A stretch of DNA of 64,000 bases from Xanthomonas vasicola (GTDB lineage Bacteria > Pseudomonadota > Gammaproteobacteria > Xanthomonadales > Xanthomonadaceae). The stretch covers positions 1 through 64,000 of the forward strand of contig NZ_JSBW02000059.1 of NCBI RefSeq assembly GCF_000772705.2, in the 5' to 3' direction. Shown here piece by piece: positions 1 through 64,000 of the stretch. A model generated the notes under the pieces. It had not been told where the DNA came from. It did not search any database and worked only from the letters and a program-made list of their open reading frames with translations. Position numbers and translations under genes: made by a program. Position 1 is the stretch's first letter. Each line of letters begins with the position of its first letter.

Positions 1-1
1 T

Positions 2-127
2 TACGTCAAGGTGCGCTATCGCGGTTTGGCGAAGAACACCGCACAGGTGCTGACGCTGTTTGCACTGTCGAATCTGTGGCTGACGCGCAAAGCGTTAATG
101 CCTGCTGCGGGGAAGCTGTGCCTGTAA
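2..127 (+). mobile_element. 3' end of an IS5-family-like transposase (partial, enters from the left edge)
   Basis: The frame is open from base 2 and ends at TAA 125-127, giving 41 residues that include KNTAQVLTLFALSNLW. This resembles the C-terminus of the DDE transposases of IS5-type elements common in Xanthomonas. The catalytic core lies outside the window, so the group cannot be assigned. The right end of the element should lie between about 128 and 190, just before the remnant of a glycosyltransferase on the other strand. I did not identify the terminal inverted repeat or a target duplication. Confidence 0.6.
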
Positions 128-185
128 CCCAGGCAACACCCCGCAAACGGCCGAAACCGGCAAAAAATCGGCGATTTGAGCGCCC

Positions 186-557
186 TCAGCGCGGCGGATG
201 CGGTTGCTTCGTTTTCCGGTCGCGTTGATCAGACCATCCTTTCACCTGCACGGCATCCTCACCCTCACACCCTGCAGGTAGACGCGGCACCAACACGTGC
301 ACACCGCGTTCCTCGCCGCGCACCTCCAGCCATGGCGTGGCCTCATCGCAGGCGATGGGTTCTTCCCAAAACAGCACGTTGGCGTCGCGCGCAAAGCGCG
401 ACATCAGGTGTTGCGGGCGTTGATAGACAAAACTCCAGCGCAGATGCGACAGACACAACAGCGTGGGCCGTGCCGGATCGAACTGTGGCGTGCTGTCGGA
501 TGGAACGGCGCGGCGGGTCTTGCCGATCGCGTATTGGAACTCACCAGCCCAACTCAT
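186..557 (-). pseudogene. Truncated glycosyltransferase (N-terminal part only), probably cut by the adjacent insertion sequence
   Basis: The start is ATG at 557, with an AAGGA Shine-Dalgarno sequence about 6 nt upstream. The stretch LCLSHLRWSFVYQRPQHL is typical of the first beta strand of GT4-like glycosyltransferases found in cell-surface polysaccharide loci. Such enzymes are about 370-400 aa long; here only about 123 residues remain, and the last 30 or so are low-complexity and polar before a TGA at 186-188. The IS-like transposase end lies immediately beyond. It follows galE by 33 nt in the same direction, so it was probably co-transcribed. The exact break point between native sequence and element is not resolved. 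It lacks the C-terminal nucleotide-sugar-binding domain and is most likely inactive. Confidence 0.6.
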
Positions 558-590
558 GGAATATCCTTGCAATAAAAGACGGGCCGCGCA

Positions 591-1760
591 TCACGCGCGG
601 GAGAGACTGTCGGCAACCACGAGCGTGCGTGCCGGTTCGCTGCGACGGCGTGTATCCGGGCTCGGCAACAGCCGGCGCGCCGGTGCGAGCAGTTCGCGCG
701 CAATCTCGCGCTCGGGTGCGGCTGCCGGGGTGCGCTGGCGTGGCAAACGCGAGTCGGCATAGCCTTCCGGATGCATCGACTGCCAGCGCCAGGTATCGCG
801 GCACATGCGGTCCAGGTCGTATTCGGCCTTCCAGCCCAGCACCCGGTTGGCCAGCGCGGTGCTGGCGAAATACACCGCCACATCGCCATCGCGGCGCGGC
901 GCGATGCTCAGTGGGATGCGTCGGCCGCTGGCGCGTGCAAATGCGGCCGCCACCTCGCGCACGCTGTAGCCGCGCCCGGTGCCCAGATTGACCACCAAGC
1001 CCTTGCGTTCGCGCTGCAGGTAATCGATGGCGTCCACATGCGCACGCGCCAGATCCATCACATGCAGATAGTCGCGCACCCCGGTACCGTCGTCGGTGGG
1101 GTAGTCGTCGCCGAAGACTTGCAGCGCATCGCGGCGCCCCACTGCAACCTGTGCAATGTACGGCATCAGGTTGTTCGGCACGCCACGCGGATCTTCGCCC
1201 AGATACCCACTGGGGTGCGCGCCCACCGGGTTGAAGTAGCGCAGCAATGCGGCGTTGAATTCTGGCCATGCGGCGCTGAGGTCGCCGATCATTTCTTCCA
1301 TCATCAACTTGGTGCGCCCGTACGGATTAATCGCCTTCAACGGCGCGTTCTCTTCGATCGGGCTGCGGTTGGCGTCGCCATACACAGTGGCCGACGAACT
1401 GAACACCAGCTTGCAGACTTTGGCGGTACGCATCGCGCGCAGCAACGCCAGCGTGCCGGTGACATTGTTGTTGAAGTACAGCAGCGGCTCGCGGACCGAT
1501 TCGCCCACTGCTTTGAGCGCGGCAAAATGCAGTACTGCGTCGATACGCTTGGTGATCATTAAGTCGGCAAGCTCAGGCGCACGGACATCCATGCAATGAA
1601 ACTCCGGGCGGTACCCCATCAGGTGCTGCAGATGGTCGAGCACGCGCTCGGACGAATTGCTCAAATTATCGACAATGCACATCTCATGCCCACGCCGCGC
1701 CAGTTCCACGCAGGTGTGTGAGCCGATATAGCCGGTACCGCCGGTGACCAAAATTCTCAT
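591..1760 (-). CDS. galE: UDP-glucose 4-epimerase GalE with a C-terminal extension
   Basis: This cytosolic enzyme interconverts UDP-glucose and UDP-galactose and supplies galactose for LPS or exopolysaccharide. The N-terminus carries the Rossmann signature GGTGYIGSHTCVELARRGH. The catalytic Ser/Tyr/Lys set is visible as FSSSATVYG and NPYGRTK, and the substrate segment RYFNPVGAHPSG is present. The family normally ends near residue 338, after the WRWQSMHPEGY equivalent. Here about 50 further Arg/Pro/Ala-rich residues follow before the stop, so the native stop may have been lost or the gene extended. The truncated glycosyltransferase follows in the same direction, consistent with a surface-glycan operon. 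Confidence 0.93.
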   Translation of the reverse strand: MRILVTGGTGYIGSHTCVELARRGHEMCIVDNLSNSSERVLDHLQHLMGYRPEFHCMDVRAPELADLMITKRIDAVLHFAALKAVGESVREPLLYFNNNVTGTLALLRAMRTAKVCKLVFSSSATVYGDANRSPIEENAPLKAINPYGRTKLMMEEMIGDLSAAWPEFNAALLRYFNPVGAHPSGYLGEDPRGVPNNLMPYIAQVAVGRRDALQVFGDDYPTDDGTGVRDYLHVMDLARAHVDAIDYLQRERKGLVVNLGTGRGYSVREVAAAFARASGRRIPLSIAPRRDGDVAVYFASTALANRVLGWKAEYDLDRMCRDTWRWQSMHPEGYADSRLPRQRTPAAAPEREIARELLAPARRLLPSPDTRRRSEPARTLVVADSLSRA

Positions 1761-2147
1761 GGTTTTTCTGTCTTATAGAGGCGCTGCTGCGCTGGCCTGC
1801 CAATGGCGCGGATGCACCACTTCGCATGCGTCGATGCGTGTCGGGTGATGTCGTCGTGCCAGCAGTGCGTTCGCAGCCGCGCCACGGATGCGTGGTGAGC
1901 AGCACTGTTGCGAAGAGGGTCGTGCATCACGCTCCAACGCCACCTACGGTAGGTGGCGGACCGTGAGAGCAACCGCAGGAGTAGGTGTGTGCCACGCGAG
2001 CACAACGTTGACCGGAAACTCACCTGCGCTATGCGTTTTTGCGCCGCGTTTCAGCGCGCCCGCGTCGCCGCACAGACAAGCGAACGCGGCGCGCGTTGCG
2101 CTTGTGATCGCGGAGATCGCGCAGATGCGCAAAGAGATTGACGCAAT
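1761..2147. other. Intergenic region upstream of galE
   Basis: This stretch carries the galE promoter region and no convincing gene. Short frames here have no Shine-Dalgarno sequence and look like composition artefacts. The only distinct structure is the 21-nt palindrome at 1938-1958. Confidence 0.5.
1938..1958. repeat. Perfect 10-bp inverted repeat with a 1-nt centre
   Basis: The arm CGCCACCTAC at 1938-1947 is followed by one G and its exact reverse complement at 1949-1958. It lies about 180 nt upstream of the galE start and about 195 nt beyond the 3' terminator of the SDR gene. It could be a dimeric regulator operator or a cruciform. No poly-T flanks it, so it is unlikely to be an intrinsic terminator. 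Confidence 0.5.
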
Positions 2148-2182
2148 AAAAAAGCCCGCGTCGCTCAACAAGCGACGCGGGC
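2148..2182 (-). terminator. Intrinsic terminator for the SDR gene
   Basis: A perfect 12-bp GC-rich stem (2154-2165 with 2171-2182, loop CAACA) is followed on the minus strand by a run of T (A-run at 2148-2153 on plus). It lies about 20 nt after the SDR stop codon. Confidence 0.88.
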
Positions 2183-2203
2183 CTGGGTGACAGCGCGAGG
2201 GCG

Positions 2204-3070
2204 TTACAGCGTGACCGCACCACCAGAGATCGTCAGCAAGGTGCCCGAGGTGTAACTGGCCGTATCAGCCGCCAGCATGACGTAAGCCGATGCCAGCTCG
2301 ACCGGCTGACCGGGCCGCCCCATCGGCGTCTGCGCACCGAAGTTTTCCACCGATTCTTCGTCCATGCCAGAGGGAATAAATGGTGTCCAGATCGGCCCCG
2401 GTAGCACGGCATTGACGCGGATGTTCTTCTCTGCCAACACACCAGCCAGTCCGATGGTGAGGTTGGCCAGTGCGCCCTTGGTCGCTGCATAGGGCAGGAT
2501 GTTCGGCGTGGGTTTCTTCGACTGTACCGAGGCGGTGTTGATGATGGCGCCGCCGTCGGTCATCAACGGCACCGACAGGCGCACCAGGTTGAAGACCGCA
2601 TGCACGTTGGTGTCGAAGGTCTTGCGCCACTCGTCCAGGGTTATGTCGTCGAAGCTTTCGAAGTATTTCTGGTAGCCGGCGTTATTGACCAAAATATCCA
2701 GCCCGCCCAAAGTGCTGTTGACCTTGTCGATCAACGCCGCTGCCTGGCTGGGGTCGCTGATGTCGCACCCAACCAGCAGCGCCTTGACGCCGGCCTTTTC
2801 GATCAATGCGCCAATGCGTGCCGCGTCTTCCTGCTCGTCGGGAAGAAAGGCAATCGCGACATCGGCGCCTTCGCGTGCATAGGCAATGGCTACCGCAGCG
2901 CCAATGCCGCTGTCGCCGCCGGTGATCAACGCGCGCTTGCCTTTCAGTTGGCCGTGGCCCACGTAGCTGTCTTCGCCATGGTCCGGGCGCGGATCCATCT
3001 TTTCGGTGCGGCCGGGAAAGCTCTGCTGCTGCTGCTTGAACGGCGGGCGCGGATAATTGGGTACAGGCAT
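2204..3070 (-). CDS. SDR-family oxidoreductase, YghA/YhdF-like (extended N-terminus)
   Basis: A 288-aa NAD(P)-dependent short-chain dehydrogenase. The nucleotide-binding motif ALITGGDSGIGAAVA lies near residue 45. NNAG is present, and the catalytic Ser-Tyr-Lys set appears as INTASVQS and then YAATKGAL. The leading segment of about 40 residues, rich in Pro and Gln with a DPRPDHGEDSY element, is typical of the YghA/YhdF/general-stress group, whose substrates are unclear. The ATG at 3070 has AGGAGA about 6 nt upstream and is preferred over an in-frame ATG 13 codons earlier. It is a single gene with its own terminator. Confidence 0.88.
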   Translation of the reverse strand: MPVPNYPRPPFKQQQQSFPGRTEKMDPRPDHGEDSYVGHGQLKGKRALITGGDSGIGAAVAIAYAREGADVAIAFLPDEQEDAARIGALIEKAGVKALLVGCDISDPSQAAALIDKVNSTLGGLDILVNNAGYQKYFESFDDITLDEWRKTFDTNVHAVFNLVRLSVPLMTDGGAIINTASVQSKKPTPNILPYAATKGALANLTIGLAGVLAEKNIRVNAVLPGPIWTPFIPSGMDEESVENFGAQTPMGRPGQPVELASAYVMLAADTASYTSGTLLTISGGAVTL

Positions 3071-3298
3071 GGTCGTCTCCTGACGGTAGGGATCGTTGGT
3101 TGACTGCAAGTCTGGTCACTCAGGCGTAAACATCCGGGCTAAGTGATGTCGGCGTTGTGTGTGTTGCCTAGCGCGCCATACCCACTGCATTCACCTCATC
3201 GACGATGTCGTCGCACATAGAACAGGTCGGCTACACGCAAACTTCATGCGCTTTTGCCGAGGACGCTCGATACTGCGCGCTTGGTCAGGAGGTCATCC

Positions 3299-3940
3299 AT
3301 GTTCTTGCGTCGTAATGGGCTGTCGTTGTGTCTGCTTGCGTTGACCGTGTTGTTTATTGGGTGTCAGATTTATGCCGGATTGCACGCGTACAACGACGAG
3401 TTGCGCGAGCAGGGGCAACCGACGCTGCTGCTGTCTGCGTATCTGCACAGCCCGCATTTCATCTCTGCCCTGTTCGAGAATTGGGAGAGCGAATTCCTGC
3501 AGATGGGCATGTACGTGTTGCTCACCGTGAAGTTGCGTCAGGTGGGCTCAGCCGAATCGCGTCCGCTTGATCCCGCTGAAGAGACGACTGAGATCAAGCC
3601 GGGAATCACCCCTTGGCCGGTGCGCGCGGGTGGAATATGGCGGCGTCTGTACGACCACTCGCTGGCGATCGCGTTCGGGGCGTTGTTCCTGATGAGCTTC
3701 GTGCTGCACCTGGTTGGGAGCTGGCGGCTGGAACTGCTGGAACGTGCGCAGAAAGGTTTGCCACCTATCACGATTTTCGAGCATTTTACCAGCGCATCGT
3801 TCTGGTTCGAATCGATGCAAAACTGGCAGAGCGAATTCCTGGCGGTGTTCTCGTTGGTGGTGTTGACCATCTGGTTGCGGCAAAAGGATTCGCCGCAGTC
3901 CAAGCCGGTAGAAGCGCCGCATTCGCAAACGGGCGGGTAG
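3299..3940 (+). CDS. DUF6766-like integral membrane protein
   Basis: This 213-aa protein has about four hydrophobic segments: LCLLALTVLFIGCQIYAGL near residue 8, LQMGMYVLLTV near 67, a segment around ALFLMSFVLHLVG near 133, and FLAVFSLVVLTIWL near 180. It is built as two similar halves, since the motif ENWESEFLQM recurs as QNWQSEFLAV. That internal duplication is characteristic of small proteins of this domain-of-unknown-function family. The ATG at 3299 has AGGAGG upstream. Function unknown; probably inner membrane. Confidence 0.72.
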   Translation: MFLRRNGLSLCLLALTVLFIGCQIYAGLHAYNDELREQGQPTLLLSAYLHSPHFISALFENWESEFLQMGMYVLLTVKLRQVGSAESRPLDPAEETTEIKPGITPWPVRAGGIWRRLYDHSLAIAFGALFLMSFVLHLVGSWRLELLERAQKGLPPITIFEHFTSASFWFESMQNWQSEFLAVFSLVVLTIWLRQKDSPQSKPVEAPHSQTGG

Positions 3941-3971
3941 AGGGGCGATCAAGCCAACTGCGCAGCCGCGA

Positions 3972-4000
3972 AGCGGATGCGGCCGGGCATCCGCTCTTCA
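3972..4000 (+). terminator. Hairpin downstream of the DUF6766-like gene
   Basis: A 9-bp stem (3972-3980 with 3987-3995, loop GGCCGG) is followed by CTTCA. The poor T-tract makes it a weak intrinsic terminator candidate. Confidence 0.4.
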
Positions 4001-4111
4001 ACGTAGGCCGACCATCAACACCTATGTTCACGCCATCACCCGGCTTCGTTCACCATGTTGCAATGCAGGCCTGACTAGCGTTGTGTCACCACGAATATGC
4101 AGGAGACGAGC

Positions 4112-4297
4112 ATGGGCAACGAACCGAAAAAGCCCTGGGGCCCTGAAGACGACCAGAAGAAGCCGTTTACCCCGCAGGAGCGTCGCAATGAGGATGTCGA
4201 ATGGAAGGTGCACGACATGCCTGACGAAGACCGTGACGTGAACAAGGCCGATCCCGAGCACGATTATGAGCGGCCGGATGGCTCGGAAAAACGCTGA
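4112..4297 (+). CDS. Small highly charged hydrophilic protein
   Basis: This 61-aa protein starts MGNEPKKPWGPEDD, is dominated by D, E, K and P, and lacks hydrophobic segments. AGGAG about 7 nt before the ATG at 4112 supports translation. Its composition resembles intrinsically disordered stress or desiccation-type proteins, but no family is recognised. It lies alone between a membrane protein and the cyd operon; function unknown. Confidence 0.65.
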   Translation: MGNEPKKPWGPEDDQKKPFTPQERRNEDVEWKVHDMPDEDRDVNKADPEHDYERPDGSEKR

Positions 4298-4317
4298 AGC
4301 CCATGAGCAGCATTACT

Positions 4318-4346
4318 AGAGCGCCCGCAGATGCGGGCGCTGTCCG
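4318..4346. terminator. GC-rich hairpin between the small gene and cydB
   Basis: A 9-bp perfect stem (4321-4329 with 4332-4340, 2-nt centre) is followed on plus by TGTCCGTTT. It sits between two convergent genes and could terminate either. The T-tract is imperfect. Confidence 0.5.
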
Positions 4347-4409
4347 TTTGCATCACTGTATCTACAGGCGCATCGTATCGCGCACGCGTTTTGATATGGG
4401 CACCATCGC

Positions 4410-5432
4410 TTAGTGGTGATGGTGATAACCGACGTCGGCCGCGATCTTGCCGCGGAACACACGGTACGACCACACCGTATAGCCGAGCACCAGCGGCAGC
4501 AGCACCACCAGACCGACCATCGGGAAGATTTGCGACGACGGCGGCGATGCGGCCTGCCAGATGGTGTAGCTCGGCGGCACCAAATATGGCCACATGCCCA
4601 GCACCAAGCCGATAAAGCCCAGCACGAAGATCGCCAGGGTCAGCAGGAACGGCGAGGCGTCGCTGCGCGAGCTGTCGCTGCTACGCCACAGCGCGAGCGC
4701 GACGACCGCGGTGATCAGCGGAATCGGCGACAGCCACCAGAAATTGCCGTGCTCGAACCAGCGCGCCATTACATGCGAACTCAAGAACGGCAGCCACGCG
4801 CTTACCAGCACCACGAAGGTCACCACCACACCCACCAGCGGCTTGGTCAGTTGCCGCGCCAACGTGTGGGTGCGGCCTTCGGTTTTGAGAATGAGCCAGG
4901 TGCTGCCGAGCAACGCATAGCCGAACACCAGCGCAGCACCGGTAAGCATGGTGAACGGACTGAACCAGCCGAACACACCGCCGATGTAGCGCCCGTTTTC
5001 CAGTGGCATGCCTTCCACCAGCGCGCCCAGGATGATGCCTTGTGCGAAAGCGGTCAGGATGGAGCCGGCAATAAACGACAATGTCCATAGCCGACGCGAG
5101 CGCTGCGCCTTGAAGCGGAATTCGAAGGCCACGCCGCGGAACACCAGCGCCATCACCATCAACAGCACCGGTAGATACAGGCCAGACAGAATCACCGCAT
5201 ATGCCGTCGGAAAGGCAGCGAACAGACCAGCGCCGCCAAGCACCAGCCAGGTCTCGTTGCCGTCCCAGATGGGCGCAGCGGTATTCATCATCAAATCCAC
5301 CTCCTGCTCGTCGCGCGCAAACGGTGCCAGCATGCCCAGCCCGAGCACGAAGCCGTCCAGCACCACGTACATCAGTACGCCGAAGCCGATCACGCCGAAC
5401 CACACCACCGGCAACCAGTAACTCAGTTCCAT
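4410..5432 (-). CDS. cydB: Cytochrome bd-type (CIO-like) ubiquinol oxidase subunit II
   Basis: This 340-aa polytopic inner-membrane protein is the partner of CydA in quinol oxidation and O2 reduction. It starts MELSYWLPVVWFGVIGFGVL and contains VLDGFVLGLGML near residue 25 and WDGNETWLVLGG near residue 60, both hallmark CydB motifs. The length matches the shorter cyanide-insensitive group (about 335 aa) rather than E. coli CydB. The ATG at 5432 lies inside the 3' end of cydA (10-nt overlap), so translation is probably coupled. It ends with a natural Tyr plus four His, a possible incidental metal-binding tail. Confidence 0.93.
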   Translation of the reverse strand: MELSYWLPVVWFGVIGFGVLMYVVLDGFVLGLGMLAPFARDEQEVDLMMNTAAPIWDGNETWLVLGGAGLFAAFPTAYAVILSGLYLPVLLMVMALVFRGVAFEFRFKAQRSRRLWTLSFIAGSILTAFAQGIILGALVEGMPLENGRYIGGVFGWFSPFTMLTGAALVFGYALLGSTWLILKTEGRTHTLARQLTKPLVGVVVTFVVLVSAWLPFLSSHVMARWFEHGNFWWLSPIPLITAVVALALWRSSDSSRSDASPFLLTLAIFVLGFIGLVLGMWPYLVPPSYTIWQAASPPSSQIFPMVGLVVLLPLVLGYTVWSYRVFRGKIAADVGYHHHH

Positions 5433-6832
5433 GGCGTGTTCTCCTGTTCCAGTGATGTATCTGCCGCAGACAGGGGACGTGCCGGCGTGTGTTCGCCACC
5501 TGCCACATCCGGACCATCGCGGCTGGCTTGCGGCCCGGCGCGTACCAGCTTGGTCAGATAAAAGATGCCGAAGCCGAACACGAAGGCATAGCCCAAGACG
5601 TACATCAGCAGCGACACCGCCACCGTCACCGGCGACTGCGGGCCAACCGCATCGGCGGTGCGCAGCAGCCCGTACACCACCCATGGCTGGCGCCCGATCT
5701 CGGTGACGAACCAACCGGCCACCAATGCGATGAATCCGGCGGGCAGCATGACGTTCCAGGCCAGGATCAGCGGTTTGGCGTGCAGGCGCCCACGCCACCA
5801 GGCAATGGCCGAGATCCAGGCCAGTAACAGCATCGCCATGCCCAGGCCCACCATGATGCGGAAGGCGAAGAACACCGGCGCCACCGGCGGCCGTTGATCG
5901 CGCGGTACCGAGGTCAGCGGTGTGATGTCGCCATCGGCGCTATGGGTCAGGATCAGGCTGCCCAGGCGCGGGATGGCCACCTCGTAGTCGTTGCGCTCGG
6001 CCTCGGCGTTGGGCAATGCAAACACCACCAACGGCACGCCGGCGCCCTTGCTCTCGCTATGCCAGTGCGCCTCCATCGCAGCGACCTTGAGCGGCTGATG
6101 TTCCAGCGTGTTAAGCCCGTGCTGGTCGCCCACCAATATCTGGATCGGCAGCACGATGGCGGCAAATGCCACCGACAAGCGCAACATGCGTGCGCCGGCA
6201 TCCCGGTGAAGCCCTTTGCGTAGGTAATACGCGCCGACGCCGCCAACTACGAAGCAGGTGGTGATGAACGAGCCCAGCGCCATGTGCACCAGACGATACG
6301 GAAACGACGGGTTGAAGATGATCTGCATCCAGCTGACCGGCTGCACGATGCCGTTGAAGATCGCGTAGCCGCGCGGGGTGTGCAGCCAGCTGTTGGACGA
6401 GAGGATCCAGAACGTGGACACCAGCGTACCGATTGCCACCATGCAGGTCGCGAAAAAATGTAAGCGCTCCGACACGCGGCCCCAGCCAAACAGCATCACG
6501 CCCAAGAAGCTGGCTTCCAGAAAGAACGCAGTGAGCACCTCATAGCTCAGCAGCGGGCCGATCACGCTGCCGGCGATGCGGCTCAGCTCGGGCCAGTTGG
6601 CACCGAACTGAAACGCCATCACGATGCCGCTGACCACGCCCATGCCGAACGACACCGCAAAGATCCGCAACCAGAAAAAGTACAGCCGCTTCCAGGCTTG
6701 GTCGTGGGTGCGCAGCCAGCGCCATTCCAAAAAGCCCAGCAGATTCGCCAGACCAATGGTGAAGGCCGGAAACAGCACATGGAAGGAAATGACGAAGGCG
6801 AACTGGATACGGGATAGCAGCAGCGCTTCCAC
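5423..6832 (-). CDS. cydA: Cytochrome bd-type (CIO-like) ubiquinol oxidase subunit I
   Basis: This 469-aa membrane subunit carries the haem groups and the quinol site. Visible features are the N-terminal haem ligand His18 in ISFHVLFPAF, the GRQPW motif late in the protein (TEIGRQPWVVYGLL), and a short Q-loop around WHSESKGAGVPLVVFALP. The short loop is typical of cyanide-insensitive oxidases (CioA). Translation starts at GTG 6832 with AGGAGA about 6 nt upstream. It is first in a cydA-cydB operon. It probably supports respiration at low oxygen or under inhibitor stress. No FNR- or CRP-type site was convincingly visible in the 279-nt leader. Confidence 0.94.
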   Translation of the reverse strand: MEALLLSRIQFAFVISFHVLFPAFTIGLANLLGFLEWRWLRTHDQAWKRLYFFWLRIFAVSFGMGVVSGIVMAFQFGANWPELSRIAGSVIGPLLSYEVLTAFFLEASFLGVMLFGWGRVSERLHFFATCMVAIGTLVSTFWILSSNSWLHTPRGYAIFNGIVQPVSWMQIIFNPSFPYRLVHMALGSFITTCFVVGGVGAYYLRKGLHRDAGARMLRLSVAFAAIVLPIQILVGDQHGLNTLEHQPLKVAAMEAHWHSESKGAGVPLVVFALPNAEAERNDYEVAIPRLGSLILTHSADGDITPLTSVPRDQRPPVAPVFFAFRIMVGLGMAMLLLAWISAIAWWRGRLHAKPLILAWNVMLPAGFIALVAGWFVTEIGRQPWVVYGLLRTADAVGPQSPVTVAVSLLMYVLGYAFVFGFGIFYLTKLVRAGPQASRDGPDVAGGEHTPARPLSAADTSLEQENTPWN

Positions 6833-7111
6833 AGGTCTCTCCTAACGCCTGGCGGTGTGCGGCCGTGCCAGCACAGCGTCTGCGGCATGGGCGCCAGCCG
6901 GGCGACGACAAGCGCAACTGGCGACAGTAGCGTGTGCGAGCAGGCGCAATTGGCAGCGAATGCTGTTCATCGCCTTGTGGCGCACACAGCAGGTGGCGAC
7001 AAGCATCACGCGCGGAAAAGAGTGATCGAGCGCACCGTGCGCACCAGGCACATCCGGCAGTCGACGTAAGCGTGCACTGCGCTGATCAAGCGAACACAAC
7101 CGCGGTTGGCA

Positions 7112-7393
7112 TCACGCTCCGCGTAAATGGCGCAGGCAGCGCGGCGCCAGCCAATCTGCGAGCACGGCATTCATCGAACCCGGCGTGAGGCATAAAGCGT
7201 CGCGCACTGCCTTGATCGCTTCTGCGTCGCTCAAGTGGGGACGTGCGTTATACGCCGCGCAAACCGCGCGGATCGTGCCTTCCGGAATACCGTCGAAGGC
7301 GTGATAGCCAAGCTGACCACGGCGGTGCTCGCCGCGCCAGTAGTCCAGCTCCGTTTGCGCATCGGCCTGCACGGGCGCGGAGACTGCGTGCAT
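7112..7393 (-). CDS. Hypothetical protein, 93 aa
   Basis: It starts MHAVSAPVQADAQTELDYW, with GAGGTG upstream of the ATG at 7393. The sequence looks soluble and mixed-charge, with a helix-rich C-terminal half (DAEAIKAVRDALCL). No family is recognised. It lies 279 nt before the cydA start on the same strand and may have its own promoter in the upstream gap. Longer in-frame starts exist but lack a ribosome binding site. Confidence 0.5.
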   Translation of the reverse strand: MHAVSAPVQADAQTELDYWRGEHRRGQLGYHAFDGIPEGTIRAVCAAYNARPHLSDAEAIKAVRDALCLTPGSMNAVLADWLAPRCLRHLRGA

Positions 7394-7929
7394 AAGACAC
7401 CTCGTTTCGCTGTAAGCGGCGAGTGTTGGTGGCAACGCCGGAGAAGTGCGTGAGCGTGCTTTGCACGCTCTCTCCACAATCAGTGCGTAGGCTGTGGGTA
7501 ACCCAGCGGACCCGACGCGGTTTTCTGACGGGTTCATGCGGCGCCACGGCGGAGTCGGCTTACGTCAGCTCCGGCTGATATCCTGGCACCGATGCACACC
7601 CGCAAGCGAGCTGAACCAGCGCTTGACCAACACAGCACCTGCCCTCGGACTGGTGTGAGTGCCGCTGCAAACCTTGCACTCTTTGGCGTTTCGGCATTCT
7701 CGAGACGGCGACCGACCGCGACCATGACGCTTGGCACTAGCGCAATCGAGCGCTTCCATGCGTACTTCGCCCCCAGCCGTCACGGCGGGCTCGACTTGGG
7801 GAAAGGGCGCCACACCATCCACAGACCGTGACAGCAGCATGCAAATCCGACGTGGTGTGTCAGCGCATTTCGCGCAGCCGTCACAATTCTCAACTGAACA
7901 TGTACCAGTCATTGCGGACAGAAGCGCTC
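7394..7929. other. Divergent intergenic region, 536 nt
   Basis: It separates the minus-strand 93-aa gene from the plus-strand sigma-54-type regulator. Small frames exist on both strands but none has a ribosome binding site or recognisable protein. A TGGCAC near 7731 is not followed by a TTGC element at the right spacing, so no sigma-54 promoter is claimed. Confidence 0.5.
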
Positions 7930-9210
7930 ATGGACCGTCTTTCCTGCGCCATCATCGACGACGACGTGGAGTTCTGCGATCAGGTGGTTGAACTCGCCAC
8001 CGATAGCGGCTTCCGCGCCAAGGGCATCCACACCCTTGGCGAAGCCAGCCGCTGGCTGGACAGCAACTTTCCAGACCTGTTGGTGGTGGATGTTGGCCTG
8101 CCAGACGGCAGCGGTTTCGATCTGATCGAACGGCTCGACCCGGATCACACCCCCCAGATCGTCGTGGTATCGGGCGATTACGCGCGCGAAACCCAGGGCC
8201 GTGCGCAGCAGTTCGGCGTCAGCGAATTCCTGACCAAGCCGTTCGCGCCGGAACGTCTGGAGCGTGTGCTCGGCGGGCTGCGCGAAGCGCAACAAGGCAA
8301 CCTGGGCATCGTCGGCAATAGCGACAGCATCGTGATGCTGCGTAAGGAAATCGTGCGTGTGGCGCCGACCGATTTGAATGTGCTGGTGACCGGCGAAACC
8401 GGCACCGGCAAGGATCTGGTCGCGCGCGCCATCCACCGCGTGTCCGGCCGCAGCGGCCGCTTCGTGCCCGTCAACTGCGGCGCCATCCCGGAAGAGTTAC
8501 TGGCCAGCCAGTTGTTCGGCCATGAACGCGGCAGCTTCACCGGCGCCGACCGTCGGCACGCCGGGTTTCTGGAGCAGGCCGCAGGCGGCACGCTATTCCT
8601 GGACGAAATTGGCGAAATGCCCAAGCGGCTGCAGGTCTATCTGCTGCGGGCGATCGAATCGCGCAGTTTCATGCGCGTGGGCGGCAACGAAGAAATCGCG
8701 CTGGACGCGCGCGTGGTGGCAGCCACCCATCAGCACGTGCAGCGCGAGCAGGCGGTGCTGCGCGAAGACCTGTTCTACCGTCTCAATGAATACCCGATCC
8801 AGGTGCCGCCACTGCGCGAGCGCCGCGGCGACGCGCGCCTGCTGGGGCTGCGCGTGATCGACGAGCTCAACGTCAAGTACGGCAAACGCAAATTGCCGAC
8901 CAAGTCGCTGCTGCGCTATCTGGCGTACCACACCTGGCCGGGCAACGTGCGCGAGCTGCGCTCGTTTATCCATTATCTGTATCTGCGTTCCGATGGCGAT
9001 CTGGTGAGCGCCCCGGATGTGGAGCAGGCGGTACCGCAGGCCGACGAAGACGGCTTGCTGATTCCTGCCGGCTGGACCATGCGTCAGGCCGAAGACGCCA
9101 TGATCGAATCCGCACTGGCGCGCACGCGCTTCAACAAGAAGGCCGCGGCGCGCGAACTGGGCATTAGCGTGCGTACCTTGCACAACCGGCTCAGCGACAA
9201 GGATGCGTAG
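7930..9210 (+). CDS. NtrC-family sigma-54-dependent response regulator
   Basis: 426 aa. The receiver domain (about 1-120) has acidic IIDDDVEF, phospho-acceptor Asp54 in VVDVGLPDGSG, and the Lys of TKPF. The AAA+ domain (about 135-365) has Walker A GETGTGKD near 155, the sigma-54 contact loop GSFTGAD near 201 (Ser variant of GAFTGA), Walker B LFLDEIGEM, and arginine-containing elements. A Fis-type helix-turn-helix (NKKAAARELGISVRTLHNRL) ends the protein. Start 7930 is chosen because the receiver begins there; an alternative ATG lies at 7900. No full-length kinase is adjacent, but a tiny DHp-like frame overlaps its stop codon. Target genes are unknown. Confidence 0.92.
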   Translation: MDRLSCAIIDDDVEFCDQVVELATDSGFRAKGIHTLGEASRWLDSNFPDLLVVDVGLPDGSGFDLIERLDPDHTPQIVVVSGDYARETQGRAQQFGVSEFLTKPFAPERLERVLGGLREAQQGNLGIVGNSDSIVMLRKEIVRVAPTDLNVLVTGETGTGKDLVARAIHRVSGRSGRFVPVNCGAIPEELLASQLFGHERGSFTGADRRHAGFLEQAAGGTLFLDEIGEMPKRLQVYLLRAIESRSFMRVGGNEEIALDARVVAATHQHVQREQAVLREDLFYRLNEYPIQVPPLRERRGDARLLGLRVIDELNVKYGKRKLPTKSLLRYLAYHTWPGNVRELRSFIHYLYLRSDGDLVSAPDVEQAVPQADEDGLLIPAGWTMRQAEDAMIESALARTRFNKKAAARELGISVRTLHNRLSDKDA

Positions 9211-9452
9211 TGACTGACGCACCGCGTGGGCAGCGGCGCGAGCTGCTGCACCAGTTGCGCAACCGTCTCAACGTAATGGGCTTTGCGTTGTACGCCTTGC
9301 GCACCGAAACATCCAAGCCATTGGAAACGCTGCGCACCGCGCATCAGTCTGCAGTCGAGCTGCTCAATCAGCTTGGCGAAGAAGAGCGCTCCCTGCAGCA
9401 GGCCAGCGAGCGTCCCGGTGATACTGCGCCTGGCGCAAACACCGATCAGTGA
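9210..9452 (+). CDS. Small DHp-like phosphotransfer protein candidate
   Basis: 80 aa, starting with GTG that overlaps the last base of the preceding stop (TAGTG), so translation is probably coupled to the response regulator. The sequence LLHQLRNRLNVMGFALYAL resembles the H-box of histidine kinase dimerisation domains (His-x-Leu-Arg-Asn-x-Leu, candidate His14). A second helix, TAHQSAVELLNQLGEEE, follows. There is no ATP-binding domain and the protein ends in a polar tail. It could be a stand-alone phosphotransfer or antagonist module for the upstream regulator; this is inference from motif and coupling. Confidence 0.5.
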   Translation: MTDAPRGQRRELLHQLRNRLNVMGFALYALRTETSKPLETLRTAHQSAVELLNQLGEEERSLQQASERPGDTAPGANTDQ

Positions 9453-9460
9453 TTGGCCGG

Positions 9461-9826
9461 CTAGGTCTGGTGATTGAGCAAGGTGGTGATCGTGCGCGGG
9501 TTATAGGGTTTCATGCAGTACGACAGATGTGCAAAGCGCGGCGGCAAGGTATACCGGTCGTAGCCGGAGCAGAACGAAAAGGGCACGCCGCGCTCCATCA
9601 ACGCATCGGCGACCGGAAACACCGCCTGGCCGCGCAAATTGACGTCCAGTAACGCGCCATCGATGGCCTGACCGGATGCCACTAGCGAGAGCGCATCGGG
9701 CACATTGCCCACCGGGCCGACGACGCTGACGCCGGCTTCCAGCAGCAAGTCGTTGAGCGATTCGGCCAGCAGGTAATCGTCCTCGACCACAAGAATGCGG
9801 CGGCCGGTGAGTGCAGTGTCGTGCAT
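9461..9826 (-). CDS. Single-domain response regulator (receiver only)
   Basis: 121 aa, beginning MHDTALTGRRILVVEDDYL. Acidic pair Asp16/Asp17, phospho-acceptor Asp61 in LLDVNLRG, Ser in FSFCSGYD, and Lys in CMKPYNP complete the receiver active site. The FSFCSGYD and LPPRF pattern is typical of receivers paired with HWE/HisKA_2-type kinases. It has no output domain. The gene is divergent from the large CheB/CheR/HWE kinase across 206 nt, which makes that kinase the likely partner. ATG 9826 has GGAG about 8 nt upstream. Confidence 0.85.
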   Translation of the reverse strand: MHDTALTGRRILVVEDDYLLAESLNDLLLEAGVSVVGPVGNVPDALSLVASGQAIDGALLDVNLRGQAVFPVADALMERGVPFSFCSGYDRYTLPPRFAHLSYCMKPYNPRTITTLLNHQT

Positions 9827-10032
9827 GACAGGCTCCAGAGCGGTGGCGCATCCGACGACGCGCGTGCGCATGGTGCGCGCAACGCAAGTTAACGCGGCGC
9901 GTAAGCAGACGCTTCCAAGACCGGTCTCTGCAATTCTGCCGGCATTGCGCAGCTGCTGCATGACAGTGCGCAGTGCTTTGCGCGATCATCACCGATTGCG
10001 CTTGAACCCAGCGCTGCGACGATAGTCCCGCC

Positions 10033-13000
10033 ATGACCGACGACGAAACTTCCACCAACGACATCGCCACGGATGCGAACACGCAGCCGCCCTTATTCGT
10101 GCTTGGCGTGGGCGCCGCCGGCATGGACGCGGATCGCCTTGCAGAATTGCTCGATGCGGTTGCCGGCGCTTCGAATCTGGCCATCATGCTGCTGCTGCGC
10201 GACCGACAATTATTGGACCAGGCGCGTTTGCGCGAACTGCTTGGCAGGCAGGCCACCCTGCTCTCGGTGCCCAATGATGGTGACCGGCTGCAACCGGGGC
10301 GCTTCTATCTGCCGCCGGCCGATACGGTCGTTACGTTGGAAGAAGGGCGCATCCGTCTGCGCGCCTTGCCGGGGGGCGAGAGCGACCACGGGCTGATCGA
10401 CAGCTTCTTCGTCTCGATGGCACACGACCAGGACGGCAATGTGATCGGCCTGATCATGGGCCGCTTCGATGGCGACGGCACGCTGGGGACCGCGGCGATC
10501 CGCGAGTGCGGCGGTCTGGCGCTGGCCGTGGACGATGCCGCACTGCACGGGCTGGACCTGCGCAGCGCCAGCAACCCGGCCGCCATCACCGACGACATCC
10601 TGCCGCTGCCACAAGTGGCTGCGCGTATCGCCGCGCACATGCAACGCCATCATGGCTTCGGTCATCCGGAGCCAAAGGGGGTGCGCAATGGCAACGAGAG
10701 CGACAAGCTCAGCCAGATCGCCGCCATCCTGCGCAACGCCACCGGCCACGATTTTCATGGCTACAAGCGCGCCACCTTTCTGCGCCGCGTGCAACGGCGC
10801 ATGCAGGTGGCGCAAGTGGGAATGCTGGAGCAGTATCTGGAAGTATTGCGCAATCGTTTCGACGAGCCGTTGCAGCTGTTCAACGACCTGCTGATCGGCG
10901 TGACCAAGTTCTTTCGCGACCGCCGCGAGTTCGAATTCCTCGAGCAACAGGTGATTCCGCGGCTGTTCCAGGGCAAACACACCGGCGACAGCCTGCGCAT
11001 CTGGGTGCTGGGCTGCTCCACGGGCGAAGAGGCCTATTCGCTGGCGATGCTGCTGCGCGAACACGCCGAAACCCTGGACACCGCGCCACGCATCCAGATC
11101 TTCGCCAGCGATATCGACGGGCGCGCACTGGCCACTGCGCGGGTGGGGCGCTATGCATCCAGCATCGTCGGTGAAGTTGCGCCAGAGCGCTTGCGGCGCT
11201 GGTTCGTCAAGGAAGGCGACACCTATGTGGTGAGCAAGGAGCTGCGCGAGCTGTGCGTGTTTACCCAGCACAGCATCGTCAAGGACCCGCCGTTTTCGCG
11301 GCTGGATCTGGTGTCGTGCCGCAATCTGCTGATTTATCTGGATGCCGAATTGCAGAATCGGGTGATCCCGATCTTTCATTTCGCCATCCGTCCGGGCGGT
11401 TATCTGTTCCTGGGCAATGCAGAAAACGTCTCGCGGCACGCGCAATTGTTCACCCCGGTTGAGCGAAGCTTTCGGGTCTTCCAACGCATTGATGCCGACA
11501 GCAACGTGCACGCGACCTTTCCGACCATGCAACTTGTGGTTGCTGGCAGGGCGACTGCCTCACCGATACGCCAGCGTAGCCCCAGCAGCGCATTGGTGCG
11601 CGTTGGCGAGCGCATCGCCGACCGTTACGCGCCAGCGTATGCGGTGCTGGACGAGCAATTCGAGGTGCTGCATTTCTCGTCGCATGCGGGGCGCTTCATC
11701 CGCCCTGGCGGCGGTACCCCCAGCCTCAACCTGCTCAACCTGATCCATCGCGATTTGCGCCTGGACTTGCGCAGCGCGCTCAGCCGCGCCGAACGCGACC
11801 GCTCACCGGTGCACGTCAAGGGCATCCAGGTGCACGAAGATGCGGCGACCTGGGCGGTGAACCTGTTCGTCGAGCCGACCGCCGACTCTGAGGTGCCGCG
11901 CGGCTACGTAGTGCTGTTCCAGGAAGTGGAAGCGCGCGAACCGGTGGAGCTGCCCGCGCCACACGACAGCGTGCACGACGATGGTCATGTGCAAGTGCTG
12001 GAAAACGAACTGCGCATCACCCGCGATCGCCTGCAATCGATGATCGAAGAGTTGGAAAGCACCAACGAAGAGCTCAAGTCCTCCAACGAAGAATACCAGT
12101 CGCTCAACGAAGAACTGCAGAGCGCCAATGAAGAGCTGGAAACCTCCAAGGAAGAGCTGCAATCGGTCAACGAGGAAGTGACCACCGTCAACGGCGAACT
12201 GGCCCATCGCGTGCAGGAGTTGGCGCATGCCAATAGCGATTTGAAAAACCTGCTGGAAAGCACCCAGATCGCCACCATCTTCCTCGACAACGAATTGCGC
12301 GTCACCAACTTCACCCCGGCCGTTACCGACATCCTGCCGCTGGTGGAAAGCGACATCCAGCGCCCGATCAGCCATATCAAGCTGCATGTGGATTACGACG
12401 AACTGCAAGACGATGCGCGCCGGGTGATTCGCACCCTGGCCGTGCTCAATCGCGAGGTCGAAAACCCCACCACGCATGCGCGCTACATGGTGCGCGTACT
12501 GCCGTATCGCACCGTGGACAATTTCATCGGTGGTGCGGTGCTGACCTTCATGGACGTCACCCCGCTCACGCGCGCCGAGCGTGCGCTACGCAGCAGCGAG
12601 CAACGCCTGCGCACCTTGATGGAAGGTATCCCGCAGTTGGTGTGGCGCTCGCTCGATGGCGGCCGCTGGACCTGGTCCAGCCCGCAATGGTCCAGCTACA
12701 CCGGCCAAAGCGATGCTGAGAGTCTGGAACTGGGCTGGTTGCAGGCGGTGCATCCGGACGATCGCGCATTGACCATGAACGCATGGCTGGAGAGTGGTTC
12801 CAGTGCCGGTTTGGATATCGAACATCGCCTGTTCAATACGGCTGAACATGGCTACCGCTGGTTTCATACACGCAGCGCAGCGGTGCACGATGAACGCGGC
12901 CAGGTGCTGGAGTGGTTGGGCACCTCCACCGAATCGGACAACCTGCGCCGCCTGCAGGAAGAACAGGGCGTGCTGGTGGCTGAGCTGCAGCACCGCACGC

Positions 13001-13575
13001 GCAATCTGATCACCGTGGTGCAATCGGTGGCCAAGCAGACCGTGCAGACCAGCCAGAACATGTCCGAGTTCGCGGTCAAGTTCGACGACAGGCTCGCGGC
13101 GTTGTCGCGCGTGCAAGGGCTGCTGTCGCAATCGGACAACATGCCCACCACCATCGGTGCATTGCTGCGCATGGAACTGGACGCGCTGGGAGCAGAGCCG
13201 GACCAAGAACGTATTGTGGTGGAAGGCCCGAACGTGGCGCTGCGCAAGTCTACTGTGCAGACGTTGGCATTGGCGCTGCATGAACTGGCCACCAATGCAC
13301 TCAAGCATGGCGCATTGGCGGTGGACACCGGCACCTTGTCGATCCGTTGGGAGGTAGTGTCCGGCAGCGACACACCGGCGCGGCTGGTGTTGTTGTGGAT
13401 CGAAGAAGGTGCCAGCCAGCAGCTGCGCAACGACCGCGACGAAGCCAGCGGCTTCGGCCGTCGCCTGATCGAAAAAGCCTTGCCATACAGCCACGGCGCG
13501 CAGACGCGTTACGAGCTCAGCGACACGCGGCTGGAATGCGAGATCCAGCTGCCGCTCAATCCGGTAAACGGTTGA
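10033..13575 (+). CDS. CheB-CheR-PAS-HWE histidine kinase fusion with degenerate CheB domain
   Basis: 1180 aa. Residues about 18-195 form a CheB methylesterase-like domain lacking the catalytic Ser (GVGAAGMD replaces the usual GASxGG) and with no obvious catalytic His, so it is probably inactive. CheR methyltransferase follows (about 225-490) with TKFFRD, the SAM motif GCSTGEEAYS near 326, and the NLLIYLD box. A PAS-like segment is followed by a long Glu/Asn-rich coiled coil (about 665-735, repeating NEEL), then two PAS domains. The kinase is HWE-type: His987 in ELQHRTRN, an N-box HELATNALKHG, and WIEEGA as the W-x-E signature. Such fusions are predicted to link chemotaxis-like methylation to kinase output. 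The protein appears cytosolic, with no membrane segment. Probable partner: the divergent single-domain receiver. Confidence 0.92.
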   Translation: MTDDETSTNDIATDANTQPPLFVLGVGAAGMDADRLAELLDAVAGASNLAIMLLLRDRQLLDQARLRELLGRQATLLSVPNDGDRLQPGRFYLPPADTVVTLEEGRIRLRALPGGESDHGLIDSFFVSMAHDQDGNVIGLIMGRFDGDGTLGTAAIRECGGLALAVDDAALHGLDLRSASNPAAITDDILPLPQVAARIAAHMQRHHGFGHPEPKGVRNGNESDKLSQIAAILRNATGHDFHGYKRATFLRRVQRRMQVAQVGMLEQYLEVLRNRFDEPLQLFNDLLIGVTKFFRDRREFEFLEQQVIPRLFQGKHTGDSLRIWVLGCSTGEEAYSLAMLLREHAETLDTAPRIQIFASDIDGRALATARVGRYASSIVGEVAPERLRRWFVKEGDTYVVSKELRELCVFTQHSIVKDPPFSRLDLVSCRNLLIYLDAELQNRVIPIFHFAIRPGGYLFLGNAENVSRHAQLFTPVERSFRVFQRIDADSNVHATFPTMQLVVAGRATASPIRQRSPSSALVRVGERIADRYAPAYAVLDEQFEVLHFSSHAGRFIRPGGGTPSLNLLNLIHRDLRLDLRSALSRAERDRSPVHVKGIQVHEDAATWAVNLFVEPTADSEVPRGYVVLFQEVEAREPVELPAPHDSVHDDGHVQVLENELRITRDRLQSMIEELESTNEELKSSNEEYQSLNEELQSANEELETSKEELQSVNEEVTTVNGELAHRVQELAHANSDLKNLLESTQIATIFLDNELRVTNFTPAVTDILPLVESDIQRPISHIKLHVDYDELQDDARRVIRTLAVLNREVENPTTHARYMVRVLPYRTVDNFIGGAVLTFMDVTPLTRAERALRSSEQRLRTLMEGIPQLVWRSLDGGRWTWSSPQWSSYTGQSDAESLELGWLQAVHPDDRALTMNAWLESGSSAGLDIEHRLFNTAEHGYRWFHTRSAAVHDERGQVLEWLGTSTESDNLRRLQEEQGVLVAELQHRTRNLITVVQSVAKQTVQTSQNMSEFAVKFDDRLAALSRVQGLLSQSDNMPTTIGALLRMELDALGAEPDQERIVVEGPNVALRKSTVQTLALALHELATNALKHGALAVDTGTLSIRWEVVSGSDTPARLVLLWIEEGASQQLRNDRDEASGFGRRLIEKALPYSHGAQTRYELSDTRLECEIQLPLNPVNG

Positions 13576-14016
13576 ATCAGCGCGCATGACGTTGAGTGAG
13601 CGGCGTGCGCGCGATGTGCTGAAGCAACGGCGCGGATGCATGAGTGCGTTGCGGCACTGTTGCGATGCACATCATCGATAGGATGCAAACCGCTTTGCGC
13701 GATAAAGGCGTACGCGACTATCAAAGTAAAACATCGAGCAGCGTAGCGCCGCCTGAAACACGTGAACGATGCAGCGTTTGCGTATTGCAGCAGCCTCTGC
13801 TGCATGTGCATAGGCTGCACGTCACTGCACACGCGCAGCTCACGGAAAATACTGCGCGACGGTGCAGATCCTGCGACCTAATCGGCGCTCCCAATGCCTG
13901 CGCCACAACCGACGCCGCGTGAAACGCTTGCAGCGCCAACCTTTACAAAAGTCAAAAACTTGGCGCGTATTGTGCGTAACCATTGGAGTCATTGAGATGC
14001 ACACAGTGGAGTAATC
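13576..14016. other. Intergenic region, 441 nt
   Basis: No gene, terminator or repeat was recognised. The AT-richer stretch near 13940-13975, just before the next gene, may hold its promoter. Frames on either strand lack ribosome binding sites. Confidence 0.4.
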
Positions 14017-14589
14017 ATGATTACGCGCATTCTTCAGTTGTCCGCCCGCGTGGCGAGCAATGCATGGGTCGAGGTCGGCGTAGGTGCCGATGCCGATATT
14101 TTCGTCGCCGACCGTGGTGGCAAACGCGAGGAGCGCGCCACGTTCGGTCGGCGCGCACCGGGGCAGCAGCGCTCGATCCATCTGCAGGAACCGAGTTGGC
14201 TAGGTGGCGTGGACTTGGCCATCTGGGAAACCCAGCGCTGCGCGATTCCGCTGTGCGGCTTTGTCTGTACTGCATCAGCGGACGGCACCACTGCTGCCAC
14301 ATGGTTGAGCCAAGACGGCAGCGCAGTGTATGCAGCTGGGCTGCGCAACGTAATGGATATCGGCGGACGCTTGCAGATGGGGTTTTCACTGCTGGTCGCC
14401 TCGTCGGCGAGCATGCCCACACATCGGCCGCTGTGTATTGATGCCGATCTGAGCAAGTGGCTACACATGGGCGGCGCCGAAGCGATGCGCCATCTCACGC
14501 CTTGGCGACTGGAGCGCTGCGCTGCGGCTGCAGGCGTACGACCGGAGTGGGCAAACGAAGCGCCCTCAGCGCGGGTCGCGCGCGCCTGA
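14017..14589 (+). CDS. Hypothetical protein, 190 aa
   Basis: It starts MITRILQLSARVASNAW; GGAG lies about 8 nt upstream of the ATG at 14017. No signal peptide or membrane segment is clear. The sequence mixes short beta-like hydrophobic strands with Gly/Ala-rich loops and a C-terminal segment (HLTPWRLERCAAAAGV). No family recognised. It is followed by an intrinsic terminator, which supports an independently transcribed gene. Confidence 0.6.
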   Translation: MITRILQLSARVASNAWVEVGVGADADIFVADRGGKREERATFGRRAPGQQRSIHLQEPSWLGGVDLAIWETQRCAIPLCGFVCTASADGTTAATWLSQDGSAVYAAGLRNVMDIGGRLQMGFSLLVASSASMPTHRPLCIDADLSKWLHMGGAEAMRHLTPWRLERCAAAAGVRPEWANEAPSARVARA

Positions 14590-14613
14590 GCACGCTTGCT
14601 ATGCAACAAGGAG

Positions 14614-14640
14614 AAGGGGCCCATAGGCCCCTTTGTCGTT
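14614..14640 (+). terminator. Intrinsic terminator after the 190-aa gene
   Basis: An 8-bp stem (AAGGGGCC at 14614-14621 with GGCCCCTT at 14626-14633, loop CATA) is followed by TGTCGTTT. It lies about 25 nt after the stop codon. Confidence 0.78.
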
Positions 14641-14740
14641 TCAGCGATGTCGCTTGATTTTGATTGCTAGGTGATGGCCAGCAGCATCACGCACAAGCAA
14701 GCTTAGCTCGCAGACACAAGGCACGTGATCGTGCCCGTGC

Positions 14741-15079
14741 CTAGTGATTTTCTGTTTCATCAGTGTTGTCATCCAGAGCGCGTTGCTGCGCTTCGATGTG
14801 CTGCTGCTTGCCGTACGTACCACTCTGGCCAAAGTTGGGCTGCGTGCTGCCATCGCGCTCCGGGTGGCCGTCGGGCTCGCCTTCGCCCAAGCTACCGCCA
14901 TGGCCATGACCGCGTTGATTAAACGCTTCCGGCGTGCCGTCGCGCGGTGGCTGTGCGTCGCCGGTCTGTACAGCCGATGGGTCGTTGCGGCCTTGGCCAT
15001 CGACGGACGCGTCGCTGCCGTTGCCGCGATAAGCGGATTGACGTTCGTCGTGCGTGTCGAGTCTGGATTTGTCGTTCAT
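14741..15079 (-). CDS. Small hydrophilic Gly/Asp-rich protein
   Basis: 112 aa, starting MNDKSRLDTHDERQSAYRG with AGGAG before the ATG at 15079. It is almost free of hydrophobic residues and rich in Gly, Asp, Gln and His, with a GHGHGGSLGEGEPDGHPERDG segment of repeated Gly/acidic/His character. It is probably intrinsically disordered. It sits downstream of the manganese catalase on the same strand but is separated from it by a terminator. A stress-protection role would be inference from neighbours only. Confidence 0.6.
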   Translation of the reverse strand: MNDKSRLDTHDERQSAYRGNGSDASVDGQGRNDPSAVQTGDAQPPRDGTPEAFNQRGHGHGGSLGEGEPDGHPERDGSTQPNFGQSGTYGKQQHIEAQQRALDDNTDETENH

Positions 15080-15101
15080 ACCAACTCCTGTGCAAAGCAA
15101 T

Positions 15102-15132
15102 AAAAAAGCCCGGAGCGTGCTCGCCCCGGGCT
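15102..15132 (-). terminator. Intrinsic terminator for the manganese catalase gene
   Basis: A 7-bp stem (AGCCCGG 15107-15113 with CCGGGCT 15126-15132) with a 12-nt loop is followed on the minus strand by a T-run (A-run 15102-15107 on plus). Confidence 0.75.
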
Positions 15133-15215
15133 GGGGATGGGTGCGAGAACACCCATCGGGTTCAGGACGGCTAACAAAACGACGCGCAGCTGCGCAGTAG
15201 TGTTATTGGCTACTC

Positions 15216-16115
15216 CTAGCGCTGGATATCGCCGGTGGTAGAGCCAGCACCCGGGCCTGCACCCAGGTCTGCGCCGGTGACGCGATCCAGCTCGGGATTG
15301 GAGAGCAGGCGCTCGGACATGGCATCCAGTGCCGCAGTCTGGGTGGCATCCAGTGCCACCGTGGCCGAACCATCGCCCCCATCCACAGCGGCCTGTAATT
15401 CACGGTCTGCTACCACTTCCCACTGCTCGCCGGCATTCCACGGGCCGACCATGTCGCCTTCGCCCTGCGAGGTGTTGTAGTACTTGTCAGTGAAGCGCGG
15501 GTCGCCTGGCAGCTTGCCCGGCGGGAAGTTTGGCTCGATCGAATACAAGGCCTTTTCGAACGACTTCTGATGCGCCACTTCGCGCGTCATCAGGAAGCGC
15601 AATGCATCCACGATGCCCGGATCATCGGTGACGTTGATCAAGCGCTCATAGACCAGCTTGGCACGCGCTTCGGCAGCGATGTTGGAGCGCATGTCGGCGG
15701 TCGGGCAGCCGATGCTGTCGACATACGCAGCCGTCCACGGCACGCCGCTGGAATTCACCAGCGCCGGACCACCGCCATACAGAATCTGCTGGGTGTGGCT
15801 GGTGCTGTTCTGGGTCATGTTGCGCATCTCCATGGCTTCTTCCATGCCCTCGGAGAGCACTGCCTTGGGCCCCTTGTTGAGCATGGCGATGATCGAGCCG
15901 ATGATTTCCAGATGGCTGATCTCTTCGGTGGCAACGTCGAACAGCAGATCCTTACGGCCCGGATCGTCTTCACCTAATGCTTGAGTGAAATAACGCATTG
16001 CAGCGGCAAGTTCGCCCTGGGGTCCGCCGAACTGTTCCAGCATCAACGTGGCCAGGTCCGGATTGGGCTGGGCAACGCGGACGGTGTACATCAAACGCTT
16101 GTTATGCATGAACAT
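15216..16115 (-). CDS. Manganese catalase (KatN-like)
   Basis: 299 aa; converts hydrogen peroxide to water and oxygen at a dimanganese centre. The first ligand Glu35 lies in PQGELAAAMRYF, and Glu64/Glu65 with His68 lie in ATEEISHLEI. Later ligands are in EARAKLVYE and TREVAHQKS. The C-terminus is Ala/Asp/Gly-rich, as in secreted or non-haem catalases of this group. The ATG at 16115 has GGAG about 8 nt upstream; an ATG two codons later is possible. The upstream YciF-like gene on the same strand suggests a stress operon. Confidence 0.93.
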   Translation of the reverse strand: MFMHNKRLMYTVRVAQPNPDLATLMLEQFGGPQGELAAAMRYFTQALGEDDPGRKDLLFDVATEEISHLEIIGSIIAMLNKGPKAVLSEGMEEAMEMRNMTQNSTSHTQQILYGGGPALVNSSGVPWTAAYVDSIGCPTADMRSNIAAEARAKLVYERLINVTDDPGIVDALRFLMTREVAHQKSFEKALYSIEPNFPPGKLPGDPRFTDKYYNTSQGEGDMVGPWNAGEQWEVVADRELQAAVDGGDGSATVALDATQTAALDAMSERLLSNPELDRVTGADLGAGPGAGSTTGDIQR

Positions 16116-16252
16116 GGGTGGTGCTCCATGGCTGGCGCCCGGCAACTACGACCACTCAGGGAGCGGGCAGAAACGTGGGGCATTGGCTTTTGGGGGATTG
16201 CCCGCAGAGATTTGCAAGCAACGCAGGGCGGCGGGCCGCCCTGCGCGGTAAC

Positions 16253-16759
16253 TCAGGCCGCCTTGCTGGCCTTGGATGCTTTTTCGTTGCCGCCTTGCTC
16301 GGCGAGCAGGGTCAGCTTTTCGTCGGTCGCTTTTTCTTCTTCCAGCGTGGCCAGCAGCAGCGGTAATGCATCGGCATAACCGAGTTGTTTGGCCATCGCA
16401 GCGATGGTGCCGTACGAGGCAATTTCGTAATGCTCCACCTTCTGTGCACCACCGATCAGCGCGGCATCGCGCACCGGGCCGGCTTCGATTTCGTCGATGA
16501 CCTCGCGGCTTTCCTCCACCAGGCCTTCCATCGCCGCGCACTTGATGCGCTTGAGCTTGATGCCCAGCACGTCGACAACCTGGTCGATCCGTTCGATCTG
16601 GCCCTGGGTTTCTTCCAGGTGAGTTTCGAAGGCCTGCTTCAGTTTCGGCTCGGTGGCCGCACGCGCGAGACGTGGCAGTGACTTGGTCAGCTGCTTCTCG
16701 GCGCTGTAGATGTCCGACAGTTCGTGGATGAAGAGTTCTTCGACAGTCTTAATCGCCAT
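16253..16759 (-). CDS. YciF/DUF892 ferritin-like protein
   Basis: 168 aa, starting MAIKTVEELFIHELSDIY with AAGGAG upstream of the ATG at 16759. Family features include ELSDIYSAEKQL, a central helix with ETQGQIERI, and IEHYEIASYG-like KVEHYEIASYGT carrying conserved Glu/His for a diiron or related centre. A Lys/Ala tail ends the protein. The family is linked to general stress; E. coli YciF is a homologue. It lies 137 nt upstream of the manganese catalase in the same orientation. Confidence 0.88.
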   Translation of the reverse strand: MAIKTVEELFIHELSDIYSAEKQLTKSLPRLARAATEPKLKQAFETHLEETQGQIERIDQVVDVLGIKLKRIKCAAMEGLVEESREVIDEIEAGPVRDAALIGGAQKVEHYEIASYGTIAAMAKQLGYADALPLLLATLEEEKATDEKLTLLAEQGGNEKASKASKAA

Positions 16760-17234
16760 GTGTGGCTCCTTTGGGGTGGTCAGAGGTGGGTTGCTGCGGT
16801 CCGCCATGTTGATGGCGAGGCCTTGATGCGTTCGCGTGACACAAGCGTGCCGTTACACACCGACGATGACTTCGCAAACGCCAAGACGCGTATCACTCCG
16901 CTGCAGAGCAGTAGTGCAAGCACATCACCTGGCCTTGTCCGAAATGCACCGCCGTCGTCGCTTGAATCTCCAGGCAGTACCGCGTGGTCGCTACGCTAGC
17001 CCTGCGAGTGTTAGCAGGATTGGTGGAAACGGTGATCCCAATGCGATGGCGACCTGTGCCGTAGCGCAGGCAGCACTCGCTGCGTTTGCATTGAAGGCAA
17101 GGCGGCGCGTTCGCCGACAACAGCGATCGCGGCTGTATGACTGCGGTGTTGTTGCTTGCGCATCGCTGCACGTCCTGCACCGGTCCCCGCCGATGGGTTA
17201 CAACAGTGATCGAACTTTCTGGGAGACTCGTGCG
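16760..17234. other. Intergenic region, 475 nt
   Basis: It separates the YciF-like gene from the small plus-strand gene at 17235. No repeat or RNA gene was seen. Frames here lack ribosome binding sites; one plus-strand frame simply runs into the real gene at 17235. Confidence 0.4.
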
Positions 17235-17429
17235 ATGACGCCGCTGGAAAAACCGTTACGTCGCGAACTGCAGATCGGCGAGCAGGCATACACCTTGATC
17301 ATCGATCCGCAAGGTTTGAAGTTGGTCGAGAAGGGCAAGCGCAAAGGCGTGACCTTGCGCTGGGACGCACTGGTCAGCGGCGATGCCGCACTAGCCAGTG
17401 CATTGCAGGCGTCGCTGGAAGATCATTAG
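17235..17429 (+). CDS. Small hypothetical protein, 64 aa
   Basis: It starts MTPLEKPLRRELQIGEQAYTL, with GGGAG upstream of the ATG at 17235. The pattern of an alternating strand (YTLIIDPQGLKLVEKGKRKGV) and a C-terminal helix suggests a compact folded protein. No family named. The longer upstream frame is noise. It lies apart from neighbours. Confidence 0.6.
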   Translation: MTPLEKPLRRELQIGEQAYTLIIDPQGLKLVEKGKRKGVTLRWDALVSGDAALASALQASLEDH

Positions 17430-17727
17430 CGTGGCGATGCAGCGCGCCATTTAGAGCGCTAACAGAACGAATGCACGCACCGCCGGGCGGGTGCGGCTGG
17501 TGCGCAGTGCAGCATGTACTCCGCGCGCACTGCGGTTCGCTTGCGCCGTGCACAGGTGTTATAGCTGCGCTTAGGTGTATCGATGTTCCGACGATCAGCG
17601 CAGGCGCAGTGGTCGGCCCGGCCTGAGCATCTGAAGAGGTCGCGTCTGGCAGACGCCACTGCACATCACGGCAAGCAATCACAGCCTTCTGCAATCCGCA
17701 CCCAGGCCATCAACGCGTGCACACCGC
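17430..17727. other. Intergenic region, about 300 nt
   Basis: It lies between two convergent genes. No strong terminator hairpin with a T-tract and no coding sequence was recognised. Confidence 0.4.
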
Positions 17728-18942
17728 TCAACTTGTGGCGAACAGCTTCGCCAGCTCGCGCACCGCCGCTTCCGATGCTGCGCGATCCGGCGTGCCGTCG
17801 GCATTATTGAAGTCGTGTGCGCCTTGCGCTTGCACCAGCAGGCCGTCGCGCCGCGGCACCACGTTGAGATTGTGGCCGCGCCAGACCAGCCCATAGGTGA
17901 CTTCTGGTTGCGGAATCAAGCGCGCTGTCTGTCCGCGCACCGGAATCACACTCTCATCGCCCAGCAAGGCGCGCGCACCGTAACCGGTGGCGTTGATCAG
18001 AATCTTCTCGCGCAGGTCGCCGAATTGGCGCGGGTGCGCGAACTCGCGCGTGTAGAGCTCGCCGCCTGCCTGCAGAAAGTCCTCCATCAACAGCCGCGCA
18101 TACGCGCTGAGGTTGAAAGTGAGCTGGCTGTAGCGGCGCACGAACGGCACCGGAAACGGATGACTACCGGCCGCCATCGGTTGCGAGGCCGGCCCAAGAT
18201 CATCGATCAGTTCGCGCTCCAGTGGCGGATAGTCCGGCTCATGCGCTTCGGCCGCAGCGACAGGTTGATCGAACGGCACATCCGAAAGCACGTAGCCATC
18301 GCGCCATTCGATCGGCTCGCCGGGCAGGCCCAGCAAGGTTTGATAACGGCGAAACGATGTGCGCGCCATCTCTTCCCAGCGCGTCCTGAAATCGGCAGTG
18401 GCGTATTCGCTGGTGCACACGCGCGAATCCGGCGACCACACGCCGGTGGCGTAGAACGAGCGCACATCCGGCAGACGTTCGCGCGCGTAGATACGCACAC
18501 GCAAGCCGGCGCGCTGCGCCGCCAGGGCGGTGGTCAGGCCGATCGCACCACAGCCGATCACCGCCAACTCGCGCGCAGCGGGGTCGGCCGCACGCACCAG
18601 CCGCAGCGCTTGTTCGGCTGCGCCCCAGGATAGCGACCACCCGCTGCCGCCATGCCCGTAGTTGTGCACCACGGTCTTGCGGCCGATGCGCTCGGCTTCG
18701 ATGCGCGGCCCCTGCGCACGGAACGGGCGCGTGCACCCGTTGATGGCGATGATGCGATCGACCGAAGCGCGCATCGGCGCCAATGGCGGCATCGCCGCGA
18801 ACGGTGCAGGCGATGCACCCGGCGGCGTCACCGGCAGCGCGGTGCGCGGAATGGCGAGCGCTTTGTCGGTTGCTGCCCAGCTCGCGGTGGAAGCGGCCGC
18901 TAGCGCAACACCGGCGCTGCGTAGAAAATGACGACGGTGCAT
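17728..18942 (-). CDS. Exported FAD-dependent D-amino-acid oxidase-like protein
   Basis: 404 aa. The N-terminus MHRRHFLRSAGVALAAAS is a twin-arginine signal (RRxFLR), predicting periplasmic export of a folded flavoprotein. The FAD motif appears after residue 125 as VIGCGAIGLTTALAAQRAG. A DAO-type fold follows with YLLM-like TFNLSAYARLLMEDFL, GATGYGARALLGDE-like INATGYGARALLGD, and C-terminal VVPRRDGLLVQAQG. The family oxidises D-amino acids to oxo acids, ammonia and peroxide. A central Arg-rich FRTRWEEM segment is present. GGGAG lies before the ATG at 18942. Substrate is unknown. Confidence 0.82.
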   Translation of the reverse strand: MHRRHFLRSAGVALAAASTASWAATDKALAIPRTALPVTPPGASPAPFAAMPPLAPMRASVDRIIAINGCTRPFRAQGPRIEAERIGRKTVVHNYGHGGSGWSLSWGAAEQALRLVRAADPAARELAVIGCGAIGLTTALAAQRAGLRVRIYARERLPDVRSFYATGVWSPDSRVCTSEYATADFRTRWEEMARTSFRRYQTLLGLPGEPIEWRDGYVLSDVPFDQPVAAAEAHEPDYPPLERELIDDLGPASQPMAAGSHPFPVPFVRRYSQLTFNLSAYARLLMEDFLQAGGELYTREFAHPRQFGDLREKILINATGYGARALLGDESVIPVRGQTARLIPQPEVTYGLVWRGHNLNVVPRRDGLLVQAQGAHDFNNADGTPDRAASEAAVRELAKLFATS

Positions 18943-19217
18943 GCAACTCCCTTAGCTGCTGTGATGGGTGAGGTGTGCTCGCCACGTTGCGGCGAGCCAT
19001 GCCTGGGTGACCGCACGCTATTGCCTTCGCGCCACGTACGATCCACCGCGGCCGGCCCCCGCACGCTGTGTGCGCAGTACCGGCAAGCGCCAGCATAGCG
19101 CGCGCATCTTCCGCTGCCTGCGCCGCAGCGCCACGGTTTCGTACCGCGATCCTGGCGCTTGATGCCACGTTGGCGGCCATTCGTCCCCCGGGGCTTCCGT
19201 CGTGGCGCGCGCCGGCT

Positions 19218-20549
19218 ATGCTCGCCGCGTCCCATCTCAACGAGCTGCCATCCGTGTCCGCCAGCGTCTTCCTGATCGTGCGTATCGTGTTCGCCTGGGC
19301 CGCCGCGTTGGTGGTGGCAGGGATCATGTGGGCGCAGTTGTTCGGCTCCATCGGCCCGATCTTCGCTTTGGCCTGCATGGTCTTGCTGACGCTGGCATTG
19401 ATGAGTTCGATCACCCATGTGCGGCGGGTTCGCCTGATCGCCGATCGGCTGGATCACACCACCTTGTCCACCCGTCAGCGCCGTCAGATCGAAGTGCCAT
19501 TGGATGTGCAGGCGAGCTTTGCGGTGATGGATGAGGCGGTGCGTGCGCTGCCGCGTGTGCAGGACATCGAATGCGCGCCGGGCAGCCTGCTGATCCGCGC
19601 CAAGGTGCGCCGCATCGACCCGTATGAGGGACGCCAGCCGTCGCGCTGGAATGTGTTCGCGCGCTTTGCCATCACCCACAACCAGATCCTGGCGACGATC
19701 GCGCCGGGGCAGGGCACCAGCAGCGTCACTGTGTTGTGCGAGCCCGACGCTGGCGCCTGGGTGGATCTGTTTGCGGTAGACGAAGGCAGCAATTACGAAA
19801 ACGCTGAAGCGATCAATCGTGCGGTAGTGCGCCGGGTCGGCGAGCAGCGTCGCGACGAGCAAGCCGCCGCCGAGCAATCGGTGATGGAAAAGGAACTGGC
19901 CGTGGCGCGGCTGAATCTGCTGCATGCGCAGGTCGAGCCGCACTTTCTCTACAACACGCTGGCCAGCGCACAGGTGCTGGCGCGCACCGACCCGCCGCGC
20001 GCCGACATCATGATCGGCCATTTGATCCAGTACCTGCGCAGCTCGCTGCCCAGCGCCGACGGTGCCATCGCCACCCTGGGCGAAGAACTCGAACGCACCC
20101 AGGCCTACCTGGAGATCCTGCGCATCCGCATGGGCACGCGGCTCGCCTTGCAGGTGGAAGTGCCCTACGAACTGCGTTCGCTGCCGCTGCCGTCGATGAT
20201 GTTGCAGACGCTGGTGGAAAACGCGATCAAGCACGGGCTGGAAGCCAAGCCCGGCGGCGGCAGCGTATGGATTCTGGCGCGTCGCCATGACGACCACGCC
20301 ACGCTCACTGTTGCCGACGATGGCCAGGGCTTCAACACGCACAGCCGGGGCACCGGCATCGGCCTGAAGAACCTGCGCGAGCGGTTGAAGTTGATCTATG
20401 CCGACAAGGCGAGCTTTGCCATCGTGTCCAACTTCCCCAGCGGCGTGGCGGCCACGATCAGTCTGCCGCTGCCGGCGCAGTTGGTTGCTGCACCCTCACC
20501 GCCGCCGGTACCCACCGCGGCCGCGCACGCCCCACAGGTGCAGGCATGA
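19218..20549 (+). CDS. LytS/YehU-type sensor histidine kinase
   Basis: 443 aa from ATG 19218; the start is uncertain, because the frame runs longer upstream and GTG 19254 is another option. Two N-terminal membrane segments (VFLIVRIVFAWAAALVVAGIMW and PIFALACMVLLTLALM) are followed by a cytoplasmic region, then the HisKA_7-type box EPHFLYNTLASA and an HATPase domain (LVENAIKHGLEAKPGG, DDGQGF, GTGIGLKNLRERL). It is the likely partner of the LytTR regulator that overlaps its stop codon (ATGA). A Pro/Ala tail ends the protein. Confidence 0.87.
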   Translation: MLAASHLNELPSVSASVFLIVRIVFAWAAALVVAGIMWAQLFGSIGPIFALACMVLLTLALMSSITHVRRVRLIADRLDHTTLSTRQRRQIEVPLDVQASFAVMDEAVRALPRVQDIECAPGSLLIRAKVRRIDPYEGRQPSRWNVFARFAITHNQILATIAPGQGTSSVTVLCEPDAGAWVDLFAVDEGSNYENAEAINRAVVRRVGEQRRDEQAAAEQSVMEKELAVARLNLLHAQVEPHFLYNTLASAQVLARTDPPRADIMIGHLIQYLRSSLPSADGAIATLGEELERTQAYLEILRIRMGTRLALQVEVPYELRSLPLPSMMLQTLVENAIKHGLEAKPGGGSVWILARRHDDHATLTVADDGQGFNTHSRGTGIGLKNLRERLKLIYADKASFAIVSNFPSGVAATISLPLPAQLVAAPSPPPVPTAAAHAPQVQA

Positions 20550-21322
20550 GCGCGCTGCGCGCCGTGGTTGCCGAAGACGAGGCATTGCTGCGGCAGTCGC
20601 TGCTGACGTTGCTGGCCGAGGTGTGCCCGCAGCTGCAGATCGTGGGCGACTGCGAAGACGGTGCCAGTGCGCTGGAGACCATCGCCGCGCAGCAGCCGGA
20701 CGTGGTGTTCCTGGATATCCGCATGCCCGGCCTCACCGGCATCGAGGTGGCACGTGCGATGCGCGAAGTCAGCCCGCGCAGCCAGGTGGTGTTCGTCACT
20801 GCCTACGACCAATACGCCATCGACGCGTTCGAACACGGCGCAGTTGACTACCTGCTCAAACCCATCAGCCGCGAGCGCCTGCAGGCCGCCTGGCGGCGCG
20901 TGCAACAACGCACCGCTGTCGGTCAGCCGGATGGCGCGCTGTTGGAGGCTTTGCTGCAGCAGTTGTCTGCACGCCCGGCTGCTACCAGCGCTGCACCGCC
21001 GCTGGCCTGGCTCACCGCCAGCAGCGGCCGCGAGACGCGCTTGATTGCGCTGGAAGAGGTCGCGTATTTCCAGGCCGATCAAAAATACACCACGGTGATG
21101 ACCGCCGCCGGCGAAGCGGTATTGCGCACGCCGTTGCGCGAACTGCTGGATGTGCTGGACCCGCACGTGTTCAAACAGATCCACCGCTCGACCATCGTCA
21201 ACATGAAAGCAGTGGCCTCGGTCGTACGCGACGACACCGGCAGGGGCCGGCTGGCGCTGCGCGGCCGCAGCGAAATGCTCACGGTCAGCCAGCCGTTCAT
21301 GAGCCTGTTTCGCGGCATGTAG
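20546..21322 (+). CDS. LytTR-family response regulator
   Basis: 258 aa, with its ATG overlapping the kinase stop (ATGA), so the pair is co-translated. The receiver (1-120) has AEDEALL, phospho-acceptor Asp in VVFLDIRMPGLTG, and Lys in YLLKPISR. The C-terminal LytTR DNA-binding domain (about 150-255) shows VAYFQADQKYTTV and FKQIHRSTIVNM. This arrangement is like LytR/AlgR-type regulators. No target was recognised nearby; the lipoprotein gene 180 nt downstream could be controlled by it. Confidence 0.92.
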   Translation: MSALRAVVAEDEALLRQSLLTLLAEVCPQLQIVGDCEDGASALETIAAQQPDVVFLDIRMPGLTGIEVARAMREVSPRSQVVFVTAYDQYAIDAFEHGAVDYLLKPISRERLQAAWRRVQQRTAVGQPDGALLEALLQQLSARPAATSAAPPLAWLTASSGRETRLIALEEVAYFQADQKYTTVMTAAGEAVLRTPLRELLDVLDPHVFKQIHRSTIVNMKAVASVVRDDTGRGRLALRGRSEMLTVSQPFMSLFRGM

Positions 21323-21501
21323 TGCGGTGAGCACGACGTTGCGGGCGGTCGTCAGGCAAGTGCGGACGGCACGCGCAACCCCGAAGTGCAAGCGTGAGTG
21401 GCCCATCCATTTCCGCGCAGCGCCCGCATCCATCTGGGGTCTGCGCAGTTGCGGTGCCTGCCGCTCTGATTCCCCCGTTCGCATCAATGAAAGGATTGCC
21501 C

Positions 21502-21872
21502 ATGCGCCTGATCGCCTCCCTGCTGTATTGCCTGCTCGCGCTGGCCGGCTGCCACGAACGCAATTGCACCACCTCGATCACCCGCGCCACCCGCGATGGC
21601 CACGATGTGATCTTCAGCAAGACGCTGACCACTGCCACCACGACCAACGTGCATTGCCTGGCCAGCAATTCCGGCCATTGCTACTACCTGATCTACCAGG
21701 AGCAGTGCGCGACCCGCAACCCCGGCGACACCGCCAGCGCACCCGCCTGCGCCCGCAAGACCTTGGACAGTTTGCACTGACGCCAGGGCAGGTACGCGAA
21801 TTGCGCGGCGTCTCCGGCCAAGCGCATACCTGCGTGGATACCGCGGCACCACGGGCCGATTGCCACGGCTAA
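21502..21872 (+). pseudogene. Small lipoprotein gene with an apparent single-base frameshift near its 3' end
   Basis: It starts MRLIASLLYCLLALAGCHE at ATG 21502 with AAAGGA upstream; LAGC is a lipobox. The intact frame stops at 21778-21780 after KTLDSLH. The next frame continues from the same point as FALTPGQVRELRG and on to CHG, stopping at 21870-21872. It has protein-like character and further Cys residues. One missing T in GACAGTTTGCACTG would rejoin them as KTLDSFALTPGQ. The truncated product alone is 92 aa; restored it would be about 123 aa. No domain recognised. Confidence 0.55.
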
Positions 21873-22027
21873 GCAACATCGGGGCGACGTGTACGGGTGG
21901 GCCGGGCGGCGCAGGGCGAGCCGACAGAAACTCTAGTAAGCCTGAATAGGCACTGACGACAAGCGGTCGCTTCTGCGATCATTACCGGATTGTTGCCGGT
22001 TCACGGCGCCTCACTGCCAGGCTTCTC

Positions 22028-23623
22028 ATGTCCGAACACTCGCTACGCCGCGACGTTGGCCCCTTCGCCCTCATGCTTACCGGCCTTGGCTCGATCATTG
22101 GCTCCGGTTGGTTGTTCGGCGCCTGGCGCGCGGCCGGGCTGGCCGGTCCCGGTGCCGTCTGGGCCTGGGTACTGGGCGCGGCGATCATCACCACCATCGC
22201 GCTGTCCTACGCCGAACTGGGTGCCATGTTCCCCGAATCCGGCGGCATGGTGCGCTACAGCCATTACTCGCATGGCTCGTTGGTCGGCTTCATTGCCGGC
22301 TGGGCCAACTGGATCGCCATCGTCTCGGTGATTCCGGTCGAGGCCGAGGCCTCGGTGCAATACATGGCCTCCTGGCCGTGGGCCTGGGCGCAAGGCTTGT
22401 ATGTGCAGGCGCCTGGTGGGGCAGGCGAGTTGTCGGTGCCGGGCCTGCTGATTTCGGCATTGCTGGTGCTGGTGTATTTCTTCCTGAATTTCTGGAGCGT
22501 CAAGCTGTTCGCGCGCTCCAATACCTTGATCACGGTGTTCAAGCTGGTGGTGCCGGCCGCGACCGGCGTGGCGCTGATCGCCAGCGGCTTCCACACCGAA
22601 AACTTCAGCGTCGGCATCCACGGCGATGCGCACGTGCTCGACCTGGCCGCGGTGCTCACGGCGGTGGCCACTGCCGGCATCGTCTTCAGCTTCAATGGCT
22701 TCCAGAGCCCGGTGAATCTGGCCGGCGAAGCGCGCAACCCCGGCCGCAGCATTCCGTTCGCAGTGCTGGGTTCGATCGCGCTGGCCACGGTGGTGTACGT
22801 GATTCTGCAGGTGGCCTATATCGGCGCTGTGCCGCCGGATCTGCTCGCCAAGGCCGGCTGGCACGGCATCGATTTCCGCTCGCCGTTCGCCGAGTTGGCC
22901 ATCATCGTCAACCTGCATTGGCTGGCGATGCTGCTGTACATCGATGCGTTCGTGAGCCCCAGCGGCACCGGTATCACCTATACCGCCACCACCGCGCGCA
23001 TGGTCTACGGCATGGAAAAGAACGGCACCATGCCGGCCGCGCTGGGCAAGCTGCACCCGGTCTGGGGCGTGCCGCGCATGGCCATGTTCTTCAACCTGGC
23101 GGTGTCGTTCGTGTTCCTGTTCTTCTTCCGCGGCTGGGGCACGCTGGCGGCGGTGATCTCAGTGGCCACCATCATTTCCTACCTCACCGGCCCGATCAGC
23201 GCGATGGCGCTGCGCCGCCATGCGCCGGAACTTCACCGCCCGCTGCGCATCGCCGCGCTGCCGGTGTTGGCCGGCGTGGCCTTCGTGATGGCCACCGAAC
23301 TGCTGTACTGGGCGCGCTGGCCGCTGACCGGCGAGATCATCCTGCTGATGGTCGTGGCGTTGCCGGTGTACTGCTACTACCAAGCCAAACAAGGCTGGCC
23401 GGACCTGCGCCGCAACCTCAAGGGCGCTGCCTGGATGATCTGCTACCTGCCGATGATCGCGCTGCTGTCCTGGGCTGGCAGCAGCGATTTCGGCGGCCAC
23501 GGCTATCTAAGCTACGGCACCGATCTGGCCGTGGTCGCCGCAGTGGGCGTGGTGTTCTACATCTGGGGCGTGCGCAGCGGCTGGCGCACCCCGTCAGTGG
23601 AAAAGGCGGTTGCGCAGGCGTGA
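22028..23623 (+). CDS. APC-superfamily amino acid permease
   Basis: 531-aa inner-membrane transporter with about 12-14 hydrophobic segments. The first transmembrane helix carries the substrate-binding Gly-rich turn SIIGSGWLFG, followed by AGLAGPGAVWAW. Other family features are SYAELGAMFPESGG and FSFNGFQSPVNLAGE in helix 6. The length and sequence fit the aspartate:proton symporter/YveA-like branch, but the substrate is not certain. It stands alone, followed by a strong bidirectional terminator. Confidence 0.86.
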   Translation: MSEHSLRRDVGPFALMLTGLGSIIGSGWLFGAWRAAGLAGPGAVWAWVLGAAIITTIALSYAELGAMFPESGGMVRYSHYSHGSLVGFIAGWANWIAIVSVIPVEAEASVQYMASWPWAWAQGLYVQAPGGAGELSVPGLLISALLVLVYFFLNFWSVKLFARSNTLITVFKLVVPAATGVALIASGFHTENFSVGIHGDAHVLDLAAVLTAVATAGIVFSFNGFQSPVNLAGEARNPGRSIPFAVLGSIALATVVYVILQVAYIGAVPPDLLAKAGWHGIDFRSPFAELAIIVNLHWLAMLLYIDAFVSPSGTGITYTATTARMVYGMEKNGTMPAALGKLHPVWGVPRMAMFFNLAVSFVFLFFFRGWGTLAAVISVATIISYLTGPISAMALRRHAPELHRPLRIAALPVLAGVAFVMATELLYWARWPLTGEIILLMVVALPVYCYYQAKQGWPDLRRNLKGAAWMICYLPMIALLSWAGSSDFGGHGYLSYGTDLAVVAAVGVVFYIWGVRSGWRTPSVEKAVAQA

Positions 23624-23701
23624 TTGCTTGCACGTTCGGGTGCGCTATTAGGCGGCGCTAGTTAGCGTAAACCGGCTGGCAGCAGCGGCTGGGAATAAAA
23701 C

Positions 23702-23736
23702 AAAACGGCCGGTGCACTGTGCACCGGCCGTTTTTG
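23702..23736. terminator. Strong bidirectional intrinsic terminator
   Basis: A perfect 16-bp inverted repeat (23702-23717 with 23719-23734) starts with AAAA and ends with TTTTT, so it works on both strands between the convergent permease and membrane-protein genes. Confidence 0.93.
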
Positions 23737-23810
23737 GTTGCAGCGAAAAACTGCTGCAGGTGGAGTGTTGTTGCGTCAGCAGTTTCATTGCATCGGCATA
23801 TCGGCGCTGG

Positions 23811-24410
23811 TTAGGAATTAACCACCAACCGTGGCGCCCCATCAAAGCGGTCGAGGTCGCGCAGCAGTTCGATATAGCGGCGTAGCCGGCCCATTTCGCG
23901 CATGTTGACGATGTCTTCGTGGCGCAGCTCGCGCTTGGAGCTTACCTCCTGCTTGTAGCGCAGCACTTCCGGGTAGCGGCGCGTCATGTCCAGCGCATCG
24001 GCAACGCACTCAACCGAATCGGCATCCGGCGTTACCCGCGCGCGGCTGTTGAAGGCGCGTAGCCAGCGTTCGAAACCGGCGCTGTGATCGAACAGGTCGG
24101 CGATGTACCACATCACGAACAGGATCGACACCCACGAGGTGAAGATGATCACCACGCGGCTGAAGGTCAGGTGGTAGTCGTTCTGCCAGAGCTGATGCGT
24201 GATCACCCCCAGCAACACCAGCGAGATCGCCTGCCAGCCGATGATCGAGGCGATCACCCACTGTTTCTTGGCCACCTTGAGCAACGTGAGCTCCTTGTCA
24301 AGCTGCTCGTCGGTCTTGTCGCGCCAATGCGCGACCTGCTCGTCGAAGGGGAGCCGATGGAGTGCGTTGTCCTGCAATAGCAGGCCTAAACCCTGAAACA
24401 AAGCGATCAT
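23811..24410 (-). CDS. Membrane protein with two central transmembrane helices
   Basis: 199 aa from ATG 24410 (AGGAG upstream). An N-terminal soluble region contains HWRDKTDEQLDKEL. It is followed by two transmembrane segments (VIASIIGWQAISLVLLGVIT and VVIIFTSWVSILFVMWYIA), then a charged helical C-terminus (RRYIELLRDLDRF). It is predicted to sit in the inner membrane with both ends in the cytoplasm. No family recognised. Confidence 0.65.
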   Translation of the reverse strand: MIALFQGLGLLLQDNALHRLPFDEQVAHWRDKTDEQLDKELTLLKVAKKQWVIASIIGWQAISLVLLGVITHQLWQNDYHLTFSRVVIIFTSWVSILFVMWYIADLFDHSAGFERWLRAFNSRARVTPDADSVECVADALDMTRRYPEVLRYKQEVSSKRELRHEDIVNMREMGRLRRYIELLRDLDRFDGAPRLVVNS

Positions 24411-24968
24411 GACAAGCTCCTGACGGATGGCTGGTACGAACGACTTGCTGCACTGGCCGCGGCCGGTGCCCTGGAGCACCCGAAACGCGCTGGCGATGCA
24501 GCGCGTTGTCGGACGGTCTTAGTTCTAGCACTTTCGCTGTACATGGCAATGCCCAAGGCCAAGTTGTGGCCGCGCAAATTTGGGCATGCGCGCACAAATC
24601 GCTGAATTCAGCTGGATTTACTGCGCGGCCGCTGAAGCCTGCCTGCGCTCCATCCCCGATCTTGCTGCACTGCACACCTGATGCTGCGGCAATCGCCACG
24701 TGCGAGGAGGGGGTACGCCATCTTGGCTGGCATGGTGAAAGGGATGAGGCAGGCCGTTTATGCAATGCCGAGCCCGCTCGGAGAGCAATGGGGATTTGTG
24801 CGTGACTGGTTGATCGATGCGCCGTACAGATGCCAGGCCACCGCCCCGCAACCCCGCGGCCTCACCACGACCGTCAGTCGATGCAGTCGCCATCTCGCAC
24901 GTACGAGCAGATGCCTGGTTGGCGCTGCGCTGATCTGGCGTTGCAGATGACCTGGGTATGATTGCGGC
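24411..24968. other. Intergenic region, 558 nt
   Basis: It separates two divergent genes. No coding sequence, terminator or RNA gene was recognised. A tract around 24530-24620 is richer in A/T than the surroundings and may contain the promoter of the minus gene. Confidence 0.4.
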
Positions 24969-25895
24969 ATGTCAGCCGTCCTGCGTACCCTCACTGCCCC
25001 CGCCGCCAAACAGATCCACCGCTGGGTGCTCAACGCGTTTCCGCGTGGGCAGAGCACGATCGAATACGATCAGCCGCTGGGCGATCCCGGCATCTTTGGG
25101 CCAGACAGCATCACCTGGCGCATCCACTCCGAATTTCCGGGCATGCTGTCCGGCGGCTTGTGCGCATTGATGTTGCAGTTGTTGCATCCGCGTGCGCTGG
25201 CCGGGGTCTACGATCATTCCAACTTCCGCACCGATTTGATCGGGCGGCTGCGGCGCACCACCAACTTCGTCGCCGGCACCACCTACGCTCCGCGTGCGGA
25301 GGCCGAGCAGCTGATTGCCCGCGTGCGCAGCATCCACTCGCATATCCGCGGCCACACTGCTGACGGCGTGCCCTATGACGCCAACGACCCGCAGTTGCTC
25401 ACCTGGGTGCATGTCACCGAAGCCTATGGGTTTTTGCAGGGATGCCGGCGTTATTGCCGTGATGTGCCTGCTGCCATCGCCGACCGCTATTACGACGAAG
25501 CGCGACGCGTTGCCGAGGCGCTAGGCGCAACCGACGTGCCCGCCAGCGAGGCGCAGGTGGATGCGTATTTCGCATCGGTCCTCGGAGAGTTACGCATGGA
25601 CGCGCGCTCGCGCGAAGTGCTCGACATCCTCACCAGCATCCAGCTACCGGTGCCCGCGGCAGGCTTGTCGCGCGGCGTGTTTCTCGGTGCTGGCACCGCC
25701 TTGTTGCCGAGTTGGGCTAGCGACATGCTCGGCCGGAGCACCACGCAACGCGCACAGGCGCGCGCATCGGCACGTCTGCTACGCAGCATGTCGCCGCTGT
25801 TTCGCACGGCCTTGCGCGACGGACTGTCTGCGCGCGCGTGCAGACGCATGGCGTTGCCGCCGGCGATGTTGCTGGAGTGGCCTGACAGCGCGTGA
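24969..25895 (+). CDS. MpaB/DUF2236-family oxygenase-like protein
   Basis: 308 aa. The family includes ER-bound oxygenase MpaB and latex-clearing protein Lcp, haem-b proteins. Characteristic stretches are GMLSGGLCALMLQLLHP, AGVYDHSNFRTDLIGR and RTTNFVAGTTYA, followed by IHSHIRGHTADGVPYDANDP and LLTWVHVTEAYGFLQG. The conserved His residues in these segments are candidate haem ligands. It appears soluble. Length is normal. Substrate unknown; the context gives no clue. Confidence 0.82.
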   Translation: MSAVLRTLTAPAAKQIHRWVLNAFPRGQSTIEYDQPLGDPGIFGPDSITWRIHSEFPGMLSGGLCALMLQLLHPRALAGVYDHSNFRTDLIGRLRRTTNFVAGTTYAPRAEAEQLIARVRSIHSHIRGHTADGVPYDANDPQLLTWVHVTEAYGFLQGCRRYCRDVPAAIADRYYDEARRVAEALGATDVPASEAQVDAYFASVLGELRMDARSREVLDILTSIQLPVPAAGLSRGVFLGAGTALLPSWASDMLGRSTTQRAQARASARLLRSMSPLFRTALRDGLSARACRRMALPPAMLLEWPDSA

Positions 25896-26071
25896 TGGGT
25901 GGCGGGGCCGGGTTCCAGGGCAGTCCGAAAGTGGCGAGCGGCATGAGAAGAGACCTTCCCGGTAGCTTCATCATTTATGGGCTGACAGCTGTCGCACCAG
26001 ATGTACTGGCGTCAACGCCAGATCGACCATGACGTCGAAGAACTGCGCTGCAGCCAGAGGCACACCAACAC

Positions 26072-28177
26072 CTACCAAATCTTGACCCGCTGCTCCGGCG
26101 GCAGATACAGCTGCTGGCCCTGCTTCACATCGAAGGCGGGATACCACGCATCCAGATTACGCACGGTTTGCGCGCGGAAGCGGCCCGGCGCGTGCACGTC
26201 GGTGAGTACCACATTGCGCAGTGCCGCATCGCGGTACTTGCCACGCCATGCCTGTGCGAAGCCGAGGAAAAAGCGCTGATCCGGGCTGAAACCGTCGATG
26301 GTTCGCGGTTGCTTGCCCTGCAGCGACAACTGGTAGGCATCGTATGCCGTGGCCAGGCCCGCAACGTCGGCGATGTTTTCGCCTAGCGTCAGCTTGCCGT
26401 TGAGCGACAAGTCATCGAACGGTTTGTAGGCACTGAACTGCGCGGCCAACGCACTGCCGGCGCTCTGGAACTTCTTCAGGTCTTGCGGCGTCCACCAGTT
26501 GTGCAGCTCGCCGTGTTCGTCGAATAGCGCGCCCATGTTGTCGAAGCTATGACTGATCTCGTGCCCGATCACCGCACCGATCGCGCCATAGTTCACCGCA
26601 TCGTCGGCGGCTGGGTCGAAGAACGGCGGTTGCAGGATTGCCGCCGGGAAGATCAGGCGGTTTTCCAGCGGCACGTTCAGCGCGTTGACTTCCTGCGGCA
26701 GCATGTACCACTCGCGGTGATCCACTGCCTTGCCCAGCTTGGCCAGGTTGCGGCGGTACTCGAACAGTTGGGCGCGTTCCACATTGCCCAGCGCATCGTC
26801 GCGACGCACGTCCAGCCCGCTGTAATCGCGCCAGGTGTCCGGGTAGCCGACTGCCACCGTCAAACCGGCGATCTTGGCCTTGGCGTGCTGCTTAGTCTCG
26901 GCAGTCATCCACTCCAGTGCATCGATGCGCTTGCCGAACGCGGTGATGATGTTCTTGACCATCTCTTCGGCACGCGTCTTGGTCTGCGCGCTGACGTACT
27001 TCTGCACATAGCGCTTGCCAACCGCTTCGCCCAATGCGGCGTTGGTCGCGTCGATGCCGCGTTTCCAGCGCTGGCGCTGCTGCGGGGTGCCCTCCAACGT
27101 GGTGCCGTAGAACGCGAAGCGCTCGTCGGCGAAGGCCTTGGACAAATACGGCGAAGCACGATCCAGGGCGCGGAAGCTCAGATAATCCTTCCAGGTCTGC
27201 AGTGGCTCGGACTGCACCAGCGCCGACAATCCGCTCAGTGCGCGCGGCTGCCACACGATGAAATCCTGCTGTGCGTTGAGCCCGGCTGCCTCGAAGAACA
27301 GCGCCCAGTCCAGGCCGGGAGCATTGCGCGCGAAATCGGCTTGTTTCCAGGCATTTGCGCCTGCCTGCACGTTGTTGGTCTGCTCCGGGGTGGCGTGCAC
27401 GCGTGCCATGGCAATTTCCAATGCCAGGATGCGCTCGGCCTTCGCGGGCGCATCGCTGATGCCGGCCAGTTCCAGCAGCGTGACGATGTGCGCGCGGTAG
27501 GCCTCGCGCAGCTGCGCCATGCGCCCGCCATCCAGGTAGAAACTGCGCTCGGGCATGCCCAGGCCGCCTTGCACCAGATAGGGCGCGTAGCGGCCTGGAT
27601 GATGCAGGTCCTGCGACACCCACAGGCCGAACAGGCGGTCGGTGTAGAAATTGGTGGAATTGAGCAGATCCACATCGGCGCGCAGCTGGCCGCCCAACGT
27701 GCGTGCCAAGGCCTGCTTGTCGTCGAGCTTGGCGATCGCATCCAGTTCCGGCTGTACCGGGCGCACGCCCTTGGCCTCGATGCTGGCTTCGTCCATGTAG
27801 GCGGCGTAGTAGTCGCCGATCTGCTTGTCTTCGCCGGTGACGCGGTCGTTGGCGGCAGCGCCTTCGATGATGTCACGGCTATGCCGCTCGGTCTCGATGG
27901 CGATCGAGGTGAAGCTGTTGAAGCTGGAGCGGTCTTGCGGAATCTGCGTGGTCTTGACCCAGTTGCCGCTGGCGTAACCGAAGAAGTCGTCGCCCGGCGC
28001 CACGCTGCGGTCCATACCCGCCATATCGAAGCCGAAATCGCCGAGCTTGGGTTTGCTGGGGGGCGGCGTTGGCTGCGTGCTCGCGGCCGGTGTCGCGCCA
28101 TCGCGGTGGCACGCAACGGTGGTCAGCAGCGCGGCAGACATGGCAGCGATCAGGACGGGGCGATGCAAAGAAGCCAT
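26072..28177 (-). CDS. M13-family zinc metallopeptidase lipoprotein (PepO/neprilysin-like)
   Basis: 701 aa from ATG 28177. A lipoprotein signal ends in LLTTVAC (lipobox Cys), followed by a Pro/Thr/Lys linker, then the M13 N-domain starting DFFGYASGNWVK. The zinc site HEISH lies within GHEISHSFDNMGALFDEHG, and the third ligand Glu in GENIADVAG. Length is typical of M13 enzymes (about 650-720 aa). It is an outer-envelope oligopeptidase acting on peptides under about 5 kDa in known relatives. The C-terminus ends LPPEQRVKIW, similar to the family's usual CxVW end. Confidence 0.93.
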   Translation of the reverse strand: MASLHRPVLIAAMSAALLTTVACHRDGATPAASTQPTPPPSKPKLGDFGFDMAGMDRSVAPGDDFFGYASGNWVKTTQIPQDRSSFNSFTSIAIETERHSRDIIEGAAANDRVTGEDKQIGDYYAAYMDEASIEAKGVRPVQPELDAIAKLDDKQALARTLGGQLRADVDLLNSTNFYTDRLFGLWVSQDLHHPGRYAPYLVQGGLGMPERSFYLDGGRMAQLREAYRAHIVTLLELAGISDAPAKAERILALEIAMARVHATPEQTNNVQAGANAWKQADFARNAPGLDWALFFEAAGLNAQQDFIVWQPRALSGLSALVQSEPLQTWKDYLSFRALDRASPYLSKAFADERFAFYGTTLEGTPQQRQRWKRGIDATNAALGEAVGKRYVQKYVSAQTKTRAEEMVKNIITAFGKRIDALEWMTAETKQHAKAKIAGLTVAVGYPDTWRDYSGLDVRRDDALGNVERAQLFEYRRNLAKLGKAVDHREWYMLPQEVNALNVPLENRLIFPAAILQPPFFDPAADDAVNYGAIGAVIGHEISHSFDNMGALFDEHGELHNWWTPQDLKKFQSAGSALAAQFSAYKPFDDLSLNGKLTLGENIADVAGLATAYDAYQLSLQGKQPRTIDGFSPDQRFFLGFAQAWRGKYRDAALRNVVLTDVHAPGRFRAQTVRNLDAWYPAFDVKQGQQLYLPPEQRVKIW

Positions 28178-28291
28178 GCGGCGCAACTCGGATAACCGGA
28201 ACGGACAGCACAGTGTAAGTGGCATGCGGTGCCAGATGCTGCTTGGAGGGCAGGCTCCATAGCGGATCGTGGTGTTGCGGACACGCTCGGT

Positions 28292-28984
28292 TCAGCGCCG
28301 GCGCTGATACCAGAAGCCGAGTGCATCGCGGGTCTGCAGCATGCGTCGCCCGCGCCACAGAAACCGCAGCAGCAGGGCCAGGTGTTCGCGCTTGGAAAAG
28401 CTGCGCAGCTTGCGGTCGGAGGTGTGCACGGTCTGGCGCAAGATCACAAAGCGGCCGCAGCGTGCCAGCGCCCGGCTGAGGGCCACATCCTCGCCGGCGT
28501 AGTAACGCGTATCGAAGCCGCCGGCGCTGACGAATGCCACCCTTGTGCAAAACAAAAAGCATCCGGGCGCAATGCCGGAAACACGAAAAAACCAACCAAA
28601 CAACGCCTGCGCCATGCGCTCGGACCACACGCGCGTGCCCTGCAGATGCACTCGCGCACCGCCGCCTACCGCGCCGGCATCGAGCGCAGCCAATGCGGCG
28701 CCAACGACCTGCGGGTTGATCAAGGTGTCGGCATCCAGAAACAGCAAGCGTTCGCCCTGCGCGGCCTGCGCACCGGCGTTACGCGTGGCGGCGATGTGGC
28801 GCAGCTGCACCTCCAGCACCTGTGCGCCATGGCTGCGTGCGATGTCCGCAGTGGCGTCTTCGCAGGCATCGGCTACCACAATCACTTCATAGTCCAGCTG
28901 CATGGCTTGCGCGCAGGCATGCAGGCACTGCAGCGTGTCGCCGATCAGGGCAGCCTCGTCATGTGCTGGAATCACGAAGGACAG
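28292..28984 (-). CDS. Glycosyltransferase family 2 protein
   Basis: 230 aa from ATG 28984, starting MLSFVIPAHDEAALIGDTL, the typical first strand of GT2 enzymes. VVADACEDAT, the DxD-equivalent LFLDADTLI and AGEDVALSRALAR are visible. No transmembrane segment is clear. It is a probable soluble or peripheral enzyme that transfers a sugar from a nucleotide-sugar donor, target unknown. No strong Shine-Dalgarno sequence precedes this ATG; a longer frame is possible but less like the family. It lies downstream of the aldo/keto reductase on the same strand, 241 nt away. Confidence 0.85.
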   Translation of the reverse strand: MSFVIPAHDEAALIGDTLQCLHACAQAMQLDYEVIVVADACEDATADIARSHGAQVLEVQLRHIAATRNAGAQAAQGERLLFLDADTLINPQVVGAALAALDAGAVGGGARVHLQGTRVWSERMAQALFGWFFRVSGIAPGCFLFCTRVAFVSAGGFDTRYYAGEDVALSRALARCGRFVILRQTVHTSDRKLRSFSKREHLALLLRFLWRGRRMLQTRDALGFWYQRRR

Positions 28985-29225
28985 CATGGGGCGTGGTTCA
29001 TGTGAGCTGCAGCCAGTGTGCAAGGTGCAGCGCCGCGAGGATGTGAGCAGGGCGATCAGCACCAATGCCCGCGCTCAAACAAGCGCTGCGACCCGACGCT
29101 TACCTATTTATCGCGCGCGTGATGTTTTGAATGGCGGCACTGGTGCGCAGCAAGCTCCACCGGCATTAACGCAGTGCCGCAGCGATCACTGCGGCACTGC
29201 GAAGACGACGATCAGGCGACGCGGC

Positions 29226-30221
<996 letters not shown>

Positions 30222-30260
30222 GGTGGGGGACTCCGTGCAGCAAAAGGTGCGGGAACAATG

Positions 30261-30349
30261 GCGGGCTGTGCGTTAGCGCGATGTGGCCCACGCGCTAACG
30301 CACAGCCCGCGCAACTCGGCAGGCAACGCTGCCGAACTGCGCGGGCTGT
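30261..30349. repeat. Compound competing inverted repeats between the quinone reductase and aldo/keto reductase genes
   Basis: A perfect 20-bp repeat pairs 30261-30280 with 30291-30310. The same central arm (30302-30313) can instead pair perfectly over 12 bp with 30338-30349, with an inner 6-bp stem at 30317-30322 / 30329-30334. The two structures are mutually exclusive, a terminator/attenuator-like layout. Neither has a long T-tract. It lies downstream of the quinone reductase and in the leader of the aldo/keto reductase gene. Confidence 0.7.
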
Positions 30350-30361
30350 TGTGAGCTGCGA

Positions 30362-30931
30362 TCAGCCCTTGAGCTTGGCGGCGAATTCGGCAACGCGCTT
30401 GCCGAGCAGCTTGGCCGTTTCCAGATCGCCGCTGCGCGGCGCTTCATCGGGCGAGGCGTCCGACGGCGAAATCGCCAGCGCACCTGCCGACCCGGCAGTC
30501 CAGTTGATGTCCTGTGGGCCATGTGCCTTGGTGTTGGCCGGCAGCAGCCCGGTACCGATCCAGACCTGGCTGTGCTGCTGCGACAACGTCCAGAAGTATT
30601 GGATGGTGGCGTACTTGTCGCCGTTCACCGACGCCGAGTTGGTGAAGCCGGCGGCGATCTTGTCCTTCCACGCCTGCGCAAACCATGGCTTGGAGCTGGC
30701 ATCGGCAAATTTCTTGAACTGCCACGCCGGCCCGCCCATGTAGGTGGGGCTGCCGTAGATGATGGCGTCGGCGGCACTGATGGCTTCCCAGGCGTCATCG
30801 GGCAGATTGCCGTCCTGGTCGATGCGGTACAGCGTGGCTTCGCCAACGCTGGCTGCGCCCGCTTGCACCGCTTCGGCCTGCTTGACGGTGTGGCCGTAGC
30901 CGCTGAAATACACAATGGCGATCTTGCTCAT
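30362..30931 (-). CDS. WrbA-like NAD(P)H:quinone oxidoreductase / flavodoxin-family protein
   Basis: 189 aa, starting MSKIAIVYFSGYGHTVKQAE; the first loop binds the FMN phosphate. GSPTYMGGPAWQFKKF is the second flavodoxin-type loop, and ASVNGDKYATIQYF continues the fold. The family reduces quinones by two electrons, avoiding radical formation. GGAG lies upstream of the ATG at 30931. It lies upstream of the aldo/keto reductase on the same strand, separated by the compound hairpin. Confidence 0.88.
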   Translation of the reverse strand: MSKIAIVYFSGYGHTVKQAEAVQAGAASVGEATLYRIDQDGNLPDDAWEAISAADAIIYGSPTYMGGPAWQFKKFADASSKPWFAQAWKDKIAAGFTNSASVNGDKYATIQYFWTLSQQHSQVWIGTGLLPANTKAHGPQDINWTAGSAGALAISPSDASPDEAPRSGDLETAKLLGKRVAEFAAKLKG

Positions 30932-31233
30932 GGACACTCCGGGTGAACGAGGGAAGCGGATTGTGCGCACACCGGTCACGACAGCAGAATGACCACGCAC
31001 GGGACGAACTGTTGCCGCGATCATTTGCTGGGGCGTGTGAATCGTGATGCGCGTGCGGTGGTGTTGCGTGCAATCGGGGGCGCTTATCAGCCTGCGTCAG
31101 TCACGCCGGAGCGATGATGATCTGTGCGTATCTGTCAATCGGCATCGGCCTGCGTAGCCTGCCTGCTGACGTGCGGTTGCGATTGCATGCACGTGCCAGA
31201 TGCGCGAGGTGTTTTTTGGCATTCCTACAGCGC
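30932..31233. other. Intergenic region, 302 nt
   Basis: Contains the start-side region of the quinone reductase gene and the 3' side of the LysR gene. No coding sequence or strong hairpin was recognised. Confidence 0.4.
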
Positions 31234-32130
31234 TCAACCGGGTGCTGGCTTGGCCATGCACTCGATCAGGTAATCAATGAAGCTGCGCACCTTCGGCGCC
31301 AGGTGGCTGCGGCTGGTGTAGACCGCGAAGATGCCAATTTCAGCAAGCGTGTATTCGGGAAGAATGCGCACCAGGCGCCCGGCGGCGAGATGCGGTTCGG
31401 CCAGGAAATCCGGCTGCATCACGATACCTTGCCCGGCCAGCGCGGCAGCGTTCAGCACATGCCCGTTGTTTGCACGCAGGCCGCCATGCAGGCGCACGTC
31501 GATATCGCCCTGCGAGCCCTGAAAGCGCACCTCATCGCCGCTGGGCGAGTAGTGGTAGAGCAGGCATTCGTGGCCGGCCAGGTCCGATGGGTGTTGCGGC
31601 GTGCCCGCACGCGCCAAATAGGCCGGCGATGCACACGGCAGCATCCGTACCTTGCCCAACTGGCGTGCAATCAGCATCGGCGCCGGCTGGCGGGTGATAC
31701 GGATGGCGACATCGAAGCCTTCTTCGACCATATCGACCAGGCGGTCGGACAATGACAGGTCCAGCTCCACCTGCGGATAGCGCGCGCGGAAGCCGGGCAG
31801 CAATGCGCCAAGTCGCTCGATGCCGTAACTCACCGGTGCGTTCACCCGCAGCACGCCAGCCGGCTCAAGCGCCTGCGCGCCGATGGTGGCCTCCAGGTCG
31901 TCCAGGTCGGCGAGCAGCTGCAGGCAGCGCTGGTAGTACGCACTGCCGGCACTGGTCAGGCTGACCCTGCGGGTGGTGCGGTTGAGCAGGCGCGTGCCGA
32001 GCCGCTGTTCGAGCGCGGCCACCTGGCGGGTGACGCTGGCGGTGGAGCGGTCCAATGCCTCGGCGGCGGCGCTGAAACCACTGCGCTCGGCCACGGCCGT
32101 GAACACACGCATCGCATCCAGGGTATCCAT
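31234..32130 (-). CDS. LysR-family transcriptional regulator
   Basis: 298 aa. The N-terminal winged helix (MDTLDAMRVFTAVAERSGFS to about residue 60, with VTRQVAALEQRLGTRLLNRTTR) is followed by a ligand-binding domain. VSYGIERLGALLPGFRARYPQV and DVAIRITRQ are typical of regulators controlling oxidoreductases. It is divergent from the DoxX-dioxygenase pair, so it probably regulates that pair and itself. Inducer unknown. Confidence 0.92.
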   Translation of the reverse strand: MDTLDAMRVFTAVAERSGFSAAAEALDRSTASVTRQVAALEQRLGTRLLNRTTRRVSLTSAGSAYYQRCLQLLADLDDLEATIGAQALEPAGVLRVNAPVSYGIERLGALLPGFRARYPQVELDLSLSDRLVDMVEEGFDVAIRITRQPAPMLIARQLGKVRMLPCASPAYLARAGTPQHPSDLAGHECLLYHYSPSGDEVRFQGSQGDIDVRLHGGLRANNGHVLNAAALAGQGIVMQPDFLAEPHLAAGRLVRILPEYTLAEIGIFAVYTSRSHLAPKVRSFIDYLIECMAKPAPG

Positions 32131-32165
32131 GGCAGCTCCGATTGTTACCTTTAGTGAAATAAATT

Positions 32166-32191
32166 ATCTGAAGTAGACGTATTTATCAGAT
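32166..32191. promoter_or_regulatory. Candidate LysR operator in the divergent intergenic region
   Basis: An AT-rich 26-nt stretch in an otherwise GC-rich region contains the short inverted arms ATCTGA (32166-32171) and TCAGAT (32186-32191). LysR proteins commonly bind such sites between their own gene and a divergent target. The arms are short, so this is a suggestion only. Confidence 0.35.
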
Positions 32192-32236
32192 TTTTGTAAG
32201 GAATAGGCTGTGCTGGTCCTCACCGGAGTTCGTCCC

Positions 32237-32646
32237 ATGACAACTGCCCTCGCATCTCCACGTACCGCCGCCTATGGCACTGCCTTGCTGCGCATCAGCC
32301 TGGGCGTACTGTTTCTGGTGCATGGTCTGACCAAATTGTGGTCTTCACCCCAGCCGGTACCGTGGCGTATTTCCACTCGCTCGGCCTGCCCGCTGCATTG
32401 GCGTACATCAGCATGACGCTGGAACTCGGCCTTGGCGTGTCCTTGTTGCTGGGCATCCATGCGCGCTGGGTCGCGCTGCTGGGCGTGCCGCTTTTGCTGG
32501 GCACGATTGTCAGCGTGCATGGTGCCAACGGTTTTGGTTTTTCCAATCCGGGTGGCGGCTGGGAATACCCGGCGTTATGGACGGTGTTGCTGATCGTGCA
32601 GGCGTTGCTCGGCGACGGCGCATTCGCGTTGAAGCCATCGCGCTGA
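32237..32646 (+). pseudogene. DoxX-family membrane protein interrupted by a single-base frameshift
   Basis: It starts MTTALASPRTAAYGTALLR at ATG 32237 (GGAG upstream). The first frame runs LFLVHGLTKLW and then becomes nonsense. The +1-offset frame picks up as VFTPAGTVAYFHSLGLPAAL and continues to the normal DoxX C-terminus, ending at 32646. Inserting one G in TTGTGGTCTTC (near 32339-32343) restores LTKLWVFTPAGT. Family proteins are about 130-150 aa with four transmembrane helices; the restored length is about 136. It is either a real null allele or a base-call error. Confidence 0.72.
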
Positions 32647-32674
32647 GCCTGTTTTCATCCATCAAGGAGCGTCC

Positions 32675-33493
32675 ATGACCCGCTTGCCCTCCCTGTACAT
32701 CTCGCACGGTTCGCCGATGACTGCGCTGCAGCCGGGGCAGGTCGGCGAGCGGTTGGCCGACTTGCGGCAGGCCTTGCCGCGGCCGCGCGCCATTGTGGTG
32801 GCGAGCGCGCATTGGCTGGGCCGTCGCCCGCTCGTCAGCGGTGCGGTACGGCCGCCCACCATTCACGATTTCGGCGGCTTCCCGGCACCGTTGTACGAGC
32901 TGGAGTACCCGGCGCCCGGCGAGCCGGCATTGGCGCATCAGATCATGCGCCGTCTGGAGCAGGCCGGCCTGCAGCCGCACCTGGACCCGCAGCGCGGTTT
33001 CGATCACGGCGTCTGGGTGCCGCTGCGCCTGTTGTATCCGGACGCCGACATCCCGGTGGTGTCGCTATCGATCCAGCCCGAGCTTGGTCCGGCGCACCAG
33101 TTCGCAGTGGGCCGCGCGCTGGCGCCGTTGCGCGATGACGGCGTGCTGGTGATCGGCTCGGGCAGCATCACCCACAACCTGCACGACTTCCGCCACGGCT
33201 ACAGCGCCGAGCGCGAAGCGCCGTATGTGCGGCCCTTCATCGAGTGGATCGAGCGCAAACTGCTGGATAACGACGTCCCCGCGCTGTTGGACTACCGCCG
33301 CCAGGCACCGCATGCCGAACGCGCGCATCCCAGCGACGAACACTTCCTGCCGTTGTACGTGGCGATGGGCGCGGCCGGCGACGACCGGCTGGGCGCGCAG
33401 CGCATCGACGCCGGTATCGATGCGGGGTTTCTGGCGATGGATCTCTATCGCTTCGATGGGCATGCAGCAGTGGCCGACCCGGTGGCGGCGTAG
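32675..33493 (+). CDS. LigB-type extradiol dioxygenase (DOPA 4,5-dioxygenase/YgiD-like)
   Basis: 272 aa, with AAGGAG upstream of the ATG at 32675. The metal-binding His residues of the class III extradiol family are visible in LYISHGSPM, VASAHW, FDHGVWVPLRLLYP and PSDEHFLPLYVAMGAA. These enzymes cleave aromatic diols, usually with Fe(II) or Zn. It follows the DoxX remnant by 28 nt and is probably co-transcribed under the divergent LysR regulator. Substrate unknown. Confidence 0.9.
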   Translation: MTRLPSLYISHGSPMTALQPGQVGERLADLRQALPRPRAIVVASAHWLGRRPLVSGAVRPPTIHDFGGFPAPLYELEYPAPGEPALAHQIMRRLEQAGLQPHLDPQRGFDHGVWVPLRLLYPDADIPVVSLSIQPELGPAHQFAVGRALAPLRDDGVLVIGSGSITHNLHDFRHGYSAEREAPYVRPFIEWIERKLLDNDVPALLDYRRQAPHAERAHPSDEHFLPLYVAMGAAGDDRLGAQRIDAGIDAGFLAMDLYRFDGHAAVADPVAA

Positions 33494-33852
33494 CGCTGGA
33501 AGCCAGGGCGGGCGCGTCGGAACTTTGAACCAAGCGCAGCTGAGAGACGACTGCGCATGCACCATGCGGGCGCGGTCGGTGCTCTGTGCGGCAGGTGCCA
33601 GTTGTACGCTGCGGTTCCTGCGCGCCGTCCGCACCATCCGACGACTGCTTGCTACGTTTTGGTAGCTGCTCAATGTGCCGCGGCGCTGATCAGTGCTGGT
33701 GTCGTCGGGTGATTGGAATGGATGTCGTCGGTGTCATGCCGTCCTGCGCGAGCGCGAGGGGCACCACGCCAAGCCCACAGCGCTCTGAAGCATTCACGAA
33801 CAGGTGCAGGCCAATCTCATAGGCTGAGACGCCGCCGTTGCATGCTGCCCGC
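33494..33852. other. Intergenic region, 359 nt, containing a dispersed repeat copy
   Basis: It holds the repeat copy at 33596-33670, which also occurs at 43257-43330. No gene was recognised in the rest. The end provides the leader for the radical SAM gene; no clear ribosome binding site is visible there. Confidence 0.45.
33596..33670. repeat. Dispersed intergenic repeat, copy A
   Basis: This is about 75% similar by eye to 43257-43330, sharing blocks such as GCGCGCCGTCC/CGCGCCGTCC and GCTACGTTTTG. Both copies lie roughly 60-110 nt downstream of plus-strand genes in the same orientation. It is probably a lineage-specific intergenic element. Confidence 0.6.
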
Positions 33853-35097
33853 GTGAAAATCCTCGACAAGCTCGCCGTCCTCGCCGACGCCGCCAAATAC
33901 GACGCCTCCTGTGCCTCCAGCGGCGCCAACAAGCGCAATTCGTTGGGCACCGGTGGCATCGGCAGCACCGAGGGCATGGGCATCTGTCACTCCTACACGC
34001 CCGACGGCCGTTGCGTGTCGCTGTTGAAGATCCTGCTGACCAATTTTTGCATCTTCGATTGCGCGTATTGCGTCAATCGCGTGTCCAGCAATGTGCGCCG
34101 CGCGCGCTTCACGCCGGAAGAAGTAGTCACGCTCACGCTGGACTTCTACAAGCGCAATTACATCGAAGGCCTGTTCCTGTCCAGCGGCATCATCCGCAAC
34201 TCCGACTACACCATGGAGCAGCTGGTGGAAGTGGCGCGGCAGCTGCGCGAGGTGCACCATTTCGCCGGCTACATCCATCTCAAGACCATTCCCGATGCAA
34301 CGCCGGAGTTGCTGGCCGCTGCCGGGCGTTACGCCGATCGCCTGAGCATCAACGTAGAGTTGCCCACCGAGCAGGGCCTGACGCTGCTGGCGCCGGAAAA
34401 AAGCGTGGGCGGCATCCGCTCGGCCATGGGCGAGCTGCGCTGGCGCATCGAAGAAAATCAGCTCGAACGCAAAGCCGAGAAAGTGCGCCGGGCCAAGCCG
34501 CCACGCTTCGCACCGGCCGGGCAGAGCACACAGATGATCGTCGGCGCCGACGATGCCAATGACCGCAGCATTCTGGACACCAGCCACAATCTGTACGGTA
34601 ACTACCGCATGCGCCGGGTGTACTACTCGGCCTTCAGCCCGATCCCGGATGCTTCGTCCAAATTGCCACTGCAGGCACCGCCGCTACAGCGCGAGCACCG
34701 GTTGTATCAGGCCGACTGGTTATTGCGCTTCTACGAGTTCAGCGTGGAAGAAATTGCACCGGCGCAATCCAGTGGCATGCTTGATCTGGACGTGGATCCC
34801 AAGCTGGCCTGGGCATTGCGCAACCCGGAGCGGTTTCCGGTGGATTTGAATGCCGCGCCGCGCGAGATGCTGCTGCGTGTGCCGGGCCTGGGCACGCGCA
34901 ACGTGGAGCGTTTGTTGTTGTCGCGCCGGCATGCGCGCTTGCGCGTCGGCGACCTGGCGCGGCTGCGCGTGCCGATGAAAAAGCTGCTGCCGTTCGTCAG
35001 TGTGCTCGATCATCATCCGCGGCAACGGCTGGACGATCCGGTCAGGTTGCGTGCGCAGTTGGCGCCTGCGCCTAGGCAGGCAAGTCTGTTCGACTGA
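33853..35097 (+). CDS. Radical SAM protein linked to UdgX, putative DNA modification/repair (with C-terminal helix-hairpin-helix)
   Basis: 414 aa from GTG 33853, chosen because the protein then begins KILDKLAVLADAAKYDASC, as relatives do; an in-frame TTG lies 5 codons earlier. The 4Fe-4S cluster motif is CIFDCAYC (Cys66, Cys70, Cys73). Other conserved parts are SGIIRNSDYTMEQL and SINVELPTEQGL. A helix-hairpin-helix (LNAAPREMLLRVPGLGTRN) lies near the C-terminus, a non-specific DNA-binding element. The family (known as the UDG-linked radical SAM group) is encoded next to UDG-like proteins; its reaction is unknown. The partner gene starts 6 nt later. Confidence 0.9.
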   Translation: MKILDKLAVLADAAKYDASCASSGANKRNSLGTGGIGSTEGMGICHSYTPDGRCVSLLKILLTNFCIFDCAYCVNRVSSNVRRARFTPEEVVTLTLDFYKRNYIEGLFLSSGIIRNSDYTMEQLVEVARQLREVHHFAGYIHLKTIPDATPELLAAAGRYADRLSINVELPTEQGLTLLAPEKSVGGIRSAMGELRWRIEENQLERKAEKVRRAKPPRFAPAGQSTQMIVGADDANDRSILDTSHNLYGNYRMRRVYYSAFSPIPDASSKLPLQAPPLQREHRLYQADWLLRFYEFSVEEIAPAQSSGMLDLDVDPKLAWALRNPERFPVDLNAAPREMLLRVPGLGTRNVERLLLSRRHARLRVGDLARLRVPMKKLLPFVSVLDHHPRQRLDDPVRLRAQLAPAPRQASLFD

Positions 35098-35103
35098 CTC
35101 GCT

Positions 35104-36549
35104 ATGTTCAGCGCTGAGGTGGAACCACCGTGGAGTTTTGAAGCGTGGCGTGCATTGGCACGGGCGGGCTGGTGCGCGCAGGTAGGGCCGGATGATGTGG
35201 CCTGGGATGGTGGTGCGCAGGGCGGGCTGTTGATGGGGCGGGGGCTGCTGGAGTTGACGGCCGCAGTGCCGCCACCGCGTGTCTCTGCAGACTTCATGCA
35301 GCTGGCCGCATCGGTACTGTGTCATCGCGACCCGCAGCGGCACGCCGTGCTGTATCGATTGCTGTGGCGGATCGCTTCTGGCGAAAAAGCATTGCTGGAG
35401 CGCGCCACCGATGTGGATGTGCACCGGCTACGGCAATGGCAGAAGGCGGTGCAGCGCGATACGCACAAGATGAAGGCCTTCGTGCGCTTTCGCCGGCTGC
35501 CCGGGGAAGAAGAAGACTTCGTTGCCTGGTTCGAGCCCGAGCACTGGATCGTGGACCGGGTGGCGCCGTTTTTTGCGCGGCGTTTTGCCGGCATGCGTTG
35601 GGCGATCTTGACCCCGTACCGCAGCGTGCGTTGGGATGGCGAGGCACTGAACTTCGGCGAAGGTGCGGTGCGCACGCAGGTGCCGGCCGACGATGCACAG
35701 GAAGCACTGTGGCGCACCTATTACGCACATATCTTCAATCCGGCGCGGCTCAACCCGACCATGATGCGGCAGGAGATGCCGCAGAAATATTGGAAGAACC
35801 TGCCCGAAGCCGCGTTGCTGCCGGAGCTCATTCGCGAAGCCGGCGTGCGCGTGCGCGAAATGGCCGAACGCGCGCCTGAGCCAGTACGGCGACGGGTACC
35901 GGTGGCGCCGGCGCCCATGCCGGACGTGGCAACCCAAAACCTGGCGCAGTTGCGCAGCGCTGCACGCGATTGCCGGCGTTGCGAACTCTGGCAACCGGCA
36001 ACGCAGACGGTGTTCGGCGAAGGGCCCGACGATGCATCGGTGATGGTGATCGGCGAGCAGCCGGGCGATGAAGAGGACTTGAGCGGGCGGCCGTTTGTCG
36101 GGCCCGCAGGGCGCCTGTTCAACATGGCGTTGGGCGAGCTGGGTGTTGATCGCGAAAGGTTCTACGTCACCAATGCGGTCAAGCATTTCCGTTTCGAACA
36201 ACGCGGCAAACGGCGGCTGCACCGCAACCCGGAGCGTACGCACGTGCAGGCATGCAGTGGGTGGTTGCAGGCCGAGCGCGCGCAATTGCGTCCTGCACAG
36301 ATCATCTGCCTCGGTGCGACTGCGGCGCAAGCGGTGTTGGGGAGTAGCTTTCGATTGATGCAGGAACGCGGGCAGTGGCAGCGCCTGGAAGATGGCACAC
36401 CGGTCTTGACGACGGTGCATCCGTCCTGGATATTGCGGCAGCCATCGACGGATGCACGCGAAGAAGGCTATCGCGGATTTGTCGAAGATCTGCGTCGGTT
36501 GCTGGACCCGCCGCAGCCGCAGGAACGTTCGCTCGAGAGAAAAAGGTGA
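35104..36549 (+). CDS. DUF4130 plus UdgX-type uracil-DNA glycosylase-superfamily fusion
   Basis: 481 aa. The DUF4130 half (about 80-250) contains KMKAFVRFRRL. The UDG half (about 275-475) has motif GEQPGDEEDLSGRPFVGP, four Cys that can hold a 4Fe-4S cluster (Cys290, Cys293, Cys384, Cys402), the KRRLH loop with His373, and HPSWILR. In UdgX of Mycobacterium the equivalent His forms a covalent link to uracil-containing DNA. Here the KRRIH equivalent is conserved, so covalent trapping is plausible by homology. Co-transcription with the radical SAM protein is expected. ATG 35104 begins MFSAEVEPPWSF; the ribosome binding site is not clear. Confidence 0.9.
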   Translation: MFSAEVEPPWSFEAWRALARAGWCAQVGPDDVAWDGGAQGGLLMGRGLLELTAAVPPPRVSADFMQLAASVLCHRDPQRHAVLYRLLWRIASGEKALLERATDVDVHRLRQWQKAVQRDTHKMKAFVRFRRLPGEEEDFVAWFEPEHWIVDRVAPFFARRFAGMRWAILTPYRSVRWDGEALNFGEGAVRTQVPADDAQEALWRTYYAHIFNPARLNPTMMRQEMPQKYWKNLPEAALLPELIREAGVRVREMAERAPEPVRRRVPVAPAPMPDVATQNLAQLRSAARDCRRCELWQPATQTVFGEGPDDASVMVIGEQPGDEEDLSGRPFVGPAGRLFNMALGELGVDRERFYVTNAVKHFRFEQRGKRRLHRNPERTHVQACSGWLQAERAQLRPAQIICLGATAAQAVLGSSFRLMQERGQWQRLEDGTPVLTTVHPSWILRQPSTDAREEGYRGFVEDLRRLLDPPQPQERSLERKR

Positions 36550-37053
36550 CGCGCGAGACAGGTAAAAAAATACGCGTGCAACGGCGCGCGCACGGTGTCG
36601 GAGAATCGGGACGCCAAGCGGGGCCACCGGCACGCAGGTGACTCCATCGCCGCCGCTTCGCGGTTGGGTGATGATGGCTGGAGGCTGGCGCCAGCAACGC
36701 GCAGCAGGGTTGAGCTACATCTTGAGTGCACCGATGTGCTCGCGGATGCACTGCGTATCCATTGCACGCATGTGCCGAGCAACAGTGGCGAACGGGACAT
36801 GCCGGGCAATCATCAGGTGTTGCGTCATAGGTGCCCGACATCGACATGGCTAAGACGTCTTCCATGTCGATGTCGAAGGCCTTCTACGGTTGCACGGCGG
36901 CTGCGCCATGGATTGCCAACCGCTTCAACTAGCGCCTCTGATGCGATTACGCTCCTGCATAACGCCGCTGCGCCATCGGCGGGAAAAACCGCATTCCGCC
37001 GATGGCACCGTGCATGCGTCAGTAAGCACGCGTTGCAGTGCGACTGCAGGCAG
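36550..37053. other. Intergenic region, 504 nt
   Basis: It lies between two convergent genes. Near 36972-37006 there is a perfect 11-bp inverted repeat with a 13-nt loop, on the 3' side of the fasciclin gene, with no T-tract. No coding sequence recognised. The UdgX gene lacks a clear intrinsic terminator. Confidence 0.45.
36972..37006. terminator. Hairpin downstream of the fasciclin gene
   Basis: The arms are GCCATCGGCGG (36972-36982) and its exact complement (36996-37006). It is close to the fasciclin stop codon on the minus strand but lacks a T-run, so it is a weak terminator candidate. Confidence 0.4.
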
Positions 37054-37611
37054 TTACGGCATCAACACCTTGTCCACCACGTGGATCACGCCATTGCTCT
37101 GCATGACATCGGCAATGGTGACGTTGGCGGTATTGCCCTTGACGTCGGTAATGGTGACCTTCTTGCCATTGAGCTTTGCGGTCAGCGGCTCGCCCTGCAC
37201 GGTGGTCAGCGTGGCGCTACCGCCGCCGGCCTTGATCTTGGCGATCAGCGAGGCGGCATCCACCTTGCCGGCAACCACGTGATAGGTCAGCACCTTGGTC
37301 AGCGTCGCCTTGGATTCGGGCTTCAGCAAGGTATCGACGGTGCCGGCCGGCAGTGCCGAGAAGGCCGCGTTGGTCGGTGCGAACACGGTGAACGGGCCCG
37401 GGCCCTTCAGCGTGTCGACCAGGCCGGCGGCTTTGACGGCAGCCACCAGCGTGGTGTGGTCTTTGGAGTTGACCGCGTTATCGACAATGTCCTTGGTCAC
37501 CAGCATCGGCGCACCGCCCACCTTCGGATTGGACGCAGCGTAGGCGGGGGCCATGGCGCTGGTCAGGGCAATGGCGGTGGCAATGGCAAGCGACTGCAAT
37601 GAAGTCTTCAT
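37054..37611 (-). CDS. Fasciclin (FAS1) domain protein, exported
   Basis: 185 aa from ATG 37611. The signal peptide MKTSLQSLAIATAIALTSAM is followed by a cleavage-type site near PAYAAS. One FAS1 domain follows: FTVFAPTNAAFSALP (H1 box), LTYHVVAGKV, and the H2-type end NGVIHVVDKVLMP. Single-domain bacterial FAS1 proteins are periplasmic or secreted and are associated with adhesion and stress; function is not defined. A longer upstream frame exists but the signal peptide fixes this start. An AAGGAT-like site lies about 12 nt upstream. Confidence 0.93.
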   Translation of the reverse strand: MKTSLQSLAIATAIALTSAMAPAYAASNPKVGGAPMLVTKDIVDNAVNSKDHTTLVAAVKAAGLVDTLKGPGPFTVFAPTNAAFSALPAGTVDTLLKPESKATLTKVLTYHVVAGKVDAASLIAKIKAGGGSATLTTVQGEPLTAKLNGKKVTITDVKGNTANVTIADVMQSNGVIHVVDKVLMP

Positions 37612-38306
37612 GAGGCATCGATCCTTTGGGTTGGCGATCGCCTGGATGGCAACCGTAGCGTCAATACGCGTCCCCGAAACGGCCGGATGCATCACGTCGT
37701 TTTGACATTTATTACTGCGTTTGGGGTGGTGAGGGCGGCATCGCGTGGCCAGCCGGTTAATGCAGGCTTGGACCAACAGCGTGACCGACCCCGACCCCGA
37801 ACCTCGCGTCTCGTATGCGATCGTGCAGCCCACGTGGCCCTAGCGCGATGCATCCATCGGAGCTTTCGAGGAAACACGACGGCGATGCGCAGCGTTCTGC
37901 GGATCCGCTCGGCTCGATCGCATCGAGAGGTCACGGTCTCTCTAGCCGTTAAAAACTTGCCCGTGCCGACGATGCCGCCCGCCGTTGCGAAAAAGCTCCA
38001 GCCGCGTCGTAGCCGGGCGTTGCCGCTCCAGCTGCAGTAGCGGCCATCGCGCAGGTCCGCCATCGGTTTGCTACAGCCTGCACGCTTCGGCAGCGTTGGT
38101 GCGCCTGTCTCCATCGGCCAGCGTATCGGCGCAAGCCGATTGAACCGAACCGCAACAGGCATGCCGGGTCGTCGATGTGTGGCGACCGGCCAAGCAGTGC
38201 GGTGGTTTCATCACCGTGTGCAACACGGTATGGTCCGGTAGGCGCGTTGTTGTGCGTCGCAATATTTGATGCCGTACGTTCGGCCGTTCTTTCATTCCGG
38301 GTTTTT
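37612..38306. other. Divergent intergenic region, 695 nt
   Basis: The largest gap here, between the fasciclin gene (minus) and the antiporter gene (plus). Frames on both strands lack recognisable proteins. An AT-rich patch near 37698-37720 may hold the fasciclin promoter. No RNA gene or repeat was recognised. Confidence 0.4.
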
Positions 38307-39944
38307 ATGCATTCGATCGATGTCGTCCTCGCCATGTTGCTGGCGGTCGCGGCCAGCGGTTATCTCATCCGCATCCTGCCTTTTTCGCTGCCGTTGCCGT
38401 TGGTCCAGATCGCGCTAGGCGCGGTGGTCTCCGGGGTGTTCGATGCGGGGCACCAACTGGAACCGGAGCTGTTCTTCCTGTTGTTCCTGCCGCCGCTGCT
38501 GTTTCTGGATGGCTGGCGCATTCCCAAACAAGGCCTGTTCCGCGACAAGGCGGCGATCCTGGAACTGGCGCTTGGGCTGGTGATCTTCACCGTCGTTGGC
38601 GCCGGCTTCTTCATTCATTGGCTGATCCCGGCGATGCCGTTGCCAGTGGCATTCGCGCTGGCGGCAATCATCTCGCCCACCGACCCGGTGGCGGTATCGT
38701 CGATCGCCTCCAAGGTGCCGATTCCCAAGCGCCTGATGCATATCCTGGAAGGCGAGTCGCTGCTCAACGATGCTTCCGGCCTGGTGTGTTTCCAGTTCGC
38801 GGTGGCCGCGGTGCTCACCGGCACCTTCTCCATCGCTACCGCCTCGCTGACCTTTTTGTGGGTGGCGTTGGCTGGGCTGGCGCTGGGCGTGGCCACCACC
38901 TTCGGGCTGAGCCGCATCCAGGCCTGGATCTGGCGGCACTTCGGCGAGGAACCCGGTTCGGCGATCCTGGTCAACCTGCTCACCCCGTTCGCTGCGTATC
39001 TGCTGGCTGAGGCCTTCCATGCGTCGGGCATCCTGGCCGCGGTGGCCGCCGGCATCACCATGAGTTACGTGGAAATGGCGGGCAACGCGCCGGGGAACAT
39101 GCGCCTGCAGCGTTCGGCGGTATGGGACACGGTGCAGTTCACCTTCAACGGCATCATCTTCGTGCTGCTGGGCGAGCAGTTGCCGGGCATTCTGGACGGC
39201 GCGGTGCGCAGCGTGCAGGAGGCCGGGCACCTCAATCCGTGGTGGCTGGCGGTGTACGTGGCCACCATCAGCGCCAGCTTGATGGCGTTGCGCTTCATGT
39301 GGGTGTTCCTGTCGCTGCGCTGGAACATCTTCAAGGCGCAACGGCGTGGCGAAGCGCATGTCAGCCCGCCGTGGCGGATCGTGGTGGCGGTGTCGCTGGC
39401 CGGCGTGCGCGGTGCAATCACCCTGGCCGGCGTGCTCACATTGCCATTGATGCTGGAGGATGGCTCGCCGTTCCCGGCCCGCCAGTTGGCAATCTTTCTG
39501 GCCGCATCGGTGATCCTGGTGTCGTTGCTGGTGGCCAGCATCGCGTTGCCGCGCCTGTTGCGCGGGCTGGAATTGCCGGAAGAAGAAGACGAGCAACTCA
39601 AGGAAGACCTGGCGGTGAAAGCCGCTTCGCAGGCAGCGCTGGATGCAGTGGAAAAACTGCGGCAGCGGCTGGTGGACGGCAGTAAACATGCCGAGCGCTA
39701 CAACGCGGCGGCCAACCAGGTGAGTCAGCGCTATCAGCGCAAGCTCGGCGCGGTGGACATGGCCGAGACCGATCCGGAAGAGGCGGTTGCCTACGAAAAG
39801 GCACTGCGTCAGTTCCGGCATGCGGCGTTGGTGGCCGAGCGCAATGAGCTGTTCAAGCTGGCTCGACGGCGCGAGATTTCCGACGACTTGTCGCGACGGC
39901 TGGTGCGCAATCTGGATCTGATCGAGTCGCGTAAGCGTGCTTGA
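38307..39944 (+). CDS. Na+/H+ antiporter (CPA1/NhaP-like)
   Basis: 545 aa from ATG 38307. About 12 transmembrane helices with family signatures LLFLDGWRIP, IISPTDPVAVSSI (ion-binding Asp) and LEGESLLNDASGLV (the ND pair for antiport), followed by a hydrophilic C-terminal domain rich in charged residues (about 425-545). It exports Na+ in exchange for H+ in the inner membrane for pH and salt homeostasis. It is a single gene; the start is chosen because the protein then begins MHSIDVVLAMLLAVAASGY at the first helix. Confidence 0.9.
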   Translation: MHSIDVVLAMLLAVAASGYLIRILPFSLPLPLVQIALGAVVSGVFDAGHQLEPELFFLLFLPPLLFLDGWRIPKQGLFRDKAAILELALGLVIFTVVGAGFFIHWLIPAMPLPVAFALAAIISPTDPVAVSSIASKVPIPKRLMHILEGESLLNDASGLVCFQFAVAAVLTGTFSIATASLTFLWVALAGLALGVATTFGLSRIQAWIWRHFGEEPGSAILVNLLTPFAAYLLAEAFHASGILAAVAAGITMSYVEMAGNAPGNMRLQRSAVWDTVQFTFNGIIFVLLGEQLPGILDGAVRSVQEAGHLNPWWLAVYVATISASLMALRFMWVFLSLRWNIFKAQRRGEAHVSPPWRIVVAVSLAGVRGAITLAGVLTLPLMLEDGSPFPARQLAIFLAASVILVSLLVASIALPRLLRGLELPEEEDEQLKEDLAVKAASQAALDAVEKLRQRLVDGSKHAERYNAAANQVSQRYQRKLGAVDMAETDPEEAVAYEKALRQFRHAALVAERNELFKLARRREISDDLSRRLVRNLDLIESRKRA

Positions 39945-40201
39945 GCGCGCTGACGCGCGGGAATTGGGATTCGGGAATGGGGAATCGTAAAAGCCCGGGG
40001 CCGTCGTTGTGCAGGAGCGCGCCTGCGCGCGATGGCGCTTTCGTATTGACGCCTATCTTGCATGGCGCGCTCCGCGCTCCGGCTGACCTGCGTGTTGGCC
40101 TACGTGCGATGCACGTCGGGAGACAGCATCCCATCTAACCCACTCCCATCGTCACGGCGCACCGCCTACCCTGTGGCGCTTATCGTCCCAGTGCCAGACC
40201 C

Positions 40202-41142
<941 letters not shown>

Positions 41143-41146
<4 letters not shown>

Positions 41147-41904
41147 ACGTACATGCGATTGCGGCGATCTACCGTTTCGAAATGGCGCGCGCGTTCCGCA
41201 CGCTCACGCAGTCGATTGCCTCGCCGGTGTTGTCGACCTCGCTGTACTTCGTGGTGTTCGGCGCGGCGATCGGTTCGCGCATGGGCGATGTCGACGGTAT
41301 CAGCTACGGCGCCTTCATCATTCCTGGCCTGGTGATGCTGTCCTTGCTTAATGAGAGCATTTCCAACGCGTCGTTCGGCATCTATATGCCGCGCTGGGCC
41401 GGCACCATCTACGAGGTGTTGTCCGCGCCGGTGGCGTGGTGGGAGATCGTGATTGGTTACGTAGGCGCGGCGGCAACCAAGTCGGTGATGCTGGGGCTGT
41501 TGATCCTGCTCACTGCGCGGCTATTCGTGCCGTACGAGATCGCGCACCCGGTGTGGATGCTGGGCTTTCTGGTGCTCACCGCGCTGACCTTCAGCCTGTT
41601 CGGTTTCATCATCGGCATCTGGGCCGACGGCTTCGAAAAATTGCAGGTGATTCCGCTGATGGTGGTGACGCCGCTGACCTTCCTGGGCGGCAGTTTTTAT
41701 TCGATCAACATGCTGCCGCCGCTGTGGCAGAAGGTCACGTTGTTCAACCCGGTGGTGTATCTGATCAGCGGTTTCCGCTGGAGTTTCTACGGCAAGGCCG
41801 ACGTGCATATCGCGGTGAGTACCGGCATGACGTTCCTGTTCCTGTTGGTGTGCCTGGGCGTGGTGGCAGCGATCTTCCGCAGCGGGTATCGGCTCAAGGC
41901 CTGA
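41143..41904 (+). CDS. ABC-2-type transporter permease (YadH-like)
   Basis: 253 aa with about six transmembrane helices, starting [19 protein letters not shown], with a four-base overlap (ATGA) with the ATPase gene. Conserved pieces are [38 protein letters not shown] and YLISGFRW. It forms the membrane channel of the exporter with the ATPase. Length is normal for the family. Confidence 0.91.
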
Positions 41905-42223
41905 CTGGTGAGTGCTCTGGTTTTGTCGGCTGCATCCTGGTGGATGCCGTCGCAATCCCAGGTCAAACGTGAGTGGGTCGCGTGCGCTGCCCTCACCGCT
42001 TGCGAGACACGCCGTTAACCCGTCCCTGGGGCTCGCTGGCGGCATCCATGCCGCCATCGGTCCCGCAAGCGGCGAGGGCACCGCGCTACACAGGTGGCCG
42101 GCTGCTTTATTGAAAGCAATGCGCCGACCATCTTCGATGGGCGGGCGGGCGAGGGCACTGCAGGCAGGGCACAGATCAGCCGGCCTGCAGCAGCCTGGCG
42201 CGAAGTCGTTTTATCAGCCGCTT
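41905..42223. other. Intergenic region, 319 nt, containing a compound inverted repeat
   Basis: The region downstream of the permease carries the 91-nt compound repeat at 41989-42079. The rest shows no gene. It lies between convergent genes (permease and DUF3297). Confidence 0.5.
41989..42079. repeat. Compound inverted-repeat element
   Basis: The outer arms 41989-42004 and 42064-42079 are complementary over 16 nt with one mismatch. An inner perfect 8-bp hairpin (42038-42045 with 42048-42055) lies between them. It resembles a small intergenic element or RNA-level stem cluster downstream of the permease gene. The stretch at 61439-61556 starts and ends with similar CCCTCACC and GGGAGAGG edges. 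Confidence 0.5.
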
Positions 42224-42490
42224 TTACTCGGCAGCCGGCTTAGCACCGTTCTTGGTGTCCAGGTAATAGGCCGCCACTTCGCCCTTGATCTTCATCGTCA
42301 TCGGGTTGCCGCGGCGGTCGCGCGCCTTGCCGACCTGCACCTTGATCCAGCCTTCGCTGACCGAGTATTCCTCCACGTTGTCGCGTTCGACACCGTTGAA
42401 GCGCACGCCGACGCCGCGGCTGAGGGCATCGGCATTATGGAACGGGCTGCGCGCGTCGATGGCCAGGTGATCGGGAGGGGTATCGCTCAT
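42224..42490 (-). CDS. DUF3297 family protein
   Basis: 88 aa, starting MSDTPPDHLAIDARSPFH. This small conserved proteobacterial family carries the segments IDARSPFHNADAL, RGVGVRFNGVERDNVEEY and SEGWIKVQVGKARDR. The protein is predicted to be soluble. Function unknown. It is convergent with the ABC permease and divergent from the 178-aa protein. Confidence 0.85.
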   Translation of the reverse strand: MSDTPPDHLAIDARSPFHNADALSRGVGVRFNGVERDNVEEYSVSEGWIKVQVGKARDRRGNPMTMKIKGEVAAYYLDTKNGAKPAAE

Positions 42491-42656
42491 GGGAAAGGCG
42501 TCATGGCGGCCGGGAGAGCCGTCTTCGGCCGCACAGGATACGGGCCTGCGCCGTGAAGACCAGCCCCCGGCGACGCAGTTGCGCGCGTCAATCGGTTTGC
42601 TTGCGCGCCATCAGGCCTCACACTTCGGCATTGCAATCTGTGGAAGTGAGACCGTG

Positions 42657-43193
42657 ATGCCCGACAACAGCGCCGACTACGATGAGCCGGATGACCTGAG
42701 CGCCGACAACGACGACGATCCGGACACCCATCAGGGATTGGTCTGGAACCTGTTGCTGCTGATCAATCCGGGCGACGAAGAAACCGCGCTGCGCCAGTTC
42801 GATGCCTATCGCGAGAGCGCCGGCGAGACCGACGGCGATGAATGGTTGTGGGCACTGAAGGATGCGATCGATTGGAGCTCGGGGTTCTATGTCGATGGCA
42901 GCGACAGCGAAACGCTGATCAGTGCGATCGACGAACTGGCCGCGCGCTGGAATTTGCGCATCGACTGGGGCGGCGACATCGACGATGACGACTTCCTGGT
43001 CGCCAACGACACCGCCGCGCTGCTGACCGTGGCCTACGACCGCTTGCGCGAATACGGCTACACGCTGTGGTGTTGGGATACCGGCAGCGATGACCGTGCC
43101 GGCTGGATGGCGCTCAGCCGCAACGACGAAGACATGCAGCGGCTGGCAGCGATCCTGGGCGCGGATCTGCGCCCAGGCAGCGATCCGTTCTAA
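42657..43193 (+). CDS. DUF6630-like acidic protein
   Basis: 178 aa from ATG 42657, starting MPDNSADYDEPDDLSADND. The N-terminal 25 residues are highly acidic; the rest contains GLVWNLLLLINPGDEE, DWLWALKDAIDWSSGFYVDG-like segments, DDFLVANDTAALL and LWCWDTGSDDRAGWM. This pattern fits a domain-of-unknown-function family (DUF6630-like). Probably cytosolic. A longer upstream frame is not supported by codon or motif evidence. Function unknown. Confidence 0.72.
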   Translation: MPDNSADYDEPDDLSADNDDDPDTHQGLVWNLLLLINPGDEETALRQFDAYRESAGETDGDEWLWALKDAIDWSSGFYVDGSDSETLISAIDELAARWNLRIDWGGDIDDDDFLVANDTAALLTVAYDRLREYGYTLWCWDTGSDDRAGWMALSRNDEDMQRLAAILGADLRPGSDPF

Positions 43194-43256
43194 GAGCAAC
43201 TCACAAAACTGCTGCGCAGCCGCCAGGCAGGCGTGGCCAGTGCTCGGAATCGGCAT

Positions 43257-43330
43257 GTACCAGTCGTACTGCGTTCCTCCGCGCCGTCCACGCCTACCTG
43301 ACGGCCGCTCGCTACGTTTTGTCAGCCGCT
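43257..43330. repeat. Dispersed intergenic repeat, copy B
   Basis: Matches copy A at 33596-33670 in the same orientation. It lies about 65 nt downstream of the DUF6630-like gene. Confidence 0.6.
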
Positions 43331-43390
43331 TCAAACCCTTGGGTACGACTGCCGTCCGGGCCGTGGCCAGGGCGGCGTTTGCGGCGCAGG

Positions 43391-45505
43391 TCAGCTCTTG
43401 GCGGTCTTGACGATCGCCGTCGAGCTCACGGTGGCTCCACCCTTGTTCAATGCGACTACATAGATCGTGTAGAACGTATTCGGCTTGAGCCCGCCGAGTG
43501 TGTAGCGCGTGCTGCGCGAGACCGCATAGGAGGTGTATGCACCGGTGGCGTTGTCCTGGGCGACGATCGCATAGCCGGTTGCCGTGTTGGTGGCGGTCCA
43601 TTGCACCGTGCTGGTCGTGGCGGTGGTGCTGGCGTGCACACCGCGTGCCTGGTTCGGTGGGGGCGTGCTGCCGTCATGAACGTTCAGTAAGGAATCGATC
43701 AGCAGCGAAGACGGCAGCATCGACCCCAGGCCGGTGACATTGTCGTAGCCCTGGCCGGCGTTGAAACCCGCCACGCCGTTATACAGGTTGGCATTGCCGT
43801 TGCTGCCATCAAGCACGTCATTGGTGTCCAGGGACACCGTGGCCTCAAGATCCTCATACAGGAACGGGTTGGCGAAGCCGATGCGGCCCAGGCCGGCGGC
43901 CTGGTGCGCCTGATCGGCGATGGACATGAAGCTGGCCCAGATCGGCGCCGAGACGCTGGTGCCGCCCACGTTGATCCAGCCGCCCTCCAGCTCCGAATAG
44001 ACCGCCACCGGCGTCGTGGGGCTGGCCACGGCAGCCACGTCGGGCACATTGCGGCGCGCGGACGAGCCCTGGTTCGCTGCAGCGATCGACACCGGCTTGC
44101 CATCGGTGCCGGTGATCAGCTGATAGTCTGGCAGTGGCCAGTAGCTGCTGATGCCGCCACCGGTGGCGCCGAGGTTTGCGCCCAGCAGGTTCCAGGCCTC
44201 TTCGCCGCCGTAGCCGCCGGTGCGCCCGGTAAACAACGTCGTGCCGCCGACCGAGGTCACCAGTGGTTGGCTACCGGGATCCGTGACATGCAGGCCGCTG
44301 CCGCTGCGCCCATAGGCGCCCTGATCGCCCGAACTGACATAGACCCCCTGGCCCTGCGCCACCATCTGCGTCAGTACCTGTCCTTCTGCGGCCAGCGCAG
44401 CGTCGCCCATGGATTCCTCGTCGATCCCATAGGAGATGCTGACCGTCTGCGCGGTGTTGTCGTCGGCCATGGCGCCCAAGGACGCCAGCAGTGCGACCGG
44501 GAACGGATCGTCGCCTTCTTCGTAAACCTGGATCTGGCGCAACTGTGGATTCACGGCGATTGCCATGTCGATGTCCAGCGCCGCTTCCCCGGCAATGCCG
44601 GCATCGTTGACCGCACCGGCATAGCCATTGACGTTGCGCACCTTCACCGGCACGTTCGGCAACCCGAACTGCTTGATGTAGGTGGCGATGTCGCCGGGCA
44701 GGAAGCCGCCTCCCTCAAACAGCGCCAGGGTCTCCAGCTTGCCTGCGGCCAGCTGCTCGGGAATGGCATAGGCACGACGCAAGTCTTGCGGGCTCAGCCC
44801 GCCATTGGGGCCGTGGCCGATGGCCTGGGTGGCGTCCGGCCGGCCGCGGCGGGCGCCTTGTTCGGCAATCGCGGCGCGTGCCGTCGGACGGGTGGGTGCG
44901 CGGATGGCCAGGGGTGCGAAGCGCACGGCGTCGTGCAGCCCGACGATGCCGCCGACATGGCCGACCAGTGCGCTGGGCAGCTGCGGTTGCCGATCGGCCG
45001 AAAAGAACGTCTTGCCGTCGCTGGCTTGGTAGCGATTGAAGGTCACGCCCAGATGCTGTGCGAACGTGGCCGTCGGTGCCTTTAAAGTGATCAACGAGCC
45101 CGCGCCGCCGACGCTGCTGACTTGCATCCCATGCGCCTGCGCGAAGGCCTTGACCGCGGCGACGTCGTCCTCGCGCGCACCAAAGCGGGCGGTGAATTCC
45201 GCCGGTGTCAGATAGTGGCCACAGAGCGCATCGCCGGGATGCGAGACGCGCATTGCATAGTCATAGGCGCCCGCGCCGTCCTTCAACGGCACGGTTATCA
45301 CCAGGCTGATCGCGGTGCTGGGTGCCAGCGCACCGAGCTTGCGCGCGCTGCGCAGCTGCGCAGGCAGGTGGGCGAGTGGGGCGGCGGTTTGACGTGCGGC
45401 CGGCGTGGCCGACGGCGCGGCGATGGCCGGTGCGGCAATACCAGCGAGAACGGCAAGGCCGGCCAGATGCAACGGCACGCGATGAAATCCAGAACGTTTC
45501 TGCAT
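43391..45505 (-). CDS. Secreted S53-family (sedolisin) serine-carboxyl peptidase with a fibronectin III domain
   Basis: 704 aa from ATG 45505 (GAGGA upstream). A signal peptide (MQKRSGFHRVPLHLAGLAV to about residue 29) is followed by a pro-domain (30-210), then the catalytic domain. The Glu/Asp pair lies in GEAALDIDMAIA (Glu-x3-Asp) and the Ser in GGTSVSAPIW. The Ca-site-like GYDNVTGLGS closes the domain. A C-terminal FN3-type domain (about 615-704) contains NTATGYAIVAQD. The family is active at acidic pH. The neighbouring S8 peptidase and adhesin on the same strand suggest a secreted virulence or nutrition cluster. Confidence 0.93.
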   Translation of the reverse strand: MQKRSGFHRVPLHLAGLAVLAGIAAPAIAAPSATPAARQTAAPLAHLPAQLRSARKLGALAPSTAISLVITVPLKDGAGAYDYAMRVSHPGDALCGHYLTPAEFTARFGAREDDVAAVKAFAQAHGMQVSSVGGAGSLITLKAPTATFAQHLGVTFNRYQASDGKTFFSADRQPQLPSALVGHVGGIVGLHDAVRFAPLAIRAPTRPTARAAIAEQGARRGRPDATQAIGHGPNGGLSPQDLRRAYAIPEQLAAGKLETLALFEGGGFLPGDIATYIKQFGLPNVPVKVRNVNGYAGAVNDAGIAGEAALDIDMAIAVNPQLRQIQVYEEGDDPFPVALLASLGAMADDNTAQTVSISYGIDEESMGDAALAAEGQVLTQMVAQGQGVYVSSGDQGAYGRSGSGLHVTDPGSQPLVTSVGGTTLFTGRTGGYGGEEAWNLLGANLGATGGGISSYWPLPDYQLITGTDGKPVSIAAANQGSSARRNVPDVAAVASPTTPVAVYSELEGGWINVGGTSVSAPIWASFMSIADQAHQAAGLGRIGFANPFLYEDLEATVSLDTNDVLDGSNGNANLYNGVAGFNAGQGYDNVTGLGSMLPSSLLIDSLLNVHDGSTPPPNQARGVHASTTATTSTVQWTATNTATGYAIVAQDNATGAYTSYAVSRSTRYTLGGLKPNTFYTIYVVALNKGGATVSSTAIVKTAKS

Positions 45506-45602
45506 AGCGAAATCCTCGGTTGCGGATGAGAACAAGGTTGCCGTACGGCAGGCATGACGCGTTCTGCGCCACGCCCGGCGTGCTGGAGAGATGCTCGCTA
45601 GA

Positions 45603-47510
45603 TCACTGCCGGGCCATCAAGGACACATTGCTGAAACCACCGTCTCCGCTGACCAGCTTGATGAAGTAGGTGCCGGCCTGTGGCGAGGGTAGTCGCACGG
45701 TCTGCGCATTGCCGGCACGCACCGAACGCAGGTCGTAGCTGCTGGTGGTGGGCTCGGCGCCGAACTTCACGTACAGAGCGACATTGCCGCCGCCGCCGTA
45801 AGAGAGCACGTTCAACGGCGTCCCCGCGGTGGCGGTGAAGCTATACAAAAGCTCCTCGCCGACGCCGGCACGTTGCGCGGTGAGCGGCGTGCGGTTGCTC
45901 AGTGCGGTGGTCACCGGCTTGCAGGTGGTGCCGCTGCAATTGGTGCGGACATAGTCCATCGCCGCGGTCGCATCGACGATGCCGCTGCCAATTGGTGTCG
46001 CTGCCGGCGGCGGCACCGGAAACGCGCGCGCGGTCTGCTGCAAGACCGCCTGCAGCTGCGATGGGCTCAGCGGTGTCTTGCCGGCGCTCGCCAACGCGCT
46101 TTGCACCAATGCAGCCACGGCCGCGACATGCGGCGCAGCCATCGAGGTTCCGGCATAGCCGCGAAAGTTGTATTCGCCGGATGTCGGTGTGGTCGTGCCG
46201 CTGTAGGCGGTCGACAGCACCAGCCCGTCCCAACCGGTGTTACCGGTGTCTTCCTTCTCGCCGCCGCCCGGTCCCGCCAGGTCCACGACCGAGCCGAAGT
46301 TGGAGTAGTACGCAATGCCACCGGTGATGCGGGTCGCACCCACGGTGATCACGTTGCTGCAGTTGGCCGGAGTGGATTGCGCCGCATTGAGGGAATTGTT
46401 GCCGGCGGCCACTACCACCGTGGTGCCGTTGGCAACGGCTGTATTGATCGCCTGCTGCGTATTGCTGTCGCAACTGCCGGGGCCGCCCAGGCTCAGACTG
46501 ATCACTTCGGCCGGATGGGTATTGTCCGGCACGCCATCGACGTGTCCGCCCGACGCCCACACGATTGCATCGGCGATATCCGAGTTCATGCCGCCGCATT
46601 GCCCGAGCACACGGATCGGCAGGATCTGCGCATCGTGCGCGGCGCCAACGCCGCCAATGCCGTTGTTGGTCAGTTCGCCGATCGTGCCGGCCGTGTGAGT
46701 GCCGTGCCAGGAGCTAACGCGCGCGCCTTGGAGGCAGGGGGCGTCATCGGTCATCCAATCGCCGTAGTCGAGCGCGCCAGGAACCCGGTCGTCGGTGGCA
46801 CGACGAGACACGATTGCATTACTGATGAAGTCGTAGCCCTGCAGGATGTGGTCGTTGTTCTTCAGGTCCGGATGGTTGGGCAGGATGCCGGTATCGATCA
46901 CCGCCACCACCACACCGCTGCCAGTGGAGGTCTCCCAGGCCTTAGGCGCGCGGATCCCGCCCGCGCTGTCTTGCATATGCCATTGATACTGGGCGTAGAG
47001 CTTGTCGTTGGGCACTGCCGGATTGGTGTCCTGCGCCGTTGCACGCGCCGTTACCGGCAGTGCGGCAGATCCAACCAGGTCGAGCACCGGTTGCAGCATG
47101 CGATCGAATTGCGCGTATTCCACTGCCGGATCGGCACGCAATTCGGTCAGCAGCTTGGTTTGCTCGGCAGCGCTCATGGCGCGGGTGAGGCGCAGCACGC
47201 TGGCGCCGGTGCCGGTGGTGCGCAGGACACGCGCGGCCATCGGCGCGCCACGGCCGGCGTTGCTGCTGACAGGCAACACATTGGCGCGGCGCGCGGCCGA
47301 CGACAGGATGGACTCGCGCAGCGCGTTGGAGCCGATGTTGGATTTGTACTTGACGATGAGGCGGCCGGCGGCGGGTGAACCGGCGGGCTCCGGGTTATCG
47401 ACCAGGCCTCGCTGTTCCAGCAGATCGTTGGCCGCATGCAGTTGGAAGGGGGAGGTGGCGAGCAGGGCGCTTAGTAACAGCGTCCGGAGCGGCGGAGAGG
47501 CGGTATTCAT
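45603..47510 (-). CDS. Secreted S8-family (subtilisin-like) serine peptidase with pre-peptidase C-terminal domain
   Basis: 635 aa from ATG 47510. The signal peptide MNTASPPLRTLLLSALLATS is followed by a pro-region (about 27-150). In the catalytic domain the triad is Asp in VAVIDTGILPNHPDL, His in SSWHGTHTAGT and Ser in GYAGTSMAAPHVAAVAA. After about residue 530 a PPC-type domain (FTATAGTPLNVLSYGG) binds or stabilises the enzyme outside the cell. Length is typical. The upstream ATG lacks a strong Shine-Dalgarno sequence. It follows the adhesin gene by 46 nt on the same strand and is probably part of its operon. Confidence 0.94.
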   Translation of the reverse strand: MNTASPPLRTLLLSALLATSPFQLHAANDLLEQRGLVDNPEPAGSPAAGRLIVKYKSNIGSNALRESILSSAARRANVLPVSSNAGRGAPMAARVLRTTGTGASVLRLTRAMSAAEQTKLLTELRADPAVEYAQFDRMLQPVLDLVGSAALPVTARATAQDTNPAVPNDKLYAQYQWHMQDSAGGIRAPKAWETSTGSGVVVAVIDTGILPNHPDLKNNDHILQGYDFISNAIVSRRATDDRVPGALDYGDWMTDDAPCLQGARVSSWHGTHTAGTIGELTNNGIGGVGAAHDAQILPIRVLGQCGGMNSDIADAIVWASGGHVDGVPDNTHPAEVISLSLGGPGSCDSNTQQAINTAVANGTTVVVAAGNNSLNAAQSTPANCSNVITVGATRITGGIAYYSNFGSVVDLAGPGGGEKEDTGNTGWDGLVLSTAYSGTTTPTSGEYNFRGYAGTSMAAPHVAAVAALVQSALASAGKTPLSPSQLQAVLQQTARAFPVPPPAATPIGSGIVDATAAMDYVRTNCSGTTCKPVTTALSNRTPLTAQRAGVGEELLYSFTATAGTPLNVLSYGGGGNVALYVKFGAEPTTSSYDLRSVRAGNAQTVRLPSPQAGTYFIKLVSGDGGFSNVSLMARQ

Positions 47511-47556
47511 GGGCGAAATTCCAAGAAGAAGGGGATGGCGATGCGTGCGGGCAGGC

Positions 47557-50520
47557 TCACAGATCCACGCCGAAGCCCAGGCCGGCGGAGGAGTCGCTGC
47601 CGCTGAAGGCGCCACCCAGACTGAAGGAGCCGCGCTCGCCGATCTTGCGGGCGTAACCGATCGACAGTGCATGCTCGCTGCTCTGGAAGCCGGCGCCGAC
47701 CGAGATGCGTCCACGTTCGCTTTGCGTACCGGCCGCATTAATGGCCATGTTGAGCATCGCCGCGCTCATCGCGCCGAGGCGGTCGATGCGCCGATCCATG
47801 TTCTGGAAGCGGCGTACGCTGTCGTCGTGCAGTTGGCTGAAACTGTCGCTCAGGGCCGAGACGCGGCTGTCGGTATAGCTATTGGCCGAGCTCAACGTCC
47901 GTGCGTCGCCCGTAGAGACCTGGGCGACGTTGGCCGCGTCGGTATCGGAACGGCCGGCGGCCACGTTGATGATCTGCCGCTCGGCGCCGGCGCTACCTAC
48001 CGAGACCGCGTTGGCGCGATCGGCCACTGCGCCTTGGCCCAGTGCGACAGCGCCTTGCGCGGTGGCGCGCGCGCCCTGCCCGATGGCCGTGGCTGATGCC
48101 GCGCTGACCTGTGCGCCTTCGCCCATCGCCACCGCATTGGTCGCCACCGCAGCAATCTGCGTGTTGGCGCCGACCGCGGTGCTGCCATCCGCATTGACCC
48201 GCGCATTGCTGCCGATCGCGGTGTCGTTGGGGCCGTGCGCGTACGCGCTGCCACCGACCGCCGTGCCGGTGACATCGTTGGCCACTGCCGCGGTCCCCAA
48301 CGCCGTGGACATGGCGGCCACCGTGCTGGTGCTGGTGCTGGCGCCCGCCGCAGTCGGCGTTCCCTGCAGCCCGCTATCGCTACCCTCGGTGGAGGTTGCA
48401 GGCGCCAGTACTGCCGACACGCCGGCACTGCGCAACGCGGACGTCCGCAACGACGTCGTGCCCGCCATGCGTCCATCCAGCGCGCTGACCTTGCTGTCCA
48501 GCGCGGTCAGTGCGGCGCCGACATTGGTGTAGCTGGCGCCCTGGATCACGTAGCTGGGCGCCACGAACACGCCTTGTGCGCCGATGGCGGCGCCACCGCC
48601 GAGGAAACTGGCGGCGTTGCTCAGCGACTGGAACAACTGTCCGCCGGTGACCGCCTCGCTGCTGCCGTCTGCAATCGCGCCGGCGCCTAGATTGACGATG
48701 CGCCGCGTTGCCGGACCACCGCGACCGTTGCCGCTGCCCACCGAGACCGTGTCGGCCTCGTAGGTCCGCGAACCCGAGCCCAGTGCCACCGAATCGGCTC
48801 CGCTGGCACCGGCATTGGCACCCAAGGCCACGCCGTTGACGCCGCTCTGGCGCACGAAGCTGTTGTAGCCCATTGCCGTGCTGTTCACGCCGATGGCGTT
48901 GCTGTTCACGCCCAGCGCGCTGGCGCCGGCGCCGCTGGCACGACTGCCCGCCGCCACGGCCACGCTGCGCGCGCCGCTGGCCGAGGCCCCGGCCCCGGCC
49001 GCCGTGCTGCGCTCGCCGGTGGCGCTGGCAGTGCCCTCGCCGTTGGCTTGCACCACGCCGCTGGTGGCCTGCACATCGGCAGCCAACGCATCGAGCTGGC
49101 CCTTGTTGACCGCATCGGTGGCTTCGGTGCCGGCCGCCACGCTGGTGATCTGTCGCGTCAATCCGGATGCCACATCGCCCACCGCCACGCTGTAGCTGCG
49201 GGTAGCGTGCGAATAGGCACCCAGCGCCACTGCGCTGACCGGAGCGCGATTCCAGGCATCGTCCACCCAGTTGCCGACCTTGGCGCCATAGCCGATCGAG
49301 GTGGCATCGACGCCGTCGGTGCGGGTGGCCGCACCCAGCGCGGTGCTGTTGGGGTTGAACCAGGAGCTGACGGCGCCCGAGCCCAGGACCACGCTGCTGG
49401 CGGTGAAGGCCGAGCTGTTGTGACCCACGGCGATCCCGTCCTGCTCCGTTGCCAGGGCATGGGCGCCCAACGAGACCGTGTTGGGGGCGAACGAGCCGGC
49501 GCTGTGGCCGATCGCCACGGAATCGGTGTTGCCCGGCAGATTGGGGAACACGTTGGAGTTGTAGCCGATGGCGATCGCGTAATCGGATTGCGTCACCGCA
49601 CCGGCACCCAGCGCGACGCTGCCGACACCGGTGGCCGCTGTGAGGCTGCTGCTGTTGCCGGCCGCCGCCGCGGCAGTGCTGACGCCGCCAATGGCCACGC
49701 TGTCGATCCCGCTGGCCAGGGCGGTGTTGCCGATCGCCACGCTACTGGTGCCGGTGGCGCGGGCGAAGTAGCCGTTGGCGGTCGACAGATAGCCCGAAGC
49801 CACCGACAAGCCGCCCACCGCGGTCGCTCCGTCTTCGAACGCGCGGGCACGGTAGCCCAGCGCTGTGCTTTGCACATTACGCGCTTCGCTGCCGCTCCCC
49901 ACCGCAGTAGTCAGCGCCGCGGTGGCCTTGGCGCCGCCGCCCAGCGCCACCGCGCCGAACCCGCTGGCCTCGGTGGAATCCTGGTGACTGCCGATGATTT
50001 CGCCAGCCTCGCTGTAGTCGAACACCTCGGTCGTGCCGCCGATGGCGACGGCCGATTCGCCGCTCGCTGACGCTGCGTAGCCGGTGGCGATGGCGTTCTT
50101 GGCCGTCACCGTGGCACCGGCACCCAATGCGATGCCGCCTTCGCCGAGCGCATTGCTGGCCTCGCCGATGGCCACCGCATAAGGTTCGCCAGCGAACGCG
50201 CCGACGTCTTCTGACGGGTCGCTGCCACCGACGATCTGCAATTGCTTGCCGATATCGTCGGCCGCGTCTGCTGGCGCCGTGGCGTCGTCCTGCGGCGTGT
50301 TGGCGGCAGTGCTTGCCTGGCTGGTCGGGCTTGCGGCCGCTCGCGCGGGTGTGGCGGCGTGTGCAGCAGACAGACCACCCGCCACGACCAGAACCGTGAG
50401 GATGGCGCGTGTGCGCGACCGCCGCGGTGGCGGTGCGATGCAGGCAGTGCTGCCAGTGGGGCGGAAAACGCAGACGTAGGCGCGGTGCGGGCCCAATGCA
50501 TGGTCAGGCAGGAAGCTCAT
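47557..50520 (-). CDS. Trimeric autotransporter adhesin (YadA-type)
   Basis: 987 aa from ATG 50520. A long charged N-region precedes the hydrophobic core ILTVLVVAGGLSAAHA, an extended signal peptide typical of large autotransporters. The head is dominated by YadA-type left-handed beta-roll repeats of the form (V)A-(V/I)-G-x2-A-x6-G. Necks and coiled stalk parts follow (TDAVNKGQLDALAADV, SVNVAAG-like blocks). The C-terminal YadA membrane anchor (about 890-987) includes SERGRISVGAGFQSSEHALSI. It forms a trimeric barrel in the outer membrane and mediates attachment. It is similar in type to XadA-like proteins but I cannot assign a symbol. Confidence 0.93.
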   Translation of the reverse strand: MSFLPDHALGPHRAYVCVFRPTGSTACIAPPPRRSRTRAILTVLVVAGGLSAAHAATPARAAASPTSQASTAANTPQDDATAPADAADDIGKQLQIVGGSDPSEDVGAFAGEPYAVAIGEASNALGEGGIALGAGATVTAKNAIATGYAASASGESAVAIGGTTEVFDYSEAGEIIGSHQDSTEASGFGAVALGGGAKATAALTTAVGSGSEARNVQSTALGYRARAFEDGATAVGGLSVASGYLSTANGYFARATGTSSVAIGNTALASGIDSVAIGGVSTAAAAAGNSSSLTAATGVGSVALGAGAVTQSDYAIAIGYNSNVFPNLPGNTDSVAIGHSAGSFAPNTVSLGAHALATEQDGIAVGHNSSAFTASSVVLGSGAVSSWFNPNSTALGAATRTDGVDATSIGYGAKVGNWVDDAWNRAPVSAVALGAYSHATRSYSVAVGDVASGLTRQITSVAAGTEATDAVNKGQLDALAADVQATSGVVQANGEGTASATGERSTAAGAGASASGARSVAVAAGSRASGAGASALGVNSNAIGVNSTAMGYNSFVRQSGVNGVALGANAGASGADSVALGSGSRTYEADTVSVGSGNGRGGPATRRIVNLGAGAIADGSSEAVTGGQLFQSLSNAASFLGGGAAIGAQGVFVAPSYVIQGASYTNVGAALTALDSKVSALDGRMAGTTSLRTSALRSAGVSAVLAPATSTEGSDSGLQGTPTAAGASTSTSTVAAMSTALGTAAVANDVTGTAVGGSAYAHGPNDTAIGSNARVNADGSTAVGANTQIAAVATNAVAMGEGAQVSAASATAIGQGARATAQGAVALGQGAVADRANAVSVGSAGAERQIINVAAGRSDTDAANVAQVSTGDARTLSSANSYTDSRVSALSDSFSQLHDDSVRRFQNMDRRIDRLGAMSAAMLNMAINAAGTQSERGRISVGAGFQSSEHALSIGYARKIGERGSFSLGGAFSGSDSSAGLGFGVDL

Positions 50521-50724
50521 CGATATCCCCGGGGAGTGGTGGGAGGAGCAACTGGCGCGGCCCGAACCCAAGACATCCCCCTGTCGATGCGGAGTTCTGT
50601 CGGCATGCGCGAAGTGCGTCAAAAATTTGTCACGCCACCTGGGGGCTGTCACCAAACGACGATTGCATCCACTCACCACCGATGTGAGCATCCGGAGTTG
50701 TCGAGGTCGTCTATCACTAATCTT

Positions 50725-52101
50725 GTGAAACTCATCACTGTTTTGCGCTGGTTACAGCCGCCGGTGGCCACCAGTGCCAGCGACCAGCGGCATGCGCCTT
50801 TCTTGCAAGTGCTGCTGGCGGCGATCGTGCTCTACACCGCTGGCGATATCGGCCTGTTTCTCTACGTGGCTGGCGCGGCGCGCTTGCTGAGCCACACGGA
50901 CCTGCTATTGGCCCTGGTCGGTAGCGTGCTCGCTGCGGCAGGCGCGGCGTGTGGTGTATGGCACGTGCGGCGCGGCGACAATGCAGCTGCGGTGCGTACG
51001 TATGTGACGGCGACGCTGATCGGCGTGCTGATCACCTATGTGCGGGTGGACATTTACGACCTGCTGACCAACCCCATGCCCTTGCTGGCGCTGGTGCTCG
51101 CCGGCATGGTGCTGGGGCGGCAGGCGCTGTGGCGGGTGTTCCTGTTGCTGGCTGCCGCTGCACTGCTGGGCGTGCTTGCACAGGTGATCTGGCCGGTGCC
51201 CTGGCGCTCGGTGCGCGGCAACATCAGCTTGGGCCTGGTGACCGTCGGTGCCTATCTGTTGATCACCCTGATCCTGGATCGCACCATCGCTGCATTGCGC
51301 GACAGCCTGCTCGAATCAGAGCAACGCCGATGCGAATTGGAGCAGCTCAATCGCCGTCTGCTGCAGGAAATGGCCGAGCGCGAACGCGTGCAGGAGCAAC
51401 TGATCCACACCCAGAAGATGGAGGCGCTGGGGCGTCTGGCAGCTGGCGTGGCGCACGATTTCGACAACCTGATCAACGTGATCATCGGCTATGCGCAACG
51501 GCGCGATGCGCTGGAGGGTTACGGCGAAGCGCCACTGCTCAAAACGCTGGAAAACATCGAGACCGCCTCGCGACGTGCGTTGACTGTCAGCCGACGCATC
51601 CTCAACTTCGGCCGCGCCGAACCCGGCCTGCCGACCTTGTTCGATGCCCGCGTCGCACTGCGCGATGCCGAACCCACCTTGCGTCAGTTATTCGGGCACG
51701 AGATCCGGCTGGAGTGCATCGCCGCCGGGCCACCGCTGTGGGTCCTGATGGATCGCGATGACCTTGAATTGGTGTTGCTCAACATCGCCGCCAACGCGCG
51801 CGATGCGATGGAGGGGCGGGGCGTGTTCCACATTGAGGGCGAGCTGCGCGAGGCCACGGTGTGCCTGCGCTTCTGCGATACCGGTCCGGGCATTGCCCCG
51901 CATCTGCTGGCGCGGATTCTCGAGCCGTTCTACACGACCAAGCCGGTCGGCAAGGGCACCGGGCTGGGCTTGTCGGTGGTGCAAGGCATCGTCGCCGCGG
52001 CCGGTGGCCAAGTGACGGCGAGCAACCGCCCGCAGGGCGGGGCCTGTCTGTGCCTGCAATTGCCGCTGGCAGCGGCACCGCCTCAGTCGGCCAGCAGATA
52101 G
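50725..52101 (+). CDS. Sensor histidine kinase, HisKA/HATPase, with an N-terminal multi-helix membrane domain
   Basis: 458 aa from GTG 50725 (start uncertain). Five or six transmembrane helices fill residues about 28-190. The coiled segment (SLLESEQRRCELEQLNRRLL) leads to the H-box GVAHDFDNLINV with His244; the usual Asn-Asn is Asp-Asn here. The HATPase domain has NIAANARDAM, DTGPGIAP and GKGTGLGLSVVQGI. The 3' end overlaps the response regulator gene tail to tail (19 nt). There is no periplasmic sensor domain of note, so it may sense membrane or cytosolic signals. Confidence 0.87.
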   Translation: MKLITVLRWLQPPVATSASDQRHAPFLQVLLAAIVLYTAGDIGLFLYVAGAARLLSHTDLLLALVGSVLAAAGAACGVWHVRRGDNAAAVRTYVTATLIGVLITYVRVDIYDLLTNPMPLLALVLAGMVLGRQALWRVFLLLAAAALLGVLAQVIWPVPWRSVRGNISLGLVTVGAYLLITLILDRTIAALRDSLLESEQRRCELEQLNRRLLQEMAERERVQEQLIHTQKMEALGRLAAGVAHDFDNLINVIIGYAQRRDALEGYGEAPLLKTLENIETASRRALTVSRRILNFGRAEPGLPTLFDARVALRDAEPTLRQLFGHEIRLECIAAGPPLWVLMDRDDLELVLLNIAANARDAMEGRGVFHIEGELREATVCLRFCDTGPGIAPHLLARILEPFYTTKPVGKGTGLGLSVVQGIVAAAGGQVTASNRPQGGACLCLQLPLAAAPPQSASR

Positions 52102-52811
52102 CCCATGCCGCGCGAGGACAGCAGCGGCAGTGCCGGCGTCTGATCGCTGGCGATGCGCGCGGCTTTGCGGCGCAGACGATGGATCAGCATTTCCAACCGG
52201 TGCAGATCGAAGTCGCCGGTGGTGGCTTCCAGTGCCGATACCAGGGTTTCGCGCTCGATCGCCTGGCCGCGCTGCGCATCCAGGCAGCGCATCAAGCAAC
52301 GCTCCATGGACGTCAGCACCATCACCGTGCCGTCCGGCGCCGACAGGCACCAGCCATCTGATTGCAGCCGCCAGGCTTGCCTGGGCGCCGTGTTGGCGAT
52401 GTTGGCCGTGCGCAGGCGCTGCGCCAGGTTGCGCAAGGTCAGCGCGAGGATTTCCGGGTCGGCCGGTTTGCGCAGGAAAGCGTCGGCACCTCCGTGCAAG
52501 GCGCGGACGTGGTCGCTGCGACCGCGATTGCCGGTCAACACGACGATGCCCAGCCCGGCGAACAATGAGCGCAGGTGCGTCACCACACTCAGCCCGCTCT
52601 CGTCGGGGAGGCCGAGATCGAGCACCACCAGATCGAAGCTCTGCTGCAGCATCAGCCGATACAGTTCGCCGGCGGTGCCGGCGCCGCTGACGCGAAAGCC
52701 GAAGTCGCGCAGCCCGGGAACCAGAATGTCCTCGCGCAACAGCGCGTCGTCTTCCAACACGGCGACGGACAACAGGCAGTCTGCATCGGGTGTGGAAGCA
52801 CGGATGGACAA
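52083..52811 (-). CDS. OmpR-type response regulator
   Basis: 242 aa from TTG 52811, chosen because GGGAGAG lies 6 nt upstream; an in-frame ATG at 52901 has no ribosome binding site. The receiver (about 12-128) has LEDDALL, Asp in LVVLDLGLPDESG, and Lys in RKPADPE. The C-terminal winged-helix region contains VLTSMERCLMRCLDAQ and LIHRLRRKAARIASD. It is convergent with and overlapping the kinase, so it is a likely partner. The cluster of adhesin and peptidases nearby could be its targets (inference). Confidence 0.85.
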   Translation of the reverse strand: MSIRASTPDADCLLSVAVLEDDALLREDILVPGLRDFGFRVSGAGTAGELYRLMLQQSFDLVVLDLGLPDESGLSVVTHLRSLFAGLGIVVLTGNRGRSDHVRALHGGADAFLRKPADPEILALTLRNLAQRLRTANIANTAPRQAWRLQSDGWCLSAPDGTVMVLTSMERCLMRCLDAQRGQAIERETLVSALEATTGDFDLHRLEMLIHRLRRKAARIASDQTPALPLLSSRGMGYLLAD

Positions 52812-52985
52812 GACAACTCTCCCAGCCACGTTGCAATGTGGCGAGCCGACGGTGTCGTACAACACCACACGCACGCGCGGCACGCAATGTATGTCTGTCA
52901 TTGCGACGCGAGAGTGTGATTGGCGGGTCGGCAGGTGTACCGACGCGTGTGACGGCGCGCAGCTTGCGTGCGTTTCAGGCGCCGC

Positions 52986-53270
52986 TTATGCGTGCTCGCC
53001 GCGTGCCTGCGCTCGCGCATTGGCGATCAATGCCTTGAGCAAGGCGCGGTCGGTATGGCGGGAAATGGCAATGGCGCCGAGGGCAATCGCCTCAAGGCGG
53101 AGCGGTGCGGGCACGTCGTAGTGCGCGCCGCTGAGTTTGTTCTGGAAGGCGCGGCGGGGAATGCCCAGCCGCGCCGCCATGGCATGTAGCTCGTCCAGCG
53201 TATCGCCGAGCAGGTGCGCCCAGCGCTGATCGCGCCACAGGTGCACCGCATCGTCGACGTAGACAGCCAT
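52986..53270 (-). CDS. DUF4031 domain protein
   Basis: 94 aa, starting MAVYVDDAVHLWRDQRWAHL, the typical opening of DUF4031 proteins with a DD pair and later DELHAMAARLG, LSGAHYDVPAP. Conserved His and Asp residues suggest a metal site. No membrane segment. Its function is not known. Its start lies 8 nt downstream of the acidic-tail gene on the same strand, so the two probably form an operon. Confidence 0.85.
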   Translation of the reverse strand: MAVYVDDAVHLWRDQRWAHLLGDTLDELHAMAARLGIPRRAFQNKLSGAHYDVPAPLRLEAIALGAIAISRHTDRALLKALIANARAQARGEHA

Positions 53271-53278
53271 CGGCCGGG

Positions 53279-53860
53279 TCAGGCCTTCTTGGACTTCTTC
53301 GGCTTCTTGCCGGCGCTGTCGCCCTCGGCGTCGTCGCTCGCTTCTGCGTCGGCTGCACTGTCATCGGCGCTGGCACTGGCGTCTTCAGTAGTAGTGTCTT
53401 CCGCAACGGCGTCGGTGCCGGCATCGTCAGCAGCGTCTTCTGCATCGCCGTCGTCGTCGCCGTCTTCATCCGCATCGGCGTTCTGGAACTCGGACACCAG
53501 CTTGGTCAGATATTCCTCGGCGGTCTGGCCTTCGTCGGCGGCCAGGTCGTCGATCATCTGCTGCAGCTGGGTCGAATATTCCAGCGAGATGGTCTTGCCT
53601 TCGGCCTCCTGCAGATTGGCCAGGTGCTTGAGCATGGCCAGCATCGGGACCGGGTTGTCGGCGCTGCCCATGGTCTGGCCGCCGATCGACAACATCCACT
53701 CGCTGCCACCCTGCAGACCGATCGCCGCCACGACGCGGCCATCGGCGTCCTGCAGCACGGCATGGTTGGTGACCTGGGGCGCCTGGCCCAGACGGGCGAA
53801 TGGGCGCTTGGGCTGCTGCTTCTTGCGCTTGTCGCGCTTGGCCTTGGAATTGCGGGACAC
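53279..53860 (-). CDS. Acidic-tail hypothetical protein, 193 aa
   Basis: It starts MSRNSKAKRDKRKKQQPKRP: a very basic N-terminus (about 20 residues), a central domain (about 25-125, with VLQDADGRVVAAIGLQGGSEW), then a long Asp/Glu/Ala tail to the end and a final Lys cluster. The alternating basic, folded and acidic blocks are typical of chaperone-like or nucleic-acid-associated proteins, but no family is recognised. It lies upstream of the DUF4031 gene. Confidence 0.65.
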   Translation of the reverse strand: MSRNSKAKRDKRKKQQPKRPFARLGQAPQVTNHAVLQDADGRVVAAIGLQGGSEWMLSIGGQTMGSADNPVPMLAMLKHLANLQEAEGKTISLEYSTQLQQMIDDLAADEGQTAEEYLTKLVSEFQNADADEDGDDDGDAEDAADDAGTDAVAEDTTTEDASASADDSAADAEASDDAEGDSAGKKPKKSKKA

Positions 53861-54102
53861 GGTGTTCTCGACGCTAGGAATGGGCGGCCATTCTAGAGCG
53901 TGCGCCGCACGATGCGATGCGTGGCGGGCATTGGCACCTGGATATGACCGGCCGCCGGGAGTGCAGCGTCTTCACGGGCCCGACCCAAGCGCCGCCACCG
54001 GCGGGCCTAGCCGGACAGCGGCAGGCATGTTCCAGCGGCGATTTCCTGGCGAATCCCGAATCTCGAAGCGCGGCCTGCACCTCCACGCTTGCCCGCGCCG
54101 GA

Positions 54103-55260
54103 TTACTGCTTCTCCACCGCTGCTTCGGCAGCTTTGGCGAGCGCGGCGGCAGAGGCCACCTGCGCGCTGGAAGACACGCGCGGTGCTGCCGGCCGTGCCG
54201 CGGCGGTACCGGTGGATGCCGGAGCCGCAGAAGGAACAGCAGCCGCGACGGCAGCCACAGGCGAGGCCGCTGTTGGCGCCGCTTGCTTGACCGGCGTCCC
54301 TACGGTGGCCGTGCCGGTGGCTGCAGCGCCGCTCAGATCCGGCACCTGGGTGTCGGCATCGTGCACCGATTTGCCCAGCGCCACGCCTTGGTCCGCGCCG
54401 GCCAGGGCCGCGTTTTCGGCGTCCTGGGTCATCACTACAATGCTGATGCGGCGGTTGATCGGATTCTGCGGGTCGATCTTGTCGAACAGCACCGACGACG
54501 ACAGCCCCACCACGCGTGTCACCTTGGCGTCGGACATGCCGCCGCCCACCAGCGCGCGGCGCGCGGCATTGGCGCGGTCGGCACTGAGTTCCCAGTTGGT
54601 ATAGCCGGCATCGCTGCTGTAAGCGGTGGTGTCGGTGTGGCCGGTGATGCTGATGTGGTTGGGCACCTGATTGATGAAGCTGGACAGCTCGCGCAGGATC
54701 GCCACCGTGTACGGCTTGAGCTGGTCGCGGCCGATGTCGAACATCGGGCGGTTCTGCTTGTCCACGATCTGGATGCGCAGGCCGTCCGGCGTGAGATCCA
54801 GCAGCAACTGGTCCTTGAACGGCTCCAGCGCCTGGCTCTTGTCGATGGCCTCTTTCAGGTCCTGCATCAGCGCTTCCAGGCGCTTTTTGTCCTTGCTGCG
54901 GCTGTCTTCGGTGGTGTCCGCGGCGTTGTCGCGCTTGCGGCCCATTTCGTCCTTCTGCCCCTTGGCCATGTCGGCGGTGCCGCCGAGCTTGATCATCGAG
55001 GTACTGGCGCCGCCGGGGCCGTTCATGCCGGGCGAGGGCGCCGGCGATTTGCCCGACAGCGGGCTGGGATTGCGGAAGTATTCGGAGATCGCCGCGCGCT
55101 GTTCCTTGGTGGTGGCCGCCATCAGCCACAGCACCAGGAAGAAGGCCATCATCGCGGTCACAAAGTCGGCGAACGCCACCTTCCAGGCGCCGCCATGATG
55201 GCCGCCGCCCTGCACCTTCTTGACCCGTCGGATGATGACGGTGGATTTGGCCTCGGCCAT
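54103..55260 (-). CDS. motB: Flagellar motor stator protein MotB with an extended C-terminus
   Basis: 385 aa. The N-terminal cytosolic part (IIRRVKKVQGGGHHGG) is followed by one transmembrane helix carrying the proton-binding Asp32 (AFADFVTAMMAFFLVLWLM). A plug/linker and then an OmpA-like peptidoglycan-binding domain (about 150-290, with ITGHTDTTAYSSDAG and SADRANAARRAL) anchor the stator. An Ala/Pro/Ser-rich tail of about 90 residues is longer than in E. coli MotB (308 aa). It lies immediately downstream of motA (10-nt gap). Confidence 0.96.
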   Translation of the reverse strand: MAEAKSTVIIRRVKKVQGGGHHGGAWKVAFADFVTAMMAFFLVLWLMAATTKEQRAAISEYFRNPSPLSGKSPAPSPGMNGPGGASTSMIKLGGTADMAKGQKDEMGRKRDNAADTTEDSRSKDKKRLEALMQDLKEAIDKSQALEPFKDQLLLDLTPDGLRIQIVDKQNRPMFDIGRDQLKPYTVAILRELSSFINQVPNHISITGHTDTTAYSSDAGYTNWELSADRANAARRALVGGGMSDAKVTRVVGLSSSVLFDKIDPQNPINRRISIVVMTQDAENAALAGADQGVALGKSVHDADTQVPDLSGAAATGTATVGTPVKQAAPTAASPVAAVAAAVPSAAPASTGTAAARPAAPRVSSSAQVASAAALAKAAEAAVEKQ

Positions 55261-55270
55261 GACCGCGGCC

Positions 55271-56125
55271 CTACTTGATCGTCTTCAGGTGCGTTTCGAA
55301 ATCGCCGAAGCTCGGACGCACATTGGACGGCAGGGTCTTGCGCGCGAATTCCAGCGCAATCTTCGGGTTGTAGCCACGCAGGCAGGCCAGCAGCGCGGTC
55401 TTGACCGCTTCATAGATGCGCCCGTCCTGCTCGGCACGCGCTTCCATGGCCGCTGACAACGGCGATACAAAGCCATAGGCCAGCAGGATGCCGAGGAAGG
55501 TGCCGACCAGCGCGGCGCCGACGTGGTGGCCGATCTCTTCGATCGGCCCGCCAATGGCGCCCATGGTGATCACGATGCCAAGCACCGCGGCCACGATGCC
55601 GAAGCCCGGCAGACCGTCGGAAACCTTGCTCAGCGCATGCGACGGCGCCAGGGCTTCGTGATGGTGTTTTTCCAGTTCCAGTTCGAGCAGCGGTTCCAGT
55701 TCATGCGGCTCGATGTTGCTGCCGATCATCAGGCGCAGGCAGTCGGTGATGAAATCCAGCAAGTGATGGTCGGCCACCACCTTGGGGTAGTTGCCGAAGA
55801 TAGTGCTGTCCTGCGGCTTTTCGACATGGTCTTCCAGCGCCATGAAGCCGTCGCGGCGGGCCTTGTTCAACAGTTCGTAGATCAGGCTCAGGGTGTCTTT
55901 GTAGTCGTCGGATTTGTACTGCGGGCCCTTGAACACGCCCATGATGCCGCTGAAGGTTTCTTTGACGATCTTGCCCGGCGTGCTGACCAGGAACGCGCCC
56001 AACGCCGCGCCACCGATGATCATCAGTTCGTATGGCTGCCACAACGCGCCCAGCTTTCCGTGCGACAGCACGTAGCCGCCGAGGACGCTGACGATGACGA
56101 CGATGAAGCCAACGATGATGAGCAT
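55271..56125 (-). CDS. motA: Flagellar motor stator protein MotA
   Basis: 284-aa inner-membrane protein with about four transmembrane helices, starting MLIIVGFIVVIVSVLGGYVLS. It forms the proton channel with MotB and couples ion flow to rotor torque. Conserved parts are LLNKARRDGFMALE in the cytoplasmic loop and PGFGIVAAVLGIVITMG and GTFLGILLAYGFVSP in the last helices. It precedes motB by 10 nt, so they form an operon. The rest of the flagellar cluster is not in this window. Confidence 0.96.
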   Translation of the reverse strand: MLIIVGFIVVIVSVLGGYVLSHGKLGALWQPYELMIIGGAALGAFLVSTPGKIVKETFSGIMGVFKGPQYKSDDYKDTLSLIYELLNKARRDGFMALEDHVEKPQDSTIFGNYPKVVADHHLLDFITDCLRLMIGSNIEPHELEPLLELELEKHHHEALAPSHALSKVSDGLPGFGIVAAVLGIVITMGAIGGPIEEIGHHVGAALVGTFLGILLAYGFVSPLSAAMEARAEQDGRIYEAVKTALLACLRGYNPKIALEFARKTLPSNVRPSFGDFETHLKTIK

Positions 56126-56222
56126 GGCGCAGCCGGAAGCAAACTGGGGTTGCTAATGGTTTCGGCTTGCGCGGCCGATTCTTGAAGCGCGCGGCGTGAA
56201 GACGTGCGCTGTAACTGAACAT

Positions 56223-56714
56223 TTAGCCGATTGTTGTGGCGGTCTCATGCACGCATTTGATCGCCTCGCCGCCGGCCAGCGCCAGGGTCGCTTCGCCGAC
56301 GTGTTCCCAAAACTGGTTGCCTTGGGCATCGGCAAAACGCGCCCCGGATGCCGCCTGGGCACTGAGCAGGAGCAGCCTGCGGTCTTCCAGCGTCAGCTCT
56401 AAGGCATCGGCGGCCGCGTCGAACCGTGTGGTGATCAGGCGCTGACCGCAGCGCCAGGCCACCGCCTGCGCGGGAAGTGCCGGGCCGGTACCAGGCGCGG
56501 TTGGAGCGGGCGTTTTGCCGGGACGCGGCAGCGGGCCGGTGACGCTGGCGTCGGTGCCAGCGAGAGGCGGGCGAACATCGGGGCGGTCGGTTATGGCCGG
56601 CTGGGCGCCTGCGGGCTTGGCCGCCCCCGTTGCCGGCGGCGGGGTGCCTGCGTTGCAGCCGGCGAGGGCGGCAGCCAGCAGGCCGGCGAGCATCAGGGAT
56701 GAGGACGAATGCAT
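56223..56714 (-). CDS. MliC-type lysozyme-inhibitor-like lipoprotein
   Basis: 163 aa from ATG 56714. The lipoprotein signal MHSSSSLMLAGLLAAALAGC ends in the lipobox LAGC. A long Pro/Thr-rich linker follows, then a C-terminal domain of about 75 residues (WRCGQRLITTRFDAAADAL, LLLLSAQAASGARFADAQ, FWEHVGEATL) with the MliC beta-barrel pattern. MliC proteins inhibit C-type lysozymes in the periplasm. The linker is unusually long. It is separated from motA by about 97 nt. Confidence 0.78.
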   Translation of the reverse strand: MHSSSSLMLAGLLAAALAGCNAGTPPPATGAAKPAGAQPAITDRPDVRPPLAGTDASVTGPLPRPGKTPAPTAPGTGPALPAQAVAWRCGQRLITTRFDAAADALELTLEDRRLLLLSAQAASGARFADAQGNQFWEHVGEATLALAGGEAIKCVHETATTIG

Positions 56715-56860
56715 CTGCGTACTCCTGCCTGGATCGGGTCGCCGCCGTGTTGGCGACGGTTGGAATAGCGAGGGCTGGGGCTCGGCGCTGCCCATGCACG
56801 CTAGGAGCGCCGGACCCGGCTGGGCTGCGTGGGCGCCACTGAACAACCTACAGCGTTGCG

Positions 56861-56998
56861 GTGGGCCTGAAACCTGGGCTGAGTGTGGCCGCACTTCTGG
56901 AAATCAAGCAACTGCGCGTGCTCGAAGCCACCTTACGCGTCGATCAAGAACGCATGGAGACGTGGTTCAACGCCTCCCATGCGCCGCCATGGCCGTAG
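56861..56998 (+). CDS. Possible small protein, 45 aa (low confidence)
   Basis: The frame from GTG 56861 reads GLKPGLSVAALLEIKQLR then VLEATLRVDQERMETWF and ends at TAG 56996-56998. Protein-like character (amphipathic helix, no stop for 45 codons, sensible codon use) is the only support; there is no clear ribosome binding site. It lies between two minus-strand genes and has no recognised relative. It may be a degraded gene fragment. Confidence 0.25.
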   Translation: MGLKPGLSVAALLEIKQLRVLEATLRVDQERMETWFNASHAPPWP

Positions 56999-57021
56999 CC
57001 TGGGGCCACTACCCGGTGCGA

Positions 57022-57486
57022 TCAGGCCGGCTGCGCCTCCGCGCCTTCGCGGTGCAGCGGGTTGGGCAAGGCCTGGCCGTTTTCGGTGAAGCCCAGCGAG
57101 ACCGAGTTGAGGCAGTGGCGCTCGCCGGTGGGCGGCGGGCCGTCCGGGAACACGTGGCCCAGATGGCTGTCGCAGCGTGCACAGACGATTTCGGTGCGGA
57201 TCATGCCGTAGCTGGTATCGCGGATCTCGCGCACGTGGGCAGTGTCATAGGGCGCAAAGAAGCTCGGCCACCCGGTTCCGGACTCGAACTTGGCGCTGGA
57301 CCGGAACAGCGGCAGGCCGCACAACCGGCAGGTGTAGACACCGTCCAGCTTGTTGTCCAAAAACACCCCGCAGAACGGCGCCTCGGTGCCATGGTGCAGC
57401 AGCACGCGCTGTTCCTCATCGCTGAGCCCGGCGATCAAGGCATCGCGTTGGGCGGGGGAGGGAGGGGTCAGATCGAACTGGCTCAT
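57022..57486 (-). CDS. msrB: Peptide methionine-(R)-S-oxide reductase
   Basis: 154 aa from ATG 57486, starting MSQFDLTPPSPAQRDALIAG. Two Zn-binding CxxC pairs (CRLC and CARC) flank the core, and the catalytic Cys is in GERHCLNSVSL. GTGWPSFFAP is also typical. The enzyme reduces the R-form of oxidised methionine in proteins. The ribosome binding site is a GAGAG near the ATG. It is a single-domain, normal-length MsrB. Confidence 0.95.
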   Translation of the reverse strand: MSQFDLTPPSPAQRDALIAGLSDEEQRVLLHHGTEAPFCGVFLDNKLDGVYTCRLCGLPLFRSSAKFESGTGWPSFFAPYDTAHVREIRDTSYGMIRTEIVCARCDSHLGHVFPDGPPPTGERHCLNSVSLGFTENGQALPNPLHREGAEAQPA

Positions 57487-57766
57487 GAGGCTCTCGCATG
57501 CGCTCGCCAGCGGGGTGCCGGCGCCTGTCCCAGTGATGTGGGCATTGTCGCGGTGGTTCAACCGGTGAGCGCGATCAACTGGTGCTGCGGCGGTGTTATC
57601 GCTGCATGCAAAAACGCGCTGGCGTGCGCCACTGCGCTGCGTAGTGACATTCTTCGCGCCGCAACGACCTGGCGAAAGCGTTCATCCCCCGGCCGGTTGC
57701 GCGCATTGCCGCAGCACGTGCGCGCCCCCATCGACTAAGAACCCTCGAACACTTACGGTGCCTGTC

Positions 57767-58195
57767 ATGGCAAACCATTCTTCAACGCGCGGCGTGCTGC
57801 TGTGCGTTTTGCTGACACTGGCCGGTACGGCGCTGGCGCAGTCGGCCACAACGACGCGCTCGTCCAATACCTTGCAACCCATCACCACGCCAACACCGGT
57901 GCAGCCCACCGTTGCGCCGCCGCGCACGCTGCAGCCGGCGCCTTCCGCCGCACCCGTGCCCTCGCAGCTGGGGCAACGCCCGGGCTCGCCAACCATTCCT
58001 ACACGTGGGCCGGCACAGACCCCTGTCGCGCCTGCCGGCAGCCAGGTGGCTCCCACCAAGCCGATGATCTACGATCGCAACGGCCGCTTGCTGCAGGGCA
58101 TGCAGCCGGCCGGTGCCAACCGGGTGCTGGATACCAAGACCGGTCGCTACTACGACGCGGTGCCGGCGGGCGATGGTATGCGTGTGGTGCGCTGA
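57767..58195 (+). CDS. Exported Pro/Thr-rich hypothetical protein
   Basis: 142 aa from ATG 57767, starting MANHSSTRGVLLCVLLTLAG, a clear signal peptide with cleavage near ALAQS. A long Thr/Pro/Ala-rich central part (about 30-95) is probably unstructured or linker-like. A short C-terminal unit (PMIYDRNGRLLQGMQPAG, DTKTGRYYDAVP) may be folded. It is predicted to be in the periplasm or cell surface. No family. Upstream frame extension lacks support. Confidence 0.68.
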   Translation: MANHSSTRGVLLCVLLTLAGTALAQSATTTRSSNTLQPITTPTPVQPTVAPPRTLQPAPSAAPVPSQLGQRPGSPTIPTRGPAQTPVAPAGSQVAPTKPMIYDRNGRLLQGMQPAGANRVLDTKTGRYYDAVPAGDGMRVVR

Positions 58196-58301
58196 TAGCG
58201 GCGCTGCGATCTCCTGTCCATCGACTCCCAAGCATCCGGCCGACGCCGCTAGCGGGCTGCCCGCACTGTGTCGCCAGTACCCGCGATCCCCCATCCCCGC
58301 C

Positions 58302-58781
58302 TCAATCGGCAATCGGCAAGGCCAGCGTTTCCTTGACCTCTTCCATCACGATGTAGCTCTTGGATTCGCGCACATGCGGCATGGTCAGCAAAGTGCTGCC
58401 CAGCAGCTTGCGGTAGGAGGCCATCTCGCTGATGCGCGCCTTGAGCAGGTAGTCGAAATCGCCGGAGACCAGGTGGCACTCCAACACGTTGGGCAGCTTC
58501 AGCGCGGCGCGGCGGAATTCTTCGAAGATGTCGCCGGATTTGTAGGCCAGGCTGATTTCCACGAAGACCAGCAGGCTGGCTTTGAGATAGTGCGGGTCCA
58601 GCCGCGCGTAGTAGCCGGTGATGGCGCCATCGCGCTCCAGCCGGCGCACGCGCTCGGTGCAGGGTGTGGTGGACAGGCCCACTCGCTCGCCCAGTTCGGT
58701 GAACGAAATCCGCCCTTCCTGCTGCAGGATGCGCAGGATCTTGCGGTCGATCTTGTCCAACTCGCGGGCGCGGGTGGTCAT
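58302..58781 (-). CDS. Lrp/AsnC-family transcriptional regulator
   Basis: 159 aa. The N-terminal helix-turn-helix ([32 protein letters not shown]) is followed by the RAM ligand domain ([15 protein letters not shown]). The divergent position to dadA fits the classical Lrp-type control of alanine catabolism, with L-alanine or leucine as likely co-effector. Length is typical. Confidence 0.94.
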
Positions 58782-58929
58782 GGGGTTTGTTTCGGCAAGG
58801 TTTGACAGGAAGTTTCACTGCAAAGGCGCGCCGATTCCAGAAATGGCACTGCCTGGCTCGCAATATACTGCGTCTAACTGTCCCCCTCAGCGCTTGGTTG
58901 TGGGGGAATGCCCTTTTCAGGAGAACGAC
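58782..58929. promoter_or_regulatory. Divergent lrp-dadA control region
   Basis: 148 nt between the two start codons. A TATACT at 58864-58869 is a plausible dadA -10 box (61 nt before the ATG), but no good -35 box was seen. Lrp-type binding sites are expected here; none can be fixed by eye. AGGAG precedes dadA. Confidence 0.4.
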
Positions 58930-60219
58930 ATGCGTGTGCTCATTCTCGGCAGCGGCGTCATTGGCGTGACCAGTGCGTGGTACCTGGCGCAGGCCGGTTG
59001 CGAAGTCACCGTGGTCGACCGCCAGCCGGCCGCCGCGCTGGAGACCAGTTACGCCAACGCCGGCCAGCTGTCGTTCGGCTATACCTCTCCCTGGGCCGCG
59101 CCCGGCGTGCCCGGCAAGGCGGTGAAGTGGCTGTTCGAGCAGCATGCGCCGCTATCGATCCGCCCCACCCGCGACCTGCGCCAGCTGGCGTGGCTGAGCC
59201 AGATGCTGCGCAACTGCACTGCCGAGCGCTATGCGGTGAACAAGGCGCGCATGGTGCGCATGTCCGACTACAGCCGCGATTGCCTCAATGCATTGCGTGC
59301 CGAAACCGGGATCGCATTCGAAGGCCGCCAGCTTGGCACCACGCAGTTGTTCCGCACCCAGCAGCAGCTCGACGCGGCCGCGCAGGACATCGAAGTGCTG
59401 GCCCAGTACGGCGTGCCGTACGAGCTGCTGAGCCCTGCGCAGATTGCGCAATTCGAACCCGGCCTGGCCGGCGGGGGCGCGCAGATGGCTGGCGCGCTGC
59501 GCCTGCCCGAAGACCAGACCGGTGATTGCCGGCTGTTTACCCAGCGCCTGGCCGAACTGGCTGCGCAGGCAGGCGTCACGTTCCGCTACGGGCAGCAGAT
59601 CGAACGGCTGGAGCATGCTGGCGGCCAGGTCACTGGCGTGCAGATCGATGGCCGCATCGAAACCGCCGACCGTTACGTGCTGGCGCTGGGCAGCTATTCG
59701 GCCGACCTGCTGCTCTCGCTCGGTCTGCATCTTCCGGTGTACCCGCTCAAGGGCTACTCGCTCACCATCCCGATCGTGGATGCGCAGCGCGCGCCGACCT
59801 CCACCGTGCTGGACGAAAGCTACAAGATCGCGCTCACCCGTTTCGATGATCGCATTCGCGTGGGCGGCATGGCCGAGGTGGCTGGCTTCGACATGTCGTT
59901 GAATCCGCGTCGTCGCGCCACCCTGGAAATGGTGGTCAACGACCTGTTCCCAGGCGGCGGCGATCTGGCCCAGGCCGAGTTCTGGACCGGCCTGCGCCCG
60001 GCCACCCCGGATGGCACGCCCGTGGTCGGCGCCACCCCGTATGCCAACCTGTTCCTCAACACCGGCCACGGCACGCTGGGCTGGACCATGGCCTGCGGCT
60101 CCGGGCGCTACCTGGCCGACCTCATGCAAGGCCGCGCGCCCGAGATCGATACCGAAGGTCTGGACGTGTTCCGGTACCTGTCGCCACGCAGCGCCCGCCC
60201 GCAGCGGGAGGCCGCGTAG
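58930..60219 (+). CDS. dadA: D-amino acid dehydrogenase DadA
   Basis: 429 aa, ATG 58930 with AGGAG upstream. The FAD motif [18 protein letters not shown] at the N-terminus and the DadA-specific tail [15 protein letters not shown] and [16 protein letters not shown] are visible. It is a membrane-associated flavoenzyme that oxidises D-alanine to pyruvate and passes electrons to the respiratory chain. The stop codon overlaps the alanine racemase start (TAGTG), so both are co-translated. Confidence 0.96.
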
Positions 60220-61319
60220 TGCGTCCTGCGCAAGCGTTGATCGATCTGGAGGCGTTGCGCCACAACTACCGCCTGGCCAAGCAGCTAGGTGGCAGCAAGG
60301 CGCTGGCCGTCGTCAAGGCCGATGCCTACGGGCATGGCGCGGTGCGCTGCGCGCAAGCCTTGGAGCCGGAGGCGGACGGCTTCGCAGTGGCCTGCATCGA
60401 AGAAGCGCTGGAATTGCGCCAGGCCGGCATCCGTGCGCCGATCCTGTTGCTGGAGGGTTTCTTCGAGCACGACGAATTACGCCTGATCGCCGAACACGAC
60501 CTGTGGACGGTGGCGGCCACGCCGCAGCAGGTGCGCGCGCTGGCCGAGTTCCAGAGCCCGCGACCGTTGCGGGTGTGGTTGAAGATGGACAGCGGCATGC
60601 ATCGGCTGGGCCTGTCGCCGGAAGATTTCCGTGCCGCATGGCTGCGCCTGCGCGGGCTGCCGCAGATCGCCTCGCTGGTGCTGATGACCCATCTGGCGCG
60701 CGCCGACGAATTGGACTGCAGCCGCACTGACGAACAGGCGGTGGCCTTTGCGCTGACTGCCGGCGGCATGCGCGCGGAAACCAGCCTGCGCAATTCGCCC
60801 GGCCTGCTCGGCTGGCCAGCGCTGCGCAACGACTGGTCGCGCCCGGGGTTGATGTTGTACGGCGCCAACCCGTTCCGGCAGGACACCGAGAACACTGCGC
60901 AACTGCGCCCGGTGATGACCCTGCGCTCGCGCATCATTTCGGTACGCGAGCTGCCGGTGGGCGAGCCGGTGGGCTACGGCGCCCGCTTTGTCGCCGAACG
61001 ACCGACGCGCGTCGGCGTGGTGGCAATGGGCTATGCCGACGGCTATCCACAGTTCGCGCCGAACGGCACCCCTGTGCTGGTGGACGGCAAGGTCTGCCCG
61101 TTGATCGGTCGCGTCTCGATGGACATGCTCACCGTGGACCTCACCGACCACCCGCACGCGGACATCGGCACGCCGGTGCAGCTCTGGGGCGATGCCCCGC
61201 AGGTCAGCCCGCTGGCCGCGCAATGCAACGTCAGCGCATATCAACTGCTGTGCGGACTCAAGCGGGTACCGCGGGTGTATGTGGGCGAGGCGGCAGTGCG
61301 CGAGGGAGTCACGCGGTGA
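60219..61319 (+). CDS. alr: Alanine racemase (catabolic DadX-like)
   Basis: 366 aa, starting with GTG that overlaps the dadA stop by one base. PLP lysine in [12 protein letters not shown], catalytic Tyr region [15 protein letters not shown] and a C-terminal beta domain ([18 protein letters not shown]) are visible. It converts L-alanine to D-alanine, feeding DadA in catabolism or supplying peptidoglycan. Position in the dadA operon suggests the catabolic role (dadX). Confidence 0.96.
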
Positions 61320-61572
61320 GGTGTCTTTTCTCCCACCGGGACATTGTGCTCCTTCATGGGGGAGAAGCTGCCCGAAGGGGCGGATGAGCGTACGTGCGAA
61401 GCCACATGCACTTGGAACAACACCTGGGCTTGGCTCGTACCCTCACCCCAACCGCCGCTCCGCGCCCCGGCCGGCGCTTGCGGCGCGGGCGCTCCAAGGC
61501 ACGCGCGCCAGTGGCGCGCAAGCAGTGCCTTTCCGCCCCGACGGGAGAGGGGCTTTAGCGCGCCCACAAACA
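61320..61572. other. Intergenic region with an inverted-repeat-rich element
   Basis: It contains CCCTCACC near 61440, GC-rich palindromic pieces near 61502-61518 and GGGAGAGGG near 61549, resembling the edges of the compound repeat at 41989-42079. No gene was recognised. It lies between the alr operon and a convergent DUF3016 gene. Confidence 0.45.
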
Positions 61573-61604
61573 AAAACGGCGCGTTGACACGCGCCGTTTT
61601 CATT
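61573..61604. terminator. Bidirectional intrinsic terminator
   Basis: A perfect 12-bp inverted repeat (61573-61584 with 61589-61600) begins AAAA and ends TTTT, with loop TGAC. It serves the dadA-alr operon on plus and the DUF3016 gene on minus. Confidence 0.88.
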
Positions 61605-61644
61605 CAGGCCGAATTGCTTTTCCGGCGTCGTCAGCACCAGCCCA

Positions 61645-62220
61645 TCACACCCTGGCCGTACTGCGATCAGCGCGGAACTGCTTGCGCACCCAGTCGTCGA
61701 TCATCGCCTTCTCGAAGCGCAGCGGGTCGCTGTCGGTGAGCCGTGGGCCGCTCATCAGAAAGGCCGAATCCACCAGCTTGCGTTCGCCCTGGTCGATCAC
61801 CCGGCCGTCGGCGCCAGTGAGCGTGTAGGTGAAGCTCAGGCGCGGCGGGTAGATGTCCTTCACCACACGCACGTCCTGCATACGTGGCCCGTGCCAGGGC
61901 TCGTACTGGCCGGCGCGGCGGATGTCGGTGATGGTGACGCTGAGGTGCTGGCCGTCGGGCAACTGGCGCGCTGCGCTCTTCTGAAAATGGGTTGCCAGCT
62001 GCGTCACCCAGTCGCCACGCTGGGCCTCCCAACGGTTGCCGCTGAAGCGCACTTCGGAGAACTGCGCCGGGTCGGTCCAGCGCACGTCCACCTTGCCGTC
62101 GCTGCTCAGCGCGCGGGGTGCTGCGGGGTCGGTGACGTTGCGTACCCCGGCCTGCACACCGGTCGCCGCGAGCAAGCCAGCCAGCAGCAGGCCGGCGCCG
62201 GAAAGATTGGAAAGTTTCAT
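61645..62220 (-). CDS. DUF3016 family exported protein
   Basis: 191 aa from ATG 62220. Signal peptide MKLSNLSGAGLLLAGLLAAT with cleavage near VQAG, then VDVRWTDPAQFSEVRFSG and PRLSFTYTLTGADGRVIDQGERKL, characteristic of DUF3016 proteins in Xanthomonas and relatives. It is probably periplasmic. It stands alone and shares a bidirectional terminator with the alr operon. Function unknown. Confidence 0.85.
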   Translation of the reverse strand: MKLSNLSGAGLLLAGLLAATGVQAGVRNVTDPAAPRALSSDGKVDVRWTDPAQFSEVRFSGNRWEAQRGDWVTQLATHFQKSAARQLPDGQHLSVTITDIRRAGQYEPWHGPRMQDVRVVKDIYPPRLSFTYTLTGADGRVIDQGERKLVDSAFLMSGPRLTDSDPLRFEKAMIDDWVRKQFRADRSTARV

Positions 62221-62416
62221 TGAAAGCCTCCAAACGGAAGGTACGTGACGTACCGGGCATATCAGCAGTGTGGGGGTGCTCCTGAGCGCCTGCAACGCGC
62301 TGCACGCCTGGGCTCGTGACCGCGTTGCTGCGCGGTTAATCGCCGCTGCAGGCCATGACGGCGGGTTCACTGCGCCTGCGCCCGCGCTTCACGGCACAGC
62401 CCGGAAGATCACCAAC

Positions 62417-62914
62417 ATGGACACCCACTCCTTCCGCACAAAATCAGCGTCTTTGGCGCAGGCATACATGCCGTCGGACGTGCGTTTGCAATTCATCGAC
62501 TGGGCCAAACAGCACGGTCATAACCCTGCCTCCGGTGCGGCCGCCTTCGTCGCCCTGCAGAGCGAGGTCGACCTGGATCTGGCCACCCGCGCGTTGCAGC
62601 TGGAGCCGGGCGCCGACCCACGCGCTGCGCTGCGCGAGCATCTGGCTGCGCTGGCGCGGCAGGTCGATGTGGCGGTGCAGTTTCCGCCGGTCTACACCTA
62701 CACCGCTGCCAGTGGCCTGGAGTATCGCTATTCGCTGATGCTGGTCATTGCCGAAGACTGCGTCGAGTGGACCGGCCGGGTCTGGCAGGACCTGGATTAC
62801 CAGGGGATGCTTACCGGCCGTGGACAGGGTCCGCGTGCTAACTACACCCAGCTGGCGCGCATGGCGCTGGAACATGAGCTTGATCAGGAACGCCCCCGTT
62901 ATGTCCAGGCATGA
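62417..62914 (+). CDS. Hypothetical protein, 165 aa
   Basis: It starts MDTHSFRTKSASLAQAYMP. The first half is helical with acidic/basic mix, and the second half includes FPPVYTYTAASGLEYRYSLML. No signal or membrane segment. No family recognised. The ATG at 62417 is the first with sensible context. The next gene overlaps its 3' end by 14 nt, so the pair is probably co-transcribed. Confidence 0.6.
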   Translation: MDTHSFRTKSASLAQAYMPSDVRLQFIDWAKQHGHNPASGAAAFVALQSEVDLDLATRALQLEPGADPRAALREHLAALARQVDVAVQFPPVYTYTAASGLEYRYSLMLVIAEDCVEWTGRVWQDLDYQGMLTGRGQGPRANYTQLARMALEHELDQERPRYVQA

Positions 62915-63191
62915 ACTTGAATTGCAATTGCCGGTGGGCGCGCAGATCGCCAGCGGCGAAGACGGCTTCAGCCAGCGCTGCCGCGACGAATGCGCCGAGA
63001 TGGGCGTGTCGCGGGTCCGCCTGTTGCTGCTGGATGCGGATGACGCACGCTCCACCGCCTGGCGCGAGGAAGCGCAGCACTGGATGGACGAACAGCTGCG
63101 GCGCGAAGGGGAATGGGTGCTGCGCGGTGTGATCGCCGGGATCGTCGTGCTGGCAACCTGCATTGGATTGGCTGCCATCACCTTATGGTGA
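62901..63191 (+). CDS. Small C-terminally anchored membrane protein, 96 aa
   Basis: It starts MSRHELELQLPVGAQIASGE at ATG 62901, overlapping the previous gene by 14 nt in another frame. Residues about 20-70 are charged and helical (RCRDECAEMGVSRVRLLLLD); the last 25 form one transmembrane helix (GVIAGIVVLATCIGLAAITLW). It is probably a tail-anchored inner-membrane protein. No family recognised. Confidence 0.55.
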   Translation: MSRHELELQLPVGAQIASGEDGFSQRCRDECAEMGVSRVRLLLLDADDARSTAWREEAQHWMDEQLRREGEWVLRGVIAGIVVLATCIGLAAITLW

Positions 63192-63297
63192 GTCTGGGCA
63201 TTGGCAAGCAAAGCGTGAACTGTAAGTAGCGTGCCGTGCACCCGCTGACGACATCGGGCATGGTTTGATCTGCCCGTCATCCGCTCCGGCAGCATCC

Positions 63298-64000
63298 GTG
63301 GTCTCCGATTTGAGCACTCCCCCTCCCAGCCCTTCGCTGGCTGCCGCACTGCCGGCCGCCATCGCCGAGCCGTTTCTCGACCCGGCGATGTATCACGAAA
63401 TCTTCCACAACATCGATGCCGGGTTCTGCGTCATCGATATGGTGTTCGACGGTGAGCAGGCGGTGGATTATCTGATCCGCACCACTAATGGCGCCTTCGA
63501 GCGCTACACCGGTCTGTCCACCAACGCATTGAACGTTTCCATCCGCGACCTGCTGCCGGAGCACGAACAGGAGTGGTTCGATCGCTACGGCCACGTGGCC
63601 CGCACCGGCAACCGCATCCATTTCGAAATGCAGGCCAAAGCGCTCAAGCGCTGGTATTCGGTGGATGCATTCCGGGTCGGGCCACCGGAGCAGGGGCGGG
63701 TCGCGATCCTGTTCATGGACATCACCGAGCGCAAACGCGTCGAACGCGAGCTGGCCGAGAGCGAGGCGCGTTTCAGCGCGCTGGCCGACGGACTGCCGAT
63801 GCCGGTGTGGGTGCTGGACGCGCAGGGCGTCGTGCGCTTCGTCAACAGCGCGTATGGCGAATTCTTCGGCCTGGATATTTCCAGTGGCACGGTGTCGGCG
63901 TGGAGAGAATTGCTGCATCCGGACGACCTGCCGACGTTCCAGTTTGAGCTGACGGCATCGCTGCAGGAACAACACGGCCTGCGCGCGTTGGTACGCGCGC
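63298..64000 (+). CDS. PAS-domain sensor protein (partial, runs off the right edge)
   Basis: The frame is open from GTG 63298 to the window end (234 codons). The first PAS domain (about residues 25-150) has EIFHNIDAGFCVIDMVFDGE and FERYTGLS. It ends in ITERKRVERELAESEARF, the usual PAS-to-next-domain linker. A second PAS (LADGLPMPVWVLDAQGVVRF) starts after residue 160. It is probably a multi-PAS histidine kinase or diguanylate cyclase; the output domain is outside the window. A TTG four codons later is an alternative start. Confidence 0.8.
   Translation, partial: MVSDLSTPPPSPSLAAALPAAIAEPFLDPAMYHEIFHNIDAGFCVIDMVFDGEQAVDYLIRTTNGAFERYTGLSTNALNVSIRDLLPEHEQEWFDRYGHVARTGNRIHFEMQAKALKRWYSVDAFRVGPPEQGRVAILFMDITERKRVERELAESEARFSALADGLPMPVWVLDAQGVVRFVNSAYGEFFGLDISSGTVSAWRELLHPDDLPTFQFELTASLQEQHGLRALVRA

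Follow-up and report, generated by a model that had tools for sequence, protein, structure and literature searches.

The window analysed here, a 64,000 nt stretch of a Xanthomonas vasicola contig, contains a radical SAM gene followed by a gene for a fusion of DUF4130 with a UdgX domain, and the locus raises the question of what such an enzyme does in this company. We know of no reaction that has been assigned to either the radical SAM enzyme or DUF4130. The organization is simple, and the two adjoining genes on the same strand, 6 nt apart, were found where a first-pass annotation of this DNA had placed them.

Organization of the locus and family membership

33853..35097, + strand: radical SAM gene, 414 aa from a GTG start (TIGR03916 rSAM_link_UDG and Pfam Radical_SAM)
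35104..36549, + strand: DUF4130-UdgX fusion gene, 481 aa from an ATG start, 6 nt after the radical SAM gene
35131..35811, + strand: DUF4130 domain (TIGR03915), the obligate radical SAM partner
35815..36498, + strand: UdgX domain (TIGR03914), an optional partner

The radical SAM gene runs from the GTG at 33853 to a stop at 35097, with a further TTG at 33838. Comparison with NCBIfam profiles gives its product 559.6 bits with TIGR03916 'rSAM_link_UDG', against a curated cut-off of 343.5, which makes it a member of that family; the second protein matches TIGR03915 over residues 10–236 (221.8 bits) and TIGR03914 (UdgX) over residues 238–465 (322.9 bits). The Pfam matches in the two proteins are Radical_SAM, DUF4130 and UDG.

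The closest known system is the TIGR03916/TIGR03915/TIGR03914 set itself, to which the window proteins belong by score. We take COG4277 to be the radical SAM family of this pair (TIGR03916), and the COG1573-COG4277 operon therefore to be this pair. In the passages of PMC8565304 that concern it, that operon likewise consists of two genes, is predicted to be SOS-regulated and is called a putative uracil-based excision repair system, whereas here the core is the radical SAM-DUF4130 pair and the uracil part is optional. To call the locus an undescribed system, as had been proposed, is thus too strong: NCBIfam models cover all three of its parts and the operon is in print (PMC8565304). The pair is a known and widespread set of bacterial genes with no assigned chemistry. 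What the present analysis adds is threefold: the radical SAM enzyme has three more invariant cysteines, it ends in a clamp-binding-like motif, and, in Xanthomonadaceae, an upstream repeat is common to this operon and mrfA.

Linkage of the radical SAM, DUF4130 and UdgX genes

Among 398 Pseudomonadota genomes sampled, the radical SAM gene is present over the cut-off in 84, and DUF4130 lies downstream of it in every one (84/84). Within the genus the gene occurs in all 35 genomes examined, that of the window included, although in one (G028) it is in two pieces and below the cut-off. Together these two counts exclude a chance association. UdgX accompanies the pair in 63 of the 84, so the genetic link between the radical SAM and UdgX genes supposed in the first-pass annotation does recur in relatives. 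The 63 include one genome (G253) with the UdgX part on a different contig, at its end, and one (G214) in which only the C-terminal part of UdgX matches. In the remaining 21 pairs UdgX does not reach the cut-off; all of these counts are of matches over curated cut-offs, and weaker UdgX matches in the 21 have not all been placed. In two of the UdgX-free pairs (G159 and G242; loci L034 and L030) the DUF4130 open reading frame was read and contains no UdgX. Conversely, 15 of the 78 genomes having UdgX over the cut-off lack the radical SAM gene.

In Phocaeicola, Acetoanaerobium, Acinetobacter and a further locus (L023), DUF4130 alone accompanies the radical SAM gene. On a quick tree of the radical SAM proteins, in which 12 of 93 rows carry no UdgX label and the root is our choice, the presence of UdgX changes at least 12 times; shuffled labels need 14.7 changes on average, and UdgX is therefore only weakly clustered on this tree. 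As far as gene distribution can show, DUF4130 is the obligate partner of the radical SAM enzyme and UdgX an optional add-on domain.

The DUF4130-UdgX protein

36208..36222, + strand: R-loop KRRLH with His373 (codon 36220-36222), aligned with the covalent His109 of Mycobacterium smegmatis UdgX

The UdgX domain resembles M. smegmatis UdgX (E 3.6e-58), with which it has in common GEQPG, the R-loop KRRxH with the covalent histidine, and HPSxxLR (HPSWILR in the window); it differs in following DUF4130 as the C-terminal part of a fusion, and in having a radical SAM gene as its neighbour. The KRRLH loop and His373 are present as previously reported, the latter aligning with the covalent histidine of the mycobacterial protein (alignment to 6ajo), and among 122 distinct fused sequences, which are unclustered and come in large part from one genus, His373, Arg371 and Glu318 are kept in 122/122 and Gln319 in 120/122. 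The histidine had been described as binding uracil covalently. This is incorrect according to the relevant passage of PMC10359453, in which the UdgX histidine, once uracil has been excised, bonds to C1' of the AP sugar. Three of the four cysteines proposed as cluster ligands are kept in most of the fused sequences (Cys290 109/122, Cys293 109/122, Cys384 110/122) and the fourth is not, Cys402 being kept in 14/122 and replaced by Leu in M. smegmatis UdgX. His361 is kept in 117/122, and the pattern of conservation suggests that it is a more likely fourth ligand than Cys402. A Xanthomonas campestris protein stands among the UDGX sequences aligned in PMC10776899. For DUF4130, profile searches for remote homologues gave nothing usable, and the literature on the family that we examined reports no activity.

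Invariant cysteines and a clamp-binding-like tail in the radical SAM protein

34048..34071, + strand: radical SAM CxxxCxxC motif, Cys66/Cys70/Cys73, invariant in orthologue alignments
33910..34014, + strand: codons of Cys20 (33910-33912), Cys45 (33985-33987) and Cys54 (34012-34014), candidate auxiliary Fe-S site
34840..34977 (limits approximate), + strand: putative C-terminal helix-hairpin-helix (HHH_3 in relatives, weak ComEA profile matches)
35077..35091, + strand: QASLF, residues 409-413, candidate beta sliding-clamp-binding motif identified from motif counts in orthologues

Orthologues were collected by dropping 25 of 190 radical SAM-like open reading frames (incomplete, lacking a stop, or scoring below 300, as the L115 paralogue does) and merging the others, which gave 148 distinct sequences in 93 clusters. 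The Cys66/Cys70/Cys73 cluster motif had been recognized in the window protein, and it is invariant among the orthologues. It is preceded by three further cysteines, and all six (20/45/54 and 66/70/73) occur in a fixed order in 148/148 distinct orthologues, with spacings of 22–29, 8 and 11; Cys20, Cys45 and Cys54 are also invariant in two alignments of 12 and 50 sequences (A1 and A2). We speculate that the three might hold a second Fe-S cluster, and they could alternatively bind zinc or be structural. Cys20, Cys45, Cys54 and the C-terminal QASLF do not figure in the first-pass annotation. The helix-hairpin-helix that it placed at the C-terminus is supported through relatives (Pfam HHH_3 in L113 and L115) and not by any Pfam match on the window protein itself; among PDB entries the best profile matches are to ComEA helix-hairpin-helix domains, and these are weak (E 0.027–0.04).

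Client proteins of the beta clamp carry a C-terminal motif of the form QL[SD]LF or QxxLF (relevant passages of PMC12309361 and PMC4549789), and the window tail QASLF fits the QxxLF form and not QLSLF. Several counts bear on this tail. First, the literature form Q..LF is found in 61 of 93 radical SAM orthologue clusters as against 8 of 3993 other open reading frames, these controls being mechanical and mostly not real genes. Second, elsewhere in the same proteins it occurs in only 2 of 1876 windows. Third, a broader clamp-like motif, whose expressions were set partly after the tails had been looked at, lies within the last 20 residues in 86/93 clusters, compared with 7/3993 other open reading frames, about 2% of shuffled tails and 2/133 partner C-termini. 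Finally, the broad motif accompanies every partner type (64/65 UdgX-bearing, 13/16 UdgX-free and 9/12 unassigned clusters). The strict QL[SD]LF is present in 26/93 clusters only. These counts suggest that the C-terminal peptide brings the radical SAM protein to the replication clamp.

Sequences upstream of the pair

33815..33829, no strand assigned: inverted repeat TCTCAtaggcTGAGA, candidate operator common to the radical SAM operon and mrfA, 38 nt before the radical SAM start codon

In front of the pair, LexA boxes are found mainly in Alphaproteobacteria, where the box is the direct repeat GTTC-N7-GTTC (PMC3323433). Of the 146 distinct upstream regions, 101 contain this sequence (60 of the 77 from genome contigs), as against about one in shuffles, which preserve base composition only, and 0–4 with other spacers. 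The beta/gamma-type box CTGT-N8-ACAG occurs in four upstream regions (0.56 expected), all from Burkholderiales, and a presumed Xanthomonas LexA pattern in 0/146.

In Xanthomonadaceae a different sequence is found, an inverted repeat that is not known to be a LexA box. Its core lies upstream of the radical SAM gene in 21/21 genus genomes, and the longer GTCTCAN5TGAGAC is exact in 17, the four with the core only being G000, G011, G017 and G008; the repeat is also found upstream of the gene in Pseudoxanthomonas (locus L121 of P. suwonensis has it) and Stenotrophomonas. The strict repeat has 52 sites across the 21 genus genomes, compared with none for the backwards pattern, and the recurring sites precede the radical SAM operon and mrfA, the latter as one 17-mer present in 20/21 genomes, of which the four instances opened all precede mrfA. 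The gene was identified as mrfA from its product (E 8.7e-216 to structures of B. subtilis YprA, with the Pfam MrfA Zn-binding domain). The loose form TCTCAN5TGAGA occurs at six places in the window's own genome and at none backwards, but about five are expected by arithmetic from ten fixed bases, so that it is the repeat's recurrence in genome after genome that carries the claim. Among 11 further genomes the repeat lies beside mrfA in six (G154, G360, G451, G150, G035 and G455); in G091, G342 and G047 none of the listed sites, all opened, is beside mrfA, and G036 and G056 have no site, these being counts of sites and not of mrfA presence. Several of the sites opened in the further genomes have no evident repair gene alongside.

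MrfA functions in mitomycin C repair. It is a helicase not homologous to the radical SAM enzyme, although its gene has the same upstream repeat in Xanthomonadaceae, and mrfA is likely a co-regulated partner of the radical SAM operon in that family. By the same evidence, the pair may be damage-induced in this genus.

Possible functions

To the reading that this is a damage-induced, clamp-recruited radical SAM repair operon, with DUF4130 as obligate partner and UdgX optional, we give an even chance. DNA damage would induce the operon, and the radical SAM protein would be brought to DNA by its helix-hairpin-helix domain and its C-terminal clamp-binding peptide. There, 5'-deoxyadenosyl-radical chemistry would act on a damaged nucleotide, possibly with a second Fe-S cluster (Cys20/45/54), and DUF4130 would either recognise the substrate or carry out a second catalytic step. 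UdgX, which is fused to DUF4130 in many, though not all, lineages, would excise uracil and bond the AP site to its own histidine, shielding the site near the fork. Its sequence features suggest that the radical SAM enzyme acts on a DNA lesion, the nature of the lesion and reaction is a matter for speculation, and DNA need not be the substrate, which might instead be a nucleotide or a protein.

A more specific form is offered tentatively, as possible rather than probable: that the clamp-tethered enzyme, aided by a further Fe-S cluster on three cysteines, directly repairs bulky or cross-linked lesions together with DUF4130, is co-induced with MrfA in Xanthomonadaceae by an unrecognised damage regulator, and has in UdgX an optional AP-site shield. 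If true, this would open a new branch within radical-based direct repair of DNA. With the clamp-like tail, the possible second cluster and the regulatory link to MrfA, what was a vague 'putative repair' label becomes a set of directly testable claims, and the core pair can now be separated from UdgX, the domain that draws most attention.

Modification of nucleic acids is common among radical SAM enzymes, and the NCBIfam name reads 'putative DNA modification/repair', so that the pair might constitutively modify DNA bases while UdgX guards against uracil-like by-products. The legend of a 2013 figure (PMC3765255) likewise suggests that associated enzymes might modify thymines. We consider this unlikely: damage-type regulation (LexA boxes and published SOS predictions) and the repeat common with mrfA favour repair, and the pair is absent from the defence catalogue and rare in viral contigs.

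Direct reversal of UV thymine dimers, as by spore photoproduct lyase, is quite improbable. That enzyme too is a radical SAM protein acting on DNA (as this one presumably does), and in the relevant part of the 2013 survey DUF4130 is tied to 'SplB-like radical SAM photolyases' (PMC3765255). However, no relation of the two beyond the superfamily was detected: sequence profiles gave no spore photoproduct lyase family among NCBIfam matches to E 10 (where filters drop most above about 0.1) and, with a 50-sequence profile, no such structure to E 10. The Bacteroidetes paper, in the section concerned, lists SplB as COG1533, apart from the COG1573-COG4277 operon (PMC8565304), and the protein described here has a helix-hairpin-helix, three extra N-terminal cysteines and a clamp-like tail. 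Such chemistry was set aside as lacking profile support.

To much the same degree we doubt that the clamp-bound radical SAM-DUF4130 pair is a tolerance factor regulating translesion synthesis (imuA-imuB-dnaE2) at the fork. Within 6 kb of the pair, at 80 loci, are an error-prone polymerase group (9), an IMS-type polymerase (7) and an ImuA-like gene (7), which with the clamp-like motif speak for it; these neighbours are annotated at one locus only (L132), the others being grouped with it, and they count equally in favour of the damage-repair reading. Against it, most of the 80 loci have no such neighbours, and the invariance of the active-site and three extra cysteines (148/148) points to catalysis. 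A further 'neighbour family' of 26 loci was set aside, its example lying antisense across the pair.

The first-pass proposal that the radical SAM enzyme serves to reverse or process the covalent UdgX-DNA adduct agrees with the common operon (UdgX with DUF4130 in 63/84 pairs) and the invariant covalent histidine (122/122), but is highly improbable, and as the core job it was rejected on distribution: 21/84 pairs lack UdgX over the cut-off, 15/78 genomes have UdgX without the radical SAM gene, distant relatives have radical SAM and DUF4130 only, and UdgX changes at least 12 times on the tree. A passage of PMC10359453 also proposes RecA-dependent resolution or proteases for the adduct. Of that annotation's wider view, a DNA-repair-type operon with conserved linkage is supported, and an enzyme existing for the UdgX adduct, or for a base that UdgX recognises, is not, given this distribution. 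An adduct-related role limited to UdgX-bearing lineages is possible.

Occurrence in defence and viral collections

A defence or phage system was also rejected: PADLOC-DB has no family matching either protein, and the pair is rare in viral contigs. Among 2.9 million of these, the window protein finds one relative and a 12-sequence profile two loci, one of them on the same contig. A 'phages' collection yields 10 records, comprising eight human-faecal fragments (the one opened has no annotation) and two Acinetobacter 'phage' records, of which the one opened contains glyS and glyQ and so resembles mislabelled chromosomal DNA.

A radical SAM-DUF4130 core with an optional UdgX domain

The two genes lie 6 nt apart on the same strand, as the first-pass annotation had described:

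33853-35097, + strand: radical SAM gene (TIGR03916, 559.6 bits, above the curated cut-off)
35104-36549, + strand: DUF4130-UdgX fusion gene (TIGR03915, 221.8 bits; TIGR03914, 322.9 bits; both above the curated cut-offs)

The gene pair is not new, because NCBIfam already names the SAM family 'putative DNA modification/repair radical SAM protein', and with all three parts matching NCBIfam families above cut-off the earlier view of the pair as a candidate undescribed system goes too far. Neither protein is represented in PADLOC. The SAM gene is present in all 35 genus genomes examined, the window's own included, and the nearest named relative (X. dyei, 98% identical) places the genus as Xanthomonas. 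The copy in genome G028 (G028:C1:1321503-1322722) consists of two overlapping pieces below cut-off, which a frameshift or an error in the sequencing would explain.

TIGR03916, TIGR03915 and TIGR03914 were all searched for in one set of 398 Pseudomonadota genomes, and only above-cut-off matches were paired. The SAM gene is present in 84, and DUF4130 follows it downstream on the same strand in every one; the profile ends are at most 162 nt apart in 75, at most 717 nt in 82 and about 3 kb in two. UdgX accompanies the pair in 63 of the 84 (62 adjoining; the G253 copy is on another contig end); the linkage in relatives, which had been put forward as a check, is conserved. DUF4130 occurs without the SAM gene in 3 of 87 genomes. 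A partner of 244-292 aa with DUF4130 but no UdgX accompanies the SAM gene in Phocaeicola (L113), Acetoanaerobium (L114), Acinetobacter (L116) and a gammaproteobacterium (L023). In a quickly built tree with 93 SAM clusters (81 labelled for UdgX; rooted on a distant group; two long branches flagged), UdgX presence changes at least 12 times, five changes being forced by well supported branches, and the four labelled rows of the rooting group all lack UdgX. Judged by these co-occurrence counts, DUF4130-only partners and changes on the tree, the core is SAM plus DUF4130 and UdgX is accessory. The earlier suggestion that the SAM enzyme releases the UdgX-DNA adduct does not fit this distribution, with no above-cut-off UdgX in 21 of the 84 SAM-DUF4130 genomes and no SAM gene in 15 of the 78 genomes with UdgX (13 with neither SAM nor DUF4130, two with DUF4130), and adduct release was rejected as the pair's core job.

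The Acinetobacter record (CAKLQH020000003.1) is labelled 'Acinetobacter phage' in GenBank, yet the pair adjoins glyS and glyQ there, and it looks like mislabelled chromosome.

Conserved residues

Among 122 distinct fused UdgX sequences, His373, Glu318, Asn357 and Arg371 are each invariant and Gln319 is kept in 120; conservation of His373 had been put forward as a check. In M. smegmatis UdgX, the corresponding His attacks the sugar C1' once uracil has left, with the Glu assisting (PMC10359453). The UdgX domain of the fusion looks active. Of four cluster Cys proposed earlier, Cys290, Cys293 and Cys384 are retained in 109, 109 and 110 of the 122. Cys402 is found in only 14, and since its place is taken by Leu in the aligned M. 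smegmatis UdgX, it is not likely to be a ligand; His361 may serve instead. About one tenth of the fused sequences lack cluster Cys at the 290/293/384 columns, partly through alignment gaps, while none lacks the covalent His; a clusterless UdgX may exist.

All 148 distinct SAM orthologues contain six Cys in fixed order (Cys20, 45, 54, 66, 70 and 73; spacings 22-29, 8 and 11), and 94 contain no other. Because a fixed three-Cys set stands beside the radical SAM cluster, Cys20/45/54 suggest an auxiliary Fe-S cluster, zinc being a possible alternative. The single paralogue seen, a distant one below the TIGR03916 cut-off on a Gemmatirosa kalamazoonensis plasmid (L115), lacks the three N-terminal Cys but has an HhH and, close to the C-terminal end, QLSLW; no DUF4130 was found within its 9 kb.

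A clamp-binding-like tail

Endings such as QLSLF, QLELF, QMSLF or QASLF are seen in many SAM proteins. The beta-clamp consensus is given as QL[S/D]LF, more generally QxxLF, with QLSLPL binding tightly in E. coli (PMC12309361), and clamp-binding enzymes are said to carry QLxLF commonly at the C-terminus (PMC4549789). Q..LF lies within the last 20 residues in 61 of 93 SAM clusters, strict QL[SD]LF in 26, and a broad form, adding the hexapeptide and LL/LI variants in patterns chosen partly after the tails had been seen, in 86. Q..LF is rare in other ORFs (8/3993), in windows elsewhere in SAM proteins (2/1876) and at partner C-termini (2/133), and shuffled tails give the broad form in about 2%. 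The tail occurs whether or not UdgX is there (64/65 with, 13/16 without, 9/12 unassigned). We infer that it is a candidate clamp-binding motif; a literature search returned no paper combining 'clamp-binding motif' and 'radical SAM'.

Upstream repeats

The direct repeat GTTC-N7-GTTC is the alphaproteobacterial LexA box (PMC3323433). Of 146 distinct regions upstream of the SAM gene, 101 carry it; shuffled sequences give about 1 and other spacers 0-4, and 91 of 106 sites lie 20-60 nt before the start. It occurs in 60 of 77 regions from named genome contigs, and 14 of the 17 without it are, going by their record titles, from beta-/gammaproteobacteria or Verrucomicrobia. The beta/gamma-type box CTGT-N8-ACAG is present in four regions, all Burkholderiales, versus 0.56 expected. 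We take COG4277 to be this SAM family. The LexA boxes agree with the published prediction of SOS regulation for the COG1573-COG4277 operon in Bacteroidetes, where reports for Verrucomicrobia and Alphaproteobacteria are also cited (PMC8565304). A gene clustering with an error-prone polymerase lies nearby at 9 of 80 loci, one clustering with an IMS-type polymerase at 7 and one clustering with an ImuA-like gene at 7; all three identities come from annotation of the L132 copies only.

Xanthomonadaceae differ from the alphaproteobacterial pairs in having another repeat before the SAM gene:

33815-33829: TCTCA-N5-TGAGA, 38 nt before the SAM start

This core is found in 24 of 25 Xanthomonadaceae SAM upstream regions, the exception (L004) having one changed base. 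Across 21 genus genomes the strict form GTCTCA-N5-TGAGAC occurs 52 times and the pattern read backwards not at all; before the SAM operon the strict form is present in 17 of the 21 and the core in all. A Xanthomonas LexA pattern had no match in the SAM upstream regions.

A second recurring site, GTCTCATACCCTGAGAC, is found in 20 of the 21 genomes, and in the four inspected (G000, G003, G009, G015) it precedes mrfA, a repair-helicase gene; the G000 protein was identified as MrfA by its match to B. subtilis YprA (E 8.7e-216). On contig C68 (L229) of the window's own genome the repeat (574-588) is 57 nt upstream of mrfA (631-3126). It precedes mrfA in 6 of 11 further genomes (four of genus g24, taken as Stenotrophomonas; G035; and G455, of another family), and in the other five is absent, or not beside mrfA among the sites inspected. 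Because those six include G150 (genus g24), without a SAM gene, and G455, this candidate operator may be older in mrfA than in the SAM operon. GTCTCAN5TGAGAC also stands about 22 nt before a small gene (74-85 aa, MDRA...) at five places in four genus genomes (G000:C44:104481-104497, locus L203; L255, L257, L259 and L260), a possible third member of the group.

Proposed role

The gene pair is already known, as is the SOS link if the COG equation holds. A 2013 figure legend (PMC3765255) suggests a link to spore photoproduct lyase, for which profile searches covering NCBIfam models and PDB structures gave no support. The clamp-like tail, six-Cys rule, optional UdgX and mrfA-shared repeat were not found in the literature searched, where only the tail was directly sought and subscription papers lay mostly outside, and within that literature are new here.

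Family membership, SAM-DUF4130 pairing, the six Cys, the tail and the upstream repeats are read directly from the sequences. Most likely, the SAM enzyme would be induced by DNA damage (in this genus by inference), would ride clamp and DNA through its putative recruitment tail and, with DUF4130, would perform radical chemistry on a lesion; UdgX, where fused, would trap uracil-derived AP sites.
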